From: a virus
DNA: 43,384 nt
Strand: one strand, 5' to 3'
IMG/VR virus record: IMGVR_UViG_3300042312_000024
Coordinates: 1 to 43,384 of that record
Part shown: one piece after another, positions 1 through 43,384 of the stretch
Numbering within the stretch: position 1 is the first letter of the stretch
Layout of the letters: every line of letters begins with the position of its first letter
Position numbers and translations under genes: made by a program
The notes under the pieces: model-generated
Told to the model about the DNA's origin: nothing
The model's database searches: none
What the model saw: the letters and a program-made list of their open reading frames with translations, nothing else

Positions 1-279
1 GAAGCCGATGCCACTGGACTGGAACACCCTCTGGTGCTGTTGGGTCAGGCCGCGCGTCACCAGAAGCGGAAACCGCGTGCCGCCACTCGGCATCACGATC
101 AGGTTCTCGGTCTTCAAGGGGAAGCGTATCAGGTCCATAAGCCGCGTGTTGAGCATGTAGTTCAACTGGTACGACGACGGGCCTCGCTGACGCAACTCAC
201 TCTGATGTTTCGCCTCGTTGGCAAGCATCTCGTCCGTGCATTGGCCCTCGTCGCCCATAGGACCACCGCCAAAGGCGAG
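1..279. repeat. Contig-end overlap, first copy
   Basis: This segment is repeated at 43106-43384 and differs only at 127 (T here, C in the other copy) and 169 (G here, A in the other). It lies inside the large terminase gene and the reading frame runs through the join, so it is the overlap of a circularised assembly, not the packaged terminal repeat. The 127 difference changes one codon from Ile to Met; the 169 difference is silent. Confidence 0.95.
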
Positions 280-1068
280 GGATGGATCGGCTTCGAGGCG
301 CTGCACGAGCGACGGAGCAAGGTGCGGGCCGTAGTGCTCCCGCTGAGCGGGGGTCGGGTAGCGCCCGGGCCAGATGCGAAGGTCGTAACCGCGCCCCGGC
401 AAGGTGTTGTAGATAGATTCGCCAGTCTGCGGCGTGCCCAAGTACAGGATTCGGCCGGGAGTACCGGGCTTGCCGGTGCAGATGGCCGAGAACTCCAGCG
501 TGATCGTTAGCAGAAGCTCGCGGTTTGCTGCCGTGCGGCTGTTCTTGTTGGACTCCACGTCGTCTGCGATGAGGAGGTCCGCGCGCTTGCCGGGCAAGTT
601 GCCGGTAACGCCGATGCACGCCACGCTCGGGGATTTGTCGATGCCCTTCAGCGAATGATGCACGTCGAATGCATCCACACTGGTACGGTCACCAGCATTC
701 TTGTCGGGACGCAAGCATTCCAGCGAGGGCACCGTCAGGATGATGCGCTGGACCAGTGTTGCGATTTCGTTGGCCTGCGTGCCGCCTGCCGATACGATCA
801 GGACGCGGTGCGTCGGGTCGTGGATCAGGCAGAAGACCGCGTAGATCGCGGCAATGGTCGTCTTGGCCTCGCCGCGCTGTGCCTGAACCATCGCTAGTGC
901 CGGGCCGTACTGCATGTAGTTTGCGATGTCGTACTGCAACCACGTAGGCGCGAATCCCAACACCTTCATAATGTCTCGCATGAAGGTGGCAAAGTGGCGG
1001 TAGTGGTTCTGGAGAAGTTCGAGCTTCTTGCGACGAAGGTCTGCGGCTTCCGCAGATTCACGAGCCAT
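1..1068 (-). CDS. terL: Large terminase subunit, N-terminal ATPase part (continues at the other contig end)
   Basis: This is the DNA-packaging motor, the T7 gp19 counterpart, which pumps concatemeric DNA through the portal and cuts it. The frame opens at ATG 1068 and runs off base 1. It joins the part ending at 42359, giving about 604 residues against 586 in T7. A Walker A-like loop QRGEAKTT lies at residues 64-71 and a Walker B LLIADDVE at about 165-172, with D169, D170 and E172 as the acidic cluster. The start overlaps the end of the small-terminase gene by 11 bases, which suggests coupled translation. The family call rests on these motifs and on position. Only the exact start is slightly uncertain. 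Confidence 0.95.
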   Translation of the reverse strand, partial: MARESAEAADLRRKKLELLQNHYRHFATFMRDIMKVLGFAPTWLQYDIANYMQYGPALAMVQAQRGEAKTTIAAIYAVFCLIHDPTHRVLIVSAGGTQANEIATLVQRIILTVPSLECLRPDKNAGDRTSVDAFDVHHSLKGIDKSPSVACIGVTGNLPGKRADLLIADDVESNKNSRTAANRELLLTITLEFSAICTGKPGTPGRILYLGTPQTGESIYNTLPGRGYDLRIWPGRYPTPAQREHYGPHLAPSLVQRLEADPSLAFGGGPMGDEGQCTDEMLANEAKHQSELRQRGPSSYQLNYMLNTRLMDLIRFPLKTENLIVMPSGGTRFPLLVTRGLTQQHQRVFQSSGIGF

Positions 1069-1348
1069 TGGCTACGCTCCCCGGGAACTGCACGATGTTG
1101 TCGAGCGCAGCCTGCAACTCCGCGTCGTCTACGGCGGGAACTGCATGCTTGCCCAGCTCCTCCTCCAACTCGCCGAGCGCCTTGTTGGCCTCGCGCGTTG
1201 CGGTGATGTTGTTGTCCTTCAGGAACTTGATGGCGGCGTTAACATCGGCCGCCGTGCAGAGTTCACCGTCCTGAAGGCGCTGCTTGAGGACGGTGGCGAC
1301 AATGCTGTGTAGCTCGCCGAGCGCACCCTCACTCGCTGGGTTCGTCAT
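1058..1348 (-). CDS. terS: Small terminase subunit
   Basis: The 96-residue protein sits immediately before the large terminase, the place of T7 gp18. It is expected to recognise phage DNA and recruit TerL to start packaging. It is largely helical and charged, and it contains a stretch resembling a helix-turn-helix DNA-binding segment (AADVNAAIKFLKDNN, residues about 34-48), as in other small terminases. ATG 1348 is preceded by AAGGAGAAAGCGG, a clear ribosome-binding site. The gene overlaps the holin gene upstream by 20 bases and terL downstream by 11. Identification is by size, context and general composition; no catalytic motif is expected in this family. Confidence 0.85.
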   Translation of the reverse strand: MTNPASEGALGELHSIVATVLKQRLQDGELCTAADVNAAIKFLKDNNITATREANKALGELEEELGKHAVPAVDDAELQAALDNIVQFPGSVANGS

Positions 1349-1532
1349 CCGCTTTCTCCTTCATGAGCTTGCGATGCTCTTTGGCACGCCAGTACATCTG
1401 GAGCACGGCGTAGATGATGGCGAGGGTGGTCACGATGGCCGAACCATACGTGCTGATGAAGCTGAGGTACAAGGCGCTCGCCGTCAGCGGCGAGGCACGG
1501 ACCACCTCAGAGGCCAGTGACGGTGGCGTCAT
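1329..1532 (-). CDS. Holin or pinholin (class II-like)
   Basis: This 67-residue membrane protein has the same length and position as T7 gp17.5, just before the terminase pair. A weakly hydrophobic N-terminal segment (about residues 14-26) is followed by a clear membrane span around residues 29-47 (SAIVTTLAIIYAVLQMYW). The tail after it is strongly charged and rich in Lys and Glu. ATG 1532 follows TAGGAGCTATCC. Because the endolysin of this phage has a signal-anchor N-terminus, the holin would only need to depolarise the membrane, that is, act as a pinholin. That role is inferred from the pairing, not visible in the sequence. Confidence 0.8.
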   Translation of the reverse strand: MTPPSLASEVVRASPLTASALYLSFISTYGSAIVTTLAIIYAVLQMYWRAKEHRKLMKEKADDEPSE

Positions 1533-1541
1533 GGATAGCTC

Positions 1542-2114
1542 CTACGGTTCAGCACCGACCAGCTTCCACTGGAGTCGGTTTTTGTTGTTGAGGCCGAAGA
1601 CTGCGATGTCTCCGGGCTTATTTGTTGCGAGGATCGTCTCGGTTTGGAACCGCTGACGCTGCACACGGACGCATACATTCGTCCCCACCTTGTACGTGAG
1701 GATAAGGTCGCTTTGCGAAATGAACACGCCGCGCTTCTCGTCCATGCACAGGCGCGGAGAACGCGCACCGGCAATCGTCATGGTCTGCATAGAACCTGCG
1801 ATGGTGTCGTACCAGTAGAACTTGCATACGCCTCCCGACATGTAGGCGATGTGCGGGCGCATTGTCTGGTCGAAGCCGAGTGCGATCTGCGTGATGCCGG
1901 TATCCGTCAGGACCGTCGTGGGCGGGACGCCCTCGCGGTACACCGTCACGGCGCTGCCATCGCTCTCTGCTGTCCACAGGTGCAGGTTGTAGTCCGACGA
2001 ATCCGAGTTGAGGGCCGAAGCCCCCATCTCGTAGTCGATCATCGGGCGCGACCGGCGGTTCTGCTGCTCCACGTAATCCCCTCGCTGCGCTGACGACGAG
2101 AGGACAGGGATCAC
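1542..2114 (-). CDS. Probable tail-associated structural protein of unknown role
   Basis: This protein of about 190 residues has no motif I recognise. It is rich in short beta-type segments (for example the alternating hydrophobic stretch around ITQIALGFDQTMRPHIAY), as expected of a fiber-associated or receptor-facing protein. It lies between the last fiber-like gene and the holin. I prefer GTG 2114 as start, because it overlaps the TGA of the upstream gene (GTGA) and has GAGG eight bases before it. An in-frame GTG at 2132 would add six residues but has no ribosome-binding site. Virion assignment is inferred from position only. Confidence 0.65.
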   Translation of the reverse strand: MIPVLSSSAQRGDYVEQQNRRSRPMIDYEMGASALNSDSSDYNLHLWTAESDGSAVTVYREGVPPTTVLTDTGITQIALGFDQTMRPHIAYMSGGVCKFYWYDTIAGSMQTMTIAGARSPRLCMDEKRGVFISQSDLILTYKVGTNVCVRVQRQRFQTETILATNKPGDIAVFGLNNKNRLQWKLVGAEP

Positions 2115-3043
2115 GGCGTATACCTCGCCCACGACATGCGGAGTCGTAGCGCAACCGTTTCCGAACCGGCCTTCGCGACACTCGGAACGAAGCCGATCTG
2201 GTAGTTGATGGCCGAGTTACGGCCAACAAAGCCATTGATGTTCAGTCCCGCAAGTTCGGTGATGCTCAGGTTCATAGACTGATCCCGGTAGTAGGTGCCG
2301 TTGACGTAGGCATGATCCGTCTTTGCCGTGGTCGGGTATTGCTCGGTTCCTGATGGCTTCCCCGTGATGGGACCGGCACCGGCACCGCCAGTGTACCAGT
2401 AGCCGCCAGAGTTCGAATTGGACCAGTAAATCCCGCCCGTGCCGGACATACCGCCGCTCGTCCCGACCTGACTGGGACGAATCGTGATCGCGGTAGACAC
2501 GTTCTTGATCGTGGCTGTTGCAGTCACGTCGGATTCGTAAGCGTAGATACGGCGCTCGTAAGTCACGACCAGCAACTCATCCGAGAGCACCGTGATGGTG
2601 ATTGGGAGGCCCCCGGAGTTCTTGATTAGCGCTCTCGTGTAGGCAGGTGTTCCTGCTGTACCAGTCACACCCAGCTCGGACAGCACACCAGCCGCAGCAC
2701 CGGCGGCAAACTGGAACTCCCGCCGAAACCACGAGTAGAACGGAGTAGTGGTGGAAAACCCGAAAGTCGTGGCGTTGGTCGTTTGAGTCGTGGCGACTCT
2801 GGCCTGTAGGGCTGAGTCGGTAAACGCGGGAGCAGTTGCACCTGAGCCAACGGAAACGGCAGAGAGGAAGGTATAGGGGTCGGAACCAACGCCACCCATG
2901 TAGTCCATGCCGGTATTGGTGATGAGGTTTTCCTGCCAGTCAGCCACAGTACGACGACTGCCGGGAATCTCCAGACCTTCGGCGTCGGCCTTGGCAACCT
3001 GTACTTTGAATCGACCGGAAACTCCGGTCTTCAGTTCGATCAT
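2111..3043 (-). CDS. Tail fiber or tail protein
   Basis: The 310-residue protein begins with a segment found at the base of many phage tail proteins, a short beta-rich stretch followed by RRTVADWQENLITNTGMDYM (residues about 30-49). It then becomes Gly/Ser/Thr-rich with a Gly-Tyr patch (SGGYWYTGGAGAG), typical of adhesive distal parts. ATG 3043 lies four bases after the stop of the preceding fiber gene. The open frame extends much further upstream, but that part is the out-of-frame shadow of the repeat region of the neighbour. Together with the next two upstream genes it forms a host-recognition module; its partner in the virion is unknown. Confidence 0.75.
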   Translation of the reverse strand: MIELKTGVSGRFKVQVAKADAEGLEIPGSRRTVADWQENLITNTGMDYMGGVGSDPYTFLSAVSVGSGATAPAFTDSALQARVATTQTTNATTFGFSTTTPFYSWFRREFQFAAGAAAGVLSELGVTGTAGTPAYTRALIKNSGGLPITITVLSDELLVVTYERRIYAYESDVTATATIKNVSTAITIRPSQVGTSGGMSGTGGIYWSNSNSGGYWYTGGAGAGPITGKPSGTEQYPTTAKTDHAYVNGTYYRDQSMNLSITELAGLNINGFVGRNSAINYQIGFVPSVAKAGSETVALRLRMSWARYTP

Positions 3044-3047
3044 TTTG

Positions 3048-4250
3048 TCAGCTCCAAGATACGAAGGCGGGCGTTGTCCGGATCGAGTATGCCTCGATTT
3101 CGAGTCGCGGATGAGCCTTGATGTTAAAAGAGGTAAGGGAGGGCGTTGTCCGGACTGCCTCGAACCCTGCGTTGTAGTCCACTCGGATAGAGCGCACTGT
3201 GATTGACACGAGGGAAGGCGTTGTCCGGACTGCCTCGAACCCTGCGTTGTAGTCTTGGCGGATACTGCGCGGCTCAAAAGACACAAACCCCGGAGTCGCC
3301 TGAATCGAATCCATCTCCACCGGACTGAGTAGGTCTCGCCACTCAGTGAATCCGGGCGAGTTGCCCAGTTCCTCGACAATGTAGAAGGGATACAAGGTGC
3401 TCGTCAAGAACACACCGAACTCTTCGATGGTGCCGCTCCAGTAGGCGACACGGTTCTCCGAGTCGGTAACTTTGATGGAGAGGGAGTAGGTCTCGTCGTC
3501 GTTCTGGCCCAGCGTATAGCGATGGTCCCATCTCAGAGAGTCCACCCACAGCGGCTTGTTCTCGCGCTTTCTGAATGCGGTAATGGCAATCTGCACCCCC
3601 GTTGTGTTGACTGGGGCCACTGCATCCACGGAGCTTGGATTCCACCTTCCGCCAGAACCGCTGGACACCATATTGCCATCCTTACGGAGAAGCGTGCGCC
3701 CTTCGATGTCTTTGTAGATCAAGGATACCATTGCGCCCGCGTTGCCTCTTGCACTCGCACCTTGCTGGACTTGACCTGAAAGCTGGATTCGATCACCAGG
3801 CTCAGCCTTGACCACGATGGAGAGCAAGTCGCTCGCGGCCGTGTTAACCCCGGCGAAGCGCGCACTATGCGTTCCGTCCTTCGCGACGTAGCCAGAACCG
3901 GAACCGATGGTCCAGCCCTCGCCGTTATTGCTGCCGCCCTTGTACCACGTGCCGTTATCCCCGGACTCGAAGCTGCCGTTCGGCACTTCGCGTTCGCCAG
4001 AGACTTCCTCGTGTGCGGCCCATTTGACCACTACCTCCTTGGTCACGTTGTCCACTCGGACGGACGCGCCTGCGGGTAGAGTAGACTCCAGAACTTCGAC
4101 GGTGCAGCGGCCGATGCTGTTGTTGATGTCGAGACGAGACTCGTAAGCCTCGCCTGTGACGTATCCTTCCAGCAAACCAGTGACCGTTATTTCCGGAGCA
4201 ACCTCGTCCGCCATGAGCGGTCGGCTGAAAAGCCGGAAGTGATTAGCCAT
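3048..4250 (-). CDS. Tail fiber/adhesin with carbohydrate-binding-like domain and C-terminal repeats
   Basis: The 400-residue protein overlaps the fiber gene upstream by one base (TGATG). Residues about 90-210 look like a jelly-roll carbohydrate-binding module: an NGSFESGDNGTW entry strand, then a GWTIGSGSGYVAKDGTHSAR segment and a strand of the LSIVVKAEPGD type. A second beta-rich region follows. The last 90 residues carry imperfect copies of a roughly 25-residue unit with the signatures RTTPSL or ATPGF, SIR and DYNAGFEAV. Sugar binding on the host surface is inferred from this architecture. The repeated end is a likely site of expansion or contraction by recombination. Confidence 0.75.
   Translation of the reverse strand: MANHFRLFSRPLMADEVAPEITVTGLLEGYVTGEAYESRLDINNSIGRCTVEVLESTLPAGASVRVDNVTKEVVVKWAAHEEVSGEREVPNGSFESGDNGTWYKGGSNNGEGWTIGSGSGYVAKDGTHSARFAGVNTAASDLLSIVVKAEPGDRIQLSGQVQQGASARGNAGAMVSLIYKDIEGRTLLRKDGNMVSSGSGGRWNPSSVDAVAPVNTTGVQIAITAFRKRENKPLWVDSLRWDHRYTLGQNDDETYSLSIKVTDSENRVAYWSGTIEEFGVFLTSTLYPFYIVEELGNSPGFTEWRDLLSPVEMDSIQATPGFVSFEPRSIRQDYNAGFEAVRTTPSLVSITVRSIRVDYNAGFEAVRTTPSLTSFNIKAHPRLEIEAYSIRTTPAFVSWS
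3142..3254. repeat. Direct repeat, two 38-bp copies 75 bp apart, inside the fiber gene
   Basis: Copies at 3142-3179 and 3217-3254 are identical over 38 bases and 75 bases (25 codons) out of phase. A partial, diverged copy starts near 3069. They encode the repeated DYNAGFEAVRTTPSL unit of the fiber protein. Identity at the DNA level, not only at the protein level, points to recent duplication or gene conversion. Confidence 0.9.
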
Positions 4251-5377
4251 CAAGCCTCCTTCGCGCAGTCCCCAGAGAGAACCCACGTATTGGTGTCGCC
4301 GCCCACGCAGGTCAGCGTGATGACGGAGTTCAGCCCGCGTGTGGCGGGAGCGCAGCCTGCGGGAATCTCGATCAGGACTCCCGAAGCGGGAACCACAGTG
4401 ACCGGACCTGCGCGCTGCTGAAGGCTGAAGTAGCTGCCCGCACCGAGCTTGGTCTCGCTGTCGCCCACTGTCGGAATTGCATTGACGGTGACTTCGCAAC
4501 CGGAGCCGCCGGTGCAGCGCAGCAGCGCATACTCCGCAGCCTTACCGGCGTAGGCCACAGGCCCAGCCACTTCGATGATCTTGACCCGAAGGTCCGTCTG
4601 CGTGATCGGAGGCGGTCCCGTGTATGGTTTGGCGTAGCCTCGCAGAACTGCAAACCAGATGCTGCCCTCGGCAGGAATGGTCTCGAACCGGATTCGGCTC
4701 TGTGCAACGTCGTCGGGGTCGATGGTGACTTCGTAGTCCACGTCCGGCTGCATACCCACGCCATTGACGTAGACATCGTAGAAACCGGCCCCGGATACGT
4801 CCGCGCCCGGCATTAGGAACTCTGCATCATCCTCGGAATCCTCATCCCATGTGCCGGACCAGACCCGTGGCGCGACCGACACGATACCGCCCGCTGCCAG
4901 AAGTTCCAGCACTTCGCGGTAGATGTTCTGGATGATGTTGTTCAGGTCCACCACCACGCCGACCTGCTGGTCTATGGTAAGGGTGGCGATGTTGAGCGAG
5001 TCGAACATCTCTTGGATGATCTTCAGCAGTTGTTCGTTGCTGAGGTTGAGGTTCGCCTTGCTGATGATGCTGCCATTAACGTAGTCAACGAGCATCTGCT
5101 GCACCGGAGTGCTGCGGTAGATGTAGAGCTTGCGTCCAGCGCGCACGGCGGGAGAGACCCTTACGATGGACGAGTCATCGTCCTCGGACAGAACCTCCAC
5201 GTTGTGTGAAGTCCGGTCAGTCAGCAGCAGGGTCTCCTCGTCCACGATTCCGCTCATCGCGTACACGTGGTCCGGGTTAATGTAGCCACCCGTGAAACTG
5301 ATTTGCCAGTCGGTCGTGGTGCCGTTGGCGTTGAACACGTCAGTCGCGTAACGCAATTGCGGATTGGGGAATGCCAT
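4250..5377 (-). CDS. Tail fiber protein with T7 gp17-like N-terminal anchor
   Basis: The first 130 or so residues have the pattern of the T7 gp17 head-binding domain: a start rich in RYATDVFNANGTTTDWQISF, then GGYINPDHVYA and later RKLYIYRSTPVQQM. This domain anchors fibers to the tail tube. Behind it are a helical stretch (about 115-165) and beta-rich segments. At 375 residues it is shorter than T7 gp17 (553), so distal host-binding functions may be carried by the two following genes. ATG 5377 follows AGGAGGCAGT. A phage-type promoter lies just upstream, so the fiber genes can be transcribed independently of the internal virion genes. Confidence 0.88.
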   Translation of the reverse strand: MAFPNPQLRYATDVFNANGTTTDWQISFTGGYINPDHVYAMSGIVDEETLLLTDRTSHNVEVLSEDDDSSIVRVSPAVRAGRKLYIYRSTPVQQMLVDYVNGSIISKANLNLSNEQLLKIIQEMFDSLNIATLTIDQQVGVVVDLNNIIQNIYREVLELLAAGGIVSVAPRVWSGTWDEDSEDDAEFLMPGADVSGAGFYDVYVNGVGMQPDVDYEVTIDPDDVAQSRIRFETIPAEGSIWFAVLRGYAKPYTGPPPITQTDLRVKIIEVAGPVAYAGKAAEYALLRCTGGSGCEVTVNAIPTVGDSETKLGAGSYFSLQQRAGPVTVVPASGVLIEIPAGCAPATRGLNSVITLTCVGGDTNTWVLSGDCAKEA

Positions 5378-5391
5378 ACTGCCTCCTATGT

Positions 5392-5410
5392 TGTCGTATG
5401 TGTACCAAAA
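5392..5410 (-). promoter_or_regulatory. Phage RNA polymerase promoter before the tail-fiber gene
   Basis: On the minus strand this reads TTTTGGTACACATACGACA, identical to the site at 40442-40460 and one base away from the two behind the polymerase gene. It sits in the 58-base gap between the internal virion protein and the fiber gene and overlaps the T-run of a terminator-like hairpin. Assignment as promoter is from exact recurrence in intergenic, co-oriented positions. Confidence 0.85.
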
Positions 5411-5428
5411 GTGGGCCGTCCTTGGCCC
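5407..5428 (-). terminator. Terminator-like hairpin overlapping the fiber promoter
   Basis: On the minus strand GGGCC-AAGGAC-GGCCC is followed by ACTTTT. The stem is short (5 bp, all G-C) and the T-run is the first four bases of the promoter element. It lies right after the stop of the 1,643-residue core protein, so the junction could end one transcript and start the next. Confidence 0.6.
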
Positions 5429-5435
5429 GCCAGCA

Positions 5436-8400
5436 TTACTCCTCCATCTGCGCCGCAGCGCCCTTCAGCAGCGGTATGACGTAGGGAAGACGCCCGCCCG
5501 GGAGCACGTCCGCCAGATTCTCCGGACGGCCACTCACGCCCTGCGCGAAGTCGTTGATAACCCCCAGCGCCGGGGCAAAGCTGCCGCCCACGATTTCCTT
5601 GCGATTGCCGAGCTGACCGCCCGCGAGCTGACGCACCCAGTCGGGAGACCCCGTGTCCGTGGCGTGCTCGTACCAGCCACCCGCCACACCCGTACCCACT
5701 TCCAGCACGTCGCCGAGGAACGCCGTCGCGCTGATGTAGTTCATGGTGCTGCGGCCCATCGACAGCGGAGAGAGGGCGTCTTCGATTGCTTCGTCGCGCT
5801 GATCTTCCGGCAGCAGGGCTGCGCGAGATGCAACACGAAGAGCTTGCAACGGGGCCACCACAGCCATCGCTGAGGCGATGATGCCTGCCGTACCCCACGC
5901 GCCGTACAGCCCGACGTATCGTCCGAGCTGTTTCTGCTGCGCCACGAGCGAGAACGTCCGGTGCTGGAACAGCATTTTCAGCCACCCGTTGTGCGCCCAC
6001 TTGCCGGTCTCCCCGATGAAAGTGTCCTGCAAGATTTGGTTCGTGCCTCGGTCGATGGCGTTGTAGAACGCAATCCATGCCTGCCGATCCTGCAACGACT
6101 CCAGCCCACGTGGGTCCACGGCTTCAAGCTTACCGTCCGAACCCCAGCGCACCACCTGATCCTGAGTAGCACGTAAGCGCGCGAGCAGGTTGTCGTCGAT
6201 GCCCATGTCCTTCAGAGCAATGTCGGCCTCTGCGCCATCGCGCAAGAACTTCACACCCTTGGCGATAAGCACCTCAGCGAACCCTCGCTGCTGGACCGCG
6301 AGCACCATGCGCTGACCGGAGAGAATCCGGTTAGCGTTGGCGGTACGCTGCACTAGCGCAGTCAGAAAGCCCGCGCGCTCCGATCCGTAGAGCGAAGCCT
6401 GCGTATCCATAGCGTTGAACATGTGGAGATCGTACCCCGCGAGACCGAAGCCCCGCCCGCTGATGAACTCGAACCCACTGAGGATTCCGTTGTCGGCGTC
6501 TTCACCACGCAGCAGCTTCCCGATTTCGGCACGCATGCGGGGTGCGATGCGGATTGCATCTGCCACACCGGCAGCCCCGACAGCAGGTAGTCCGTTGGAA
6601 TACTCCGCAGCTTGGTTGATACCTGCTCCGCCGAGCTGAATTGCCGAGGTCAGCAGTCGTGCGTTAGCGAGAACCGTCGGGTCGCCAGTGCCGATGACTC
6701 GGCCCGTGAACTCCGACATCACCTGATCGAACGCGCGAAGCTCCACGTCATTCGCACCCGTGACCTGCATCGCCTTGCGGAGAACAGACACGCCCGCGTC
6801 GCCCATGACACCGTGCTTTGCGAGCGCGATGTCACCAGCCACCCGGCCCGCGTACTTGCGGTAGTTGTCCATCACCCGGTTGTCGAGGTAGTCCATCAGG
6901 CGAAACTCGCCTTCCTCGTCCTTGTACTTGCGAGTGACATCCAAGTCGATTCGGCTCTTGGTGTGCTTTGCACCGCCACGGGAGTAGCGACCCATCACCT
7001 GCTGAATCTGCTCCTCATTGAGCGACAGCGCGCGGAGAGTATCCCTCAATGTGTCGGACTGGGAGTCGGAGAACAGGTTGTCCGGGGCACGGTGCATGCC
7101 CGCAGCGCGCTCTTCGATGCGCTCAAGATACTTGATCGACAGGTCGTCGAGGAACTTGTCCCCGTACATCTCTCCCATCATGTCGAACTGATCCCGTATT
7201 GCCAGGCGGATTGCCTCGCGACGAGTGCGCCCGGCAGCAGCGATTTTGCCGCCCAGCCAAGTACGACTTTCGTAACCAGACACTTCCCCGTCGGGAAGCC
7301 GGGAGGAGCCGACCGTACCGACTGCACGCTGCTCCGCAGCCATGCGGTTGTAGCCTTCGTCCAAAACGCGCGCCATCTGCCGCACAGATTCGTGGGCGTC
7401 CGCTACCTCGCGGCCCATGAATCGGGTTTCGCGATACAGCTTTACCTCGTACTCGAACTCGCTTCGCATCTTCCAGCCGGTGGCAAAGTCTTTGATCGCG
7501 CCAGACTTGCGAACGTCCGCACGCCAAAGCCGGTATGCCGCTTCCCACTGACGCGGACGAGAACCCATGAAGGACTCGAAGCGACCACGACGATCCATCG
7601 CCGCAGTGCTGTGCCTGCCCGCCGCACCTTCCGGATTCTCCAACAGAGTCACCGCGATCATACGAGCGACAGGGGACTGCGAGGACATCAGCGTGGTGCT
7701 GGTAGCCTCCAGTCCGAACCGCTGCATTATTGTTGCCAGCTTCTCGGGGTCGATGGCGTACTTACCGCTGAACCTTTCCGCGCGGCCCAGAACTTCAGCC
7801 ACTTGGATTCGGGTAGCATCGTCGCTGATCTGCTTGTCCAGACCCATGCGCGCCACGAAAGCTTTGCGCTCGCGGTTGTTCTTGAAGATGGAGTTAACCA
7901 GCATACCTCGGACTTGCTGCGATGCTGCCTGCGGCGAACGAATCTCTTCGCCGAGCTGCTGCCCGACGACATTCATCAGCCGATCCAGCGCGGTCTCGCT
8001 GCCCTTCAGCCCCAGCACGCGGGCGATCTTGTCCCTCAGCCATTCCCATGCGGTTGCTTGCGGCGCACCCGGAGGCGCGCTGATGTTGCGGAGCACTGCC
8101 TGTGCATCTCGGTTAGTCAGGCCGTAAGAGATAAGCTCGTCCGTGTTCGCAAGGAAGCCCGGGAACTTGGACTGATCCACTCGGCCCTGCATACTCGCCG
8201 TCATCTTGGCACGATCTGCTTCGGAAAGGTTGGCGTTCACATGCGCGAGCAGCTCATCCATCTGAGACTTGAATCCGGTATCCTGCCGCAGAGCAAGGGA
8301 GGTCGCGGCGTGCAGCATCTCGTGCAGCACGACTTCCGGATTGTGGTACTTGCTGTCCAGTGCCATCGAGTTGTGGGCCGGGTTGTACCCACCGCCAATT

Positions 8401-10367
8401 TCCCCGGGCTTCGCGTTCGGGAACCACTGCTGGAGCACCGAGTCCGGCTCGATGCGGACGCCGTTCAGTCTACCGCTGCGCTTCAGCGTATTTGCGATTG
8501 CCCGGTAGTCCTCCGGCACGTTACGCGAGGATTCGAGGTAGCGGAAGATGTCGTCGAGGTTACCCTTGATTCCGCTTATCTTCCACGCGCGCGTCAGCAT
8601 AGGATCGGCTTTCGCCTGCCAGTCCACGCGCCCACCCACGTTGTCGGTATAGAGTCCTGTCGATGCGTCGATGTTCTCGGAGTCACGGGCCAGAGTGCCC
8701 ACAGCGCCCGAAGTAGGGGCCGCATCCTGAGCCACGTCCGGCCTTGCGAACAAGCGGAAGTCGTCCGGCACGTCGGCCATGCCCGCACGAATCCAGTCCA
8801 GAACTTCGGCCTTTGCGAGCGAATGCACCTTGGCGTTGAGGGCAACCGGGTTACCTTCGCCAACTTCTGCGATTGCACGAGCGCGCAAGTCGGCGTTCCA
8901 CTGCTCGCCGTACATTGCGGCATTGCCTGCGTCGAGGTCGATGAGCGCCTTGTCTCGGATTGCCGCGCCGCTCTGGATTCCGCGAATGTTCATCATGGTG
9001 CCGATACCAGATGAGAAAGCAGCATCGGTCAAGAAGTCTGCAACCGTCCTATTCTCGCCCATACCGACAAGCGCCGCGTCTGTCGCCACGGACACTGCCG
9101 CGTTCTCACCAACACTTGACAGGATACCCGCTGCAACCCGGCCTTCAGCGAACAGTGCCGCCGAACCCACGCCCGCAACGCGGACTGTGCCTGAGGCTAG
9201 GCCGCCAGTGGCCCAGTTGGTGGGATCGGTGAGACCCGCCACGAGGTCATATCCGAAGCTGCCCCAGCCGGTCTGGTTGTCTTTGATACGCATGGACGCG
9301 CGGCGTGTGGTAATGCGGTCGAGCGCGTAGGCCAGTTCGCTCGGGGAGTACGCAACGTCACGCAAATCTTCGAGTTCGTCGGCCGTGTAATAGGACTTCT
9401 CCCACTCCTTCGGATCGTAGGTCCAGCCTTCCGGCGTGGTCTCCCTGTCACGAGAGAGCTGATTCACGAGGGCAGCGCCGAGGCCGCTATCGAATGCCGC
9501 ACCCCACTTGTCCGCAAAAGTCAGGGAGTCGCGGAATGCAGCTTCGTCGCGGTCGTCCTGAGTCGCAGCGATTGCTCGGCGGGTGTTGGCTTCGTTCGTC
9601 TGCGTGTCCAGCGCGTCCACTTCCTGCCGCACCCACCACGGAACGACGGTATCGCTGTCCCGAACGGCCATCGCCGAAGCGACGCCCTTTGCAGCGTCCC
9701 CACCTTTGAGCACGTTCTGCCCGAGGGCGAGTTCGCCAAGACCTTCCCGCACCTTGCCGATGTACTCCTTCGTGGCGCGCGAGAGGCTGGTACTGCCTCC
9801 TTCGATGGGATCGCCGCGCCACGCGGCCGGGATACTCGCACCACTCCAAGTCTGCGTTGTCATGTTGCCGGAACCTTCCCACGCATTAGTGAGCGAGGCT
9901 ACGGAAGGAACAGCGCCCTGCGCCGGGGCGCTTTCGGGCGACTGCGACACAGCAGGTGCAGCCTTACCACCGAGAACTGCCGGAGCATAGGCTGCGTTGT
10001 ACTTGCCCCACATTCTGCGGTTCGGTCCGCCTTGGTAGATACGCAGGGCTGTCGTAACATCACCCTTTGCCATCTGCATGTTCTCACGCATGATGTGCGC
10101 GTACATCTCCAGATTGTCCGAGAAGTTCCGAACGTCGTACTTGCGACCCGTGCGGGCTTCGATTACCGCCTGAGTTGCGGGCATGACTTGGAAGTCACCC
10201 TGCGCCCCGGCATGCGAACGGATCACACCGTCCGCGTCACGCTTCGCGCGTCCGTTCGCCGATTCCACACGCCACTGCCCACGCACAACCGACTCCGGCA
10301 CTCCCGCATAAGCGGCAGCCGCAGCGATCTGCTGGTCTTGGGTCAACCCCGAAAGATCGAGTGCCAT
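5436..10367 (-). CDS. Internal virion protein with lytic transglycosylase and zincin-like domains (T7 gp16-like)
   Basis: This 1,643-residue inner-core protein is the largest gene and the counterpart of T7 gp16 (1,318 residues). It is ejected into the host to form a trans-envelope channel. The N-terminus is a soluble-lytic-transglycosylase domain: WRVESANGR with probable catalytic Glu at 35, then GDFQVMPAT with Gln60, for local peptidoglycan cutting. Residues 682-686 are HEMLH, an HExxH zinc-protease signature, followed about 58 residues later by TDELISYG, whose Glu (about 744) could be the third zinc ligand. The rest is mostly helical. ATG 10367 follows AAGGAGACAGACA. Confidence 0.93.
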   Translation of the reverse strand: MALDLSGLTQDQQIAAAAAYAGVPESVVRGQWRVESANGRAKRDADGVIRSHAGAQGDFQVMPATQAVIEARTGRKYDVRNFSDNLEMYAHIMRENMQMAKGDVTTALRIYQGGPNRRMWGKYNAAYAPAVLGGKAAPAVSQSPESAPAQGAVPSVASLTNAWEGSGNMTTQTWSGASIPAAWRGDPIEGGSTSLSRATKEYIGKVREGLGELALGQNVLKGGDAAKGVASAMAVRDSDTVVPWWVRQEVDALDTQTNEANTRRAIAATQDDRDEAAFRDSLTFADKWGAAFDSGLGAALVNQLSRDRETTPEGWTYDPKEWEKSYYTADELEDLRDVAYSPSELAYALDRITTRRASMRIKDNQTGWGSFGYDLVAGLTDPTNWATGGLASGTVRVAGVGSAALFAEGRVAAGILSSVGENAAVSVATDAALVGMGENRTVADFLTDAAFSSGIGTMMNIRGIQSGAAIRDKALIDLDAGNAAMYGEQWNADLRARAIAEVGEGNPVALNAKVHSLAKAEVLDWIRAGMADVPDDFRLFARPDVAQDAAPTSGAVGTLARDSENIDASTGLYTDNVGGRVDWQAKADPMLTRAWKISGIKGNLDDIFRYLESSRNVPEDYRAIANTLKRSGRLNGVRIEPDSVLQQWFPNAKPGEIGGGYNPAHNSMALDSKYHNPEVVLHEMLHAATSLALRQDTGFKSQMDELLAHVNANLSEADRAKMTASMQGRVDQSKFPGFLANTDELISYGLTNRDAQAVLRNISAPPGAPQATAWEWLRDKIARVLGLKGSETALDRLMNVVGQQLGEEIRSPQAASQQVRGMLVNSIFKNNRERKAFVARMGLDKQISDDATRIQVAEVLGRAERFSGKYAIDPEKLATIMQRFGLEATSTTLMSSQSPVARMIAVTLLENPEGAAGRHSTAAMDRRGRFESFMGSRPRQWEAAYRLWRADVRKSGAIKDFATGWKMRSEFEYEVKLYRETRFMGREVADAHESVRQMARVLDEGYNRMAAEQRAVGTVGSSRLPDGEVSGYESRTWLGGKIAAAGRTRREAIRLAIRDQFDMMGEMYGDKFLDDLSIKYLERIEERAAGMHRAPDNLFSDSQSDTLRDTLRALSLNEEQIQQVMGRYSRGGAKHTKSRIDLDVTRKYKDEEGEFRLMDYLDNRVMDNYRKYAGRVAGDIALAKHGVMGDAGVSVLRKAMQVTGANDVELRAFDQVMSEFTGRVIGTGDPTVLANARLLTSAIQLGGAGINQAAEYSNGLPAVGAAGVADAIRIAPRMRAEIGKLLRGEDADNGILSGFEFISGRGFGLAGYDLHMFNAMDTQASLYGSERAGFLTALVQRTANANRILSGQRMVLAVQQRGFAEVLIAKGVKFLRDGAEADIALKDMGIDDNLLARLRATQDQVVRWGSDGKLEAVDPRGLESLQDRQAWIAFYNAIDRGTNQILQDTFIGETGKWAHNGWLKMLFQHRTFSLVAQQKQLGRYVGLYGAWGTAGIIASAMAVVAPLQALRVASRAALLPEDQRDEAIEDALSPLSMGRSTMNYISATAFLGDVLEVGTGVAGGWYEHATDTGSPDWVRQLAGGQLGNRKEIVGGSFAPALGVINDFAQGVSGRPENLADVLPGGRLPYVIPLLKGAAAQMEE

Positions 10368-10379
10368 TGTCTGTCTCCT

Positions 10380-12740
10380 TTACATTTTGGGTTGGATTGC
10401 GATGCTCTCTTGGATACTGCCGTCCGGCATGCGGACGTAGCCCTGTGGCACCGGGATTTGTGTGCGCGTTGCAGCTTTGCGGCGGCGTTCGTACTCGGCC
10501 TTGATGGCAGCACCAGTGACGGCGACGACCTTCCAGCCGCGCTCGCCGACGGTGTTGACGTAGAGCACCGGCTCGCCGCTTTCGCTGTCTCGCATGCGGA
10601 ACACGTCGGCCTTCAGGCTCTTGCTGGGTTCCACGTTGTTGGCACGGAGGGTCGCGTCGATAGCTGCTTCGATTGCCGGACCAGTTTCCTTCGTGTCCAT
10701 GAAACCAAGCCATGCACCCACGCTGCCGATCACGTGCCCTTCGTCGTCTCGACCATTTTCCCAGTAATACTTGCCAGCATCTTCGCCGCCGTACTTCAGC
10801 TTGGCGAGATTTAGCGCGGCCGTGATTCCTTCGGAGGAAGTGTCGAGCAGGCCACCGGATTCGCCGACTGCGCGCACGATGGCACGAGACGCGGCTTGTC
10901 GCCCGGAGTCGCCGAGCTTGTTTCCGAAGTAGCCGAAGTAGGCAGGGTTGGACTTCTGCAACACGTCGGCAACTCGTGCCTGCTGCGCTTCGGATTCCTT
11001 GCGGCTGTTCGCGTTGAACTCCGTCGGGTCGTCAGTGGTGATTTCTCCACGCGCAACCTCGTAGGCCAGCTCGAACGCCACACCGGACTCTTCCAGTGCC
11101 TGCAACTTGTTGAACATGGTGTTCACGCTGTCGCCGAAGTAAAGGCTCGCCGTGGTAGCACCAGATAGGCGGCCAGTGACTGGCTTACCGTCGATGCTGA
11201 GTCGTTGCGCATTGGTGTTCTTCATCATGCGCCACTGGTTGTAGAGGTCACGGGCAGCATCGTTAGGCTGCTCGCGCAGCACGGCCCGCGCCGTCGTCTG
11301 GAACTGATCGGCGACACCCTTCAGGACTACTCCGCGACCTGTGTTTGCATTCCACACGAGCTGAGCCATTGCGACCTGCGGGTTCTTGGCGAGGGTCTGA
11401 TTCCATCCCTGCACCACGTTGGCGTCCAACAGTTCCTTGTCCACGCCCGGGATGTTCACCGTCTGTGCGTAGGTTCCATGACGCCACGAGTCAATTGCCG
11501 CGCGTACATCTTCCTGCTGCGCCGCGAGCTTTGCAGTCTCCGTGTTCGCAGCCTTCTGCGCTGCCGCACGTTCGCGGAGAACGGCTTCCTGCGCCCGGAT
11601 ATGGGCACCTGCGGACTGCGCCATCATGCTCATACGCTGCGTGCCAGAGTACAGAGGATCGTCGCTTCCCGTGGCCGCCGCGTAGGCTGTGTTGAGCTGG
11701 TCGATCTGGGCTTCGGTGGGCTTGGCTCCGATGCCTTCGGAGGCGTACAGCGACACGAGCGCCATCTGCTCCGCAGCCGACGGGTTGGTGTCCAGCCATT
11801 CCGACTTGTACTGAGCCTGCTTCTGCTTCACGTAGGCCGTGAGTTGCAGAGCGTCGTCCGGGTCAAGAGCCGAGAGCACACCACGAGAGTTGAGGAATTT
11901 CAGCGTGTAGAACTCGCCGCGATCCGCAGCGCCGCGAACGAACGCGGTCATCGCTGCCTTGTAGCTGTCGTCCGTCTGGTAAGCAGAGGGTGACAAGCCG
12001 TCGAGCAGACTGAGCTGGGACTGCACGAGCTTATCCGCCTCACCTTCCTCGCCCGGAGCTTTGTTGCCCAGAAGTGCGGTACGCCGTGCCATCTCGTTGA
12101 AGCTGGTGCTGTTCGCGCTGTTGCTCGCGTACTGCGCCTTGACGAGTTCGGCCTGCTGCCATGCCACTCGCTCTTTAGTGTGCAGGTCCATCAGCGGACC
12201 GGCTCGATCCATGAAGGTCTTCTGCAACACGGCATCGGCGTACATGTTGCCAGTCATCTGGCCCTGCGCGAGACGGTTGAACTCCTGCGCCAGTGCTTCC
12301 GGCGGCAGCTTGCGAAGGTCGGGCATCCGAGTGATGAGGTCTTGCTCCATCACGGATACGGATTCCAGCACGTTGTAGTTCTGTGCGCCAATCTCGTAGT
12401 TGGTAGGACCGAACAGCTTGCTGTACCACGGCTGCTCATCCGCAATCTCGTCCATCGTCTTGCCGCTGCGGGCGGCAACAAAGCCGTCCCACATTTGCTG
12501 CTGCTCCAGAGCCTTTCGGTTCGGGGCAGTGATTTCCTCCAAGAACTCAGGGAGGTTGTTGTCGGGCATTCGCATGCCGCCGGTGCTATCGAACCAGTCG
12601 CTACCACTCCGCACCGTTTGGAGCGGGGCTACGCCTCCACCTTGCACACCGGCATTGATGCCAGTGGCGGACACGCCAAGCGCGCCGCCACCGACCGTCT
12701 CGGTGCTGAAGGTGATCGTACCCGGATCACCAGTTGCCAT
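10380..12740 (-). CDS. Internal virion protein (T7 gp15-like)
   Basis: A 786-residue, mostly helical, Ala- and Gln-rich protein lies between the small core protein and the transglycosylase core protein, exactly as gp15 does in T7 (747 residues). In T7 the equivalent forms part of the inner core and of the ejected periplasmic conduit. No enzymatic motif is visible. ATG 12740 follows GGAGAACGCA. Identification is from gene order and size; sequence similarity to T7 itself cannot be judged by eye in this fast-evolving family. Confidence 0.85.
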   Translation of the reverse strand: MATGDPGTITFSTETVGGGALGVSATGINAGVQGGGVAPLQTVRSGSDWFDSTGGMRMPDNNLPEFLEEITAPNRKALEQQQMWDGFVAARSGKTMDEIADEQPWYSKLFGPTNYEIGAQNYNVLESVSVMEQDLITRMPDLRKLPPEALAQEFNRLAQGQMTGNMYADAVLQKTFMDRAGPLMDLHTKERVAWQQAELVKAQYASNSANSTSFNEMARRTALLGNKAPGEEGEADKLVQSQLSLLDGLSPSAYQTDDSYKAAMTAFVRGAADRGEFYTLKFLNSRGVLSALDPDDALQLTAYVKQKQAQYKSEWLDTNPSAAEQMALVSLYASEGIGAKPTEAQIDQLNTAYAAATGSDDPLYSGTQRMSMMAQSAGAHIRAQEAVLRERAAAQKAANTETAKLAAQQEDVRAAIDSWRHGTYAQTVNIPGVDKELLDANVVQGWNQTLAKNPQVAMAQLVWNANTGRGVVLKGVADQFQTTARAVLREQPNDAARDLYNQWRMMKNTNAQRLSIDGKPVTGRLSGATTASLYFGDSVNTMFNKLQALEESGVAFELAYEVARGEITTDDPTEFNANSRKESEAQQARVADVLQKSNPAYFGYFGNKLGDSGRQAASRAIVRAVGESGGLLDTSSEGITAALNLAKLKYGGEDAGKYYWENGRDDEGHVIGSVGAWLGFMDTKETGPAIEAAIDATLRANNVEPSKSLKADVFRMRDSESGEPVLYVNTVGERGWKVVAVTGAAIKAEYERRRKAATRTQIPVPQGYVRMPDGSIQESIAIQPKM

Positions 12741-12755
12741 TGCGTTCTCCTGTTG

Positions 12756-13619
12756 TTAGAACCAGCCGAGACCCTTGGTCTTGGTGTTGAAGTTGTCCTC
12801 GCCACCCACCTTGGTGATCTTCGCGCCCGTGCCCGCGCTACCGGCAGCTGCCGGTGAGGAAGGTCCGGTGCCGTCGTTGTAACCGAACGTGGCCGAAGCC
12901 CACGACTTACCGCCGCGCTGCGAAGCCTGCTGCCACGCAGCCGCTGCGCCTTGCCCGGCTTTCGCCATGCTGACACCCATACCTTGGAAGTCGCCGTTCT
13001 GTCCCTGCCACTCTGCCACAGCCGCGTTTGCTGCCGCTTCGCCTGCCTGCGGGCCACCGAAGTAGGTAGCAGCCGCCACACCGACGAGCTTCAGGAATCG
13101 GTTGTTCATGGCCTTTGGCGCGATATGCTGGCTGAAGTCGAACTGGCCGAAGGTTCGGCCGATGTCCATTCCCTTGTACGCGCCCACCATGATCTGTGCC
13201 GTCTGCTTGGCACCGCGACTTGCCATCAGGTTGAGTGCGTTGTTCTGCATCTCCTGATCCATCTCGGATTGCAGCCGCACCATCGTATCCATGAGGTCGG
13301 CAGACGAGCCACCGACACCCACGTAACCTGCCTGCGCAGTAAGCGCCCCGCGCGCCGCAGCAAGCTGAGCCTGCGTGTTTAGGCTTGCACCTTGCTTGGC
13401 GCGAAGCTCCTCCGAAAGCTGCTCCATCTGGAAGTTGTATTCCTTCGACGCAGCGTTCACGCGCTCCCGGTTGTTGAGGGAACGCATAAACTCGGACAGG
13501 TTGCCCTTTGCGACTTCAAGCTTGTTGGTGTTCTTGGTCTGAGCAACCGCAGCACGGTAGTTGGCACGGGCGATTCGGGTGATGTTGTTGGATTGGACGA
13601 TGGTACTTACGCCGCCCAT
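12756..13619 (-). CDS. Internal virion protein (T7 gp14-like)
   Basis: A 287-residue protein placed right after tail tubular protein B, the position of T7 gp14, which forms the outer-membrane part of the ejected conduit. Residues about 1-150 are helical with long charged or Gln/Ala-rich helices (ASKEYNFQMEQLSEELRAK). A weakly hydrophobic segment lies near residues 176-190 (LVGVAAATYFGG). The tail is Gly/Ala/Ser-rich. The start overlaps the stop of the upstream gene (TAATG) and is served by a GAGGAGGG Shine-Dalgarno sequence within it. Confidence 0.85.
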   Translation of the reverse strand: MGGVSTIVQSNNITRIARANYRAAVAQTKNTNKLEVAKGNLSEFMRSLNNRERVNAASKEYNFQMEQLSEELRAKQGASLNTQAQLAAARGALTAQAGYVGVGGSSADLMDTMVRLQSEMDQEMQNNALNLMASRGAKQTAQIMVGAYKGMDIGRTFGQFDFSQHIAPKAMNNRFLKLVGVAAATYFGGPQAGEAAANAAVAEWQGQNGDFQGMGVSMAKAGQGAAAAWQQASQRGGKSWASATFGYNDGTGPSSPAAAGSAGTGAKITKVGGEDNFNTKTKGLGWF

Positions 13620-16135
13620 TAGCTAACCCTCCTCACGTTGTTGAAAGTTTGACCAACCCACGAGAGTCCGGTCACCCGAAGCGGGAGCCAGTCTTTGGAG
13701 ATGATCGTGTAGCTGCACTCACGCACTTCACGGCCCACCGGGATCGAGAGCTGACCCGAGTAGATGGGCTGCCGTGCCACGAGGTTGTCACTGTAACCGA
13801 GTATGCGTCCCTCGAAGTCCAGCGAGGACTGCAAGCTGTTGCGTGTCCGAACCTCAGACATCATGCCTGCCGTGTCTGCCACGTCTGCGGTTACTCGGTT
13901 GAGCGACATGCGCCCATCCAGAACCGCTTGCCCGTTCTGGTCGCGTGGGAACGGATTACTCGGTGTCACCCGAGCCTCGCTCACGACACCGAACTCCAGC
14001 GCCGCCGGATTGAGATCATCGAACTGCGACAGGAACTCGTCGATGCGGGAGAGCGGTGTGCCGAGCAGGAAGTACACGCTCGTCGCATTCACCACCACCG
14101 CGCCGTCAGGCACGCCGTTGTCGGCCCGATCCGCGTAGCGGATGCGGGAGTCGATGTACCCGTGGGCGTCGAGTCCCGACTTGAAGTCCAGAACGTCGGC
14201 CACGATACCGCCGGGGCGTGCAGTGAACACGAGGCCGGACTTCTTGAAGCTGCTAACGCCGACGATGTTTCCAAGGGAGTCGTGGTACATGAACTTGGTC
14301 CATGCTTCCAGCGTGCGCTGCCCGTTGTTCTTGTTGTCCTCGTAGCGGTAGATGTAGAACAGGCTCTTGTTGTTGCGAGTCCGGAACATCACTAGATTCG
14401 GCGCGGTCACTGCCGCGATCTGGAGCGGCGCACCGAGTAGCCACTTGTCCAGCTCATCGCTGAGTTCGTCGGTGACCGTCTGCTGCCCGTTCAACGCGCC
14501 TACCCGCATTTGGTGGAAGCTTACACCCTCGCTGCCGAACTGCGAGTAGAAGATGAAGTTTCCGCTCGTCTGGGCCTTGGCGTCGGTCCCGTCCTTGTTC
14601 GCGGACACTGCCCGGATCAAGGGAGACTTGGGAGTCAGCAGTGCATCGCCGCTCACACCGTACTGCTGCCGGTCACCGAAGATCACGAGGTTGCCGTTGT
14701 ATAGCACAGCATGCCGCAGCACGTCCCCCTCGGAACCAAAGGCGAACATCTCCACGGGGTCGTCGTCGGTGATGGTCACCACGCTCCCGCGCCAGAAGTT
14801 CAGGTAGTCGCTGCTCTTGGAGGCGCTGACGTAGTTCTGGCTTCCGACGATGAGCCGGTCTTGGAACACCGAGAGCATCGTGATCGTCTTGCCGATGAAC
14901 CACGGGATCGGCGAAGTCAGACCGTCACCCACGCGGCGTTCTGCGTAGGCCACGTGCTCTCCGCTTCCGGGAAAGATGGCCGTGATGCCCGCACCGTTGC
15001 GCGCGATGCACGCCTGACCGTTGTAGATGTAAAGCTGCGAGACCATGTTGTCGATGGTGCAGCTAACACCTGCCGTCTCGAACCAGTCCACCGAGCCGAA
15101 GCCTCCGAGCTGCCCGGTCTCCAGTTCCGCCCGCAGGTAGTATGCCTCGTCGGCACCAGCACCACTCGGACGCACACGGATGATCTTGCCGTGGAAGTGG
15201 TACTTCGTTGCGTAGGTGGCATCAGTGATTTCCTGCCCCGCTGCAAAGAACGTGGTCCCGTCGCCCTCGTCGTCCACCGTGATGTCGATGAAGTCCTCGT
15301 CTTCGATTAGGATGGCACCCTTCAGGTACGTGGCGTTCACTCCTTCGTCCACGAGTAGGTCCGACAGTTGCTCGGCGATGTACTCGGGCCGCGTCTGCTC
15401 CGCGCTCGTCCTGATCCACGCATTGACTGCGGAGTTATAGTCGTTCACTCGGTCGTTGACCTTCTTCTGGTACTCCTCGTCGGGAGTCGTACCGTCCGGC
15501 TTGTAGAACGAGATGTTTTCGGTGCTGAGGATTCCCGGGTAGCCCGCCGTCACGGTCTTAAAGGTGACCACCACCGATGGGCCGACTTCCCGCTTCAGCG
15601 TCACGGTGTACGTCGTGTTGAACTTACCGACGCGAATCCATGCCGCGAGCTTGTGGATGTTGTCGTCCGTCTGCCACAGATTCTCGCTCGTGGCTTCCGG
15701 CACGGTTGTGTTGCCTGCGATGTAGACGTAGCTGCCGAGTGCGGCGAGGGACGAAGCGCCCCCTGCTACCAGAGTGTTCACCCACTCGGAGTTCTCGTAG
15801 GTGATCGGGATGAAGGTCTCTCCCGTCTTGTCGTACAGGAACGCGAACGTGTTGGTCCCGAGCAGAGATGCCTCGCGACGGTACAGCAGTGCGTACTCGC
15901 GGCCTTCCTGCGTGAAGTCGAACACGTCCATGTTCTGTAGCTCTGCCCTCGCAGCCCCGGAGATGGTCAGAGGCAGGCGAGCTGCGAAGCGTGTGCCGCG
16001 CCTGCGCACCAGACCATCGACCGGATCGGACAGGATGTTGATCTGTTCGCTCGTCTGTCCGGGGCGGCGACGGTGCTGCGGCTTGCCGCTGACACCCTGC
16101 ACGATGTCCGGGTAGGTTCCGCCTGCCTTTGCCAT
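13619..16135 (-). CDS. Tail tubular protein B (nozzle, T7 gp12-like)
   Basis: The 838-residue protein corresponds to T7 gp12 (794 residues), the nozzle of the short tail. The opening (YPDIVQGVSGKPQHRRRPGQ, then NILSDPVDGLVRRRGTRFAA) is the conserved N-terminal pattern of this family. Long beta-rich stretches follow, compatible with a propeller-like body. ATG 16135 has GGAGGCATC in front. It is nine bases downstream of tail tubular protein A and overlaps the first core-protein gene by one base, forming one tail/core cluster. Confidence 0.92.
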   Translation of the reverse strand: MAKAGGTYPDIVQGVSGKPQHRRRPGQTSEQINILSDPVDGLVRRRGTRFAARLPLTISGAARAELQNMDVFDFTQEGREYALLYRREASLLGTNTFAFLYDKTGETFIPITYENSEWVNTLVAGGASSLAALGSYVYIAGNTTVPEATSENLWQTDDNIHKLAAWIRVGKFNTTYTVTLKREVGPSVVVTFKTVTAGYPGILSTENISFYKPDGTTPDEEYQKKVNDRVNDYNSAVNAWIRTSAEQTRPEYIAEQLSDLLVDEGVNATYLKGAILIEDEDFIDITVDDEGDGTTFFAAGQEITDATYATKYHFHGKIIRVRPSGAGADEAYYLRAELETGQLGGFGSVDWFETAGVSCTIDNMVSQLYIYNGQACIARNGAGITAIFPGSGEHVAYAERRVGDGLTSPIPWFIGKTITMLSVFQDRLIVGSQNYVSASKSSDYLNFWRGSVVTITDDDPVEMFAFGSEGDVLRHAVLYNGNLVIFGDRQQYGVSGDALLTPKSPLIRAVSANKDGTDAKAQTSGNFIFYSQFGSEGVSFHQMRVGALNGQQTVTDELSDELDKWLLGAPLQIAAVTAPNLVMFRTRNNKSLFYIYRYEDNKNNGQRTLEAWTKFMYHDSLGNIVGVSSFKKSGLVFTARPGGIVADVLDFKSGLDAHGYIDSRIRYADRADNGVPDGAVVVNATSVYFLLGTPLSRIDEFLSQFDDLNPAALEFGVVSEARVTPSNPFPRDQNGQAVLDGRMSLNRVTADVADTAGMMSEVRTRNSLQSSLDFEGRILGYSDNLVARQPIYSGQLSIPVGREVRECSYTIISKDWLPLRVTGLSWVGQTFNNVRRVS

Positions 16136-16144
16136 GATGCCTCC

Positions 16145-16762
16145 TTAACCGGGGAATGTGGTGTGGCTGTGCCACGGGTGACCGCTGTAGTTGTGGAACC
16201 TGCCGCGCAGAACGTCCACGCTTGCGCGGGCGTACAGCGGGTTTGCCTTCAACTGGCGGATATGCTCCGAGCGCAGGTTGATCCAGCTATCGTTGCGCTG
16301 CTGGAGAATCTTCTGGTACTTGGTGTTGTCGCCGTCGAAGTCCGACTGGAAACGGAGCACCGCATCATCGCGCACGAACATCTGCACTTCGTAAGGGCAG
16401 TCGTCGAAGTCGAGCAGCCTTGCCACCTTTACGGTGACCGGGCCATCGAACTCGTACTTGTTCCTGCCGATGTCGTAAAGCCTGCGCCCGCGTTGGGCGA
16501 CTCGGCGGCTACGGCACTGCGGCATCGGGTCTACCTTCAGCACATCGGTAGGAACCATGATGTACTTGCTGGTGGCCTGCGGAAGCAGCTCCAGCCATTC
16601 GGTGTTGAACCAGAGGGACAGCGAGGAGGTATCGCGGAGAACGCGAGACACGAGGTCGCGCGCGTCGTCCTTGTACGGGTGATCGTCTTCCAAAGTGTTG
16701 AGCTTGGTTTCGCCCATCGTCTTCAGGCAAGCGTTCACAACGTCCAATTCTGTGATGAACAT
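16145..16762 (-). CDS. Tail tubular protein A (gatekeeper, T7 gp11-like)
   Basis: The 205-residue protein matches T7 gp11 (196 residues) in size and place, between the capsid region and the nozzle. The start FITELDVVNACLKTMGETKL is the family's conserved N-terminal helix pattern. FNTEWLELLPQ and the ending segment NPLYARASVDVLRG fit too. It forms the ring joining portal and nozzle. ATG 16762, with AAGGAGGCTAC before it, is preferred over an upstream in-frame start that would run into non-conserved sequence. Confidence 0.9.
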   Translation of the reverse strand: MFITELDVVNACLKTMGETKLNTLEDDHPYKDDARDLVSRVLRDTSSLSLWFNTEWLELLPQATSKYIMVPTDVLKVDPMPQCRSRRVAQRGRRLYDIGRNKYEFDGPVTVKVARLLDFDDCPYEVQMFVRDDAVLRFQSDFDGDNTKYQKILQQRNDSWINLRSEHIRQLKANPLYARASVDVLRGRFHNYSGHPWHSHTTFPG

Positions 16763-16815
16763 GTAGCCTCCTTGGAACAAGGCAGAGAGAGCTGTTGCTC
16801 TCCCTGCCCGGTGGA

Positions 16816-17028
16816 TCAGACCGTCGCGAGGGTCACGGCGGTCGCGGCCAGATCGAAGTCCTGCGAGCCGTTCTCGTCGTCCTTCACGCGGACCACGACG
16901 CGCCACGCATTGTCGCGGCCGAAGACGCTGACGATGGTGCCGGGCGTAGCGGCGAGGATGCCGAGGGGCGCGATGGCGGCGGTGATTTTGACGCGGTTGG
17001 AAATCTCGAAGGGTCGGTTGTAGACCAT
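16816..17028 (-). CDS. Small protein between capsid and tail genes, unknown
   Basis: A 70-residue protein lies between the major capsid and tail tube A. Alternating hydrophobic and charged stretches (RVKITAAIAPLGILAATPG, then WRVVVRVKDDENG) predict a small beta-barrel or sheet without a membrane span. ATG 17028 is preceded by AGGAGAAACAC. Its place suggests a capsid-decorating or head-completion role, but there is no direct sequence evidence. It follows a strong hairpin, so it may belong to a separately processed transcript. Confidence 0.75.
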   Translation of the reverse strand: MVYNRPFEISNRVKITAAIAPLGILAATPGTIVSVFGRDNAWRVVVRVKDDENGSQDFDLAATAVTLATV

Positions 17029-17047
17029 GTGTTTCTCCTGAGTGGTT

Positions 17048-17089
17048 GGGCGCAGTTTGAGTTACCCGAAGGATTCAGGGACTGCGCCC
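17048..17089 (-). terminator. Strong hairpin after the major capsid gene
   Basis: GGGCGCAGT (17089-17081 on the minus strand) pairs perfectly with ACTGCGCCC (17056-17048), 9 bp closing a 24-base loop. No T-run follows (AACCAC), so it is a poor intrinsic terminator for host polymerase. T7-type phages place a terminator for their own polymerase after the capsid gene, so this is the likely equivalent, or an RNA-processing or stability element. Confidence 0.6.
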
Positions 17090-17096
17090 TAGTGGA

Positions 17097-18119
17097 TTAC
17101 GAAGCGCCCGGGTTGGTGCCCGCAGCGCGGATCAGGCCCGCCAAATCGACGCGGTTGAAGCCCACGGCGAACGACATCCACGAGTCCACGAAGTAGCACT
17201 TTGACGAATCGGACCACCAGACGCTCGACTGGAGCGGCAGCGCCTCGGCGATCAGCAGCGCACGCGGGGAAACCGCGACGGCCACGAGGCCGGTGAAGTT
17301 GCCGTCGTACCACTGGTTGTTGTCTTCGTTGGACAGGAGATGGCCGACGACTTGGCCGTTCGGCAGGTTCTCGCTCGACAGCACGGGGACGCCCCACGCC
17401 TTGAACATCGGGATGCCGGTGAGACGGTTGCCGTCGCTGGTCAGGTACTCGCCGTTGACGATCTGCTCGGCCTGCTGGAGCGTGTAGAACACGGTCGGGC
17501 GGACGATGAGCACGATGCCGTCACGCTGCGGCTTGACCTTCTTGGTCTCCTCCATCTGGGAGAACAGCTTGCCGATGGCAGCGTACAGCTTGGCCGGGTC
17601 CAGCTCGTCACCGGCCGCAGCCAGTCCGATCTGCGTGGCACCGAAGTGGCCCTCGGGCGCGCGGCCGTTCTTGGTGAAGGTGCTCTGCGTCTGCGCGGCA
17701 GCCTTGGCAGCAGCGATGGAGATGGTCGCATCGACGAACTCGGCGATTTCCTGCCCCTGCTCGACGGCGATTTCCTTGCGGGTGTCGATGTCGGTGAAGA
17801 TTTCGTCCAGCACCCAGATGCTGTGCCGCGAAAGCAGCAGGGTATCGACGGTCACCGACGCCTTGCTGAAGTCCACCTGCGTGCCGTCGGGCGAGTCGCC
17901 ACGCTTCAGCTTCTGGAGCTTCGTGCGGCCGATGGCCTTGCGGGTCAGCGTGTTGGTGCCCTTCACGGTCTTGCGCGGGAAGAACTTCTCCAGCACGGAG
18001 GTCGAGACGAACGTGTGCTCCACGTCGCCGGTGAACTGCTCCAGAATCAGGGCGTTCTGGTTGCCCGTCTGGTTGATCTGGTTCGGCAGAACCGGAACGG
18101 TCGGGAAGATGGTGCTCAT
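17097..18119 (-). CDS. Major capsid protein
   Basis: A 340-residue protein of the T7 gp10A type (345 residues), HK97 fold, forming the icosahedral shell. Visible family features are the N-terminal arm followed by FTGDVEHTFVSTSVLEKFF, the spine-helix-like run EIAVEQGQEIAEFVDATISI, and the C-terminal GIPMFKAWGVPVLSSENLP and YFVDSWMSFAVGFNRVDLAG segments. It lies directly behind the scaffold gene. ATG 18119 has CAGGAGCAAC about 10 bases upstream. Codon use strongly favours C- or G-ending codons, as expected for the most highly expressed gene. No frameshifted gp10B-type extension is apparent. Confidence 0.95.
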   Translation of the reverse strand: MSTIFPTVPVLPNQINQTGNQNALILEQFTGDVEHTFVSTSVLEKFFPRKTVKGTNTLTRKAIGRTKLQKLKRGDSPDGTQVDFSKASVTVDTLLLSRHSIWVLDEIFTDIDTRKEIAVEQGQEIAEFVDATISIAAAKAAAQTQSTFTKNGRAPEGHFGATQIGLAAAGDELDPAKLYAAIGKLFSQMEETKKVKPQRDGIVLIVRPTVFYTLQQAEQIVNGEYLTSDGNRLTGIPMFKAWGVPVLSSENLPNGQVVGHLLSNEDNNQWYDGNFTGLVAVAVSPRALLIAEALPLQSSVWWSDSSKCYFVDSWMSFAVGFNRVDLAGLIRAAGTNPGAS

Positions 18120-18140
18120 GTGTTAGTGTTGCTCCTGTGG

Positions 18141-18980
18141 TTACGGGGTGAATCGGGCGTTGAGTGCCCGCAGTTCGTCGGACTTCGCCGCGCCTTGGAT
18201 GCCGTACTTCGCGACGATCTTCTTGTACTCGGCGCGATACTGGTCCCGGTTGACGGGTGCGACACCTTGCAGCGATTCCGTCACAGCGGCCGGGTCCGTC
18301 GCGGACTGGCCCTGCGTGGATACGCCGGGGTTCGTGGTTGCGAGACTCAGCAGGTGCCGTGCCATCGCGACGGCTGCGAGGCCGCCCGAGGACAGGGCGT
18401 TGCTCGCCTCTTTGAGCTCGTCCGCCGGGAGGTTGGTGCGCGCGAACTGCTGGATCGCTTTCCAGTTGGCTTCGCCGCCCACCGCCTCGTGGACCTTGGT
18501 GACCGTCTGCTGATGCTGCGCGGTGGCAGCCGCAGCGAGACGCTGCACGCTTTCCTTCGCCAGTGCGAGGATCGGACCCGAACCCTTGGCCTTGTCGCCG
18601 AGGACTTCGAGCTTCGCTTCGAGCAGCGCGAAGTTGCCATTCGTGGCTTCCGTCAGCTCACGACTGTCGAGCGCGAGACCCACCGTGTTGACGAAGTAAT
18701 CCGCCGCGATGTTCAGGCCGTTGTCGCCGTAGTCGGGGATGTCCGTCGAGGCAGGGGCGTTGGCCGCAGGTGCCTGCTGTACCGGGGCCGCTTCGAGATT
18801 CAGAGCGTTCGGGTCGGTGACCGGGGGCGTCTGCTGGTTGGGCTTCTGATTGGGCTGCGCCTGCTGCGTCTGGACCTTGGTGGGATCATCCACCGTGACC
18901 GGAGGCTGCTGATGCAGTTGCGCGGTCGAGGCGATCACCGTACCGTTGGGGCCGCCGCCCGGGGGTGCGTTGTTGCTCAT
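18141..18980 (-). CDS. Scaffolding/capsid assembly protein
   Basis: A 279-residue Gln-, Pro- and Ala-rich protein between portal and capsid, the place and size of T7 gp9 (307). The first 100 residues are low-complexity and Gln/Pro-rich (about 29-62). The middle is helical (for example LALAKESVQRLAAAATAQHQ). The C-terminal part is helical and charged, as in scaffolds that contact the capsid through a basic helix. The start overlaps the portal stop by four bases (ATGA). It directs prohead assembly and leaves before DNA packaging; that function is from the family. Confidence 0.88.
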   Translation of the reverse strand: MSNNAPPGGGPNGTVIASTAQLHQQPPVTVDDPTKVQTQQAQPNQKPNQQTPPVTDPNALNLEAAPVQQAPAANAPASTDIPDYGDNGLNIAADYFVNTVGLALDSRELTEATNGNFALLEAKLEVLGDKAKGSGPILALAKESVQRLAAAATAQHQQTVTKVHEAVGGEANWKAIQQFARTNLPADELKEASNALSSGGLAAVAMARHLLSLATTNPGVSTQGQSATDPAAVTESLQGVAPVNRDQYRAEYKKIVAKYGIQGAAKSDELRALNARFTP

Positions 18981-20503
18981 CGTGTCTCCATGTTGTTGGA
19001 ATTGTCGATCTGTTGGGAAGCGTTCTGCATCGCGAGCTGCTGCTGCTGACGCATCTGCATCATCTGTCCGTACTCCTCATCCGTCAGTACGTAGGTAGCC
19101 GGGTCCAGACCACGCGCGGCGGCGAGGTCGGCAATCCATGCGCCCAACTTCAGGCGTTCGAGAATCTGCGGAGGAAGGCTGAGCACGCCGCTGAGGTCTT
19201 GCCCGAATCCCAGCAGCCTGTCGCGGTCGCCCGTTCGGGAGAGCGCAGCGAGGCCAGTGATGATTACGGGTTCGATGTCGGAACCGGCAATGCTTTTGTC
19301 GATGAGCTTCATGACCCAGTAGGCCACGGGAACCTGCACGTCTACGGCGATGCGGCTGTATCCGCCGCCGAGTCCGCCCTCCAGTTCTTCTGCCACCATC
19401 CTGATTTCTTCTGCGGTGACCCGCTCTGCCTGCCGCGTGACTGCGGTTTGCAAGAGGAAGCCCGCGCCGATGCGGTTGATGTAAAGCTGCTGGATGCTGA
19501 GGTTCGTTTGCAGCGTGCCTTCGAGGCCCGAGTTGATGAGTTCGATGTCGCCCTTCTGGCCCGGGATCGCCGCGCCGTTGGGGGATGCAGTGAAGTCTTC
19601 CACCGAGGTCTGGCCTGCGGGGTTCACCAGCCACCTGAACTCGGATGCGAGGATCGCGGCGTGGATGGTTGCTTCGCTCAGGAGCGACAGGGCTTGGTAG
19701 TCGCCTTCGTAATCTTCCACGAGGCCGGTGCCGTAGTCGTCGCCAGATGCCAAGTCCCAAGTCACCGCCCTGTAGGGCAGACTATCCTTGGTGTAAGTGG
19801 ACGAGAAGTTGGCGGGGAGCTTAGCGTCGTCCAGCCAAGTCGTCTCCTCGAACTTCGTGCCATTCCATTTCACCCACTTGTATTCCCAACAGTTGCCGTC
19901 GTCGTCCGGCTTGAACTCCGGATTGGAAATGACTGCGGCCAAAGCGGGGGCTTTGATGGCGGACTTGTGGATTCGCTCCCGCACGATCAGTTCGCAGACC
20001 GAGCCTTGCCGGTCGCGCTTGACCACGTAGTTGCGGAGGTTTAGAACTCGCACGGTCTCCTTGTCGAAGACCATCAGCGCGTTGCCCAGCACGATCAGCA
20101 TTTTCAGCAGGTCGTAGAGCCGGGAACGAATCGCCCTCTTGTCGAGTTCCAACGACGCCTCTTGCTCCAGCTTTGCGAGTTCGGTCTGGACCTTCTTCAA
20201 GTCCACACCTTGTTCCTGCATCGCTGCCCGTCCCTTGCGATTTGCCTCCAGCCGAAAGAATGGACGGGATGGCGCGAACAAGGACATCATGAGCTTATTG
20301 GCGAGATGGTTGACGGCCTGCGCGCCGAGGGACTGGAAGCCGTGCGTCAGGGGTTCGGTGTCCTGATCTCGGTTCTTCCTCGGGAACAGCTTGGGGATTG
20401 TCCATGAGGCGTAGCGTTCGAGTCGGTGCAGGATACCGTTACGCTTCCCGTCCAGCTTCTCGAATCGCTGATGCGCCGTGGTTGGATTCATCGGATTTTC
20501 CAT
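18977..20503 (-). CDS. Portal protein (head-tail connector, T7 gp8-like)
   Basis: The 508-residue protein (T7 gp8 is 536) forms the dodecameric portal used for packaging and ejection. Recognisable segments are the N-terminal WTIPKLFPRKNRD with GFQSLGAQAVNHLANKLMMSLFAP. The middle contains SLLSEATIHAAILASEFRWLVNPAG and IQQLYINRIGAGFLLQ, and it ends in a Gln/Met-rich tail (QMMQMRQQQQLAMQNA). ATG 20503 is eight bases beyond the stop of the preceding gene with GTGAGGCG before it. The 3' end overlaps the scaffold gene by four bases. Confidence 0.95.
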   Translation of the reverse strand: MENPMNPTTAHQRFEKLDGKRNGILHRLERYASWTIPKLFPRKNRDQDTEPLTHGFQSLGAQAVNHLANKLMMSLFAPSRPFFRLEANRKGRAAMQEQGVDLKKVQTELAKLEQEASLELDKRAIRSRLYDLLKMLIVLGNALMVFDKETVRVLNLRNYVVKRDRQGSVCELIVRERIHKSAIKAPALAAVISNPEFKPDDDGNCWEYKWVKWNGTKFEETTWLDDAKLPANFSSTYTKDSLPYRAVTWDLASGDDYGTGLVEDYEGDYQALSLLSEATIHAAILASEFRWLVNPAGQTSVEDFTASPNGAAIPGQKGDIELINSGLEGTLQTNLSIQQLYINRIGAGFLLQTAVTRQAERVTAEEIRMVAEELEGGLGGGYSRIAVDVQVPVAYWVMKLIDKSIAGSDIEPVIITGLAALSRTGDRDRLLGFGQDLSGVLSLPPQILERLKLGAWIADLAAARGLDPATYVLTDEEYGQMMQMRQQQQLAMQNASQQIDNSNNMETR

Positions 20504-20510
20504 GCGCGCC

Positions 20511-20858
20511 TCACAGGAGCAGATCGCCGCCGGAGATTCCGGTCACGCGAGATTGGGCTGTGGGGACGATCCTCTGGTACATCTGCCGATTGGTGCGGCG
20601 GCGTCCGATGAGGTCGTTGGTCATGAGGTCGAGGTCAGAACTTCCGAGCGTGATGTCCACCGTCTCGGGTGGTGCGCTGAGCAGCTTCTCTGCGTACTCG
20701 GAAGCAGCCTGCTGCGCGGCAGCGGTTGCCATCTGGTCGGCCATCGCCTGAATCTGGTAGTTGGTCTGCTTGGTCTGGAGGTTGGTCTGACGGTCGATGG
20801 CAGCAGCTTGCTTCTTCGCTGCCGTCTTTGACGAGCCACCGCCAATCGAGGAACCCAT
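20511..20858 (-). CDS. Small head/portal-region protein, unknown
   Basis: A 115-residue protein directly upstream of the portal. The N-terminus is Gly/Ser-rich. It is followed by a long Gln/Ala-rich helix (residues about 12-62, with LQTKQTNYQIQAMADQMATA), likely coiled coil, and a C-terminal LIGRRRTNRQMYQRIVP segment. ATG 20858 follows GGAGATAGCCT. Comparable small proteins occur at this place in phiKMV-like phages and have been treated as virion components. No enzymatic motif is visible, and the role is inferred from position. Confidence 0.75.
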   Translation of the reverse strand: MGSSIGGGSSKTAAKKQAAAIDRQTNLQTKQTNYQIQAMADQMATAAAQQAASEYAEKLLSAPPETVDITLGSSDLDLMTNDLIGRRRTNRQMYQRIVPTAQSRVTGISGGDLLL

Positions 20859-20861
20859 AGG

Positions 20862-21329
20862 CTATCTCCTTCGTTTGGTGAGTTGCGGCGAACCATCCTC
20901 CAGCACGAAGCCGAATCTTTGGTAGAGCCGGGTGATTGCCCTAGAGGAGCGGGCAAGCGCGCCGCCGGTGATTATGGCGTCGCATTCGTTAACTTCAGCG
21001 AGGTCTTCCATCGTGGCGATCACGTCGCTGAAGGAGCTTCCTTTTCCGATCCGCAGTACCAAGTCCTCACAGAGAACGGTCTTGTTCTTGGAGTACCAAG
21101 GTCTCACTACGGAGAACACCAGTAGGTAGCTTTCGTTAATCACTACAGCATCTACCATGTTCTGGACTATTACCTGTACGGCATACTCTCTGTCGTCGCA
21201 GAAGAAGTCCACGGAGGAGTTGCTATACTCCGTCCCGCTTGGGGCTAAAGACCGATACAGAGCGGCGTCTAGCGCCGCCCTGATCGACCTTGCATCACCC
21301 GTCGTTGGTGTTCTGGTGGTTGGGTTCAA
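20862..21329 (-). CDS. GNAT-like protein, probable acetyltransferase fold
   Basis: A 155-residue protein. The C-terminal half has the layout of GCN5-type acetyltransferases: a hydrophobic strand near CDAIITGGALARSS and then RAITRLYQRFGF, resembling the conserved helix and strand that end the fold. The canonical acetyl-CoA loop (Q/RxxGxG/A) is not clear, so activity is uncertain. The start is TTG 21329, inside the previous gene (35-base overlap), preceded by GGGAGGGATTCACCA. No in-frame ATG occurs before about residue 58, which would truncate the fold. T7-type phages often have such a protein next to the head genes. Confidence 0.65.
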   Translation of the reverse strand: MNPTTRTPTTGDARSIRAALDAALYRSLAPSGTEYSNSSVDFFCDDREYAVQVIVQNMVDAVVINESYLLVFSVVRPWYSKNKTVLCEDLVLRIGKGSSFSDVIATMEDLAEVNECDAIITGGALARSSRAITRLYQRFGFVLEDGSPQLTKRRR

Positions 21330-21498
21330 TGGTGAATCCCTCCCGAAGTATGTCTAGGACTCGGGCCATGCCGAGATGGAAACCTGCCTCTTGCGGCGTG
21401 GTATTCCCGTTGATGGAGAGTGCCATCCCCGCTTGTTTCCGCACGGCGGCCAAGGCGTCGGGGTGCAGCCTCATGACGGTTTTCACTTGCTGGGTCAT
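21295..21498 (-). CDS. Small protein, first gene after the tandem phage promoters
   Basis: A 67-residue helical protein of unknown function. The open frame extends upstream to 21609, but that extension would cover two promoters and a hairpin. ATG 21498, preceded by AGGAGGCTCA only 10 bases from the second promoter, is clearly the start. The segment KTVMRLHPDALAAVRKQAGM followed by SINGNTTPQEAGFHLGMARV (about 30-49) resembles short ribbon-helix-helix-like regulators, but the match is too weak to assign DNA binding. It is the first gene of the late transcript. Confidence 0.8.
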   Translation of the reverse strand: MTQQVKTVMRLHPDALAAVRKQAGMALSINGNTTPQEAGFHLGMARVLDILREGFTIEPNHQNTNDG

Positions 21499-21507
21499 TG
21501 AGCCTCC

Positions 21508-21526
21508 TGTCGTATGTGTACCGAAA
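21508..21526 (-). promoter_or_regulatory. Phage RNA polymerase promoter, proximal of a tandem pair
   Basis: Minus strand TTTCGGTACACATACGACA, followed directly by GGAGGCTCAATG, so the leader would be only about 10-15 bases with the Shine-Dalgarno sequence almost at the 5' end. It is identical over 19 bases to the site 78 bases upstream. Confidence 0.9.
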
Positions 21527-21540
21527 CGCCCTCCCGGTAA

Positions 21541-21558
21541 CCCACGCTTTCGCGTTGG
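21541..21558 (-). terminator. GAAA-loop hairpin between the tandem phage promoters
   Basis: Minus strand CCAACGC-GAAA-GCGTGGG forms a seven-pair stem with one mismatch and a GNRA tetraloop. It has no T-run. It lies between the two promoters behind the polymerase gene and may be a processing or stability element of the transcript started at the distal promoter. Confidence 0.4.
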
Positions 21559-21585
21559 CGGGATGCGGCGAGGGCCGTCTCGGTC

Positions 21586-21604
21586 TGTCGTATGTGTACC
21601 GAAA
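21586..21604 (-). promoter_or_regulatory. Phage RNA polymerase promoter, distal of a tandem pair
   Basis: Minus strand TTTCGGTACACATACGACA. Its first bases lie just behind the TGA stop of the polymerase gene (21608-21606). Together with the copy at 21508-21526 it drives the late head/tail genes. Confidence 0.9.
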
Positions 21605-21605
21605 G

Positions 21606-24122
21606 TCAACTGAAGAAGTAGGGCGAGTCCAGCACTTGCCGGAGGTCGAGGTCTCCCATCGCCGGCGGGTCGGGCAGAAACCCGTATGCCGCCCTGAACT
21701 CCTCCAGAACGTCATGGCGCTCGTACATCTCCACGAACACCTCCCTGATGATTTCGTACAGGCGGGCCGTGTGGGCTGCGTGTGTGCCGTAATCGTCGTG
21801 GATCACGGCGAAGGCGTCGATGCCCTCGGCCTTGGCCTGGTTCACCACGAGCGTCAGATGGCTGGCATCAAGGCTGTGGACGAAGTTCGGCGCGATGCCG
21901 TTGCGGTGCCGGGACTTCTTCACCGCGTCCGTGCTGCGGCGAATGGACAGCTTGGCGTTGCCGCAGAGCTTGGTGTTGATCCTGTGCTCTTCGGTCTCCC
22001 AGTACACCTGAGTGACCGGGAAGCCGGAGGGTGTGATCCAGCGGATGCGGTCGTAGCCTTCTCGCAAGATCGCCGTGCTGCTGCGCTGGAGCCAAGTCAT
22101 CGCGTCGGCTGCGGCCACCACGGTGTCAGCGATGGCGACGCCGAGGCGCTTGCTGAGGAAGCGTGCGGCCTGCTCGTAGAGCTTCTTGTCCAGCGCGGGG
22201 AACTTGCCCTCGCGCAGATAGTCCGATACGATGAAGTCCGCCCAGCTTGATTGCTTGCTGCCGTAGGGCAGCGTCATTACTGACCGCTTCACGAGGTCTC
22301 GAGTCAGGCCATGATCCAGCCACAACCTGCGAAAGCCCTCGGCGTCGTCTTCCTCGAACTCCAGAATAGCGGTTACGAGTTGCGCTACTAGCCCGTAGAG
22401 ATCGTTCGGGACATCGTAAGGATTCTTTGGTGGCAGCAGGTTAGTTGCCACCCCGCCTACTGCATCGCGCAGCATCGCGGAGAAGTTCTGAAGACCATTG
22501 CACGAACCATCCATCGGAACTGCGCATCGGCTCAGGAAGCGATCCCCGAATACTTGCCACTGCTCGTACTCCAAACACCAAGCGAGAAATTGCAGCGGCT
22601 TGTCTGCGGTCTTCCACTCGTCGTTGTTCACCGGGTCCGCAGCGAACGACATTATCGAGTCGTGATGATCCGCCACCCACTTCACACGATCGGGCAGAGT
22701 CGCCTTGTCGTATCCCCATCGGTTTGCTCCTGTGATGCAGAACCAGTCCTTCGCAGACTGTGTGTGCAGTGGCTTGCCTTCTCCGAACTCCAGCAGTGCC
22801 TTCTGCAAGTCCGAACCCTGCGGTGAGACGCCGCTGGTCTGGACGTACTTTCGGCCTCGGAAGTCCACGAAGTAGACGAAGTATATTGCCGGGTAGTCAG
22901 CGAACTTGCGCGCCACTCGCATTGCGTTGTAGAACCTGTTGCTCTTACCGGCGCGCAGGCGCTCGTCCGTGTGCCAGTCTGCAACCTCGCGCTTCCACTT
23001 CTTGAACTCCCGCTGCTGACCTTCGGTCATGTCCTCCTTCGTCATGCCCTTCTCCAGCCACTCCGGCTTGCGGGGCTTGGGCATCTCGGCCTGCGAGATG
23101 ATTTCGTCCATGTCGTGTACCCGAGCGACGCTGGACACCGCTTCGAGCAGGCGCTTGTTGATGCGCCACTTAACCTGCTGCAAGCTGTTGACGGCCTGCA
23201 TTTCGTTGCGCATATCGGCGCTGCGGTAGTCGTCGCGAGTCTGGGCGTAGGTCTTCACCATCCACGGATGCAGCCTGCGCATCTCGTTGGTGTGAAAGCC
23301 CCCGTTGCCCACGTCTGTCCAGTCCTTCGGCGGCTCGACGCAGGGCAGGAAGTACGGAGTGCTCTCGATCACGAACTCGCTGATCTGGTTAATCAGCGCC
23401 CGCACTTCCTCGGTCAAGGTGATGTGCAGATTCGTCTTCATCGAACGACGGCCGCCGCTCACGGCAACCTCATTCACCAGTGCGATATCGAGCATGCCGA
23501 GCTGGGCAAGCTGATCGACGAGATACCCGCCGACCTGATCCCGCTGCGCTTGGCCCCATTCGTGGAACTCCACCCCGTTCTTCCTGCCCTGCATTTTCAT
23601 CACGGTCATGCGGTGCGTCTCGTTGACGCTGAGCTTTCGATCCATGTCGTTCATGAGGTGGTAGAACAGAGTAGGCTCTGCATCAGCAAACTGCGTCAGC
23701 AGATACTCGTGGTACACGTTGGTCCCGACTTGCTTTACGGTTTCCCTGCCCGCCGCGCGCTCGCGCTTTCCTTGCTCCGCAATGCAGGAGGCTAGAGCAC
23801 CACGCACTGCGACGAACGCGACTGCCTCGTACCACTCGGTTGCCTGATCCTCGGCGGACACCACCCTGCCGCGCTTGTCCTTACGCTCGGGGTCGAACTT
23901 CGCTCGTAGCAAAGGCACATGCGCCTGTGCTCTACCGATGCGCGGCTTGTCTATGTCCACTCGGATGCGTTCCGCAAGAGGGAGCACGAACCGGCGGTAC
24001 ACAGCCTGAGCGTAAGGATTGTTCGGTGCGCCGCCGTTCTCCTCGTTGCGCTCGATGGCCTTGCGCATGCGCTCTTGGCCGAAGGCGTAAGTCTCCAGTT
24101 CGAGTTCCGACTGCGTTAGCAT
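21606..24122 (-). CDS. Single-subunit DNA-directed RNA polymerase (T7 gp1-like)
   Basis: The 838-residue enzyme (T7: 883) transcribes the phage's own middle and late genes. It has all core motifs. DGSCNGLQNFSAMLRD carries catalytic Asp538 (T7 D537). VKRSVMTLPYGSKQ carries Lys612 and Tyr620 (T7 K631, Y639). NFVHSLDASH is followed by HDDYG with His775 and Asp776 (T7 H811, D812). DFRGRKY precedes motif A. The end LDLRQVLDSPYFFS parallels T7 LNLRDILESDFAFA. The specificity-loop region before GIAPNFVH is about six residues shorter than in T7 and differs in sequence, fitting a different promoter. ATG 24122 follows AGGAGACATAG. Being placed beside the head genes is phiKMV-like. Confidence 0.98.
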   Translation of the reverse strand: MLTQSELELETYAFGQERMRKAIERNEENGGAPNNPYAQAVYRRFVLPLAERIRVDIDKPRIGRAQAHVPLLRAKFDPERKDKRGRVVSAEDQATEWYEAVAFVAVRGALASCIAEQGKRERAAGRETVKQVGTNVYHEYLLTQFADAEPTLFYHLMNDMDRKLSVNETHRMTVMKMQGRKNGVEFHEWGQAQRDQVGGYLVDQLAQLGMLDIALVNEVAVSGGRRSMKTNLHITLTEEVRALINQISEFVIESTPYFLPCVEPPKDWTDVGNGGFHTNEMRRLHPWMVKTYAQTRDDYRSADMRNEMQAVNSLQQVKWRINKRLLEAVSSVARVHDMDEIISQAEMPKPRKPEWLEKGMTKEDMTEGQQREFKKWKREVADWHTDERLRAGKSNRFYNAMRVARKFADYPAIYFVYFVDFRGRKYVQTSGVSPQGSDLQKALLEFGEGKPLHTQSAKDWFCITGANRWGYDKATLPDRVKWVADHHDSIMSFAADPVNNDEWKTADKPLQFLAWCLEYEQWQVFGDRFLSRCAVPMDGSCNGLQNFSAMLRDAVGGVATNLLPPKNPYDVPNDLYGLVAQLVTAILEFEEDDAEGFRRLWLDHGLTRDLVKRSVMTLPYGSKQSSWADFIVSDYLREGKFPALDKKLYEQAARFLSKRLGVAIADTVVAAADAMTWLQRSSTAILREGYDRIRWITPSGFPVTQVYWETEEHRINTKLCGNAKLSIRRSTDAVKKSRHRNGIAPNFVHSLDASHLTLVVNQAKAEGIDAFAVIHDDYGTHAAHTARLYEIIREVFVEMYERHDVLEEFRAAYGFLPDPPAMGDLDLRQVLDSPYFFS

Positions 24123-24131
24123 CTATGTCTC

Positions 24132-24557
24132 CTATATGCGGAATGTGCGGAACACCTTGTCGGTGAAGTAGTCCAGCTCTGATGCGATCTTGAATGCTTC
24201 CTTTACGGTGCCTCCGTGACGAAGCACGCCAAGCGCATACTTCGATCCGGTGCCGACTGCGGAGAACTTGCAGGTGAGCGGGCCGACTATACAGGCGTCA
24301 TCGGCCCAGTACCAGACGCTACCGTCTCGGCGGAGAACGAGTGTTTGGTGGTCACCCGCTTCGACGAACTTTTCTCCAGAGTTGTAAGACTCGATCACCT
24401 TGGTGGGCATGCCGAGTGCTCCGCTCGTGATTCCCACCAAGTCTCCGCTGTCCGCGACCAACACTTTGTCCTTGTTCCCGGGAGGAGAAACGCCTGGGCC
24501 TCCCCACGCTTTGGTGTCTGCGTACATGATACCGTCGTGGTAGATAACTAGGCTCAT
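24132..24557 (-). CDS. Proteasome/HslV-like Ntn-hydrolase-fold protein
   Basis: A 141-residue protein starting at ATG 24557, overlapping the ligase stop (ATGA). The opening SLVIYHDGIMYADTKAW and the later AVGTGSKYALGVLRHG and KEAFKIASELD follow the pattern of proteasome beta/HslV subunits (entry strand, Asp after the first strand, GSG-Y-A-G helix, EA-xx-A-E-D helix). Removal of Met1 would expose Ser2 as N-terminal nucleophile, with Asp14 a possible D17 equivalent. The spacing is about four residues shorter than in HslV, so activity is uncertain. No ATPase partner is encoded here. It is ten bases upstream of the RNA polymerase gene. Confidence 0.7.
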   Translation of the reverse strand: MSLVIYHDGIMYADTKAWGGPGVSPPGNKDKVLVADSGDLVGITSGALGMPTKVIESYNSGEKFVEAGDHQTLVLRRDGSVWYWADDACIVGPLTCKFSAVGTGSKYALGVLRHGGTVKEAFKIASELDYFTDKVFRTFRI

Positions 24558-25456
24558 CTGTCCGCCTCCGTCTTGTCGTATCTGATGCCTTTGTAGCGCG
24601 GCTCGCGCAGCAGGCCGTACTTGCTGAAGGACATCGCTTCGATTTCCACGATTTGTCCTTCGCACGGAAGGGAGGCGACATCGTGCGGAACGCCGCTTCC
24701 GACCTCCTGCTGCTTGCCGTCACCAAGATCGACCACCACCGTCCACACATCGCGTCCAGTTTTTTCACCCGTCGCCATGTTTATCTTCAGTACGCGCAGG
24801 TCCAGCGTGATCGTTGGCTTGATCTTGATAGTCTCACCCTTCGTTCCGCTAGCACCCTTCATCCACGTTCCACTGGGCTTGCGCAGGATTAGGCCGTCGT
24901 ATGCACCACTCTCGCACAGCAGCTTGGCTGCCTCCATCGGCTCCATATCTTGGTCGATCAGGAACCCTTGCGACTCGGCGAGGAAGAACGGTGCGGCGAA
25001 CTCGGCGATCTTGCTGAGTGTGGCGGGGAGGCGACGCACTCGCTCCTCGTAGCCGAGTGGGCTGTGCCCTTGCTCCCACTCGCCGATACTGATGAAGTCG
25101 AATACGACGAAGTAAGGTTCGGTGTACTGGGTGCCATCCTTCTTGCGGAACATGCCCGAGACGGTGGGCTGGTCGATTTCCGGATGCCAGTATTCGCCGA
25201 GGTATACGCCTATTGGCGCGAAGGGCGCAGCGGCCAGAGCTTCCTTGATGTGGTTTGCGGAGACGCACTCCTCGCCGGTACGGCTGAGGATGGTGATGTG
25301 CTCCGTGGAGTTCGCGTACTTCAGTACGACGCAGTTCACTCCGTCGTACTTGGGCTGCGCAAGGTACTCGCTGATGAGCTGCGAAGTCGTGGGCAGGTGC
25401 TTCTTCTGCACCTTGTCCAGCTCGACCGCCTTGTGGACGATGTAGGACTTGCTCAT
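24554..25456 (-). CDS. ATP-dependent DNA ligase
   Basis: The 300-residue ligase is of the short T7 gp1.3 type (359 residues), sealing nicks during replication and repair. Motif I is PKYDGV with nucleophile Lys36. Motif III is around FVVFDFI, preceded by GEYW. Motif IV is YDGLILRK and motif V is IKIKP. An OB-fold region follows (VWTVVVDLGDGKQQEVGSG). The gene starts at ATG 25456 overlapping the upstream stop by four bases and ends overlapping the Ntn-like gene. It lacks extra N-terminal DNA-binding domains, as in other phage minimal ligases. Confidence 0.96.
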   Translation of the reverse strand: MSKSYIVHKAVELDKVQKKHLPTTSQLISEYLAQPKYDGVNCVVLKYANSTEHITILSRTGEECVSANHIKEALAAAPFAPIGVYLGEYWHPEIDQPTVSGMFRKKDGTQYTEPYFVVFDFISIGEWEQGHSPLGYEERVRRLPATLSKIAEFAAPFFLAESQGFLIDQDMEPMEAAKLLCESGAYDGLILRKPSGTWMKGASGTKGETIKIKPTITLDLRVLKINMATGEKTGRDVWTVVVDLGDGKQQEVGSGVPHDVASLPCEGQIVEIEAMSFSKYGLLREPRYKGIRYDKTEADR

Positions 25457-25836
25457 GCTGGCACCCTCTCAGCGGCTGCCTTGAGTCCGCACGACTGCCG
25501 TTTCTCGCACTCCGGTAGGTCGCATTTGGAGCACGGCACGAACTTCTTCGGCAGGTTGTTGTGGACGATGAGGCCGCCCGACGCTGCCGATGCACGGCCC
25601 GACATGAAGGACGTTACGATCTGACCGATCCACAGCTTGCGCGGGACGAGGGCAGTACGGTAGCCTTCCCACGCTTCTGCGATCTTAGCGTACAGCTCGG
25701 CTTGACCGTCGTCGCCGATGCCGGGGAACGCGGCCCTGATCGCTTCTTGCAGAGCTTCTTCGTGATCGCCGTTGCCCCAAGCGACGGCGCTTTCGTAGGA
25801 TTGGATCAGGCGCTTGGTGTTGTTCTGGTAGTTCAT
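25453..25836 (-). CDS. Hypothetical protein with C-terminal cysteine cluster
   Basis: A 127-residue protein of unknown function between a membrane protein and the ligase. The N-terminal 60 residues are helical and acidic (AELYAKIAEAWEGYRTAL). The C-terminal part has CSKCDLPECEKRQSCG, four cysteines that could bind zinc, preceded by a short hydrophobic segment. ATG 25836 has GGAGGTACG before it. The cysteine pattern suggests a nucleic-acid or protein-binding treble-clef or knuckle, but this is inference. It may act with the ligase because of translational coupling (ATGA overlap). Confidence 0.75.
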   Translation of the reverse strand: MNYQNNTKRLIQSYESAVAWGNGDHEEALQEAIRAAFPGIGDDGQAELYAKIAEAWEGYRTALVPRKLWIGQIVTSFMSGRASAASGGLIVHNNLPKKFVPCSKCDLPECEKRQSCGLKAAAERVPA

Positions 25837-25845
25837 CGTACCTCC

Positions 25846-26055
25846 TTAATCTTTCTTGCTGAACCAGCGACGGATGATGTACTGGCGTATGAAGCTGATC
25901 CCCGTGAAGGCCACGCCGATTGCGTGTGCCGACATCATCGGATGCTCCGGGTGCCATAGGATGGGGAGCAGCGCGAGGTTCGCGCAGTAGTTGATGCTGT
26001 AGCCGATGGCGATATTGACCCACGCCTCTTTGATACTACGGCGCCTTGATTGCAT
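25846..26055 (-). CDS. Small two-span membrane protein common in phages
   Basis: A 69-residue protein with the layout of a widespread phage family: a basic start with SIKEAWVNIAIGYSINY, a first membrane segment (about 13-31), a Pro-containing turn, a second segment (about 43-57), then ISFIRQYIIRRWF. The Ser-x-x-Arg-x-Tyr and Arg-Arg-x-Phe ending is the strongest marker. Function is unknown in the family. ATG 26055 follows GGGAGGGACTCG and overlaps the preceding gene by 20 bases. Confidence 0.8.
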   Translation of the reverse strand: MQSRRRSIKEAWVNIAIGYSINYCANLALLPILWHPEHPMMSAHAIGVAFTGISFIRQYIIRRWFSKKD

Positions 26056-26371
26056 CGAGTCCCTCCCGACGCAGCTCCAGCTCCAACAGAAACAACTCGT
26101 TGATGATGTGATGCGCCCGGTGCATCAAGCCTGTCTCCCGATCGAACACCTCGCCCTTGTTGCGGGCGCTGTCATGCCGGTAACTGGCATCCTGATACCG
26201 CTCGTCTGCGTTCTGGACATGTTGCCACGAATTCGCGGCGTATTTCTTGGCACCGAATGTCAGCACCTTGTCGAGTTCTTCGAGTGCGCGCGGCACGCCC
26301 TCACGAAGTAGACGCGCTTGATTCTTCCCGGCGTCGAACTTCAGCCCGACGCCACGTTCGTTGTCTGTCAT
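26036..26371 (-). CDS. dATP/dGTP diphosphohydrolase-like protein
   Basis: The 111-residue protein has the pattern of the phage family annotated as dATP/dGTP diphosphohydrolase N-terminal domain (MazG-like, all-helical). Its segments are GLKFDAGKNQARLL, VLTFGAKKYAANSWQHV, RYQDASYRHD, GEVFDRETGLMHRAHH and NELFLLELE. The Asp/Glu/His residues in these segments are expected to hold the metal and the nucleotide phosphates, turning dNTPs into dNMPs. Some relatives serve 2-aminoadenine genomes, but no PurZ-like gene is present here. A general dNTP-pool role is therefore more likely. ATG 26371 has GGAGGCAAC before it. Confidence 0.85.
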   Translation of the reverse strand: MTDNERGVGLKFDAGKNQARLLREGVPRALEELDKVLTFGAKKYAANSWQHVQNADERYQDASYRHDSARNKGEVFDRETGLMHRAHHIINELFLLELELRREGLDAIKAP

Positions 26372-26380
26372 GTTGCCTCC

Positions 26381-27211
26381 TTACGCGGGAACGGTGATGT
26401 GCTTGCGCTGTTCGATGGTGGTAGTGAGCTTGCGCCCACGGCTGTGTCCTCCGCATTGCGTGCATTGGAGCAGGAGGTAGGTGCCGACCTGAGTTCGCGC
26501 CGGGGTGTCCTGCGGGATCATCTCGTTGTGCCCACACTTGTTGCAGCGGTGCTCGCTCCCGTCCGCCTTGTAGTACACGGCGATGTTCGGGTGCTGCGTG
26601 TACCAGCCTCGCAGCTTTCGGTACTCCGCCTTCATGGACTTCACGTCGATGATGTTGTATTCCTTGCACTCGTTCCACGCGCCGGGTAAGGACTGCATGC
26701 AGGCCACCCACAGGTCGAAACCGGGGAACTTTGCATGGTCGTACTTGCGCAGCTCGGGAACGATCACGCCCGTGGTGTACTCCAGCTTCTGCGACGTGAA
26801 GGCGAACTCCACACGATTCAGCAGCATGGGGTCGATGACGCCCACGGGAGACAGCGGAGGAAGCCCGAGGATCGCGAGCCGGGCCTTGACCTTGCGAAGA
26901 TCGAACTTCTTGCCGTTGCGTGCGAGCACGAAGTCCGCCGCGTCGAGCAGCTTGTGCAGCGCCTCGGCCTGCGCCCTGTCGTCGAACACGTCGGCGGCCT
27001 TGCGCTGGTCGAGGTAGAACGTAGCCTCGTCATCGTCGAGCCATTCGCATGCGAACGACATCAGCGACCAGTCTCGCTTGATCTGCTTCGGGCTGAAGTT
27101 GTTGTTGAACATCTGCCATCCCCAGAACTCGATGGGGAATGTCTCGATGTCGAGGCACAGAATCTTCGGACCCTTCTTGGGGGCACGCCTCAGAAACTTG
27201 GTCAGGTTCAC
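26381..27211 (-). CDS. DEDD-type (DnaQ/RNase H-fold) 3'-5' exonuclease with zinc ribbon
   Basis: A 276-residue nuclease. LCLDIETFP at residues 18-26 (Asp21, Glu23) is the Exo I motif. ARNGKKFDLRKVKARL gives the Exo II Asp, and EYNIIDVKSM the last acidic motif. The C-terminus has CNKCGH and CTQCGG about 30 residues apart, a zinc ribbon not needed for catalysis and probably for DNA or partner contact. The start is GTG 27211 with GGAGAATCC before it, overlapping the stop of the endonuclease VII gene (GTGA). A role in recombination or repair beside the other nucleases is inferred from context. Confidence 0.85.
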   Translation of the reverse strand: MNLTKFLRRAPKKGPKILCLDIETFPIEFWGWQMFNNNFSPKQIKRDWSLMSFACEWLDDDEATFYLDQRKAADVFDDRAQAEALHKLLDAADFVLARNGKKFDLRKVKARLAILGLPPLSPVGVIDPMLLNRVEFAFTSQKLEYTTGVIVPELRKYDHAKFPGFDLWVACMQSLPGAWNECKEYNIIDVKSMKAEYRKLRGWYTQHPNIAVYYKADGSEHRCNKCGHNEMIPQDTPARTQVGTYLLLQCTQCGGHSRGRKLTTTIEQRKHITVPA

Positions 27212-27594
27212 GGATTCTCCTTCTTCTTGGCCCGGGACTTACGCGCTCGCAGATTCCTCAGCAGGCGCTTCTCGTCTTCGGTCTTGTGGGTGGGATGCAA
27301 GTACCCCGTGATGTTAGTCATGTGCTTGCGCAGGTAGTTGGACAGTCCGCCGCAGAATGCGAGTATGTCCCGCACACCGTAGCGCGGTCCGTTGTTCTCG
27401 ACTTTGCCGAGCAACGAGTTGCAGCCGCGATGGAGTACACCGCGCACCGCTCCCGTCTTGTGGTCGTGGTCGAGAACGGGATCGAGTGGTGCCTTCAAAC
27501 CCAACTGTCCTCCGCACAGCGCGCATCGGTTCCCTTGCTCCGCTGCGAGCTTCACGCGAATCAGCTTTACCTGTGTTGCGGTTAGTCTCTTCAT
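27208..27594 (-). CDS. Recombination endonuclease VII family (Holliday-junction resolvase)
   Basis: A 128-residue His-Me finger nuclease that would resolve branched DNA before packaging. The zinc pair RCALCGG (Cys24, Cys27) is followed by the catalytic core LDHDHKTGAVRG (Asp42, His43, Asp44, His45) and then VLHRGCNSLLG. In T4 endonuclease VII the second zinc pair is CxxC; here the first of these is His55 with Cys58. The C-terminus is very basic. The gene overlaps both neighbours by four bases. T7 uses an unrelated resolvase (gp3), so this is a functional replacement. Confidence 0.92.
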   Translation of the reverse strand: MKRLTATQVKLIRVKLAAEQGNRCALCGGQLGLKAPLDPVLDHDHKTGAVRGVLHRGCNSLLGKVENNGPRYGVRDILAFCGGLSNYLRKHMTNITGYLHPTHKTEDEKRLLRNLRARKSRAKKKENP

Positions 27595-28520
27595 CGTGCA
27601 AGTTCCTCAAGTGCTGCGCGCTTGTGGGCCACTTCGGCTTCGAGCTTGTGGAAGGCAGCGATCAGGTTCTCGCCGAAGACTCCGAGCTGGAGCACGTCGA
27701 GCAGCTTCGCATCACGGTCGGTTCGCATCCAGAGAAGCACGGCTTGCTCGGCGAAGTAGTCTTGCCAACGCTCGCCCATCTTCGCTCGGTAGAATCCGTA
27801 CACCATGCCTGCCGCGTCGCTGTTGCTCTTGGTGCCGAACAGCAGCTTCTCTGCCGTTACCTCGCCCACCTTGGGAAGCCCGGGGATGTGATCCGCCGTG
27901 TCACCCATGAGCATCTGCATCCAGAACCACTTGTGCCCGTACTGCAACCCGTCCGCGCCGACCACATCGTATGCTCCGAGAGGAACCTCGGTGATAGCGT
28001 AGTCTGCCCACGAGACGTGGGTTCCGCAGAACATTCGCATGTCCTTGTCTGCCGTGTGGATCACGTGCATCGTGCCCGAATGCTGCGCAGCGCCGGTGCT
28101 GACGTAGGCCATGCCGTCGTCTGCTTCGCGCGTTGTCCACACCTTGGGCTTGAAGTGGGGACCGTCGTAGTTCTCCATCCAATCTCGGAGGAAGGCCCAG
28201 TTGAGCGGCTTGCTGGAGTGCGTGCGCTGCCCCTGATACGGCTGACTCGTAGCAGCAAGGAACCGATCGCCCTTCGTCGATGCACCATGAGTCAGGTGCA
28301 TGATGACACGATCCGCTCCGCTGATATGTTTCAGGTGCGAGATGCGGGAGAGCACGTTGCGTCGTGCGTCCCCCGCAGAACACGTCTCGCGCCCAGCGCA
28401 GAAGTACGCAGCGTAGTCCCCATCGACGTGAGCAACCACGCCGGGGTTATGCTGTCGAACCTCCACACTGGGCATCGGGGAACGCTCCGCAGCCAGAGCC
28501 ATCAGAGCGTTCAGGTCCAT
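27591..28520 (-). CDS. 5'-3' exonuclease (FEN/T7 gp6-like)
   Basis: A 309-residue flap-nuclease-family enzyme; T7 gp6 is 300. Metal-binding acidic clusters are seen in AHVDGDYAAYFC, TREADDGMA, HTADKDMRMF and MGDTADHIPG. The helical DNA-binding motif that follows is LPKVGEVTAEKLL. It would degrade host DNA, remove primers and make 3' tails for recombination. ATG 28520 overlaps the previous stop (TGATG), and the end overlaps the endonuclease VII gene (ATGA), so three DNA-processing genes are tightly coupled. Confidence 0.92.
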   Translation of the reverse strand: MDLNALMALAAERSPMPSVEVRQHNPGVVAHVDGDYAAYFCAGRETCSAGDARRNVLSRISHLKHISGADRVIMHLTHGASTKGDRFLAATSQPYQGQRTHSSKPLNWAFLRDWMENYDGPHFKPKVWTTREADDGMAYVSTGAAQHSGTMHVIHTADKDMRMFCGTHVSWADYAITEVPLGAYDVVGADGLQYGHKWFWMQMLMGDTADHIPGLPKVGEVTAEKLLFGTKSNSDAAGMVYGFYRAKMGERWQDYFAEQAVLLWMRTDRDAKLLDVLQLGVFGENLIAAFHKLEAEVAHKRAALEELAR

Positions 28521-29374
28521 CAGGCGATTCCGTCCAGCGGATCGTCCGCATCACGCGGGCCGCTCGGCGTCACGTCACCGACCACCTCGTCCAGCGCATC
28601 GACGCCCTCCCGGGTGACGGTGCCGCCGACCAGCTTGGATGCAGCGTAGTCGTAGCACGGAAGACCCTTGAAGTTCAGAGCCGATGCGATCTTGAGCTGG
28701 ATGGAGTTCTTGCTCTTGGCCGCCGCGATGACCTTGCGGGTCTTCTCGTCCTTGCGCTCGGGGTATTCGCCTTCGATAAAGATGCTGTCCCACATCTCGG
28801 CATCGGCGAACTCCCAGACGAACGCCTTCAGCGGCGTCAGGGCAGCGCCGACCGGGAACGGCTGGTCCTTCACGCCAACCACCGCGCCGTCTTCCATGTC
28901 GGGAACTTGGATGATCGGCTTGCGCACGCTCTCCTTGTCGATGTTCGCGTAGACGCGCTTCTTGTCGCCTTCGCCGGCATCGCGGTGGACGACGTTGAGC
29001 AGGACCGCGCTGCCGAGGAGCTGGACGAAGTGCCTCTCCTCCGTGCGCAGTCGGCTGAACATCTTGAAGTAACCGGCCTTCTCGTTCGTGCTCAGGTTCA
29101 TGAGGAGCGAGAGGCGGACGGGAACCTTGGTGCCGTCTTCGAGTTCCTTCGGGGGATGCTTCTTGCCGATCAGCTCGAAGATGATGATGACTTCGTTGTT
29201 GATCTTCTTCTCGCCCTTGTACTCGCCCTCGTGCTGGCCCACTTCGTAGTAGGCCACGATGCGTGCGCCGGTCTGGCCCGCCTCGGGCGGCGTGTAGTCG
29301 CCACCGCCGGACGTTGCCACCGACTGGTCCTTGCCCTGCGTTGCCACCTTGTTCAACAGTGCGTCGAGACTCAT
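28520..29374 (-). CDS. Probable single-stranded DNA-binding protein
   Basis: A 284-residue protein between DNA polymerase and 5'-exonuclease, the place where phiKMV-like phages encode a putative ssDNA-binding protein. It shows beta-rich OB-like segments (RIVAYYEVGQHEGEY, VIIIFELIGKK, VQLLGSAVLLNVVHRDAG). The C-terminal tail is acidic (DADDPLDG), typical of replication ssDNA-binding proteins. Codon use is strongly biased to G/C-ending codons, as expected for an abundant protein. ATG 29374 follows AAGGAGTACAG. The function is inferred from these features and place, not from a catalytic motif. Confidence 0.75.
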   Translation of the reverse strand: MSLDALLNKVATQGKDQSVATSGGGDYTPPEAGQTGARIVAYYEVGQHEGEYKGEKKINNEVIIIFELIGKKHPPKELEDGTKVPVRLSLLMNLSTNEKAGYFKMFSRLRTEERHFVQLLGSAVLLNVVHRDAGEGDKKRVYANIDKESVRKPIIQVPDMEDGAVVGVKDQPFPVGAALTPLKAFVWEFADAEMWDSIFIEGEYPERKDEKTRKVIAAAKSKNSIQLKIASALNFKGLPCYDYAASKLVGGTVTREGVDALDEVVGDVTPSGPRDADDPLDGIA

Positions 29375-29389
29375 GCTGTTCTGTACTCC

Positions 29390-31840
29390 TTATTCAAACG
29401 ACGGGTTGTGGCCTCCGACGAATTCCTTGCGGATCATCGTGCGGTAGCCGGGGAACAGGCTGACGAACTCTGCCGGAGGATTGTGTTCCTCCATCATGTT
29501 GTCGCCCATCTTGGTTTCGCATGGCACGCCAAGAGGCAGAGGCCATTTGAACCACCACTCCATGTAGACGGAGGCTTCGAGCATGCTTGCATGCAGGAGG
29601 GCCGCCGCCTCCGTGGCGATGGATTCTGCTGCGTCCACGTATACCGCATCGTGGACCTGATTCACGATCTGGGCTTGGCCCAGCCAACGCTCGGGCTGCG
29701 TCACGTACATGCGGTAGAACGCACGCAACGACAGGTACATGCTCGCCTTCGCCCATTCACCACCCGTACCCTGCACCGGATAGTTCTTGATTTCCGTGGG
29801 TGAGAAGGACTGCGCAGTACCACCTCGGGCGGTGGGTCGGGTTGCGATGAACTTCGGCGAAGGAGACTCGCTGAAGGAATACATCTTACCGTCCGGCGTG
29901 GTGAAGTGCGAGCGACCGAGATGGCATGTCAATCCGGGCACTTCCGGGTGCGGCACGAAGCGGGAAGTGCTGACCCGATTCTGTGCTATCACCTTGGTCA
30001 TGTGCTCGATGTATTCTCCCAGTTCCGGATAACGCTCGGCCTCGGCGCGCACCAGCTTCTCGACCTCTTCTTCGGTCATGCCGGTGGTGAGTGCGATCTT
30101 CGCGACGCCAGCACCGTATGCACGCTGAAAGGAGAACACCTTCGCGTTACCTCGAAGCTTCTTCCACTTGCTGTGCTCGGGGTGCTTCTCGTCCTTCGCC
30201 GCTGCGAGGATGTAAGCGTAGTCCCGACCTTCCGCCACGCCCCACGCCTGCTCTGCGCGGAGGCAGTGCATGTCGAGGCCAGCTTTCAGATCGTCGATGA
30301 GCTGACGGCATTGAGTGAGGATCGCCTGCACGTAAATCTCCAGCGACGTAAAGTCCGACTGGATGATTTTGCCACGCTTGTACCGGCTGATGAAAGCGCG
30401 CTTGATCTGGCTGCCCTTCTCCTTGCCGGTCTCCATGTCAAACTCGCCCTTGCTCACGTTCTGCAAGTTCGGGTCGCTAGACGACAAACGGCCGGTCACG
30501 GTGTTGACCATGTTGAGCTTGTGGTGGATGATGCCATCCGGACCCACGAGCGTCAGCATTCCCTTCTGCTCTCCGGTCTTCTCGTCCGTCGTGATGAAGT
30601 ACGTGGACAAGTCCTTGTGGATGTCGGCGCGCTTTGCGAGAGCCTTCAGGAAGGGGATGTCCCGTACGCCGAGTTCTTCGATGACTTCGGCAGCGGTGGA
30701 ATACACGCCCTTGTCGGACTTGCTTTCCCACCGCTCACTGCCTTCGGTGTAACCGGCGAAGCGGAACAGCATGTCTTCGTTACGTAACTTGGGCTTGGTC
30801 AGGTCATCGACCTTGACCTTCTTCGTCTTGTACTCGCCCTTGTTCTTCCCACCGGCGAAGGTTGAGTAGAGATGGAGGTTGTCGAAATTGTCCACCGGGG
30901 CGGTCGCAGTCGTGGTGCCGTCGTTCAGGACGTAGTGCAGCTCATCCTTCTGCACGTACTGCTGCTTGCCTGTCTCGGCGACAAGGACCGGAACCTTTGC
31001 CACGTACTTAACGTCGCCGCCGAAGATCAGCGCGCTCTTGTGGAAGCGGCTGTTCCAGTTGAAGGTCAGCCCTTCGGGAAGTTCGGGGATGTAGGACTGG
31101 AGTTCTGCGGTAGCTTCGGCGAGGTCCGCCTCCAACTTCTTCGCATGCTCCAGCGCCCACACCTTGTCCACGAACATGCCGTTGTATTCGGCTTCGATGG
31201 TGAAGCACAGCGCGCCCATGTTGAGGAGAGCCGAGCGCAGACCCCCTCGGGCACGAAATGCTTCGAGCTGCCCGAGGAACATCTTCTCGGTGTTGCCGAT
31301 GTCGCCCACGTCGTCCGTGTCGTTGGTTCCGACGAGGTAGTCCATCAGCAGGGTCTTGTCGATGTCGCAAGTATCCACGCCTGCTTGCCACAGGGACTTG
31401 ACTGCATCGTCCTTCAGGTTGCCGCCGTATCTCGGGGACACCTCGTCCATGCTGCACATGTGGTACTCTTGCGACATACCGTAGAGCAGGTATTCGCCTA
31501 GCTGCGAATCCCACACGAGGCCGCCACGGTCGATGAACTCGATCCATGCCTGACGATTGAGCGGGCCTTGGCAGATGGCGTGCAGGATGTCGAACTTGAT
31601 GTTGAAGCCGACGAGGTACTGCGTCCCTTCGCACAGATCGCGCAGCCACCCGTCAGGTGCGCCGCCGATGTACTCACCATCGAAGTCTTTACCCGTGGCG
31701 AAGTAAAGTCCGGTGTTCTTCGCATCGCCCTTGCGCTTGTACCCGATGGCGACGATGCGGTTGAGGTTGTAGAACGGATTCGCTTTGCGCTTCAGCGTCT
31801 CGCGGATCGTGGTTTCGAGGTCGAAGGATGCGAAGCTCAT
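29390..31840 (-). CDS. Family A DNA polymerase with 3'-5' exonuclease
   Basis: The 816-residue replicative polymerase (T7 gp5 is 704; phiKMV-like enzymes are about this long). Exo I is SFDLETT with Asp7 and Glu9, Exo II lies in LVGFNIKFDI. Polymerase motif A is SDFTSLEIYVQ with Asp496. Motif B is in RGNAKVFSFQRAYGAGVAKIA (given in two parts, RGNAKVFSF and QRAYGAGV). Motif C is QVHDAVYVD with His730 and Asp731. ATG 31840 with GGGAGATACGA before it is the start; the frame extends upstream but that part is another small gene's shadow. A processivity factor (thioredoxin in T7) is not recognisable. Confidence 0.97.
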   Translation of the reverse strand: MSFASFDLETTIRETLKRKANPFYNLNRIVAIGYKRKGDAKNTGLYFATGKDFDGEYIGGAPDGWLRDLCEGTQYLVGFNIKFDILHAICQGPLNRQAWIEFIDRGGLVWDSQLGEYLLYGMSQEYHMCSMDEVSPRYGGNLKDDAVKSLWQAGVDTCDIDKTLLMDYLVGTNDTDDVGDIGNTEKMFLGQLEAFRARGGLRSALLNMGALCFTIEAEYNGMFVDKVWALEHAKKLEADLAEATAELQSYIPELPEGLTFNWNSRFHKSALIFGGDVKYVAKVPVLVAETGKQQYVQKDELHYVLNDGTTTATAPVDNFDNLHLYSTFAGGKNKGEYKTKKVKVDDLTKPKLRNEDMLFRFAGYTEGSERWESKSDKGVYSTAAEVIEELGVRDIPFLKALAKRADIHKDLSTYFITTDEKTGEQKGMLTLVGPDGIIHHKLNMVNTVTGRLSSSDPNLQNVSKGEFDMETGKEKGSQIKRAFISRYKRGKIIQSDFTSLEIYVQAILTQCRQLIDDLKAGLDMHCLRAEQAWGVAEGRDYAYILAAAKDEKHPEHSKWKKLRGNAKVFSFQRAYGAGVAKIALTTGMTEEEVEKLVRAEAERYPELGEYIEHMTKVIAQNRVSTSRFVPHPEVPGLTCHLGRSHFTTPDGKMYSFSESPSPKFIATRPTARGGTAQSFSPTEIKNYPVQGTGGEWAKASMYLSLRAFYRMYVTQPERWLGQAQIVNQVHDAVYVDAAESIATEAAALLHASMLEASVYMEWWFKWPLPLGVPCETKMGDNMMEEHNPPAEFVSLFPGYRTMIRKEFVGGHNPSFE

Positions 31841-31971
31841 TCGTATCTCCCGAGCCGCAGGTACAGACGATTGAACGCGAGAAACGCGATCATACCGGGA
31901 CGCCTTTGCGATGCGCAGGGGATACTCCGCATCGTCGTCCTGTTTGCTACTTGAGCCGAGATGTATTTCAT
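31837..31971 (-). CDS. Small 44-residue protein between helicase and DNA polymerase
   Basis: An ATG at 31971 overlaps the helicase stop (ATGA) and the 44-codon frame ends in a TGA overlapping the DNA polymerase ATG (ATGA). Both overlaps are the standard coupling arrangement of this genome, which makes a real gene likely. The product is basic with a short hydrophobic stretch near the end (GMIAFLAFNRLYLRL, residues 26-40), perhaps membrane-touching. It ends RYE. No family is recognised. It could alternatively be a coupling peptide whose translation carries ribosomes to the polymerase start. Confidence 0.6.
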   Translation of the reverse strand: MKYISAQVANRTTMRSIPCASQRRPGMIAFLAFNRLYLRLGRYE

Positions 31972-33254
31972 GCTGCCTCCTCGTAGAAGCGGGCGCGCTC
32001 GGCATCGAACATAACCTCTTGCCTCACGTCACGTTTACCACCCGCTCGGTTCAGCTTGTTCTTCGGTGTGCCGACGTACCGGAATCGCTCCATCGCTGGA
32101 TCGTTGAGCTTGCCGCCCATGATGATGAAGTCGCACGCTCCCTGCTTGCCCGTCTTGCTGTCCTTCAGTGCGGACTGTGGCGGGTACTGGACGCCCTCGC
32201 CCTCGGCGCTGATCTGCGAAGTCGCGACACCAACGGTATCGTATTTCACGCACCAGTTGCGCGCGGCTTGGTACATGGCTTCGAGCATCTGATCGGTACG
32301 CTGTCCGCCATTGGTCATGCCGCCGGTGAACGTGATGTTGTCGATCATGTCGAATATGATGAATCCGGGGTTCGTCTGCTTGATGATCGCTTCGACTTCC
32401 CCGGAGTTGAATCCGTGAATGTCGTAGAACTGCATGCGGTTGATGTCCCCGCCCGTCGCTTCTTCGATTCGCTTGCGCAGGCTGCCGTCCTTCGCCCACT
32501 CCACCATCTCGGGTATCGTGGCGTTGAGCAAGGATTGATACCAGCGTTGCTTGATCCTCTTGCCCGGTCCTTCGTTGTTGAGCCAGATGCCCGTGCGATT
32601 CTGGCCGGGCCACACGCTGTCGAGCTGCGTGATCCAGTGGCTGGACTCGCTGGTCAGGAAAGTCGTCTTGCCCGCATCAGGACGCATGGCGTAGATACCG
32701 AAGTCGCCACCGCGCATGGCCCGGAGATTGCGCGCGAGACACGGCAGCCTGAAGTGGATGCCGATGTTGTGCTCGTCCATCTTCATCAGTTCTTCCGGAC
32801 TTTCTGTGACGAGCGGAAGCCGAGCCTTGCGGTCCATGCGGTCGGTGACTCCTTCCGTCAACGTGGACAACTCGTCCCGCAGCGAGAACTCCGCACCGCC
32901 ATTCCACTGCACGATCTTGCTGACCGCAGTGGTGGCAAGCTCCAGCTCCAGCAGCTTCTCGATCATCCCCTGTTCCGCTTCGGCGGGCACGGGCTGACGC
33001 ATGGCTTTCAGGTGCAGCTTGAGCAGAGACTTTTTGTCGTCGGGCAGAGTCTTCCACTTGAACTCCAACGCCCAACCATCGAACACGTCGAAGGGAAGCG
33101 CCTTGGTCTCGGGAAACTCCTTGTAGTAGGCGCGCAAGGCGTCGAGCATGATGACTGTCAGCTCGTCGAGACCTTCGCGCGGGGCGTTGGGAACGAGGCG
33201 GTCGAACTTTCCCTTGTCACTGCACAGGCGCAGCAGTGTCAGGTCAAGACTCAT
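31968..33254 (-). CDS. Replicative DNA helicase (DnaB/T7 gp4 C-terminal type)
   Basis: A 428-residue hexameric helicase of the RecA fold. Walker A is MRPDAGKTTF in the middle of the protein, Walker B is GFIIFDMIDN, and later TSQISAEGEG and the basic ending fit the DNA-contact loops and Arg finger region. Residues 1-170 have no primase motifs and are helical. T7 fuses primase and helicase; here they are two genes, as in phiKMV. ATG 33254 lies 30 bases after the primase stop with GAGAGAGGAAG upstream. Confidence 0.93.
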   Translation of the reverse strand: MSLDLTLLRLCSDKGKFDRLVPNAPREGLDELTVIMLDALRAYYKEFPETKALPFDVFDGWALEFKWKTLPDDKKSLLKLHLKAMRQPVPAEAEQGMIEKLLELELATTAVSKIVQWNGGAEFSLRDELSTLTEGVTDRMDRKARLPLVTESPEELMKMDEHNIGIHFRLPCLARNLRAMRGGDFGIYAMRPDAGKTTFLTSESSHWITQLDSVWPGQNRTGIWLNNEGPGKRIKQRWYQSLLNATIPEMVEWAKDGSLRKRIEEATGGDINRMQFYDIHGFNSGEVEAIIKQTNPGFIIFDMIDNITFTGGMTNGGQRTDQMLEAMYQAARNWCVKYDTVGVATSQISAEGEGVQYPPQSALKDSKTGKQGACDFIIMGGKLNDPAMERFRYVGTPKNKLNRAGGKRDVRQEVMFDAERARFYEEAA

Positions 33255-33284
33255 ACGGGTCTTCCTCTCTCGGGTAAGGGTCTG

Positions 33285-34106
33285 TCATTGCAGTGCCTCC
33301 TTGATGTAGTCCGCGTTGTAATACTTGGGGTCACGATCACTCGTGACGTTGCGGTAGTCCACCCCAAACGCACGAAGGCGCGCAGCGATTTCCGTCGCTG
33401 CTTCTTGGCCGGGATTCCTACCGTTGCTTCTACCTCTGTCGTCGTCGAGCCACGTCACTACACGTTGGCCTCGCTCTATGAGCTGCATCAACACGCGGTT
33501 GTGCAGCTTGGTGCCGAGCAGCGACCACGCCTCTGTCACCAGTCCCACCTTGTATGCGGAGAGCGGGTCTTCGCACAGAACGATGGAGTCACCCGTGCCC
33601 ACGCCGTAGCGTGCGACAAGTCCGTCCTTTGGAACGTCGGGCGTCAGCCACTTAGGCATCCGAGAGGATGACCGGGCTGTCCAGTAAATCGGTTGGTCGC
33701 CTTCGATGATGGGTAGTACCACGCGCCCGATGTCCGGGCACCAGTACAGTCCGAGTTCCCCTATCATACGAAGCGAGAGTCCCATCTTGAAGAACCACAC
33801 CTTGTCCACTAGCGGCCACTCCGTCGTGTCGTAAACTCTCGACTCGGGGAGTTTCACGGTTGAGCGCGCTCGGCGCTCGCATGTTTGCTCGGCATGTGTC
33901 CTTACCAGCTTGGCTTCTAAGCTCTCGTGCTCGCGCTTGAATCCTTTGCCACCGCACCTGAAGCAGTATGCGGCGGACTTGTCGTGCATGCGAGTGATGA
34001 GCAACGAGTTCCCTTCACCGCAATCATGGCTGATGCGTATGCGGGTTCCGACCTTCAGTCGTTCCGCATGCGGCAGCCAGTCGCTGTCGGGAAGTTCGTT
34101 GCTCAT
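33285..34106 (-). CDS. DNA primase (T7 gp4 N-terminal type)
   Basis: A 273-residue primase that makes RNA primers for lagging-strand synthesis. The N-terminus has a zinc-binding module (HDCGEG and CFRCGGKG, residues about 27-54). The TOPRIM domain follows: VLCEDPLSAYKV (Glu at about 178) and WLDDDRGRSNG with the Asp triad. The RNA-polymerase-like basic patch is around IYWTARSSSRMPKWL. ATG 34106 follows GAGGACAAG. Separation from the helicase gene means the two must meet by protein contact rather than in one chain. Confidence 0.92.
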   Translation of the reverse strand: MSNELPDSDWLPHAERLKVGTRIRISHDCGEGNSLLITRMHDKSAAYCFRCGGKGFKREHESLEAKLVRTHAEQTCERRARSTVKLPESRVYDTTEWPLVDKVWFFKMGLSLRMIGELGLYWCPDIGRVVLPIIEGDQPIYWTARSSSRMPKWLTPDVPKDGLVARYGVGTGDSIVLCEDPLSAYKVGLVTEAWSLLGTKLHNRVLMQLIERGQRVVTWLDDDRGRSNGRNPGQEAATEIAARLRAFGVDYRNVTSDRDPKYYNADYIKEALQ

Positions 34107-34119
34107 CTTGTCCTCGCAA

Positions 34120-34341
34120 TTAGGTCCAGATCGAACCCGGCGTCGCGAGGAAAACCTCGCCCGTGGTCACGTTGACCATCTGCCGGTTGCCCTTCTTGTC
34201 CACCATGTTCGTGGCGAGCAGGTAGGTGCTGCTGTCCAACACCTCGCCCTTGCCGTTGGCGATGACGCGGTACTTCTGGCCGACCTTCAGGTCACGCCCG
34301 GCCACGTACTCCGGACGGTTGCTCTTGGTGCGGGCGCTCAC
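34120..34341 (-). CDS. Hypothetical early protein (73 aa)
   Basis: A small basic protein whose core RDLKVGQKYRVIANGKGEVL and VDKKGNRQMVNVTTGEVFLA predicts a single beta-sheet domain, like small SH3-type folds. GTG 34341 overlaps the upstream stop (GTGA) without its own clear ribosome-binding site, so translation is likely coupled. Codons are mostly G/C-ending like the neighbours. No function is recognised. It lies just ahead of primase. Confidence 0.7.
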   Translation of the reverse strand: MSARTKSNRPEYVAGRDLKVGQKYRVIANGKGEVLDSSTYLLATNMVDKKGNRQMVNVTTGEVFLATPGSIWT

Positions 34342-34766
34342 GTCGCGGCCTGCTTGGCGGCTTCGGCGGCCTTGGCGGCGGCCACGGTGGCGTCGATGTC
34401 GGTCTGCGCGGCTTCGATTTCTTCGGCCGTGAACAGCAGGGCCGAGCTGTCGATCAGGTGGAACTCCGCGTCGAAGCCGGTGCCATGCTCGACCTTGAGC
34501 TGCACCGCACCCTTATCGTTCTTCTTGGTGGCGGCGACGGTGCCGGACAGGATGCGCTTGTTGGCGGCCCGACCGTAGACGTAAGCCACGTTGTCGCCCG
34601 ACTTCAGGGCTTCGATGGCATCGACGTTGGCCTGCTGCGCGTCGAGCTTGGCGATGGCGGCGTCGATCTTTTCCACCTTGGCCTGCGCGGCGGCGCGGTC
34701 TTCGACCAGCTCGGCACGCTTGACTTTGTAGTGGGTGAACTGGCTCTGATCGTTGGTATCGGTCAT
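34338..34766 (-). CDS. Hypothetical early protein with coiled coil and SH3-like core (142 aa)
   Basis: The N-terminal half is a heptad-rich helix (RAELVEDRAAAQAKVEKIDA, then further heptads to about residue 47). It is followed by a beta core (VAYVYGRAANKRILSGTVAA) and an Ala-rich helical tail. ATG 34766, with ACGGAGAATCAATTCAC before it, is preferred to an in-frame ATG at 34811 that lacks a ribosome-binding site. The same CAACGGAGA leader string occurs before the 38005 gene. High use of G/C-ending codons suggests strong expression. Function unknown. Confidence 0.72.
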   Translation of the reverse strand: MTDTNDQSQFTHYKVKRAELVEDRAAAQAKVEKIDAAIAKLDAQQANVDAIEALKSGDNVAYVYGRAANKRILSGTVAATKKNDKGAVQLKVEHGTGFDAEFHLIDSSALLFTAEEIEAAQTDIDATVAAAKAAEAAKQAAT

Positions 34767-34905
34767 GTGAATTGATTCTCCGTTGACGGTGGATGTAGGA
34801 TGCCCGGTCATTTATCGCAGGCCGGGCGATGCGCAGCGTCGTCTTCTCTGTGGTCTATGTGTTGTGCGGTTACGGGCCGTCATGAATACGCATGCGCTCT
34901 CCCTG

Positions 34906-35238
34906 TCAGGCGAACATCAGTTCGGAATTGTAGTTGCCGTGCGAGTAACCTCGGACCAGAACGGATTCTTCTCCGGCCTCCAGCAGAGCATCGACGATCT
35001 TGCCGGTGGCAAGCGATGCCGTCTCGCCGTCTTCTTCGGCGTACTCCCACCGTGCGGTGATGACATGCTCGGCGTCGATCTTGCCGTTGTCTTGCCGAAC
35101 GTAGAAGCCGCGACCTTCGGTCAGGGTACATCCGCCGAGGTCGGTAACGCTGTTGTCGAGGGCTTCACGAACTCGGATCTCTTGCATCCGTGTGCTAGGG
35201 ATGACGACTTCGATGAAGTTACCCAGCAGCTTGCTCAC
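34906..35238 (-). CDS. Hypothetical early protein (110 aa)
   Basis: An acidic alpha/beta protein with the regular pattern NFIEVVIPSTRMQEIRVREA, then GGCTLTEGRGFYV and HVITARWEYAEEDG, and an acidic helix with ALLEAGEESVLV. The pattern suggests a ferredoxin-like two-layer domain. No motif is recognised. GTG 35238 overlaps the upstream stop (GTGA) and has GGAGGCGATGTC. The protein's strong negative charge would fit a protein-binding inhibitor or DNA mimic, but that is speculation. Confidence 0.7.
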   Translation of the reverse strand: MSKLLGNFIEVVIPSTRMQEIRVREALDNSVTDLGGCTLTEGRGFYVRQDNGKIDAEHVITARWEYAEEDGETASLATGKIVDALLEAGEESVLVRGYSHGNYNSELMFA

Positions 35239-35690
35239 GACATCGCCTCCGCTGCGCCGCGGCGCATTCCCTCACGCACGACCGGAGACAGCGTGGCCTG
35301 ACCCGACCGCAGCTCCTCGGCACGGCGCTTGATCTTGGTGCGCAGTCGGCGGCGCATCTTGTTGTTGAAACCGTGGAACTCGGCGATGCGGTCGGCCTCA
35401 CGCTTCATTGCGTTATTGCCGATGTTGTGCGTCTGACCACGGCCCATCGTGTAGCCCACGCCCAGCAGCTTGCGCAGCATCGGGTTCTCGATGGGATACA
35501 GCGGCACCGAAACGTGGCGATAGCGTAAGGTGTCCGGCTCGGGAGGCGTGGCGGTCGCCACTTCGACACCGAGGTAAGGCTCGGGCTGGGGCAGCGGTTC
35601 TTCCTTGGGGATGTCGCTCTCGCCGCGCTTACCGCGAAGCCAGTTCGCCGTGCCCTTCACGGCTCTATTCATGCTGTCGATGAGGCCCAT
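35235..35690 (-). CDS. Hypothetical early protein, basic C-terminus (151 aa)
   Basis: The N-terminus is an amphipathic helix (GLIDSMNRAVKGTANWLRGK). A Pro/Glu-rich linker follows (about 25-55), then a region with NNAMKREADRIAEFHGF and the very basic NNKMRRRLRTKIKRRAEELR, likely to contact nucleic acid or membrane. ATG 35690 overlaps the upstream stop (TGATG) with GGAGAAACGC before it. No family is recognised. Confidence 0.7.
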   Translation of the reverse strand: MGLIDSMNRAVKGTANWLRGKRGESDIPKEEPLPQPEPYLGVEVATATPPEPDTLRYRHVSVPLYPIENPMLRKLLGVGYTMGRGQTHNIGNNAMKREADRIAEFHGFNNKMRRRLRTKIKRRAEELRSGQATLSPVVREGMRRGAAEAMS

Positions 35691-35977
35691 CAGCGTTTCT
35701 CCTTGGAGTAAAAGTAGTTGAACTCCAGCTCGTGCCACACGTAGTACAAGGTGCCGAGTGGATCGGTGAACGCCTGCTCGTTGCGTTCGTATGCGTAGTC
35801 CTTGGCTTCGTCGAGGTCATCGAACGTGCGGACGTAGCGGCCATCGGGAGTGGACCCGCCGGTACGAAACCGGCAAGCCCTCCCTTCGTCGTCAGTGTAA
35901 TGACCGACAACGAGCCACGGCCCGCGCCCGATGACCCAATAGAGCAGGATCAGCAGACGCAGACCGAGCTTACGCAT
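35690..35977 (-). CDS. Hypothetical early membrane-anchored protein (95 aa)
   Basis: The first 25 residues (KLGLRLLILLYWVIGRGPWL) form a hydrophobic membrane anchor or signal. After it comes a small domain with FRTGGSTPDGRYVRTFDDLD and EAKDYAYERN, resembling the short YTSxxEAxxxA units in other early proteins here, and an aromatic tail. ATG 35977 overlaps the upstream stop by eight bases. The function is unknown; membrane targeting suggests action at the host inner membrane. Confidence 0.68.
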   Translation of the reverse strand: MRKLGLRLLILLYWVIGRGPWLVVGHYTDDEGRACRFRTGGSTPDGRYVRTFDDLDEAKDYAYERNEQAFTDPLGTLYYVWHELEFNYFYSKEKR

Positions 35978-36488
35978 CGACGCGGACCACCTTGTAGTCC
36001 TCGTTCAGTCCGTTCTGCTTGATTACCTTCCGGGCGGTGGCCCGGGTATCGAACAGGCAGTTCACTTCGTTCTTGTTCGAGCTGTCACCGTCGATGAACA
36101 CGGTCGTGCCATCGGACGGGTGGTTGTAGCCGCTGATGACGCCGCCGCAGAACATCAGCCTCCAGCCCAGCGGGCGGGGCGAGCTGCGTTCCCGGTCGCC
36201 GACTTCGCCGACGTTGTAGGTGAATTGCGGGCTGTCGTAGCTGTTGAGCGTGGCGATGGCATTGCGGGCGTCGGCACGCTTGTCCCACACCGAGATGATG
36301 TTCGGGTAGGTGCCGTCGCGCAGGGCATCGGCGAGGCTTTCCGTCGCCTTGTCCTTGATCTTGGACAGGATGAGTGCCGTCTCCTCCGCCGTCGGCGCGC
36401 GGCTGCCGATGAGGCCGAGGTTGGCGACGACGCCGACGATCTGGGCGGTGCCGATGGCACGGGTGATGCCGAAGTAGAGCTTGTTCAC
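35970..36488 (-). CDS. Hypothetical early protein with two EA-type units (172 aa)
   Basis: The N-terminus contains a weakly hydrophobic helix (GTAQIVGVVANLGLIG, residues about 13-28). A charged helical region follows, then two similar alpha/beta units: WDKRADARNAIATLNSYDSP and CLFDTRATARKVIKQNGLNE, the second followed by YKVVRVDA. GTG 36488 has GGAGAACCAACC in front. It belongs to the cluster of small early genes built from the same kind of unit. Function unknown. Confidence 0.68.
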   Translation of the reverse strand: MNKLYFGITRAIGTAQIVGVVANLGLIGSRAPTAEETALILSKIKDKATESLADALRDGTYPNIISVWDKRADARNAIATLNSYDSPQFTYNVGEVGDRERSSPRPLGWRLMFCGGVISGYNHPSDGTTVFIDGDSSNKNEVNCLFDTRATARKVIKQNGLNEDYKVVRVDA

Positions 36489-36511
36489 GGTTGGTTCTCC
36501 TCGTTGGTTGG

Positions 36512-36706
36512 TTAGACTTCGTACTCCTCGACATCCGCGAGGTATGTGGGATTCGCGTTCACCACATCGGCGGCGCGGTCGGCTTCTTCTCGGCTACCAA
36601 ACTGATAGCCTTCGTTACCTTTCGTGCGGTGGTATCCGAAGTAATACTGCCTCGCGGTTTTCAGGTCGGTGACGTGGACCCGGTATGAAAGCATGACCTT
36701 ACGCAT
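36512..36706 (-). CDS. Hypothetical early protein, single EA-type unit (64 aa)
   Basis: A 64-residue protein starting with a strand (MLSYRVHVTDLK), then YYFGYHRTKGNEGYQFGSRE and EADRAADVVNANP, one copy of the short sheet-plus-helix unit seen in its neighbours. ATG 36706, with GGAGAGGTGGT before it, lies inside the end of the previous gene (eight-base overlap) and is preferred to a further upstream start. Function unknown. Confidence 0.68.
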   Translation of the reverse strand: MRKVMLSYRVHVTDLKTARQYYFGYHRTKGNEGYQFGSREEADRAADVVNANPTYLADVEEYEV

Positions 36707-36884
36707 ACCACCTCTCCACGTAGGTGCCGGGCAGGTAGTCCTTGCCCTCGACTGCGGGCCGTGCATCCTCGTACCGCTTCACGGCACGGAGGTCGATGGG
36801 TTCCATGCCCGGCATCAGATCGCAACCGACGAAGGCGCGAGCCGCAAGCGGGCGGCCGATCACGGTGACCGGGATGTTCTTCAT
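36699..36884 (-). CDS. Hypothetical early protein (61 aa)
   Basis: A short protein, NIPVTVIGRPLAARAFVGCD followed by a charged stretch and DYLPGTYVERWYA at the end. The ribosome-binding site GGAGAGGAC before ATG 36884 is strong. A hairpin (36913-36938) separates it from the previous gene. No motif is recognised, and the last codons overlap the next start. Confidence 0.65.
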   Translation of the reverse strand: MKNIPVTVIGRPLAARAFVGCDLMPGMEPIDLRAVKRYEDARPAVEGKDYLPGTYVERWYA

Positions 36885-36912
36885 GTCCTCTCCTGTTTGG
36901 CGTTGTTCCGAA

Positions 36913-36938
36913 GCTGCGCCCTCGTTGGAAGGCGCAGC
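36913..36938 (-). terminator. Intercistronic hairpin in the early region
   Basis: GCTGCGCC pairs with GGCGCAGC, 8 bp, around a 10-base loop; TTCGG follows instead of a T-run. It may be an RNase III-type processing site, a stability element or an inefficient terminator. Confidence 0.5.
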
Positions 36939-36944
36939 GGCAGA

Positions 36945-37319
36945 TCACGCGACGTTGGAATACCACTTCACGCGGTAGGTCAGGCCGATCTTCGAGCTGA
37001 TCGAGCGGCGGCATTCCTCGGCAGTGCGATAACCTACCACATCGGCGGTGCCCTGCCATGCCTTGGTCGTCGTGTTCCAGAACTGGCCGCGATAGTAGCC
37101 GCGATCCATCTCCGCACCACCCTTCGTGCCTTCCGGAACCACACGGTACGAGCTTTCGAGAGCGCCGACTTTCTTGGCGCGCAGCTTGATCTGGCGGTAT
37201 GCCTCGTTGCGGGATGTGTAGACTCCCTCGGCGGGCATGCGACCCGGCAGCCACGTCGGCCGGGTGAGGGTTTCCCAGTTCCCGGCACCCGTGCCGGATT
37301 GGTGGTTGTACTGCACCAC
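36945..37319 (-). CDS. Hypothetical early protein with two repeated EA-type units (124 aa)
   Basis: Two copies of a small sheet-helix-strand unit are visible. The first is GVYTSRNEAYRQIKLRAKK followed by SYRVVPEG. The second is GYRTAEECRRSISSKIG followed by TYRVKWYS. They are separated by GYYRGQFWNTTTKAWQGT. GTG 37319 is the only plausible start and lies four bases after the TAG of the gene upstream; its ribosome-binding site is poor, so coupled translation is likely. The same unit appears in neighbouring early proteins. Function unknown. Confidence 0.65.
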   Translation of the reverse strand: MVQYNHQSGTGAGNWETLTRPTWLPGRMPAEGVYTSRNEAYRQIKLRAKKVGALESSYRVVPEGTKGGAEMDRGYYRGQFWNTTTKAWQGTADVVGYRTAEECRRSISSKIGLTYRVKWYSNVA

Positions 37320-37325
37320 CCACTT

Positions 37326-37868
37326 CTAGGGTTCGGGCTTGGGTTGCGGAGCAGGAGCCTCGGCCGCAGAGTACACCGGAGCCGCACGATAGCGTCCCTC
37401 GTGGGCACGCAGGTTGAACCACGGCGCACTGCGCACGGCCTTCATCGCTTCGTCCGCCGATGTGTACTTCGTACCTGCGATGCCCCGGCTACCGCTCGGA
37501 CGCCACTGTTCCTCCCAGCCCACGCCGACATTGCACTCCACGATCCAGTGATCGGGACTCTTGGTCTTCGGCTCGGCGAAGTCGCCCGTCACGAAGGGCT
37601 TCGGTCTGCCGACCACCGAACCGGAACGGCTCGGCTTCGGAGCACCGCCCGCACGTCCTGGAATCCAGTCGTGGAAGATGGTCTTGCCGTCGGCGCAGCT
37701 CTCCTCGGTGTCGAAGCTCCCGCCCTCCTTGAACGGAAGACCGCGCAGCACCTTGTAAAGCGCGCAGTCGCCGCCGACATGGTGGAACCGGAACGAGCCA
37801 AGCAGTTTGGCCTCTTCGCGGCTCATCACCAGCACGACGGCATCCTTACCTTCGATGATCTGGCTCAT
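37326..37868 (-). CDS. Hypothetical early protein with C-terminal EA-type unit (180 aa)
   Basis: The N-terminal 70 residues form an alpha/beta domain (DAVVLVMSREEAKLLGSFRF). A basic, Pro/Gly-rich linker follows. The C-terminal unit is HWIVECNVGVGWEEQW, then TKYTSADEAMKAVRSAPWF and GRYRAAPVYS, the same pattern as in the adjacent genes. The end is Pro-rich. ATG 37868 overlaps the preceding stop (ATGA). Function unknown. Confidence 0.68.
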   Translation of the reverse strand: MSQIIEGKDAVVLVMSREEAKLLGSFRFHHVGGDCALYKVLRGLPFKEGGSFDTEESCADGKTIFHDWIPGRAGGAPKPSRSGSVVGRPKPFVTGDFAEPKTKSPDHWIVECNVGVGWEEQWRPSGSRGIAGTKYTSADEAMKAVRSAPWFNLRAHEGRYRAAPVYSAAEAPAPQPKPEP

Positions 37869-38005
37869 GCCTTATCTCCCTTGGCCTTGTCGTCGGCCTT
37901 CGGCGCGGGCGTCTGGCCCGGATACCCGCCATGCGCAGGCTTGTGCGCATCGGAGGGAGAATTGTATTTGCTCATGTCTGTCTCCGTTGAATTGTATTTG
38001 CTCAT
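37865..38005 (-). CDS. Small early protein with duplicated start region (46 or 36 aa)
   Basis: Two in-frame ATGs, 38005 and 37975, each preceded by ACGGAGACAGAC and followed by codons for SKYNS, result from a perfect 30-bp tandem duplication. The product is short, hydrophilic and probably disordered (PSDAHKPAHGGYPGQTP, ending in KADDKAKGDKA). Both starts look usable, so two lengths may be made. It precedes and overlaps the 37868 gene. Function unknown. Confidence 0.6.
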   Translation of the reverse strand: MSKYNSTETDMSKYNSPSDAHKPAHGGYPGQTPAPKADDKAKGDKA

Positions 38006-38020
38006 GTCTGTCTCCGTTGA
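37961..38020. repeat. Perfect 30-bp tandem duplication covering a start codon
   Basis: Copies at 37961-37990 and 37991-38020 are identical. Each contains the ribosome-binding site, ATG and the next five codons of the small gene ending at 37865, and the phase (30) keeps the frame. Confidence 0.97.
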
Positions 38021-38065
38021 CGTGCGACACGCACGAAACTGCACACTCGGGAGTGTGTGCAGTGG
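38021..38065 (-). other. Two adjacent hairpins ahead of the duplicated start
   Basis: On the minus strand CTGCACAC pairs with GTGTGCAG (8 bp, around ACTCCCGA), followed by CGTGCG-TGT-CGCACG (6 bp). They separate the 38678 gene from the duplicated start region. The first is followed by TTTCG, so partial termination or RNA processing is possible. Confidence 0.55.
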
Positions 38066-38105
38066 CATGCGAAGTCAGGTAGCTCTTGATCGAGTTTCCC
38101 GTGGA

Positions 38106-38678
38106 TCAGAAGGTGGGTTCGTACTCGGCAGCCGGTGCGGCGGCCTTCTTCGCGGGCTTCGGCACCTTGCGCGCGGCTTCGATGACGGCCTGTTCCTCGG
38201 GCGACGGCGTATAGCCGGACTGCGAAGCCTTTTCGAGCTTGGCGAGGAGCTTGTGCAGGTCGGCGGCGAAGCTGAATTCCTCGGCGGACTTTTCGGTGGG
38301 CGCGGAGTACCACATCTCGGCCTCGGCGCGCACCATCTGGTCTTCGAGCGCTTCGCCTTCCAGCCGCTTGGACTTTGCGTACTTCATCGGAGCTTTGGTC
38401 TTGCTGTCCTTGTCGTCGTTCGGAGCCATCGGGCCGTACTTGGACAGATACACGCGCAGCGCTTCGTGTTTCATGCCGTTGCCGACCGCGAGACACAGAT
38501 CGGAGGCGAGGGTAACATCGCCGTGGACGTGTGCATGCTGGATCACGGACAGGGCGCAGAGCTGGATCATGTCCACCAGCTTGATTCGCGCAGTTCCGAT
38601 GGCCTTGATGTTCTTGCGGATGGCAACCGCGTTGGTTTCGATATTCATGGTCTGACTTCCGTTGGTTTCGATATTCAT
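38106..38678 (-). CDS. Early protein with duplicated start region (190 or 180 aa)
   Basis: Two in-frame ATGs (38678, 38648) lie in a perfect 30-bp tandem duplication, each with GGAAGTCAGACC before it. The protein is helical: NIKAIGTARIKLVDMIQLCA and further helices (HVHGDVTLASDLCLAVGNGM), then charged segments and a Lys/Pro/Ala tail with KKAAAPAAEYEPTF. Its high share of G/C-ending codons suggests strong expression. Relatives of this kind, with a helical N-terminal domain, occur as abundant early proteins of podoviruses, but I cannot name the function. Confidence 0.72.
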   Translation of the reverse strand: MNIETNGSQTMNIETNAVAIRKNIKAIGTARIKLVDMIQLCALSVIQHAHVHGDVTLASDLCLAVGNGMKHEALRVYLSKYGPMAPNDDKDSKTKAPMKYAKSKRLEGEALEDQMVRAEAEMWYSAPTEKSAEEFSFAADLHKLLAKLEKASQSGYTPSPEEQAVIEAARKVPKPAKKAAAPAAEYEPTF

Positions 38679-38690
38679 GGTCTGACTTCC
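38631..38690. repeat. Perfect 30-bp tandem duplication covering a start codon
   Basis: Copies at 38631-38660 and 38661-38690 are identical and contain ribosome-binding site, ATG and the codons for NIETN of the gene ending at 38106. The 30-base phase preserves the frame. The leader resembles that of the other duplicated start (CAACGGA, CAGAC, ATG). Confidence 0.97.
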
Positions 38691-38715
38691 GTTGGGTCCG
38701 TGCCAGTCGCACGAC

Positions 38716-38745
38716 AAAGCCCACTCCCGCGAAGGAATGGGCTTT
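38716..38745 (-). terminator. Strong hairpin in the early leader region
   Basis: AAAGCCCATTCC pairs with GGGAGTGGGCTTT (12 pairs including one G-U) around a short TTCGC-containing loop. It looks like an intrinsic terminator read from either side (AAA stem TTT), or an RNase III site, between the broken gene at 38756 and the gene starting at 38678. Confidence 0.65.
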
Positions 38746-38755
38746 AGCTTGCGTC

Positions 38756-38951
38756 TTACTTCTTCCGAAAGCGGTAGGCGTGACACTCCGCGCGCTTCCC
38801 GAAGTCATCCACTACCGCGACGTAAGCCGGAAAGCTGTACGTGGGCAGCGATGTGTGGTCGGGAGGGTCGTATTCGAGGACCGTGTATTCTTTCCCGAGG
38901 GGAAAGCGTAGCCGCCTGCAACTGACAGACCACGGACTCGCCCTTCTCGAA
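38756..38951 (-). pseudogene. Small early gene with apparent frameshift
   Basis: A well-formed protein segment (PLGKEYTVLEYDPPDHTS, then YSFPAYVAVVDDFGK and ECHAYRFRKK) ends at TAA 38756, but its frame has no start codon upstream before a stop. In the neighbouring frame the upstream bases give a matching beginning (ELTVFEKGESVVCQLQ). The two would join at the TTTCCCC run (38905-38899). Either a one-base indel in this genome or assembly, or programmed slippage at the run, would explain this. The start is not identified; it may overlap the end of the previous gene. Confidence 0.5.
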
Positions 38952-38956
38952 TACAG

Positions 38957-39145
38957 TCAGCTCACAAAAAAGACCGACCGCTTGCCGTTCGTCCCGTGGC
39001 GGGCTTCGTAACGCTCCGCATCACGCAGACGCTTGGCGCGCTTCCTCTCGGCATCCGGGCGCATGTCCAGAACGGACACGGTGCGGCTGAACTGGCAGAA
39101 GCGGCGCTTGGTCTGCGAACGAACGAGGTTGGAGTTTGCGTGCAT
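38957..39145 (-). CDS. First early gene, small basic protein (62 aa)
   Basis: A strongly basic protein with SQTKRRFCQFSRTVSVLDMR, then ERKRAKRLRDAERYEARHG, likely helical and possibly nucleic-acid-binding. ATG 39145 is preceded by GGAGGCACCCACG. An in-frame ATG at 39190 lies in a near-copy of the same start context (CACGATGCACGC), so the start region looks duplicated at 45-base distance. It is the first gene behind the host promoters, the usual place for anti-host proteins. A 13-base complement of its start site lies at 39278-39290. Confidence 0.65.
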   Translation of the reverse strand: MHANSNLVRSQTKRRFCQFSRTVSVLDMRPDAERKRAKRLRDAERYEARHGTNGKRSVFFVS

Positions 39146-39291
39146 CGTGGGTGCCTCCATTGGCACTGGTGGGAAATTGGTGGCGTGCATCGTGAACTGG
39201 GTCCGCGTTCACACCCTTACTTGCGGCGGCGTCAACTATCCCGGCCCTTTACAAGCTGCGTCCAGACTTCGGTCTATCCACGATGCACGCC
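39138..39291 (-). promoter_or_regulatory. Possible start-codon-sequestering switch
   Basis: The leader element at 39278-39291 can pair perfectly over 13 bases with the start site of the first gene (39138-39150, covering its ATG) or over 13 bases with the upstream copy (39182-39194). The two pairings exclude each other. Seen directly in the sequence; the regulatory meaning is inferred. Confidence 0.5.
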
Positions 39292-39300
39292 GAAGCGAAA

Positions 39301-39446
39301 TATACAGATATAGGTGCCCTAGCGCAGTCGTCATTGGGAGACGCTGCGCCCTACTGCCCAATACATCGGAATCGAATATCCCAGATTGCCCGGTTTCAAG
39401 ACCGTCCAGCATCGGATACCCAACCAAGGGCACCTATATCTGCATA
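39301..39446 (-). ncRNA. Structured RNA element with pseudoknot
   Basis: On the minus strand an outer 20-bp helix (39446-39427 with 39320-39301, one G-U) encloses three elements. The first is helix GGGTATCC/GGATATTC (39421-39414 with 39381-39374). Inside it is a small hairpin CGGT-CTTGAA-ACCG (39404-39391). The third is a 10-bp hairpin GCGCAG-CGTC/GACG-A-CTGCGC (39349-39322), whose loop CCCAAT (39338-39333) is complementary to ATTGGG (39362-39357). G-U pairs would be A-C mismatches on the other strand, so the minus-strand RNA is the likely functional form. No known RNA family is recognised. Confidence 0.6.
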
Positions 39447-39462
39447 CCTTTCGGGTTGTCAA
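39433..39462 (-). promoter_or_regulatory. Possible host sigma-70 promoter at the edge of the RNA element
   Basis: TTGACA (39462-39457), 18-base spacer, TATAGG (39438-39433). The -10 lies within the outer helix of the RNA element and the -35 is in a GGGTTGACAACCC palindrome, so it may be coincidental. Confidence 0.4.
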
Positions 39463-39522
39463 CCCTACTCCGGTATGCAGTGCCATAATCACCAGTGTCG
39501 CATTTGCGCTTTCACTAACTCC

Positions 39523-39870
39523 CGGGATATTCCCGACAGCGTGAGGGTTCATCCGATCCGCGCAAAAGCTGCTGCGGGTTCTCTTTGGGACGCACAATCC
39601 TTGTGCCTGATTATGGCGTAAAGCCAACCCTGTCGGAATCCTCATCTTGGGCCGCGCCTGCCCGCTATTACCCGGGCATCTTGTGCGTTGGCGGAATTGC
39701 ACCGCAGATTGCACAAGGCGAGTTTCTAGGCTCGCACCCTCCGCTATACTCTCGGCCCACCAACGGGCGTCACGTGTGGAGGTTGTATGGCGTAGGTCGC
39801 ATCTCGGGTGACTCTCCCGGCTTGCGCCGGATGCCTGCTATCCGATCAACACTAGCCCGCCATCGGGCTT
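39523..39870 (-). other. Cluster of leader hairpins
   Basis: Perfect short hairpins follow one another. They are CGGGA/TCCCG (39523-39535), GCACAA/TTGTGC (39592-39606) and CTTGTGC/GCACAAG enclosing GCGG/CCGC (39680-39717). Further on are CCGGC-GCAA-GCCGG with a GNRA loop (39817-39830) and AGCCCG/CGGGCT (39854-39869). The TTGTGC/GCACAA words of the second and third can also pair with each other, allowing alternative folds. Nothing coding is seen. Confidence 0.6.
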
Positions 39871-39938
39871 CCCACAAGGCTTATTAGGCCCGCACCGTTT
39901 AGCGTCCGGTCGTCACGACGTTTATTCACTGTGTAGCC

Positions 39939-39967
39939 ATCCTATCACCTTCCTGCCGCAGTGTCAA
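39939..39967 (-). promoter_or_regulatory. Host sigma-70-type early promoter
   Basis: TTGACA (39967-39962), 17-base spacer, TAGGAT (39944-39939). Points toward the early genes. The -35 is perfect and the spacing ideal. Confidence 0.8.
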
Positions 39968-40078
39968 GCCCTTGCCTAACACCGGAAGCCTCTAGCTCCC
40001 TTGGGCGTCCTGTCGCCACCATCCTACCATTGCGCAGGTAGTCCGCCTTCCTGCGGTAAGCAGGTTTCACGTGTTGCA

Positions 40079-40107
40079 AGCCTAGCGTATTGCGTCCAGC
40101 TTGTCAA
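40079..40107 (-). promoter_or_regulatory. Host sigma-70-type early promoter
   Basis: TTGACA (40107-40102), 17-base spacer containing GGACGC, TAGGCT (40084-40079). It shares spacer and -10 sequence with the site at 40226-40254. Confidence 0.8.
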
Positions 40108-40225
40108 GAGTCTTGTTAGTAGCTCATCGCATCCTAACTTGATCGCTACAGGCGGGATGCCCTTGTCGTCGGCCCGTAGGCTTCCCTCCCGCTTGCTCAG
40201 TAGCTTTGTCTCTTGACTTCCCAGA

Positions 40226-40254
40226 AGCCTAACACATGGCGTCCGATCTGTCAA
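40226..40254 (-). promoter_or_regulatory. Host sigma-70-type early promoter
   Basis: TTGACA (40254-40249), 17-base spacer with GGACGC, TAGGCT (40231-40226). Confidence 0.8.
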
Positions 40255-40441
40255 CCCGTTCGCATCATTGCTTACCCGTAGGCTTACGAATCAGCGAGCG
40301 GCCCTTGCGCTACGACTGCAAGGAGTAGTGCGAGCGAGGATTCTAGGCTAGTAGGCTATGCTTGCGGATGCAAGCGGCCCAACCCTGTCAACCCTTGGGA
40401 GCTATCGGCTAAAGACCGATATACCGTTCAGGTTGAGCCTC

Positions 40442-40460
40442 TGTCGTATGTGTACCAAAA
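40442..40460 (-). promoter_or_regulatory. Phage RNA polymerase promoter before the early region
   Basis: Minus strand TTTTGGTACACATACGACA, identical to the fiber-gene site. It would let the phage polymerase re-transcribe the early and DNA-metabolism genes once it is made. It lies between host promoters. Confidence 0.85.
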
Positions 40461-40505
40461 GGCAAACGACACAGATGGCGTCCTCGCGTCCCTCAGTGCG
40501 TCCGC

Positions 40506-40534
40506 ATCATAGCCGCTATGGTTGCCCATGTCAA
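40506..40534 (-). promoter_or_regulatory. Host sigma-70-type early promoter, best match
   Basis: TTGACA (40534-40529), 17-base spacer, TATGAT (40511-40506). Only one base differs from the full consensus, so this is probably the strongest early promoter. Confidence 0.85.
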
Positions 40535-40602
40535 GCCCTGCGCGCGCCCTGTGGCGCCTGTCCTGCGGCCTGCGTGGTGCCGTGCCGTAGCTCAGTGACG
40601 CC

Positions 40603-40631
40603 AGTAGACCACAACACGGCCAGCCCGTCAA
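40603..40631 (-). promoter_or_regulatory. Weak host-type promoter candidate
   Basis: TTGACG (40631-40626), 17-base spacer, TCTACT (40608-40603). Correct spacing but a poor -10; listed because it continues the regular series of co-oriented sites. Confidence 0.4.
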
Positions 40632-40714
40632 GCACGACCCGACGAACGGTTAGGGCTTCCGTAGTGGGATGGTGTACTAGCTCACCAGCACACTCCCGGC
40701 AGCCACGTGAGAGG

Positions 40715-40815
40715 GAACGCGCACGATCACACGCCCACGCAGGCGCACAGGCACGCCCGTACACGCGCACCCACGCAGGCCCACGCACGAGCACGCGCAT
40801 GACGCACGGGTGCCC
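40715..40815. repeat. CACGC-rich imperfect short repeats
   Basis: About 100 bases dominated by CACGC, GCACG and CCACGCAGG words in irregular spacing. No protein is encoded. In T7 short repeats flank the terminal repeat, so this may mark the genome end, but the T7 repeat sequence is different. Confidence 0.6.
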
Positions 40816-40869
40816 ATGGGGGCGTGCGCGCGAGCTTCTATCGGAGTGGGTCTCGCGTATTTCTCTACC

Positions 40870-40912
40870 AAAATTTGGCCCAGCTACCCGGAGCTAACCA
40901 GATAGCTGGACC
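40870..40912 (-). terminator. Terminator after the lysis genes
   Basis: GGTCCAGCTA (40912-40903) pairs with TAGCTGGGCC (40886-40877), 10 pairs with one G-U, followed by AAATTTTGG. It lies seven bases beyond the Rz1 stop and ends the late transcript before the control region. Confidence 0.75.
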
Positions 40913-40918
40913 TTAGCC

Positions 40919-41218
40919 TTACTTGCGCGGCTTTCGCTCGGTGCAGCGCCAACCGCAAGCCTTCTCGTAGCCGTCGTACCAAGCCCGGATGGCCGCCTTG
41001 TCCGCGTTGCAGAACTTCAGATCGTACTCCCGGGCCACTGCAAGGCGCACTGCGTCGCCGTTGGTGGGGTTCTCTGCACCGAGGTACGTGATCTTGCAGT
41101 CCTTCAGGTACTCAGGGGGCGGACTCGGCAGGGTCACGCAGGAGGTCAGCGACATCATCAGGCAGAGGCTCATCAGCCCAGTCGCCATTGCGCTGGAGAG
41201 CAGCATCGACTTGCGCAT
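40919..41218 (-). CDS. Outer-membrane spanin lipoprotein (Rz1-like)
   Basis: The 99-residue protein has a lipoprotein signal: basic MRKSMLL, hydrophobic core and lipobox LTSC (Cys at residue 27), followed by TLPSPPPEY, a Pro-rich start typical of Rz1. The mature part has several Cys and is longer than classic Rz1. The start at 41218 lies within the Rz gene in another frame (107-base overlap); an upstream in-frame start would bury the signal. It works with Rz to fuse inner and outer membranes in the last step of lysis. No strong ribosome-binding site is seen (AACGGGAAACCAAAG). Confidence 0.82.
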   Translation of the reverse strand: MRKSMLLSSAMATGLMSLCLMMSLTSCVTLPSPPPEYLKDCKITYLGAENPTNGDAVRLAVAREYDLKFCNADKAAIRAWYDGYEKACGWRCTERKPRK

Positions 41219-41420
41219 CTTTGGTTTCCCGTTCGGTGATGACGGTCTTGTACTCGCGTACGTAGGTCGTATCGGCCTGCGCATCGGAAGTCAGCACGTC
41301 GTTTTTGGTTTCGAGGCTCGAAGCCTTCCAGTTCGTGTAGGCGTAGCGCCCGCACAGCACGAGGATGGTCAAGAGGATGAGGGTTCCGAGGATGGCCTCG
41401 GACTTACGGAAAGTAAACAT
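41112..41420 (-). CDS. Inner-membrane spanin (Rz-like)
   Basis: A 102-residue protein with one N-terminal membrane span (AILGTLILLTILVLCGRYAY, residues about 9-28) and a charged, helical periplasmic part (YKTVITERETKDAQVDAALQ), the Rz layout. It overlaps the endolysin gene by 17 bases, and the Rz1-like gene begins inside it. The pair bridges the periplasm and completes lysis by membrane fusion after the wall is cut. Confidence 0.85.
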   Translation of the reverse strand: MFTFRKSEAILGTLILLTILVLCGRYAYTNWKASSLETKNDVLTSDAQADTTYVREYKTVITERETKDAQVDAALQRNGDWADEPLPDDVADLLRDPAESAP

Positions 41421-41925
41421 AGGGTCCGCCTTTCAGGCACACTGCCCGTTCTTCGGTGCGTCGGACCTTGAGGCCGTTCAGCACCATCTTGTTGGCGTAA
41501 ATCCAGCGCAGGTACTCGTTGCAGCTACCAATCCGATCTCCGGAATTGAGCTTGCGAAGCAAGGTCGATTTCCGGAGATTGGTCTCACCAGCGTTGAACA
41601 CGAAGGAGACGAGGGAGTCGTACTCGCCCTGCTTGAGAGGCACGCGCACAAGGCTCTGCACGCCACGCTCGGCCACGTAGAGGTCTTCCGCGTACCATTG
41701 GTCGCATTGCTCGGCGGTTGCCCGCATGCCGGGATAAACGCCCTTTGTATGGCCACGGCAGATGGTCCACGGCTTTCCGCCAGTGCCGGGATCGGGATAG
41801 GCCACCAGACGGTAGCCTTCGTGGGCTGCGATCTTCTGGGCAGAATCGTACGATAGGTAGGTTGCCCCACCCCCCGCGATTGCTAGGCCAAGAAGCGCCG
41901 TCATAACGCGCTTGCCGACCTTCAT
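41404..41925 (-). CDS. SAR endolysin, GH24 lysozyme
   Basis: The 173-residue muramidase has an N-terminal signal-anchor-release segment (VMTALLGLAIAGGGATYLSY, rich in Gly/Ala, residues 7-26). The catalytic triad follows in T4-lysozyme order: AHEGYRL with Glu36, YPDPG with Asp45 and KPWTICRGHT with Thr54. It is exported by the host Sec system, held inactive in the membrane and released when the holin collapses the potential. Several Cys residues (around 56 and after) could take part in disulfide control. ATG 41925 overlaps the upstream stop (TAATG). Confidence 0.93.
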   Translation of the reverse strand: MKVGKRVMTALLGLAIAGGGATYLSYDSAQKIAAHEGYRLVAYPDPGTGGKPWTICRGHTKGVYPGMRATAEQCDQWYAEDLYVAERGVQSLVRVPLKQGEYDSLVSFVFNAGETNLRKSTLLRKLNSGDRIGSCNEYLRWIYANKMVLNGLKVRRTEERAVCLKGGPYVYFP

Positions 41926-42356
41926 TATGATGCCGTGACGGTGATGGCCGTCGTGTCGGTGGCCGTGCCGCGCGTGGCCGTGATTGTGGCGGTGCCTACC
42001 GCCACGCCAGTGACGAGGCCGGAGCTATTGACGGTGGCCCTGGAGGTATTGGACGACACGTAGGTCGTTGTGCCTGCGGCCGGGTCCGGAGTGGGCGTTG
42101 CGGTGAGTTGGCGAGTCGCGCCGACCGCCATCGTGACAGTAGCAGGCGTCAGGTCAAGGCTGACGGCCGGACGCCTGGAGAGTACAGTCGTTATTGCGGC
42201 CTGCACGCGCGCCACGTCGGCGTTGAACAGGGTCTGCAGCTGCTCAGTCGTGCCGGGATACTGCTCCGCGTGCATCACGAGAGCGAGCAGTTCGCGGACC
42301 AGGTAGTTGCCACGGCCAAACACAGCCGAGTAGTTGGAAAATTCGGACTTCAGCAC
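41925..42356 (-). CDS. Ig-like (Big2) domain protein between terminase and endolysin
   Basis: A 143-residue protein. The first 65 residues are helical (RELLALVMHAEQYPGTTEQL). Residues about 70-143 form a bacterial Ig-like group 2 domain: LTPATVTMAVGATRQLTATP, then VSSNTSRATVNSSGLVTG and GTATITATRGTATDTTAITV. Such domains occur on phage capsids and tails, where they may bind surface sugars. GTG 42356 is served by AGGAGG that includes the terL stop. Its placement among lysis genes is unusual; virion decoration is inferred. Confidence 0.8.
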   Translation of the reverse strand: MLKSEFSNYSAVFGRGNYLVRELLALVMHAEQYPGTTEQLQTLFNADVARVQAAITTVLSRRPAVSLDLTPATVTMAVGATRQLTATPTPDPAAGTTTYVSSNTSRATVNSSGLVTGVAVGTATITATRGTATDTTAITVTAS

Positions 42357-42358
42357 GA

Positions 42359-43384
42359 TTACCTCCTTTGGTAACGGTCGAGTAGTGATGGACGGCCTGC
42401 GCGTAGCGGCCCTTTACGGGTCGCGGCCTTCATGCCGGTCGGATCGTTGATCCATTTCTGAAACTCTTGCTGCGCTTGCTTCTCGATGGCCTTGTTCTGG
42501 TCCAGAGCGAGCTTGCTGACCCAGTGACGGACGCTGCCTTCGAGTGCGTCAAGGCGATCATCGTGAGCGAGGCAGCCCTTTTGCTTCGTGAGCTTGGATA
42601 GTTGATGGAAAAGCGAGAATACTGACCGCTTGCCTGTGTTGGCGTAGCGTTGAGTGTACTCGTCGTCCATCTCCACTACGGATTCCAGCACCACGAGAGA
42701 ACCACGGGCGATGACAGGCTCCAGAGTTCCGATGATGCGGGACTCCTTGTTGCCGGTCACGAACTCTTCGCGCAGCTCGCCCTTGTACCCCTTCTCGTCG
42801 CCACGATCTTCTCGCAGGATGGGGAGGAACACCTTGGCGAACGCGCCGTAGCCCATGTTCTTTTCGATGGACACAATGTTCGGCTTGTACTTCACGGCGA
42901 TCTTACGCAGTTCGAGCAACCCGTCGCTGTCGTAGCCACCCGGCACCGCCCCGATTGCGAGCAAGTACACGGTGGAGTTGAGGAAGCCCGTCACTGCGAA
43001 CGCGGTCTCGTCTCCATTTGCGCCGCCGCCTGCGGGGTCGATCTGCATATGGATGCCCTGAAGCTCGGCAGTCTCGCAGGATACCTCGTGCGGTGAGGTC
43101 ATCATGAAGCCGATGCCACTGGACTGGAACACCCTCTGGTGCTGTTGGGTCAGGCCGCGCGTCACCAGAAGCGGAAACCGCGTGCCGCCACTCGGCATCA
43201 CGATCAGGTTCTCGGTCTTCAAGGGGAAGCGCATCAGGTCCATAAGCCGCGTGTTGAGCATGTAGTTCAACTGATACGACGACGGGCCTCGCTGACGCAA
43301 CTCACTCTGATGTTTCGCCTCGTTGGCAAGCATCTCGTCCGTGCATTGGCCCTCGTCGCCCATAGGACCACCGCCAAAGGCGAG
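42359..43384 (-). CDS. terL: Large terminase subunit, C-terminal nuclease part (start at the other contig end)
   Basis: This is the 3' part of the large terminase, continuing from the frame that begins at 1068 across the contig join; 43106-43384 repeats bases 1-279. The nuclease domain shows MQIDPAGGGANGDETAFAV, with the catalytic Asp in DPAGGG, VSIEKNMGYGAF, and near the end HDDRLDALEGSVRHW with the last acidic residues. It cuts concatemers at genome ends. The C-terminus is basic (ATRKGPLRAGRPSLLDRYQR), suited to portal docking. Confidence 0.95.
   Translation of the reverse strand, partial: LAFGGGPMGDEGQCTDEMLANEAKHQSELRQRGPSSYQLNYMLNTRLMDLMRFPLKTENLIVMPSGGTRFPLLVTRGLTQQHQRVFQSSGIGFMMTSPHEVSCETAELQGIHMQIDPAGGGANGDETAFAVTGFLNSTVYLLAIGAVPGGYDSDGLLELRKIAVKYKPNIVSIEKNMGYGAFAKVFLPILREDRGDEKGYKGELREEFVTGNKESRIIGTLEPVIARGSLVVLESVVEMDDEYTQRYANTGKRSVFSLFHQLSKLTKQKGCLAHDDRLDALEGSVRHWVSKLALDQNKAIEKQAQQEFQKWINDPTGMKAATRKGPLRAGRPSLLDRYQRR
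43106..43384. repeat. Contig-end overlap, second copy
   Basis: Duplicates bases 1-279 with two differences (43232 and 43274). It shows the contig closes to a 43,105-bp circle-like unit. Confidence 0.95.

What the first reader, a model, noticed from the sequence alone, without database searches (positions are those of the whole stretch)
7900..8400. Zincin-like HExxH motif inside the ejected core protein
HEMLH at residues 682-686 with a Glu in TDELISYG about 58 residues later looks like a zinc-peptidase active site within the gp16-like protein, which already has an N-terminal transglycosylase domain. If active, the virion would deliver two enzymes on one chain, cutting wall glycans and then a peptide or protein target in the envelope or cytoplasm. 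T7 gp16 does not have this insert.
Basis: partly seen in the sequence, partly recalled or inferred. Interest (0 to 1): 0.7.

Follow-up and report, generated by a model that had tools for sequence, protein, structure and literature searches.

The report
Zinc-protease module in phage injection protein
A protein that a T7-like phage injects ahead of its DNA carries, besides a wall-cutting domain, a built-in zinc-protease domain of a kind already known from other injected phage proteins; it sits in a part thought to reach the host cytoplasm, and nobody has yet shown what it cuts.

Summary
The 1643-aa gp16-like ejection protein (window 5436-10367, minus strand) has HEMLH at aa 682-686 and a conserved Glu (E744) 58 residues later. 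It is not chance: about 1% of composition-matched shuffles contain any HExxH. In 61 diverse homologues (17% mean column identity) the only invariant columns are H682, E683, H686 and E744. A confident AlphaFold2 model (core pLDDT above 90) matches anthrax lethal factor's protease domain, PPEPs and ejection proteins of phages N4 and PhiM1. The domain belongs to the zincin-like MPTase modules of 'polyvalent' phage proteins (Iyer 2017). New here: (1) it is a ~270-aa module in a fixed slot of the gp16 hub, just after the first membrane region (T7 gp16 ~468/479), occupied in some relatives and empty in T7 and close cousins; (2) the same module is in phiKMV gp37 and in PhiM1 gp48, where a 2024 paper called it 'endolysin/exotransglycosidase-like'; (3) it appears to be exchanged as a cassette between related phages. 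Most likely it is a zinc protease acting after ejection on the cytoplasmic side, more probably on a host protein than on itself. Activity and target are unproven. A new member of a known kind.

The parts
5436..10367 (-). gp16-like internal virion (ejection core) protein, 1643 aa
   Evidence: ORF; phrog_342 'internal virion protein with endolysin domain' E 5.7e-243; 86% identical full length to Pradovirus IVIA-DoCa9
9990..10313 (-). N-terminal SLT transglycosylase domain, aa 19-126; putative catalytic E35 at nt 10263-10265
   Evidence: Pfam PF01464 E 1.1e-4, above cut-off; E35 aligns with T7 gp16 E37
7896..8717 (-). insert relative to MPTase-less gp16 proteins, aa ~551-824 (T7 gp16 between ~468 and 479)
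   Evidence: alignments to T7, Pepon, SB4
7830..8624 (-). zincin-like metallopeptidase (MPTase) domain, HMM match aa 582-846; modelled fold core aa 587-787
   Evidence: profile A2; AF2 model mean pLDDT 81.8, core above 90; fold matches
8310..8324 (-). HEMLH, aa 682-686: predicted zinc ligands H682, H686 and catalytic base E683
8136..8138 (-). E744, predicted third zinc ligand (in NTDELISYGLTN)
10380..12740 (-). gp15-like internal virion protein (ejectosome tunnel partner)
   Evidence: phrog_3883 E 2.5e-198
12756..13619 (-). gp14-like internal virion protein (ejectosome partner, by position)
   Evidence: phrog_11550 E 3.7e-107

Best explanation
The gp16-like core protein of this Pradovirus-type podophage carries a zincin-like metallopeptidase module (MPTase; lethal-factor/PPEP-like fold, gluzincin ligand set H682, H686, E744, base E683) inserted as a self-contained ~270-aa cassette into the hub, just after the first membrane region. 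Proposed working: the protein is packaged whole, unfolds and is ejected; the N-terminal SLT domain cuts peptidoglycan; the chain crosses the inner membrane; the hub and MPTase refold on the cytoplasmic side, bind zinc and cleave a protein there. The substrate is more likely a host protein (early takeover or counter-defence) than the ejection protein itself. Shown here (computationally): domain identity, conserved ligand set, fold, insertion site, mosaic presence. Inferred: zinc binding, catalysis, topology (transferred from T7), substrate. My step estimates: zincin-fold MPTase 0.95; catalytically competent 0.75; acts after ejection on the cytoplasmic side 0.65; host protein rather than itself as main target, given the rest, about 0.6.
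For: Fold and site: AF2 model with core pLDDT above 90; VIA-align Z 8.4 to N4 vRNAP, 7.0-7.2 to lethal factor residues ~594-772, 6.9 to PhiM1 gp48, 6.0-6.5 to PPEP-1/2/3; BFVD hits are vRNAPs, polyvalent proteins and internal core proteins. Sequence: profile hits to solved ejection proteins 9sfn (phiKMV gp37, E 7.8e-59), 23sg (3.9e-14), 8vb2 (1.2e-12) and N4 vRNAP 11fw (1.3e-7). Catalysis: the four catalytic positions are the only invariant columns at 17% mean identity; domain dN/dS 0.11-0.23. Cytoplasmic side: the insert lies at T7 gp16 ~468/479, within gp16-C (411-1118), placed in the cytoplasm after TMH I (243-410) in PMC8954989. Acts late, not in the head: N4 vRNAP is packaged unprocessed (PMC5512222), and 8vb2, from mature PhiM1 virions, has one chain with 1103 modelled residues spanning the domain. 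Accessory cargo rather than ejection machinery: absent from T7, Pepon, SB4, BL199, SoKa, LKA1, yong1, Atu_ph02 and K1-5, present in phiKMV, PSTNGR1 and Konnatiik; nucleotide identity between phages L13.2 and L002 drops from ~95% to ~80% only over aa ~561-720.
Against: No activity, metal or substrate data exist here or in the papers found. Z-scores to lethal factor and PPEP are about 7, a level this tool calls common, and Foldseek alone found no significant PDB match (best E 0.38). The N4 match (Z 8.4) is printed with residue numbers (2374-2579) that differ from N4's own HExxH position (2228-2232); I read this as a numbering offset because the spans agree in length, but could not check. Topology is taken from T7, whose own post-ejection gp16-C position is modelled. 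The host-versus-self argument is indirect.
Confidence: 0.5

Rival explanations
1. Self-processing: after ejection the MPTase cuts its own chain or ejection partners, releasing the cytoplasmic hub from the SLT/periplasmic part, as proposed in general for polyvalent proteins.
For: Iyer et al. 2017 propose autoproteolysis; phage P1 DdrB, with a C-terminal MPTase, is processed to 76 kDa. The module sits between two functional halves of the chain.
Against: Many gp16 proteins ejected by the same route have no MPTase, so processing is not required for ejection. N4 vRNAP is packaged whole. Apparent cassette exchange and faster divergence than the hub fit cargo better.
Confidence: 0.27
2. Wall or envelope enzyme: the domain helps break peptidoglycan in the periplasm (cutting stem peptides, or glycans as annotated), as PhiM1's authors assumed for the homologous domain.
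For: PMC11440229 labels PhiM1 gp48 268-528 'endolysin/exotransglycosidase-like'. phiKMV and PhiM1 carry a lysozyme-like domain on the partner protein, so wall functions are shuffled in this system.
Against: That region matches the MPTase profile (HMM E 1.2e-12; hhalign probability 97.3%) with HExxH 385-389 and E449; Pfam finds no glycosidase in it. The profile does not match the window's own SLT domain. The insert follows TMH I, on the cytoplasmic side in the T7 model.
Confidence: 0.13
3. Structural or degenerate module: it keeps the fold but acts only in packing the core or contacting the gp15 ring.
For: The N4 region containing the MPTase is needed for encapsidation; in PhiM1 the insert changes hub-tunnel contacts.
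Against: Invariance of exactly the four catalytic residues among very divergent copies, including motif-independent finds, is not expected of a scaffold.
Confidence: 0.1

Closest known systems
phiKMV gp37 internal core protein (PDB 9sfn chain G)
   Same: same MPTase (HEAVH ... KELVAWGLTD) at the same place in a gp16-like chain; profile E 7.8e-59
   Different: no N-terminal SLT domain on this chain; the lysozyme-like region is at the C terminus of the neighbouring gp36 by record annotation
PhiM1 gp48 tetrameric ejection protein (PDB 8vb2)
   Same: homologous MPTase inserted in the hub, HEAAH 385-389 and E449
   Different: published as 'endolysin/exotransglycosidase-like' (PMC11440229); no SLT on the chain
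N4 virion RNA polymerase C1 domain (PDB 9pnt, 11fw)
   Same: homologous HExxH...E domain (2228-2232, E2310) in an ejected virion protein; phrog_2206 match
   Different: attached to an RNA polymerase and a large C2 domain; described by Iyer 2017 and PMC12633501
Zincin-like MPTases of polyvalent proteins (Iyer et al. 2017, PMC5512222)
   Same: core of N-helix, three strands, HExxH helix and Glu helix; multi-domain injected proteins, including lysozyme + MPTase fusions
   Different: the passages read discuss vRNAPs, P1 and plasmid proteins; T7-type gp16 core proteins with this module were not among them
Anthrax lethal factor protease domain (M34) and PPEP Pro-Pro endopeptidases
   Same: gluzincin ligand set; fold match Z 6.0-7.2
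   Different: 11-17% identity over aligned residues; exported or secreted proteases; no sequence-level membership shown

Membership tests
Zincin-like MPTase of polyvalent/ejected phage proteins | HExxH plus a downstream Glu on the next conserved helix | tested here: met
   H682, E683, H686, E744 invariant; helices 111-129 and 176-185 of the model
Zincin-like MPTase of polyvalent/ejected phage proteins | N-helix, three-stranded sheet, two C-terminal helices | tested here: met
   DSSP of the model: helices, strands 72-74, 93-96, 101-104, then the HExxH helix and the Glu helix
Zincin-like MPTase of polyvalent/ejected phage proteins | part of a large multi-domain protein delivered with the genome | tested here: met
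   gp16-like ejection protein with SLT domain; presence in this phage's virion inferred from homologues
Zincin-like MPTase of polyvalent/ejected phage proteins | zinc binding and proteolysis | not testable with these tools
   needs metal analysis and a protease assay
gp16-like ejection protein (phrog_342) | full-length match and position after the gp15-like gene | tested here: met
   E 5.7e-243 over aa 2-1643; gp15-like and gp14-like neighbours
SLT lytic transglycosylase | SLT fold with catalytic Glu | tested here: met
   PF01464 22.2 bits against cut-off 21.3; E35 aligns with T7 E37
Anthrax lethal factor / PPEP family (M34) | sequence-family membership | tested here: inconclusive
   no Pfam M34 match; fold match only, Z 6-7
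Lytic exotransglycosylase/endolysin (label given to the PhiM1 homologue) | glycosidase or transglycosylase domain in this region | tested here: not met
   Pfam finds none in PhiM1 gp48 or phiKMV gp37, nor in this insert; the region matches the MPTase profile instead

The most novel reading that the evidence does not exclude
The gp16 hub of T7-like podophages has a dedicated cargo slot, just inside the inner membrane, in which phages swap early-acting enzymes (two distinct zincins, possibly other enzymes); here it holds a protease that cuts a host protein within the first minutes of infection, before any phage gene is expressed.
Probability: 0.3. Interest if true: 0.8.

Novelty: new member of a known kind. 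Interest (0 to 1): 0.48.

Why it matters
phiKMV-type and Pradovirus-type phages are used or considered against Pseudomonas and Xanthomonas, and their largest injected protein is usually annotated only as a (exo)transglycosylase. If the module is an active cytoplasmic protease, these phages deliver a protein-cutting enzyme before any gene is expressed, which is directly testable with one point mutation. It also suggests that a published structural domain (PhiM1 gp48 268-528) needs a new label.

Tried and rejected
Pfam, NCBIfam and PADLOC gave no name for the domain. Plain Foldseek against PDB was not significant; only the second look with VIA-align and the profile search of PDB sequences named relatives. 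The motif being a chance hit: rejected. A protein-query scan of viral contigs with the domain alone found nothing, and in genome contigs an alignment query found only 4 loci; a profile scan of 693 bacterial genomes found only the two seed genomes, so the module is largely a virus module. The P26059B insert (HEVGH) was tested as a copy of the same module and rejected at sequence level (hhalign probability 0.4%). The alpha-ketoglutarate HExxH enzyme alternative hinted at for N4 (PMC12633501) was not pursued: the fold match was to proteases. No paper on phiKMV gp37 (9sfn) or 23sg was found in the library.

Full report
What is there. The window is a phage record whose closest named relatives are Pradovirus phages of Xanthomonas and a Stenotrophomonas phage (86% identity over the whole protein). 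The gene at 5436-10367 (-) encodes a 1643-aa gp16-like internal virion protein (phrog_342, E 5.7e-243), next to gp15-like and gp14-like ejection protein genes. Its N terminus is an SLT transglycosylase domain whose E35 aligns with the T7 gp16 catalytic E37 (T7 E37 from PMC8954989).

The motif. HEMLH is at aa 682-686 (nt 8310-8324) and E744 at nt 8136-8138. It is the only HExxH in the chain; the expected number by composition is 0.01. Across 11 homologues the invariant residues are H682, E683, H686, T689, N741, E744, L745, G749, T751, Q756, L759 and A793. Across 61 homologues with 17% mean column identity only H682, E683, H686 and E744 remain invariant. Those rows were partly chosen by motif, but every one of the 80 viral loci keeps both parts, and so do the homologues that came in through tblastn or gp16 homology alone.

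The fold. AlphaFold2 with the 61-row alignment gave a model of aa 567-845 with mean pLDDT 81.8 and above 90 in most of the core. It has helices, a three-stranded sheet, the HExxH helix and then the helix that carries E744. The VIA-align second look ranks N4 virion RNA polymerase first (Z 8.4, 161 residues), then anthrax lethal factor's protease domain (Z 7.0-7.2, residues ~594-772), PhiM1 gp48 (Z 6.9) and PPEP-1/2/3 (Z 6.0-6.5). These Z values alone are middling. What makes the assignment firm is the agreement with sequence: the profile finds phiKMV gp37 (9sfn, E 7.8e-59), 23sg gp10 (3.9e-14), PhiM1 gp48 (8vb2, 1.2e-12) and N4 vRNAP (11fw, 1.3e-7) among solved structures, and the literature independently assigned the N4 domain to the zincin superfamily (PMC5512222; PMC12633501).

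The slot. Relatives without the module (T7, Pepon, SB4, BL199, SoKa, LKA1, yong1, Atu_ph02, K1-5) close the gap to about 16-45 residues where the window has 305. The insert is aa ~551-824, equivalent to T7 gp16 ~468/479. PhiM1's authors likewise describe their domain as inserted into the hub. phiKMV, PSTNGR1 and Konnatiik carry the same module at the same place. Curvibacter phage P26059B carries a different HExxH segment there (HEVGH) that the profile does not recognise, and phiKT a different insert of about 138 residues. In Pradovirus comparisons the module evolves faster than the hub (75.6% versus 90-94% identity to DoCa9) but under purifying selection, dN/dS 0.11-0.23. Between phages L13.2 and L002, nucleotide identity falls from about 95% to 80% across aa ~561-720 and then recovers, while L002 and L003 stay at 85-97% there, which looks like exchange of the cassette by recombination.

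Where it would act. In the T7 model (PMC8954989) gp16 has SLT 1-156, a gp15-binding tape 157-228, TMH I 243-410 and a cytoplasmic gp16-C 411-1118. By homology the SLT of this protein is periplasmic and the MPTase cytoplasmic. Homologous chains are whole in mature virions (8vb2; N4 vRNAP, PMC5512222), so any cutting should happen after ejection. This argues against a wall role and against pre-packaging self-cleavage.

Best reading. A zinc metallopeptidase carried as accessory cargo in the ejected core protein, working on the cytoplasmic side early in infection; a host protein is a somewhat likelier substrate than the protein itself, because the module is dispensable for ejection in relatives, appears to be exchanged as a cassette and recurs in unrelated injected proteins (vRNAPs; the DarB-like protein of Parlo). 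Zinc binding, catalysis and target are inferred, not shown.

Relation to known systems. It meets the sequence and fold features of the polyvalent-protein MPTase class and is a new member of it. The specific additions are its place in T7-type gp16 proteins together with an SLT domain, the slot, and the reassignment of PhiM1 gp48 268-528 from 'endolysin/exotransglycosidase-like' to MPTase. Similar 'peptidoglycan lytic exotransglycosylase' labels on phiKMV-type gp37 proteins, which show no Pfam transglycosylase, look like annotation transfer.

Limits. Model coordinates and PDB coordinates could not be opened, so ligand distances and bound metal were not checked. The N4 residue range printed by the aligner differs from N4's own numbering; the spans agree in length, so I take it as an offset. 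Literature was limited to open-licence papers.

Noticed in passing
L110:32197-35988 (PhiM1 gp48, PDB 8vb2): The domain published as 'endolysin/exotransglycosidase-like' (Asp268-Asp528, PMC11440229) is the same zincin MPTase module: HEAAH 385-389, E449, profile E 1.2e-12.
   Followed up: yes
L102:676-5409 (Curvibacter phage P26059B gp16-like, 1577 aa): At the same slot lies a different HExxH segment (HEVGHFVF ... FDEFAAEQF) not recognised by the MPTase profile; possibly a second, unrelated zincin clade. Its N-terminal wall enzyme is a glucosaminidase (PF01832), not SLT.
   Followed up: partly
L100:1489-5691 (Escherichia phage phiKT gp16-like): The slot holds about 138 aa with LHRG...WWTTD...DEVVF, which from memory recalls an ADP-ribosyltransferase layout; not tested.
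   Followed up: no
window 8007-8609; L002, L003, L011: The MPTase core appears to be exchanged between related Pradovirus phages by recombination (nucleotide identity dips from 95% to 80% over the module only).
   Followed up: yes
phage records (phiKMV-type gp37): Many gp37 proteins without an SLT domain are annotated 'peptidoglycan lytic exotransglycosylase', probably transferred from the shared phrog_342 family.
   Followed up: partly
L004:3289-10725 and L005:2467-12402: Xanthomonas phage CP2 (2478 aa) and Serratia phage Parlo (3312 aa) giant proteins each contain two HExxH sites; the first of each is this MPTase type, the second of another type.
   Followed up: no

Follow-up and report, generated by a model that had tools for sequence, protein, structure and literature searches.

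Why should two neighboring early genes of one phage each carry their translation start twice? The question is raised by an IMG/VR virus record of 43,384 nt (the window, meaning the whole stretch of DNA that was analyzed), whose genes lie on the minus strand. Judging by gene content and order, which the window has in common with members of the genus, and with nucleotide coverage measured only in part, this phage is close to Pradovirus (Autographiviridae). For example, the majority of the proteins of the Pradovirus Stenotrophomonas phage SB5 match the window with their order kept, at roughly 30-92% identity. The host group is Xanthomonas/Stenotrophomonas-type bacteria. No tRNAs were found in a tRNA search of the whole window. 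A Pfam search of the early proteins gave nothing over the cut-off, and a PHROGs search led to families of unknown function; the protein of early gene 1 has no match in Pfam, in PHROGs, or in the phages collection.

A sequence-only reading had described two perfect 30-bp tandem duplications that copy the start regions of these genes in frame. Apart from the register (our limits are in the table), this description is exact. On the minus strand, the repeated units are CAACGGAGACAGACATGAGCAAATACAATT and CAACGGAAGTCAGACCATGAATATCGAAAC, and in each tract the copies are 100% identical with a period of 30. In each gene, the doubled segment comprises the leader (CAACGGAGACAGAC or CAACGGAAGTCAGACC), the ribosome binding site (RBS; CGGAGA in gene 1 and GGAAG in gene 2), the ATG, and the first codons, and the doubled ATGs of both genes are in frame with no stop codon between them. 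These two tracts are the only perfect tandem duplications in the window with a period of 10-300. (A degenerate GC-rich tandem array with a period of about 24 lies in noncoding DNA at 40717-40794.) Self-matches within 100 nt rise above background at just 2 of the window's 39 gene starts (33/35 and 32/35, while 99% of random positions reach at most 21/35). The leader pattern that the two genes were said to share, CAACGGA-CAGAC-ATG, also holds up, as CAACGGA.{5,9}ATG was found at these four copies only.

Table 1. Coordinates of the doubled gene starts and of the leader features around them
Feature	Position	Strand	Remarks
Early gene 1	37865..38005	minus	small protein MSKYNSTETDMSKYNSPSDAHKPAHGG... 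(MSKYNS...)
Tandem duplication, gene 1	37959..38020	minus	perfect, 30 nt; 62-nt tract = 2x30+2
In-frame ATGs, gene 1	38005 (upstream), 37975 (downstream)	minus	downstream ATG ancestral
CGTGC-N5-GCACG hairpin, gene 1	38021..38035	minus	0 nt upstream of duplication
Hairpin A, gene 1	38038..38063	minus	9-bp perfect stem
Early gene 2	38106..38678	minus	MNIETN...; Prado_02-like; phrog_1448, unknown function
Tandem duplication, gene 2	38630..38695	minus	perfect, 30 nt; 66-nt tract = 2x30+6
In-frame ATGs, gene 2	38678 (upstream), 38648 (downstream)	minus	downstream ATG ancestral
CGTGC-GACTG-GCACG hairpin, gene 2	38699..38713	minus	3 nt upstream of duplication; conserved in relatives
Hairpin A, gene 2	38715..38746	minus	14-bp perfect stem
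12-mer CACGATGCACGC	39138..39149	minus	holds true start (39145) of gene 3 (phrog_15315)
Inverted-repeat arm CACGATGCACGCC	39182..39194	minus	13 nt; had been read as a diverged start copy
Inverted-repeat arm GGCGTGCATCGTG	39279..39291	minus	13 nt
Leader element in related loci	L001 5014; L014 9964, 11007; L041 1876, 3241; L114 5317, 5852; L127		two copies in L127

Tandem copies in a contig can be false products of assembly or amplification, and an assembly artefact had been named as the danger to the claim. However, a second contig (IMGVR_UViG_3300034103_000145; 28,090 nt) corresponds to positions 12251-40340 of the window and contains both duplications, and its consensus differs from the window at two adjacent positions (18058-18059). 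In alignments with relatives, the gap is clean and 30 nt long. Furthermore, short-read assemblers tend to collapse such repeats, not to create them, and there are no further perfect tandem copies across 43 kb. Both records are IMG/VR virus contigs, and their two samples may not be independent. On the whole, we consider an artefact very unlikely.

Comparison with close relatives, which had been proposed as a check, bears the duplications out: the orthologs are single-copy and have a 30-nt gap against the window. For gene 2, the orthologs in phages DoCa9, DoCa4, SB5, XAJ24, NED111, F5, and NUT30 and in several IMG/VR contigs have a single start and the same leader. (In two related loci, L001 at 4869-5579 and L002 at 1387-2016, the annotation places the start of this ortholog well before the conserved MNIETN start, with the hairpin element inside the annotated gene; these starts were probably mis-called.) Gene 1 at first appeared to be an orphan, which is ruled against by the ortholog MPNYNSPAAAHKPSHGG at 3271 of L041 (IMGVR_UViG_3300042566_000161). 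This ortholog has a single start and the same type of leader, and aligning it with the window shows that the window has 30 nt more, cleanly inserted. Because the orthologs are single-copy and the copies are identical, both duplications are derived and are recent relative to the splits from the single-copy relatives. IMG/VR searches returned no near-identical single-copy relative.

A third early gene had been thought to carry a diverged copy of its start. This does not survive: the self-match of its start region is within the null, and the 12-mer CACGATGCACGC is part of a 13-nt inverted repeat, which together rule out a diverged start duplication. An exact copy of the 12-mer lies 45 nt upstream (39183-39194), and an inverted one is found at 39279-39290; the inverted pair encloses about 110 nt of leader that is missing from relatives. 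The RBS block AGTGCCAATGGAGGCAC that adjoins the true start is kept in most relatives. The gene 3 leader is thus a rearrangement of another kind than the two tandem duplications. Read from 39291 to 39279 on the minus strand, one arm could pair with either the decoy copy or the true start, so that sequestration of the start codon of gene 3 is possible from the sequence; the predicted fold of this leader region has an ordinary energy (z of -0.38). Another inverted repeat, of 20 nt (39301-39320 and 39427-39446, 106 nt apart), closely follows a sigma70-like promoter, where the early leader begins. In L006 and L007, its counterparts differ in arm sequence and still pair, and the repeat is probably a structured leader RNA. 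A series of sigma70-like promoters (TTGACA ... TAGGCT/TAGGAT/TATAGG), read by eye, occupies the noncoding minus strand before the early genes, at about 39.4-40.3 kb.

Directly upstream of each duplication is a leader element made of hairpin A (a perfect stem of 9-14 bp) followed by CGTGC-N5-GCACG (hairpin B). The window contains exactly two copies of hairpin B, adjoining both duplications (shuffled sequences have 0.22 on average, and 0 of 100 shuffles have two). The chance that one random tract would lie within 5 nt of either palindrome is 0.004 (computed post hoc). The tandem arrangement is also found before early genes of Pradovirus relatives and of four related loci (L014, L041, L114, and L127); in L033 and L125, hairpin B has no tandem partner. 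The early leaders of the Pradovirus phages Prado, DoCa9, SB5, and XAJ24 have the same genes, order, and hairpin element, but their starts are single whereas those of the window are doubled. Perfect upstream stems of 9-14 bp occur in 12 unique instances, while a stem of 11 bp is attained at just 8 of 3,000 positions chosen at random. In an alignment of 11 sequences, hairpin A has 11 pairs, and 9 of them remain paired although both partners have changed. The covariation score (0.428) is higher than that of all 500 shuffles (mean 0.185) and of all slid versions (at most 0.147). Hairpin B is invariant across instances and so carries no covariation evidence. Of the matches to CGTGCGACTGGCACG from a scan of the collection, many are without an upstream hairpin, several of these apparently within coding sequence, and look like chance. 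The element matches no Rfam family; across 37800-41000, the search for known RNA families gave one sub-threshold chance match only.

The hairpins and the CAACGGA..CAGAC..ATG pattern are common to both leaders, as would be the case if one gene had acquired its doubled leader from the other, with later divergence. But the copies are identical within each gene and clearly different between the genes, which rules against such a transfer, and the coding part of each unit matches its own gene's single-copy ortholog. We consider this explanation extremely improbable.

The ends of the tracts suggest how the duplications could have arisen. Beyond two full units, the tracts contain a further 2 nt (gene 1) and 6 nt (gene 2), which implies direct repeats in the single-copy sequences, and these are now the flanking microhomologies: TC for gene 1 and CCAACG (minus strand) for gene 2. 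Both tracts are exact head-to-tail copies with short direct-repeat ends and derive from a single-copy ancestor. Duplications that form by slippage or by microhomology-mediated template switching likewise are exact head-to-tail copies, with direct-repeat ends of 2-6 nt. We consider it moderately probable that there were two recent and separate events of this kind beside the leader element, which were tolerated and left redundant in-frame starts. The single-copy ancestors would have had the direct repeats 30 nt apart, slippage or template switching between them would have produced the 30-bp duplications, and the strong hairpins beside both sites are a plausible trigger for stalling. The change was probably nearly neutral, and the duplications may have persisted because the copied RBS-ATG unit spares the original downstream start and 30 nt preserves the frame. 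Initiation at either ATG would yield a functional protein, either the native form or one extended by 10 residues, so each mRNA would now have two equivalent starts, probably redundant, both of which may be used. The predicted accessibility of the RBS changes little on doubling. About a dozen relatives have the hairpin element without a duplication, which implies that the element alone seldom causes one.

To ask what is unusual about the window, we used 93 related loci (1.86 Mb, partly redundant) as a background set and considered perfect tandem duplications with a period of 15-120. Among the 23 rows found, the inspected ones are either coding repeats or DNA of noncoding leaders; a gene start is doubled in none of the 23. 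Related phages (L047, L056, and L106) have slippage-type duplications in their noncoding leaders. (Phage DoCa9 also has a perfect 147-bp tandem duplication in its tail region, at 40923-41238 of L001.) The number of tandem duplications in the window is mildly high (0.54 expected, P(>=2) of about 0.10), and it is their placement rather than their number that is unusual. What sets the window apart from usual slippage duplications is that two of equal length lie within 700 nt, each next to the same hairpin element and each copying a gene start. Plain slippage would not call for such order, with two of two at starts and with equal length and phase.

This orderliness could reflect selection, if having two RBS-ATG units makes translation of both early genes stronger or results in two N-terminal forms. 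Both units span the RBS and the start, are 30 nt long and in frame, and belong to early genes with a common leader element; the absence of covered starts from the background set also fits. Moreover, the Shine-Dalgarno (SD) sequence of gene 2 is weak (the predicted duplex is -4.1 kcal/mol, versus -9.3 kcal/mol for gene 3), and the upstream copy of gene 1 is predicted to be more open (SD unpaired 0.43 versus 0.18). However, these predicted shifts in accessibility are small, and the intact downstream start already accounts for tolerance at these sites. Repeated selection for doubled starts had been proposed from the sequence, but doubled starts are absent from the relatives that share these genes and the leader element. 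In a dual-start gene with two functional products, both starts would be conserved in relatives, and every relative examined is single-start. In phage lambda, holin gene S is a dual-start gene whose two in-frame starts, near its 5' end, have opposed functions. The window's starts differ from this: each pair consists of exact copies, each start has an RBS of its own, and there is no conserved dual product. A literature search on doubled RBS or start regions in phages found nothing relevant. Selection for doubled starts is possible but, in our view, rather unlikely. The other proposal, a copying mechanism focused on these sites, fits better: the direct-repeat ends and the shared hairpin element agree with copying, while the idea of a focus is drawn from two duplication events only, in a single lineage.

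The conserved leader element may be more interesting than the duplications and is the lead most worth pursuing. RNase III-type processing sites, transcript stabilizers, and antitermination RNAs offer general leads for its role. It is unlikely, though conceivable, that the element is an uncatalogued regulatory element of phage early mRNAs and that the doubled units behind it are adaptive tuning or the products of a hotspot. In any case, the element appears testable as a signal for early-mRNA control or processing. If hairpin leaders favor exact in-frame duplication of starts, then rapid variation in expression would have a source at the gene starts of compact phage genomes.

Follow-up and report, generated by a model that had tools for sequence, protein, structure and literature searches.

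In T7-like lytic phages the control of the first genes is usually credited to promoters and not to RNA structure; the locus considered here carries a conserved RNA fold directly upstream of the first early gene. The window, by which we mean the whole analysed stretch of 43,384 bases, is a virus record (IMG/VR record IMGVR_UViG_3300042312_000024) similar to the Pradovirus phages (Autographiviridae) that infect Xanthomonas and Stenotrophomonas. A preliminary description had noticed at 39301-39446 a compact, pseudoknotted RNA on the minus strand, closed by a 20-bp outer helix and lying in the early leader. The stem, a strand that may switch partners and the knot are all kept despite changes of the letters, and this suggests that an RNA control element not described before acts as infection begins.

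The early leader and its first gene

The minus strand is the direction of the early genes, and a scan found on it two promoter-like sites, 40534-40506 and 39967-39939. The latter, a consensus match of the type TTGACA-17-TAGGAT, is the final host-type promoter ahead of the leader and has an equivalent place in relatives. From there to the first early gene extends a non-coding leader of almost 800 nt. The gene itself (gene 1; 38957-39145, minus strand) encodes a small, basic protein of 62 aa that belongs to PHROG 15315, a family of unknown function, has homologues in 33 phage records and gave no Pfam match; its start was set at 39145 and not at the in-frame upstream ATG at 39190, as the former fits the relatives. 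In relatives, too, the element lies in the early leader ahead of this gene: the domain occupies the equivalent place in 17 records or loci, the window included, and always directly precedes the same gene 1.

The Shine-Dalgarno sequence of gene 1 sits inside a small hairpin, GUGCC-AAUGGA-GGCAC (39151-39166, minus strand), whose stem is invariant in 15 aligned sequences. Between this site and the fold the window carries an extra 16-bp hairpin (39182-39291, minus strand), seen in the helix listing and in the comparison of spacers and absent from most relatives; the window, Titan-X, L13.2 and F5 all have inserts at this place, which resemble closed hairpins. In the window, GCGTGCATCGTGG is a perfect 13-nt complement of the gene-1 start region (sites 39290-39278, 39194-39182 and 39150-39138), and it pairs also with a nearby copy of that region, a possible second strand exchange that would concern the window only.

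A long duplex kept by compensatory change

The analysis confirms the 146-nt fold and shows it to be an RNA on the minus strand. For 39301-39446 the minus strand gives a minimum free energy (MFE) of -73.6 kcal/mol (z = -6.6), which none of 200 shuffles equalled; the plus strand also folds well (-57.3, z = -5.8), as is expected of an inverted repeat. The outer helix, which we call P3, is present as first described with 20 bp and reaches 23 bp when its neighbours are included (39449-39427 with 39320-39298), and no other unbroken helix on the window's minus strand is as long, the runner-up having 16-17 bp. All 17 Pradovirus-type leaders, counting the window, possess it unbroken at 23-27 bp. A duplex of at least 20 bp, or about two helical turns, is what is expected of an RNase III site, and P3 has this size in the 17 leaders.

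Compensatory changes in relatives had been named beforehand as the test of the structure, and they are found. In the alignment of 15 sequences 100% of the cells of P3 are paired, with two-sided changes in 11 of the 20 counted pairs (including the outer B:C pairs discussed below); for the inner part of the helix, 39427-39439 with 39308-39320 on the minus strand, the count is 8 of 13 pairs, again with 100% of cells paired. Over 14 phages P3 contains 15 G-U pairs and no A-C mismatch, so that the RNA is the minus-strand one, as G-U pairs in the window had already suggested; this is also the direction of the early promoters.

A replaceable interior with a predicted pseudoknot at a fixed place

The 106 nt enclosed by P3 in the window (39321-39426, minus strand) are unrelated in sequence between phage types; across leaders the length of the interior varies from 71 to 140 nt, with no obvious common sequence between types. 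The inner helices described earlier stand in part: the hairpin with the UCCCAAU loop belongs to the MFE structure, whereas for the 8-bp helix the MFE favours a longer, G-U-rich form. The reported match between the loop CCCAAT and an upstream ATTGGG yields the best-scoring pseudoknot of the interior, although in the nested fold the AUUGGG strand is partly engaged in a weak 4-bp hairpin. The putative knot is of the H type (39321-39363, minus strand), formed by UAUUGGG (39363-39357) with CCCAAUG (39338-39332) and by GCGCAGC (39350-39344) with 39327-39321, and it ends right at P3; for quality and place together the shuffle P is 0.003.

This position recurs in other phages. In 10 of 11 interiors, which correspond to six of seven independent types, the best H-type pseudoknot lies at most 3 nt from the 3' strand of P3, and shuffled interiors place it there in 5-13% of cases each; taken together, knots of this quality at this site have a P of about 3e-7 to 4e-6. 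Simple stacking energies and thresholds of our own choice were used in the scan, and these values speak for the position and not for the detail of the knot. The pseudoknot is thus supported, in prediction, by its conserved position across unrelated interiors and not by covariation of its own pairs. An interior that can be replaced in sequence and still keeps a knot at a fixed place raises the question of the knot's role. The interior also offers a possible contact to the upstream leader, as GAATATCCCGGG (39532-39521) can form 12 bp with TCTGGGATATTC (39385-39374).

One strand with two partners

The boundaries 39301-39446 enclose a genuine fold and leave out two elements, an upstream partner (39501-39447) and the Shine-Dalgarno hairpin (39166-39151). 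The 5' part of the domain reads GGUGAC-N-AUGGCACUG-(A)-CCGGAGUA-GGGUUGACAGCCC-GAA-(B)-(P3), and the 3' part (P3')-(C)-spacer-CAGUGCCAAUGGAGGCAC-start. Strand B (GGUAUGCAG, 39440-39448, minus strand) may pair upstream with strand A (CUGCAUACC, 39472-39480), giving a hairpin that we call P1 with A as its 5' arm, or downstream with strand C (CUGUAUA, 39301-39307), giving the outer part of P3, a helix that extends to 39298 through G-U and A-U pairs. Both alternatives emerge from covariation and from the comparison of types. What was described as a self-contained element is compact indeed, but it represents one of two alternative folds that have strand B in common, and it makes up the 3' portion of a larger, conserved leader RNA.

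In the alignment of 15 sequences four of the nine A:B pairs are changed on both sides, and in none of 500 shuffles were the covariation scores of A:B and of P3/B:C reached; versions of the helices slid along the sequence fail. Since the sequences are related this shuffle test is a lenient one, and more weight was put on the number of independent types. There are four such types, in which A, B and C co-vary as sets: CUGCAUA/UAUGCAG/CUGUAUA in the window, CUGCUAG/CUAGCAG/CUGUUAG in f20, CUGUAUG/CAUACAG/CUGUAUG in Prado and CUGUAAG/CUUACAG/CUGUAAG in XAJ24. B fits fully the A and C of its own type, and across types the fit is mostly 4-6 of 7 positions, with the exception of Prado A and C, which go with B of the window. 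In addition, the Prado/DoCa group has gained one further P1 base pair on both arms. As the two helices compete for B and nevertheless co-vary, both folds appear to be under selection, that is, the mutually exclusive pairings A:B and B:C both appear to have been kept by evolution. Two exclusive helices with a common strand, each conserved, are what defines a bistable leader; covariation behind each of two alternative folds is uncommon, and a few mutations would allow a direct test.

The distal part of P1 (39450-39471, minus strand) runs GGAGUA, then a capping hairpin P2 (GGGUU GAC AACCC), then GAA. P2 shows a U-G/U-A change, and AGUA and GAA are invariant in 15 sequences. At the level of sequence this is an AGUA/GAA internal loop flanked by two helices and can be assigned to the sarcin-ricin (bulged-G) type, with which it shares AGUA opposite GAA, two supported helices and invariance; it differs from the known motif in lying within the switching hairpin of a phage leader. 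Searched with a model of the P1 hairpin, nine phages not used in building it gave no convincing match.

A further pairing was considered between A0 (UGGCACUG, 39478-39485, minus strand), which is near-invariant, and its complement C0 (CAGUGCCA, 39168-39161, minus strand), which overlaps the Shine-Dalgarno hairpin. Tentatively, A0:C0 could open this hairpin; the pairing is predicted in some phages only, shows no covariation and is broken in L13 and GF1.

Three folds were compared, one with A:B, one with B:C and one that adds A0:C0 to B:C; their predicted energies lie mostly less than 10 kcal/mol apart. In a growing transcript the predicted ensemble shifts from A:B to B:C once C is added, these figures being equilibrium predictions and not kinetics. 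The predicted equilibrium is strongly on the B:C side when P1 receives no bonus, and in most phages the balance becomes more even with a bonus of 4 kcal/mol, an assumed size for what the motif or a bound factor might contribute.

The larger leader RNA and its distribution

Upstream of the domain, 24 Pradovirus-group phage records share a conserved and covarying leader RNA of about 390 nt (L015:760-1150, and the same stretch in L004-L011, L017, L018, L021 and L023). The 5' flank of the domain in the window (39467-39547, minus strand) is homologous to it (nhmmer E = 4e-5; the window was left out when the model was built), this homology being detectable only from 39547 on. A hairpin of the leader core (NNNN-UGRRAGY-NNNN-CA), whose stems show compensatory changes, is found again in SB3, DoCa7, SB2 and phi31, sister-genus phages where it lies upstream of the first genes (L024:1309, L025:2079, L034:1098 and L035:814); it was not found in the window, and no P3-like helix was found in the leaders of these four phages. 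The leader domain is kept by compensatory change across a genus infecting Xanthomonas and relatives, and the larger leader RNA is partly common to sister genera.

Pattern scans of viral contigs yielded Prado (one contig that we take to be this phage), XAJ24 and a few others. The loci L013 and L014 are identical to the window over the stretch compared and add no information, and a further viral match (L031) was spurious. When bacterial genomes were searched with a single exact pattern from the leader core, a weak test, no match appeared. The claim that the RNA belongs to no known family withstood a search of the window and eight relatives against Rfam 15, where no leader match appeared and only a tRNA in XAJ24 reached the threshold. 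A search for publications on such leaders yielded nothing relevant.

A possible switch and competing explanations

From the above it would be logical to suggest, with about even confidence, that the domain is a bistable cis-regulatory part of the leader that gates translation of gene 1 as well as processing, the latter through a duplex that is a candidate for RNase III. During transcription B would pair first with A, forming P1 with its sarcin-ricin-type loop, and as long as P1 stands P3 would be limited to about 13-16 bp. When C emerges it would displace A from B, and P3 would become an unbroken duplex of 20-27 bp round the interior that ends in the pseudoknot. A host or phage factor holding P1 might keep the short form; the long form would place a duplex of a size suited to RNase III ahead of the hairpin that holds the Shine-Dalgarno sequence of gene 1. 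Cleavage of the leader at this duplex and access of ribosomes to gene 1 could then both depend on the fold adopted. Comparison of the leaders establishes P1, P3, the alternative pairings of A, B and C, the strand, the place of the predicted pseudoknot and the invariant Shine-Dalgarno hairpin; that the RNA switches in vivo, that RNase III cuts it, that gene 1 responds and that a factor binds is what we infer. Three points run counter to the scheme: P1 could be a folding intermediate only, as the equilibrium predicted without a bonus strongly favours B:C; the extra hairpins part P3 from the ribosome-binding site in the four phages named above; and A0:C0, the would-be link to the Shine-Dalgarno hairpin, lacks covariation. 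We may go further and suggest, more tentatively and with rather less than even confidence, a new class of phage regulatory RNA, in which a three-strand switch, with a sarcin-ricin-type hairpin as its base, controls the formation of a long duplex round an exchangeable pseudoknot module and so times the cutting or the translation of the first gene of infection.

The most probable of the rivals, though in our opinion an unlikely one, is that P3 is a plain RNase III processing site like those of the T7 early RNA, where cutting trims the early mRNA and frees the interior; P1 would in this case be a folding intermediate of no regulatory importance. An unbroken helix of 23-27 bp in every phage despite the change of sequence would fit selection for duplex length, and the position in the immediate early leader, upstream of the first gene, is also suitable. 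Left unexplained are the A:B covariation, the invariant AGUA/GAA loop and the fixed position of the pseudoknot. Distinctly less probable is a reading in which a large leader RNA acts mainly in trans, for example as the binding partner of a host protein or defence factor, with the domain as an exchangeable arm at its periphery. The extent and covariation of the upstream 390 nt in Pradovirus, the recurrence of a core hairpin in sister genera with compensatory changes and the exchangeable interior of P3 agree with it; on the other hand, the position of the domain ties it to the ribosome-binding site of gene 1, and the sister genera have the core hairpin without P3 and P1. A decoy role towards RsmA/CsrA, which would be one form of such action, is not supported, as the 2-6 ANGGA sites do not exceed shuffles. 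We regard it as very improbable that the inverted repeat acts as DNA, for instance near a packaging or replication end of the genome, although it is close to the terminal repeat of SB5 (repeat 1-637, element after 999) and folds on the other strand too: the G-U pairs without A-C mismatch on the minus strand, the U that C retains facing G or A, and the presence of a strand B common to A and C together with a Shine-Dalgarno hairpin point to RNA.

Other candidates were tried and rejected. A transcription attenuator does not fit, as there is no terminator-like site in the leader and P3 is followed in the window by UAUAUUUCGC, without a long U-run. A leader peptide or N-terminal extension starting from AUGGCACUG is contradicted by a frame that is not kept, with a stop at codon 4 in XAJ24 and at codon 16 in DoCa4; in sequences read by eye it is open into gene 1 in f20 only. 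The functions originally proposed for the fold were a processing signal, a nuclease-resistant end, a small RNA and a regulator of early translation; the first and the last of these are still the likeliest.

The proposed switch can be compared with known systems. Like bistable leaders of the riboswitch or attenuator type, the phage domain has one strand with exclusive upstream and downstream partners in a 5' leader beside a ribosome-binding site; it differs in having no recognised ligand pocket, no terminator hairpin with a U-run and no Rfam match, and in that its second form is a long duplex round an exchangeable interior with a pseudoknot. The early leaders of T7 and lambda N carry RNase III sites, long duplexes in the immediate early leader upstream of the first gene. 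P3 is likewise such a duplex and a candidate cleavage site, but it encloses a structured interior of 71-140 nt and competes with an upstream hairpin. As a long, complex and conserved phage RNA the whole leader recalls the large ornate RNAs GOLLD and ROOL (PMC12286853), from which it is distinguished by the lack of an Rfam match and by serving as 5' leader to an early mRNA of T7-like lytic phages.

Individual relatives carry further elements near the leader. In XAJ24 a tRNA gene, annotated as tRNA-Trp, lies just upstream of it (L023:962-1033), and a similar one was not seen in the seven other relatives searched. In the leader of BUCT700 (L026, roughly 860-895) we noticed by eye TAGAGGCCATAGCGTCTCTATTTTT, a hairpin resembling an intrinsic terminator upstream of the first gene.
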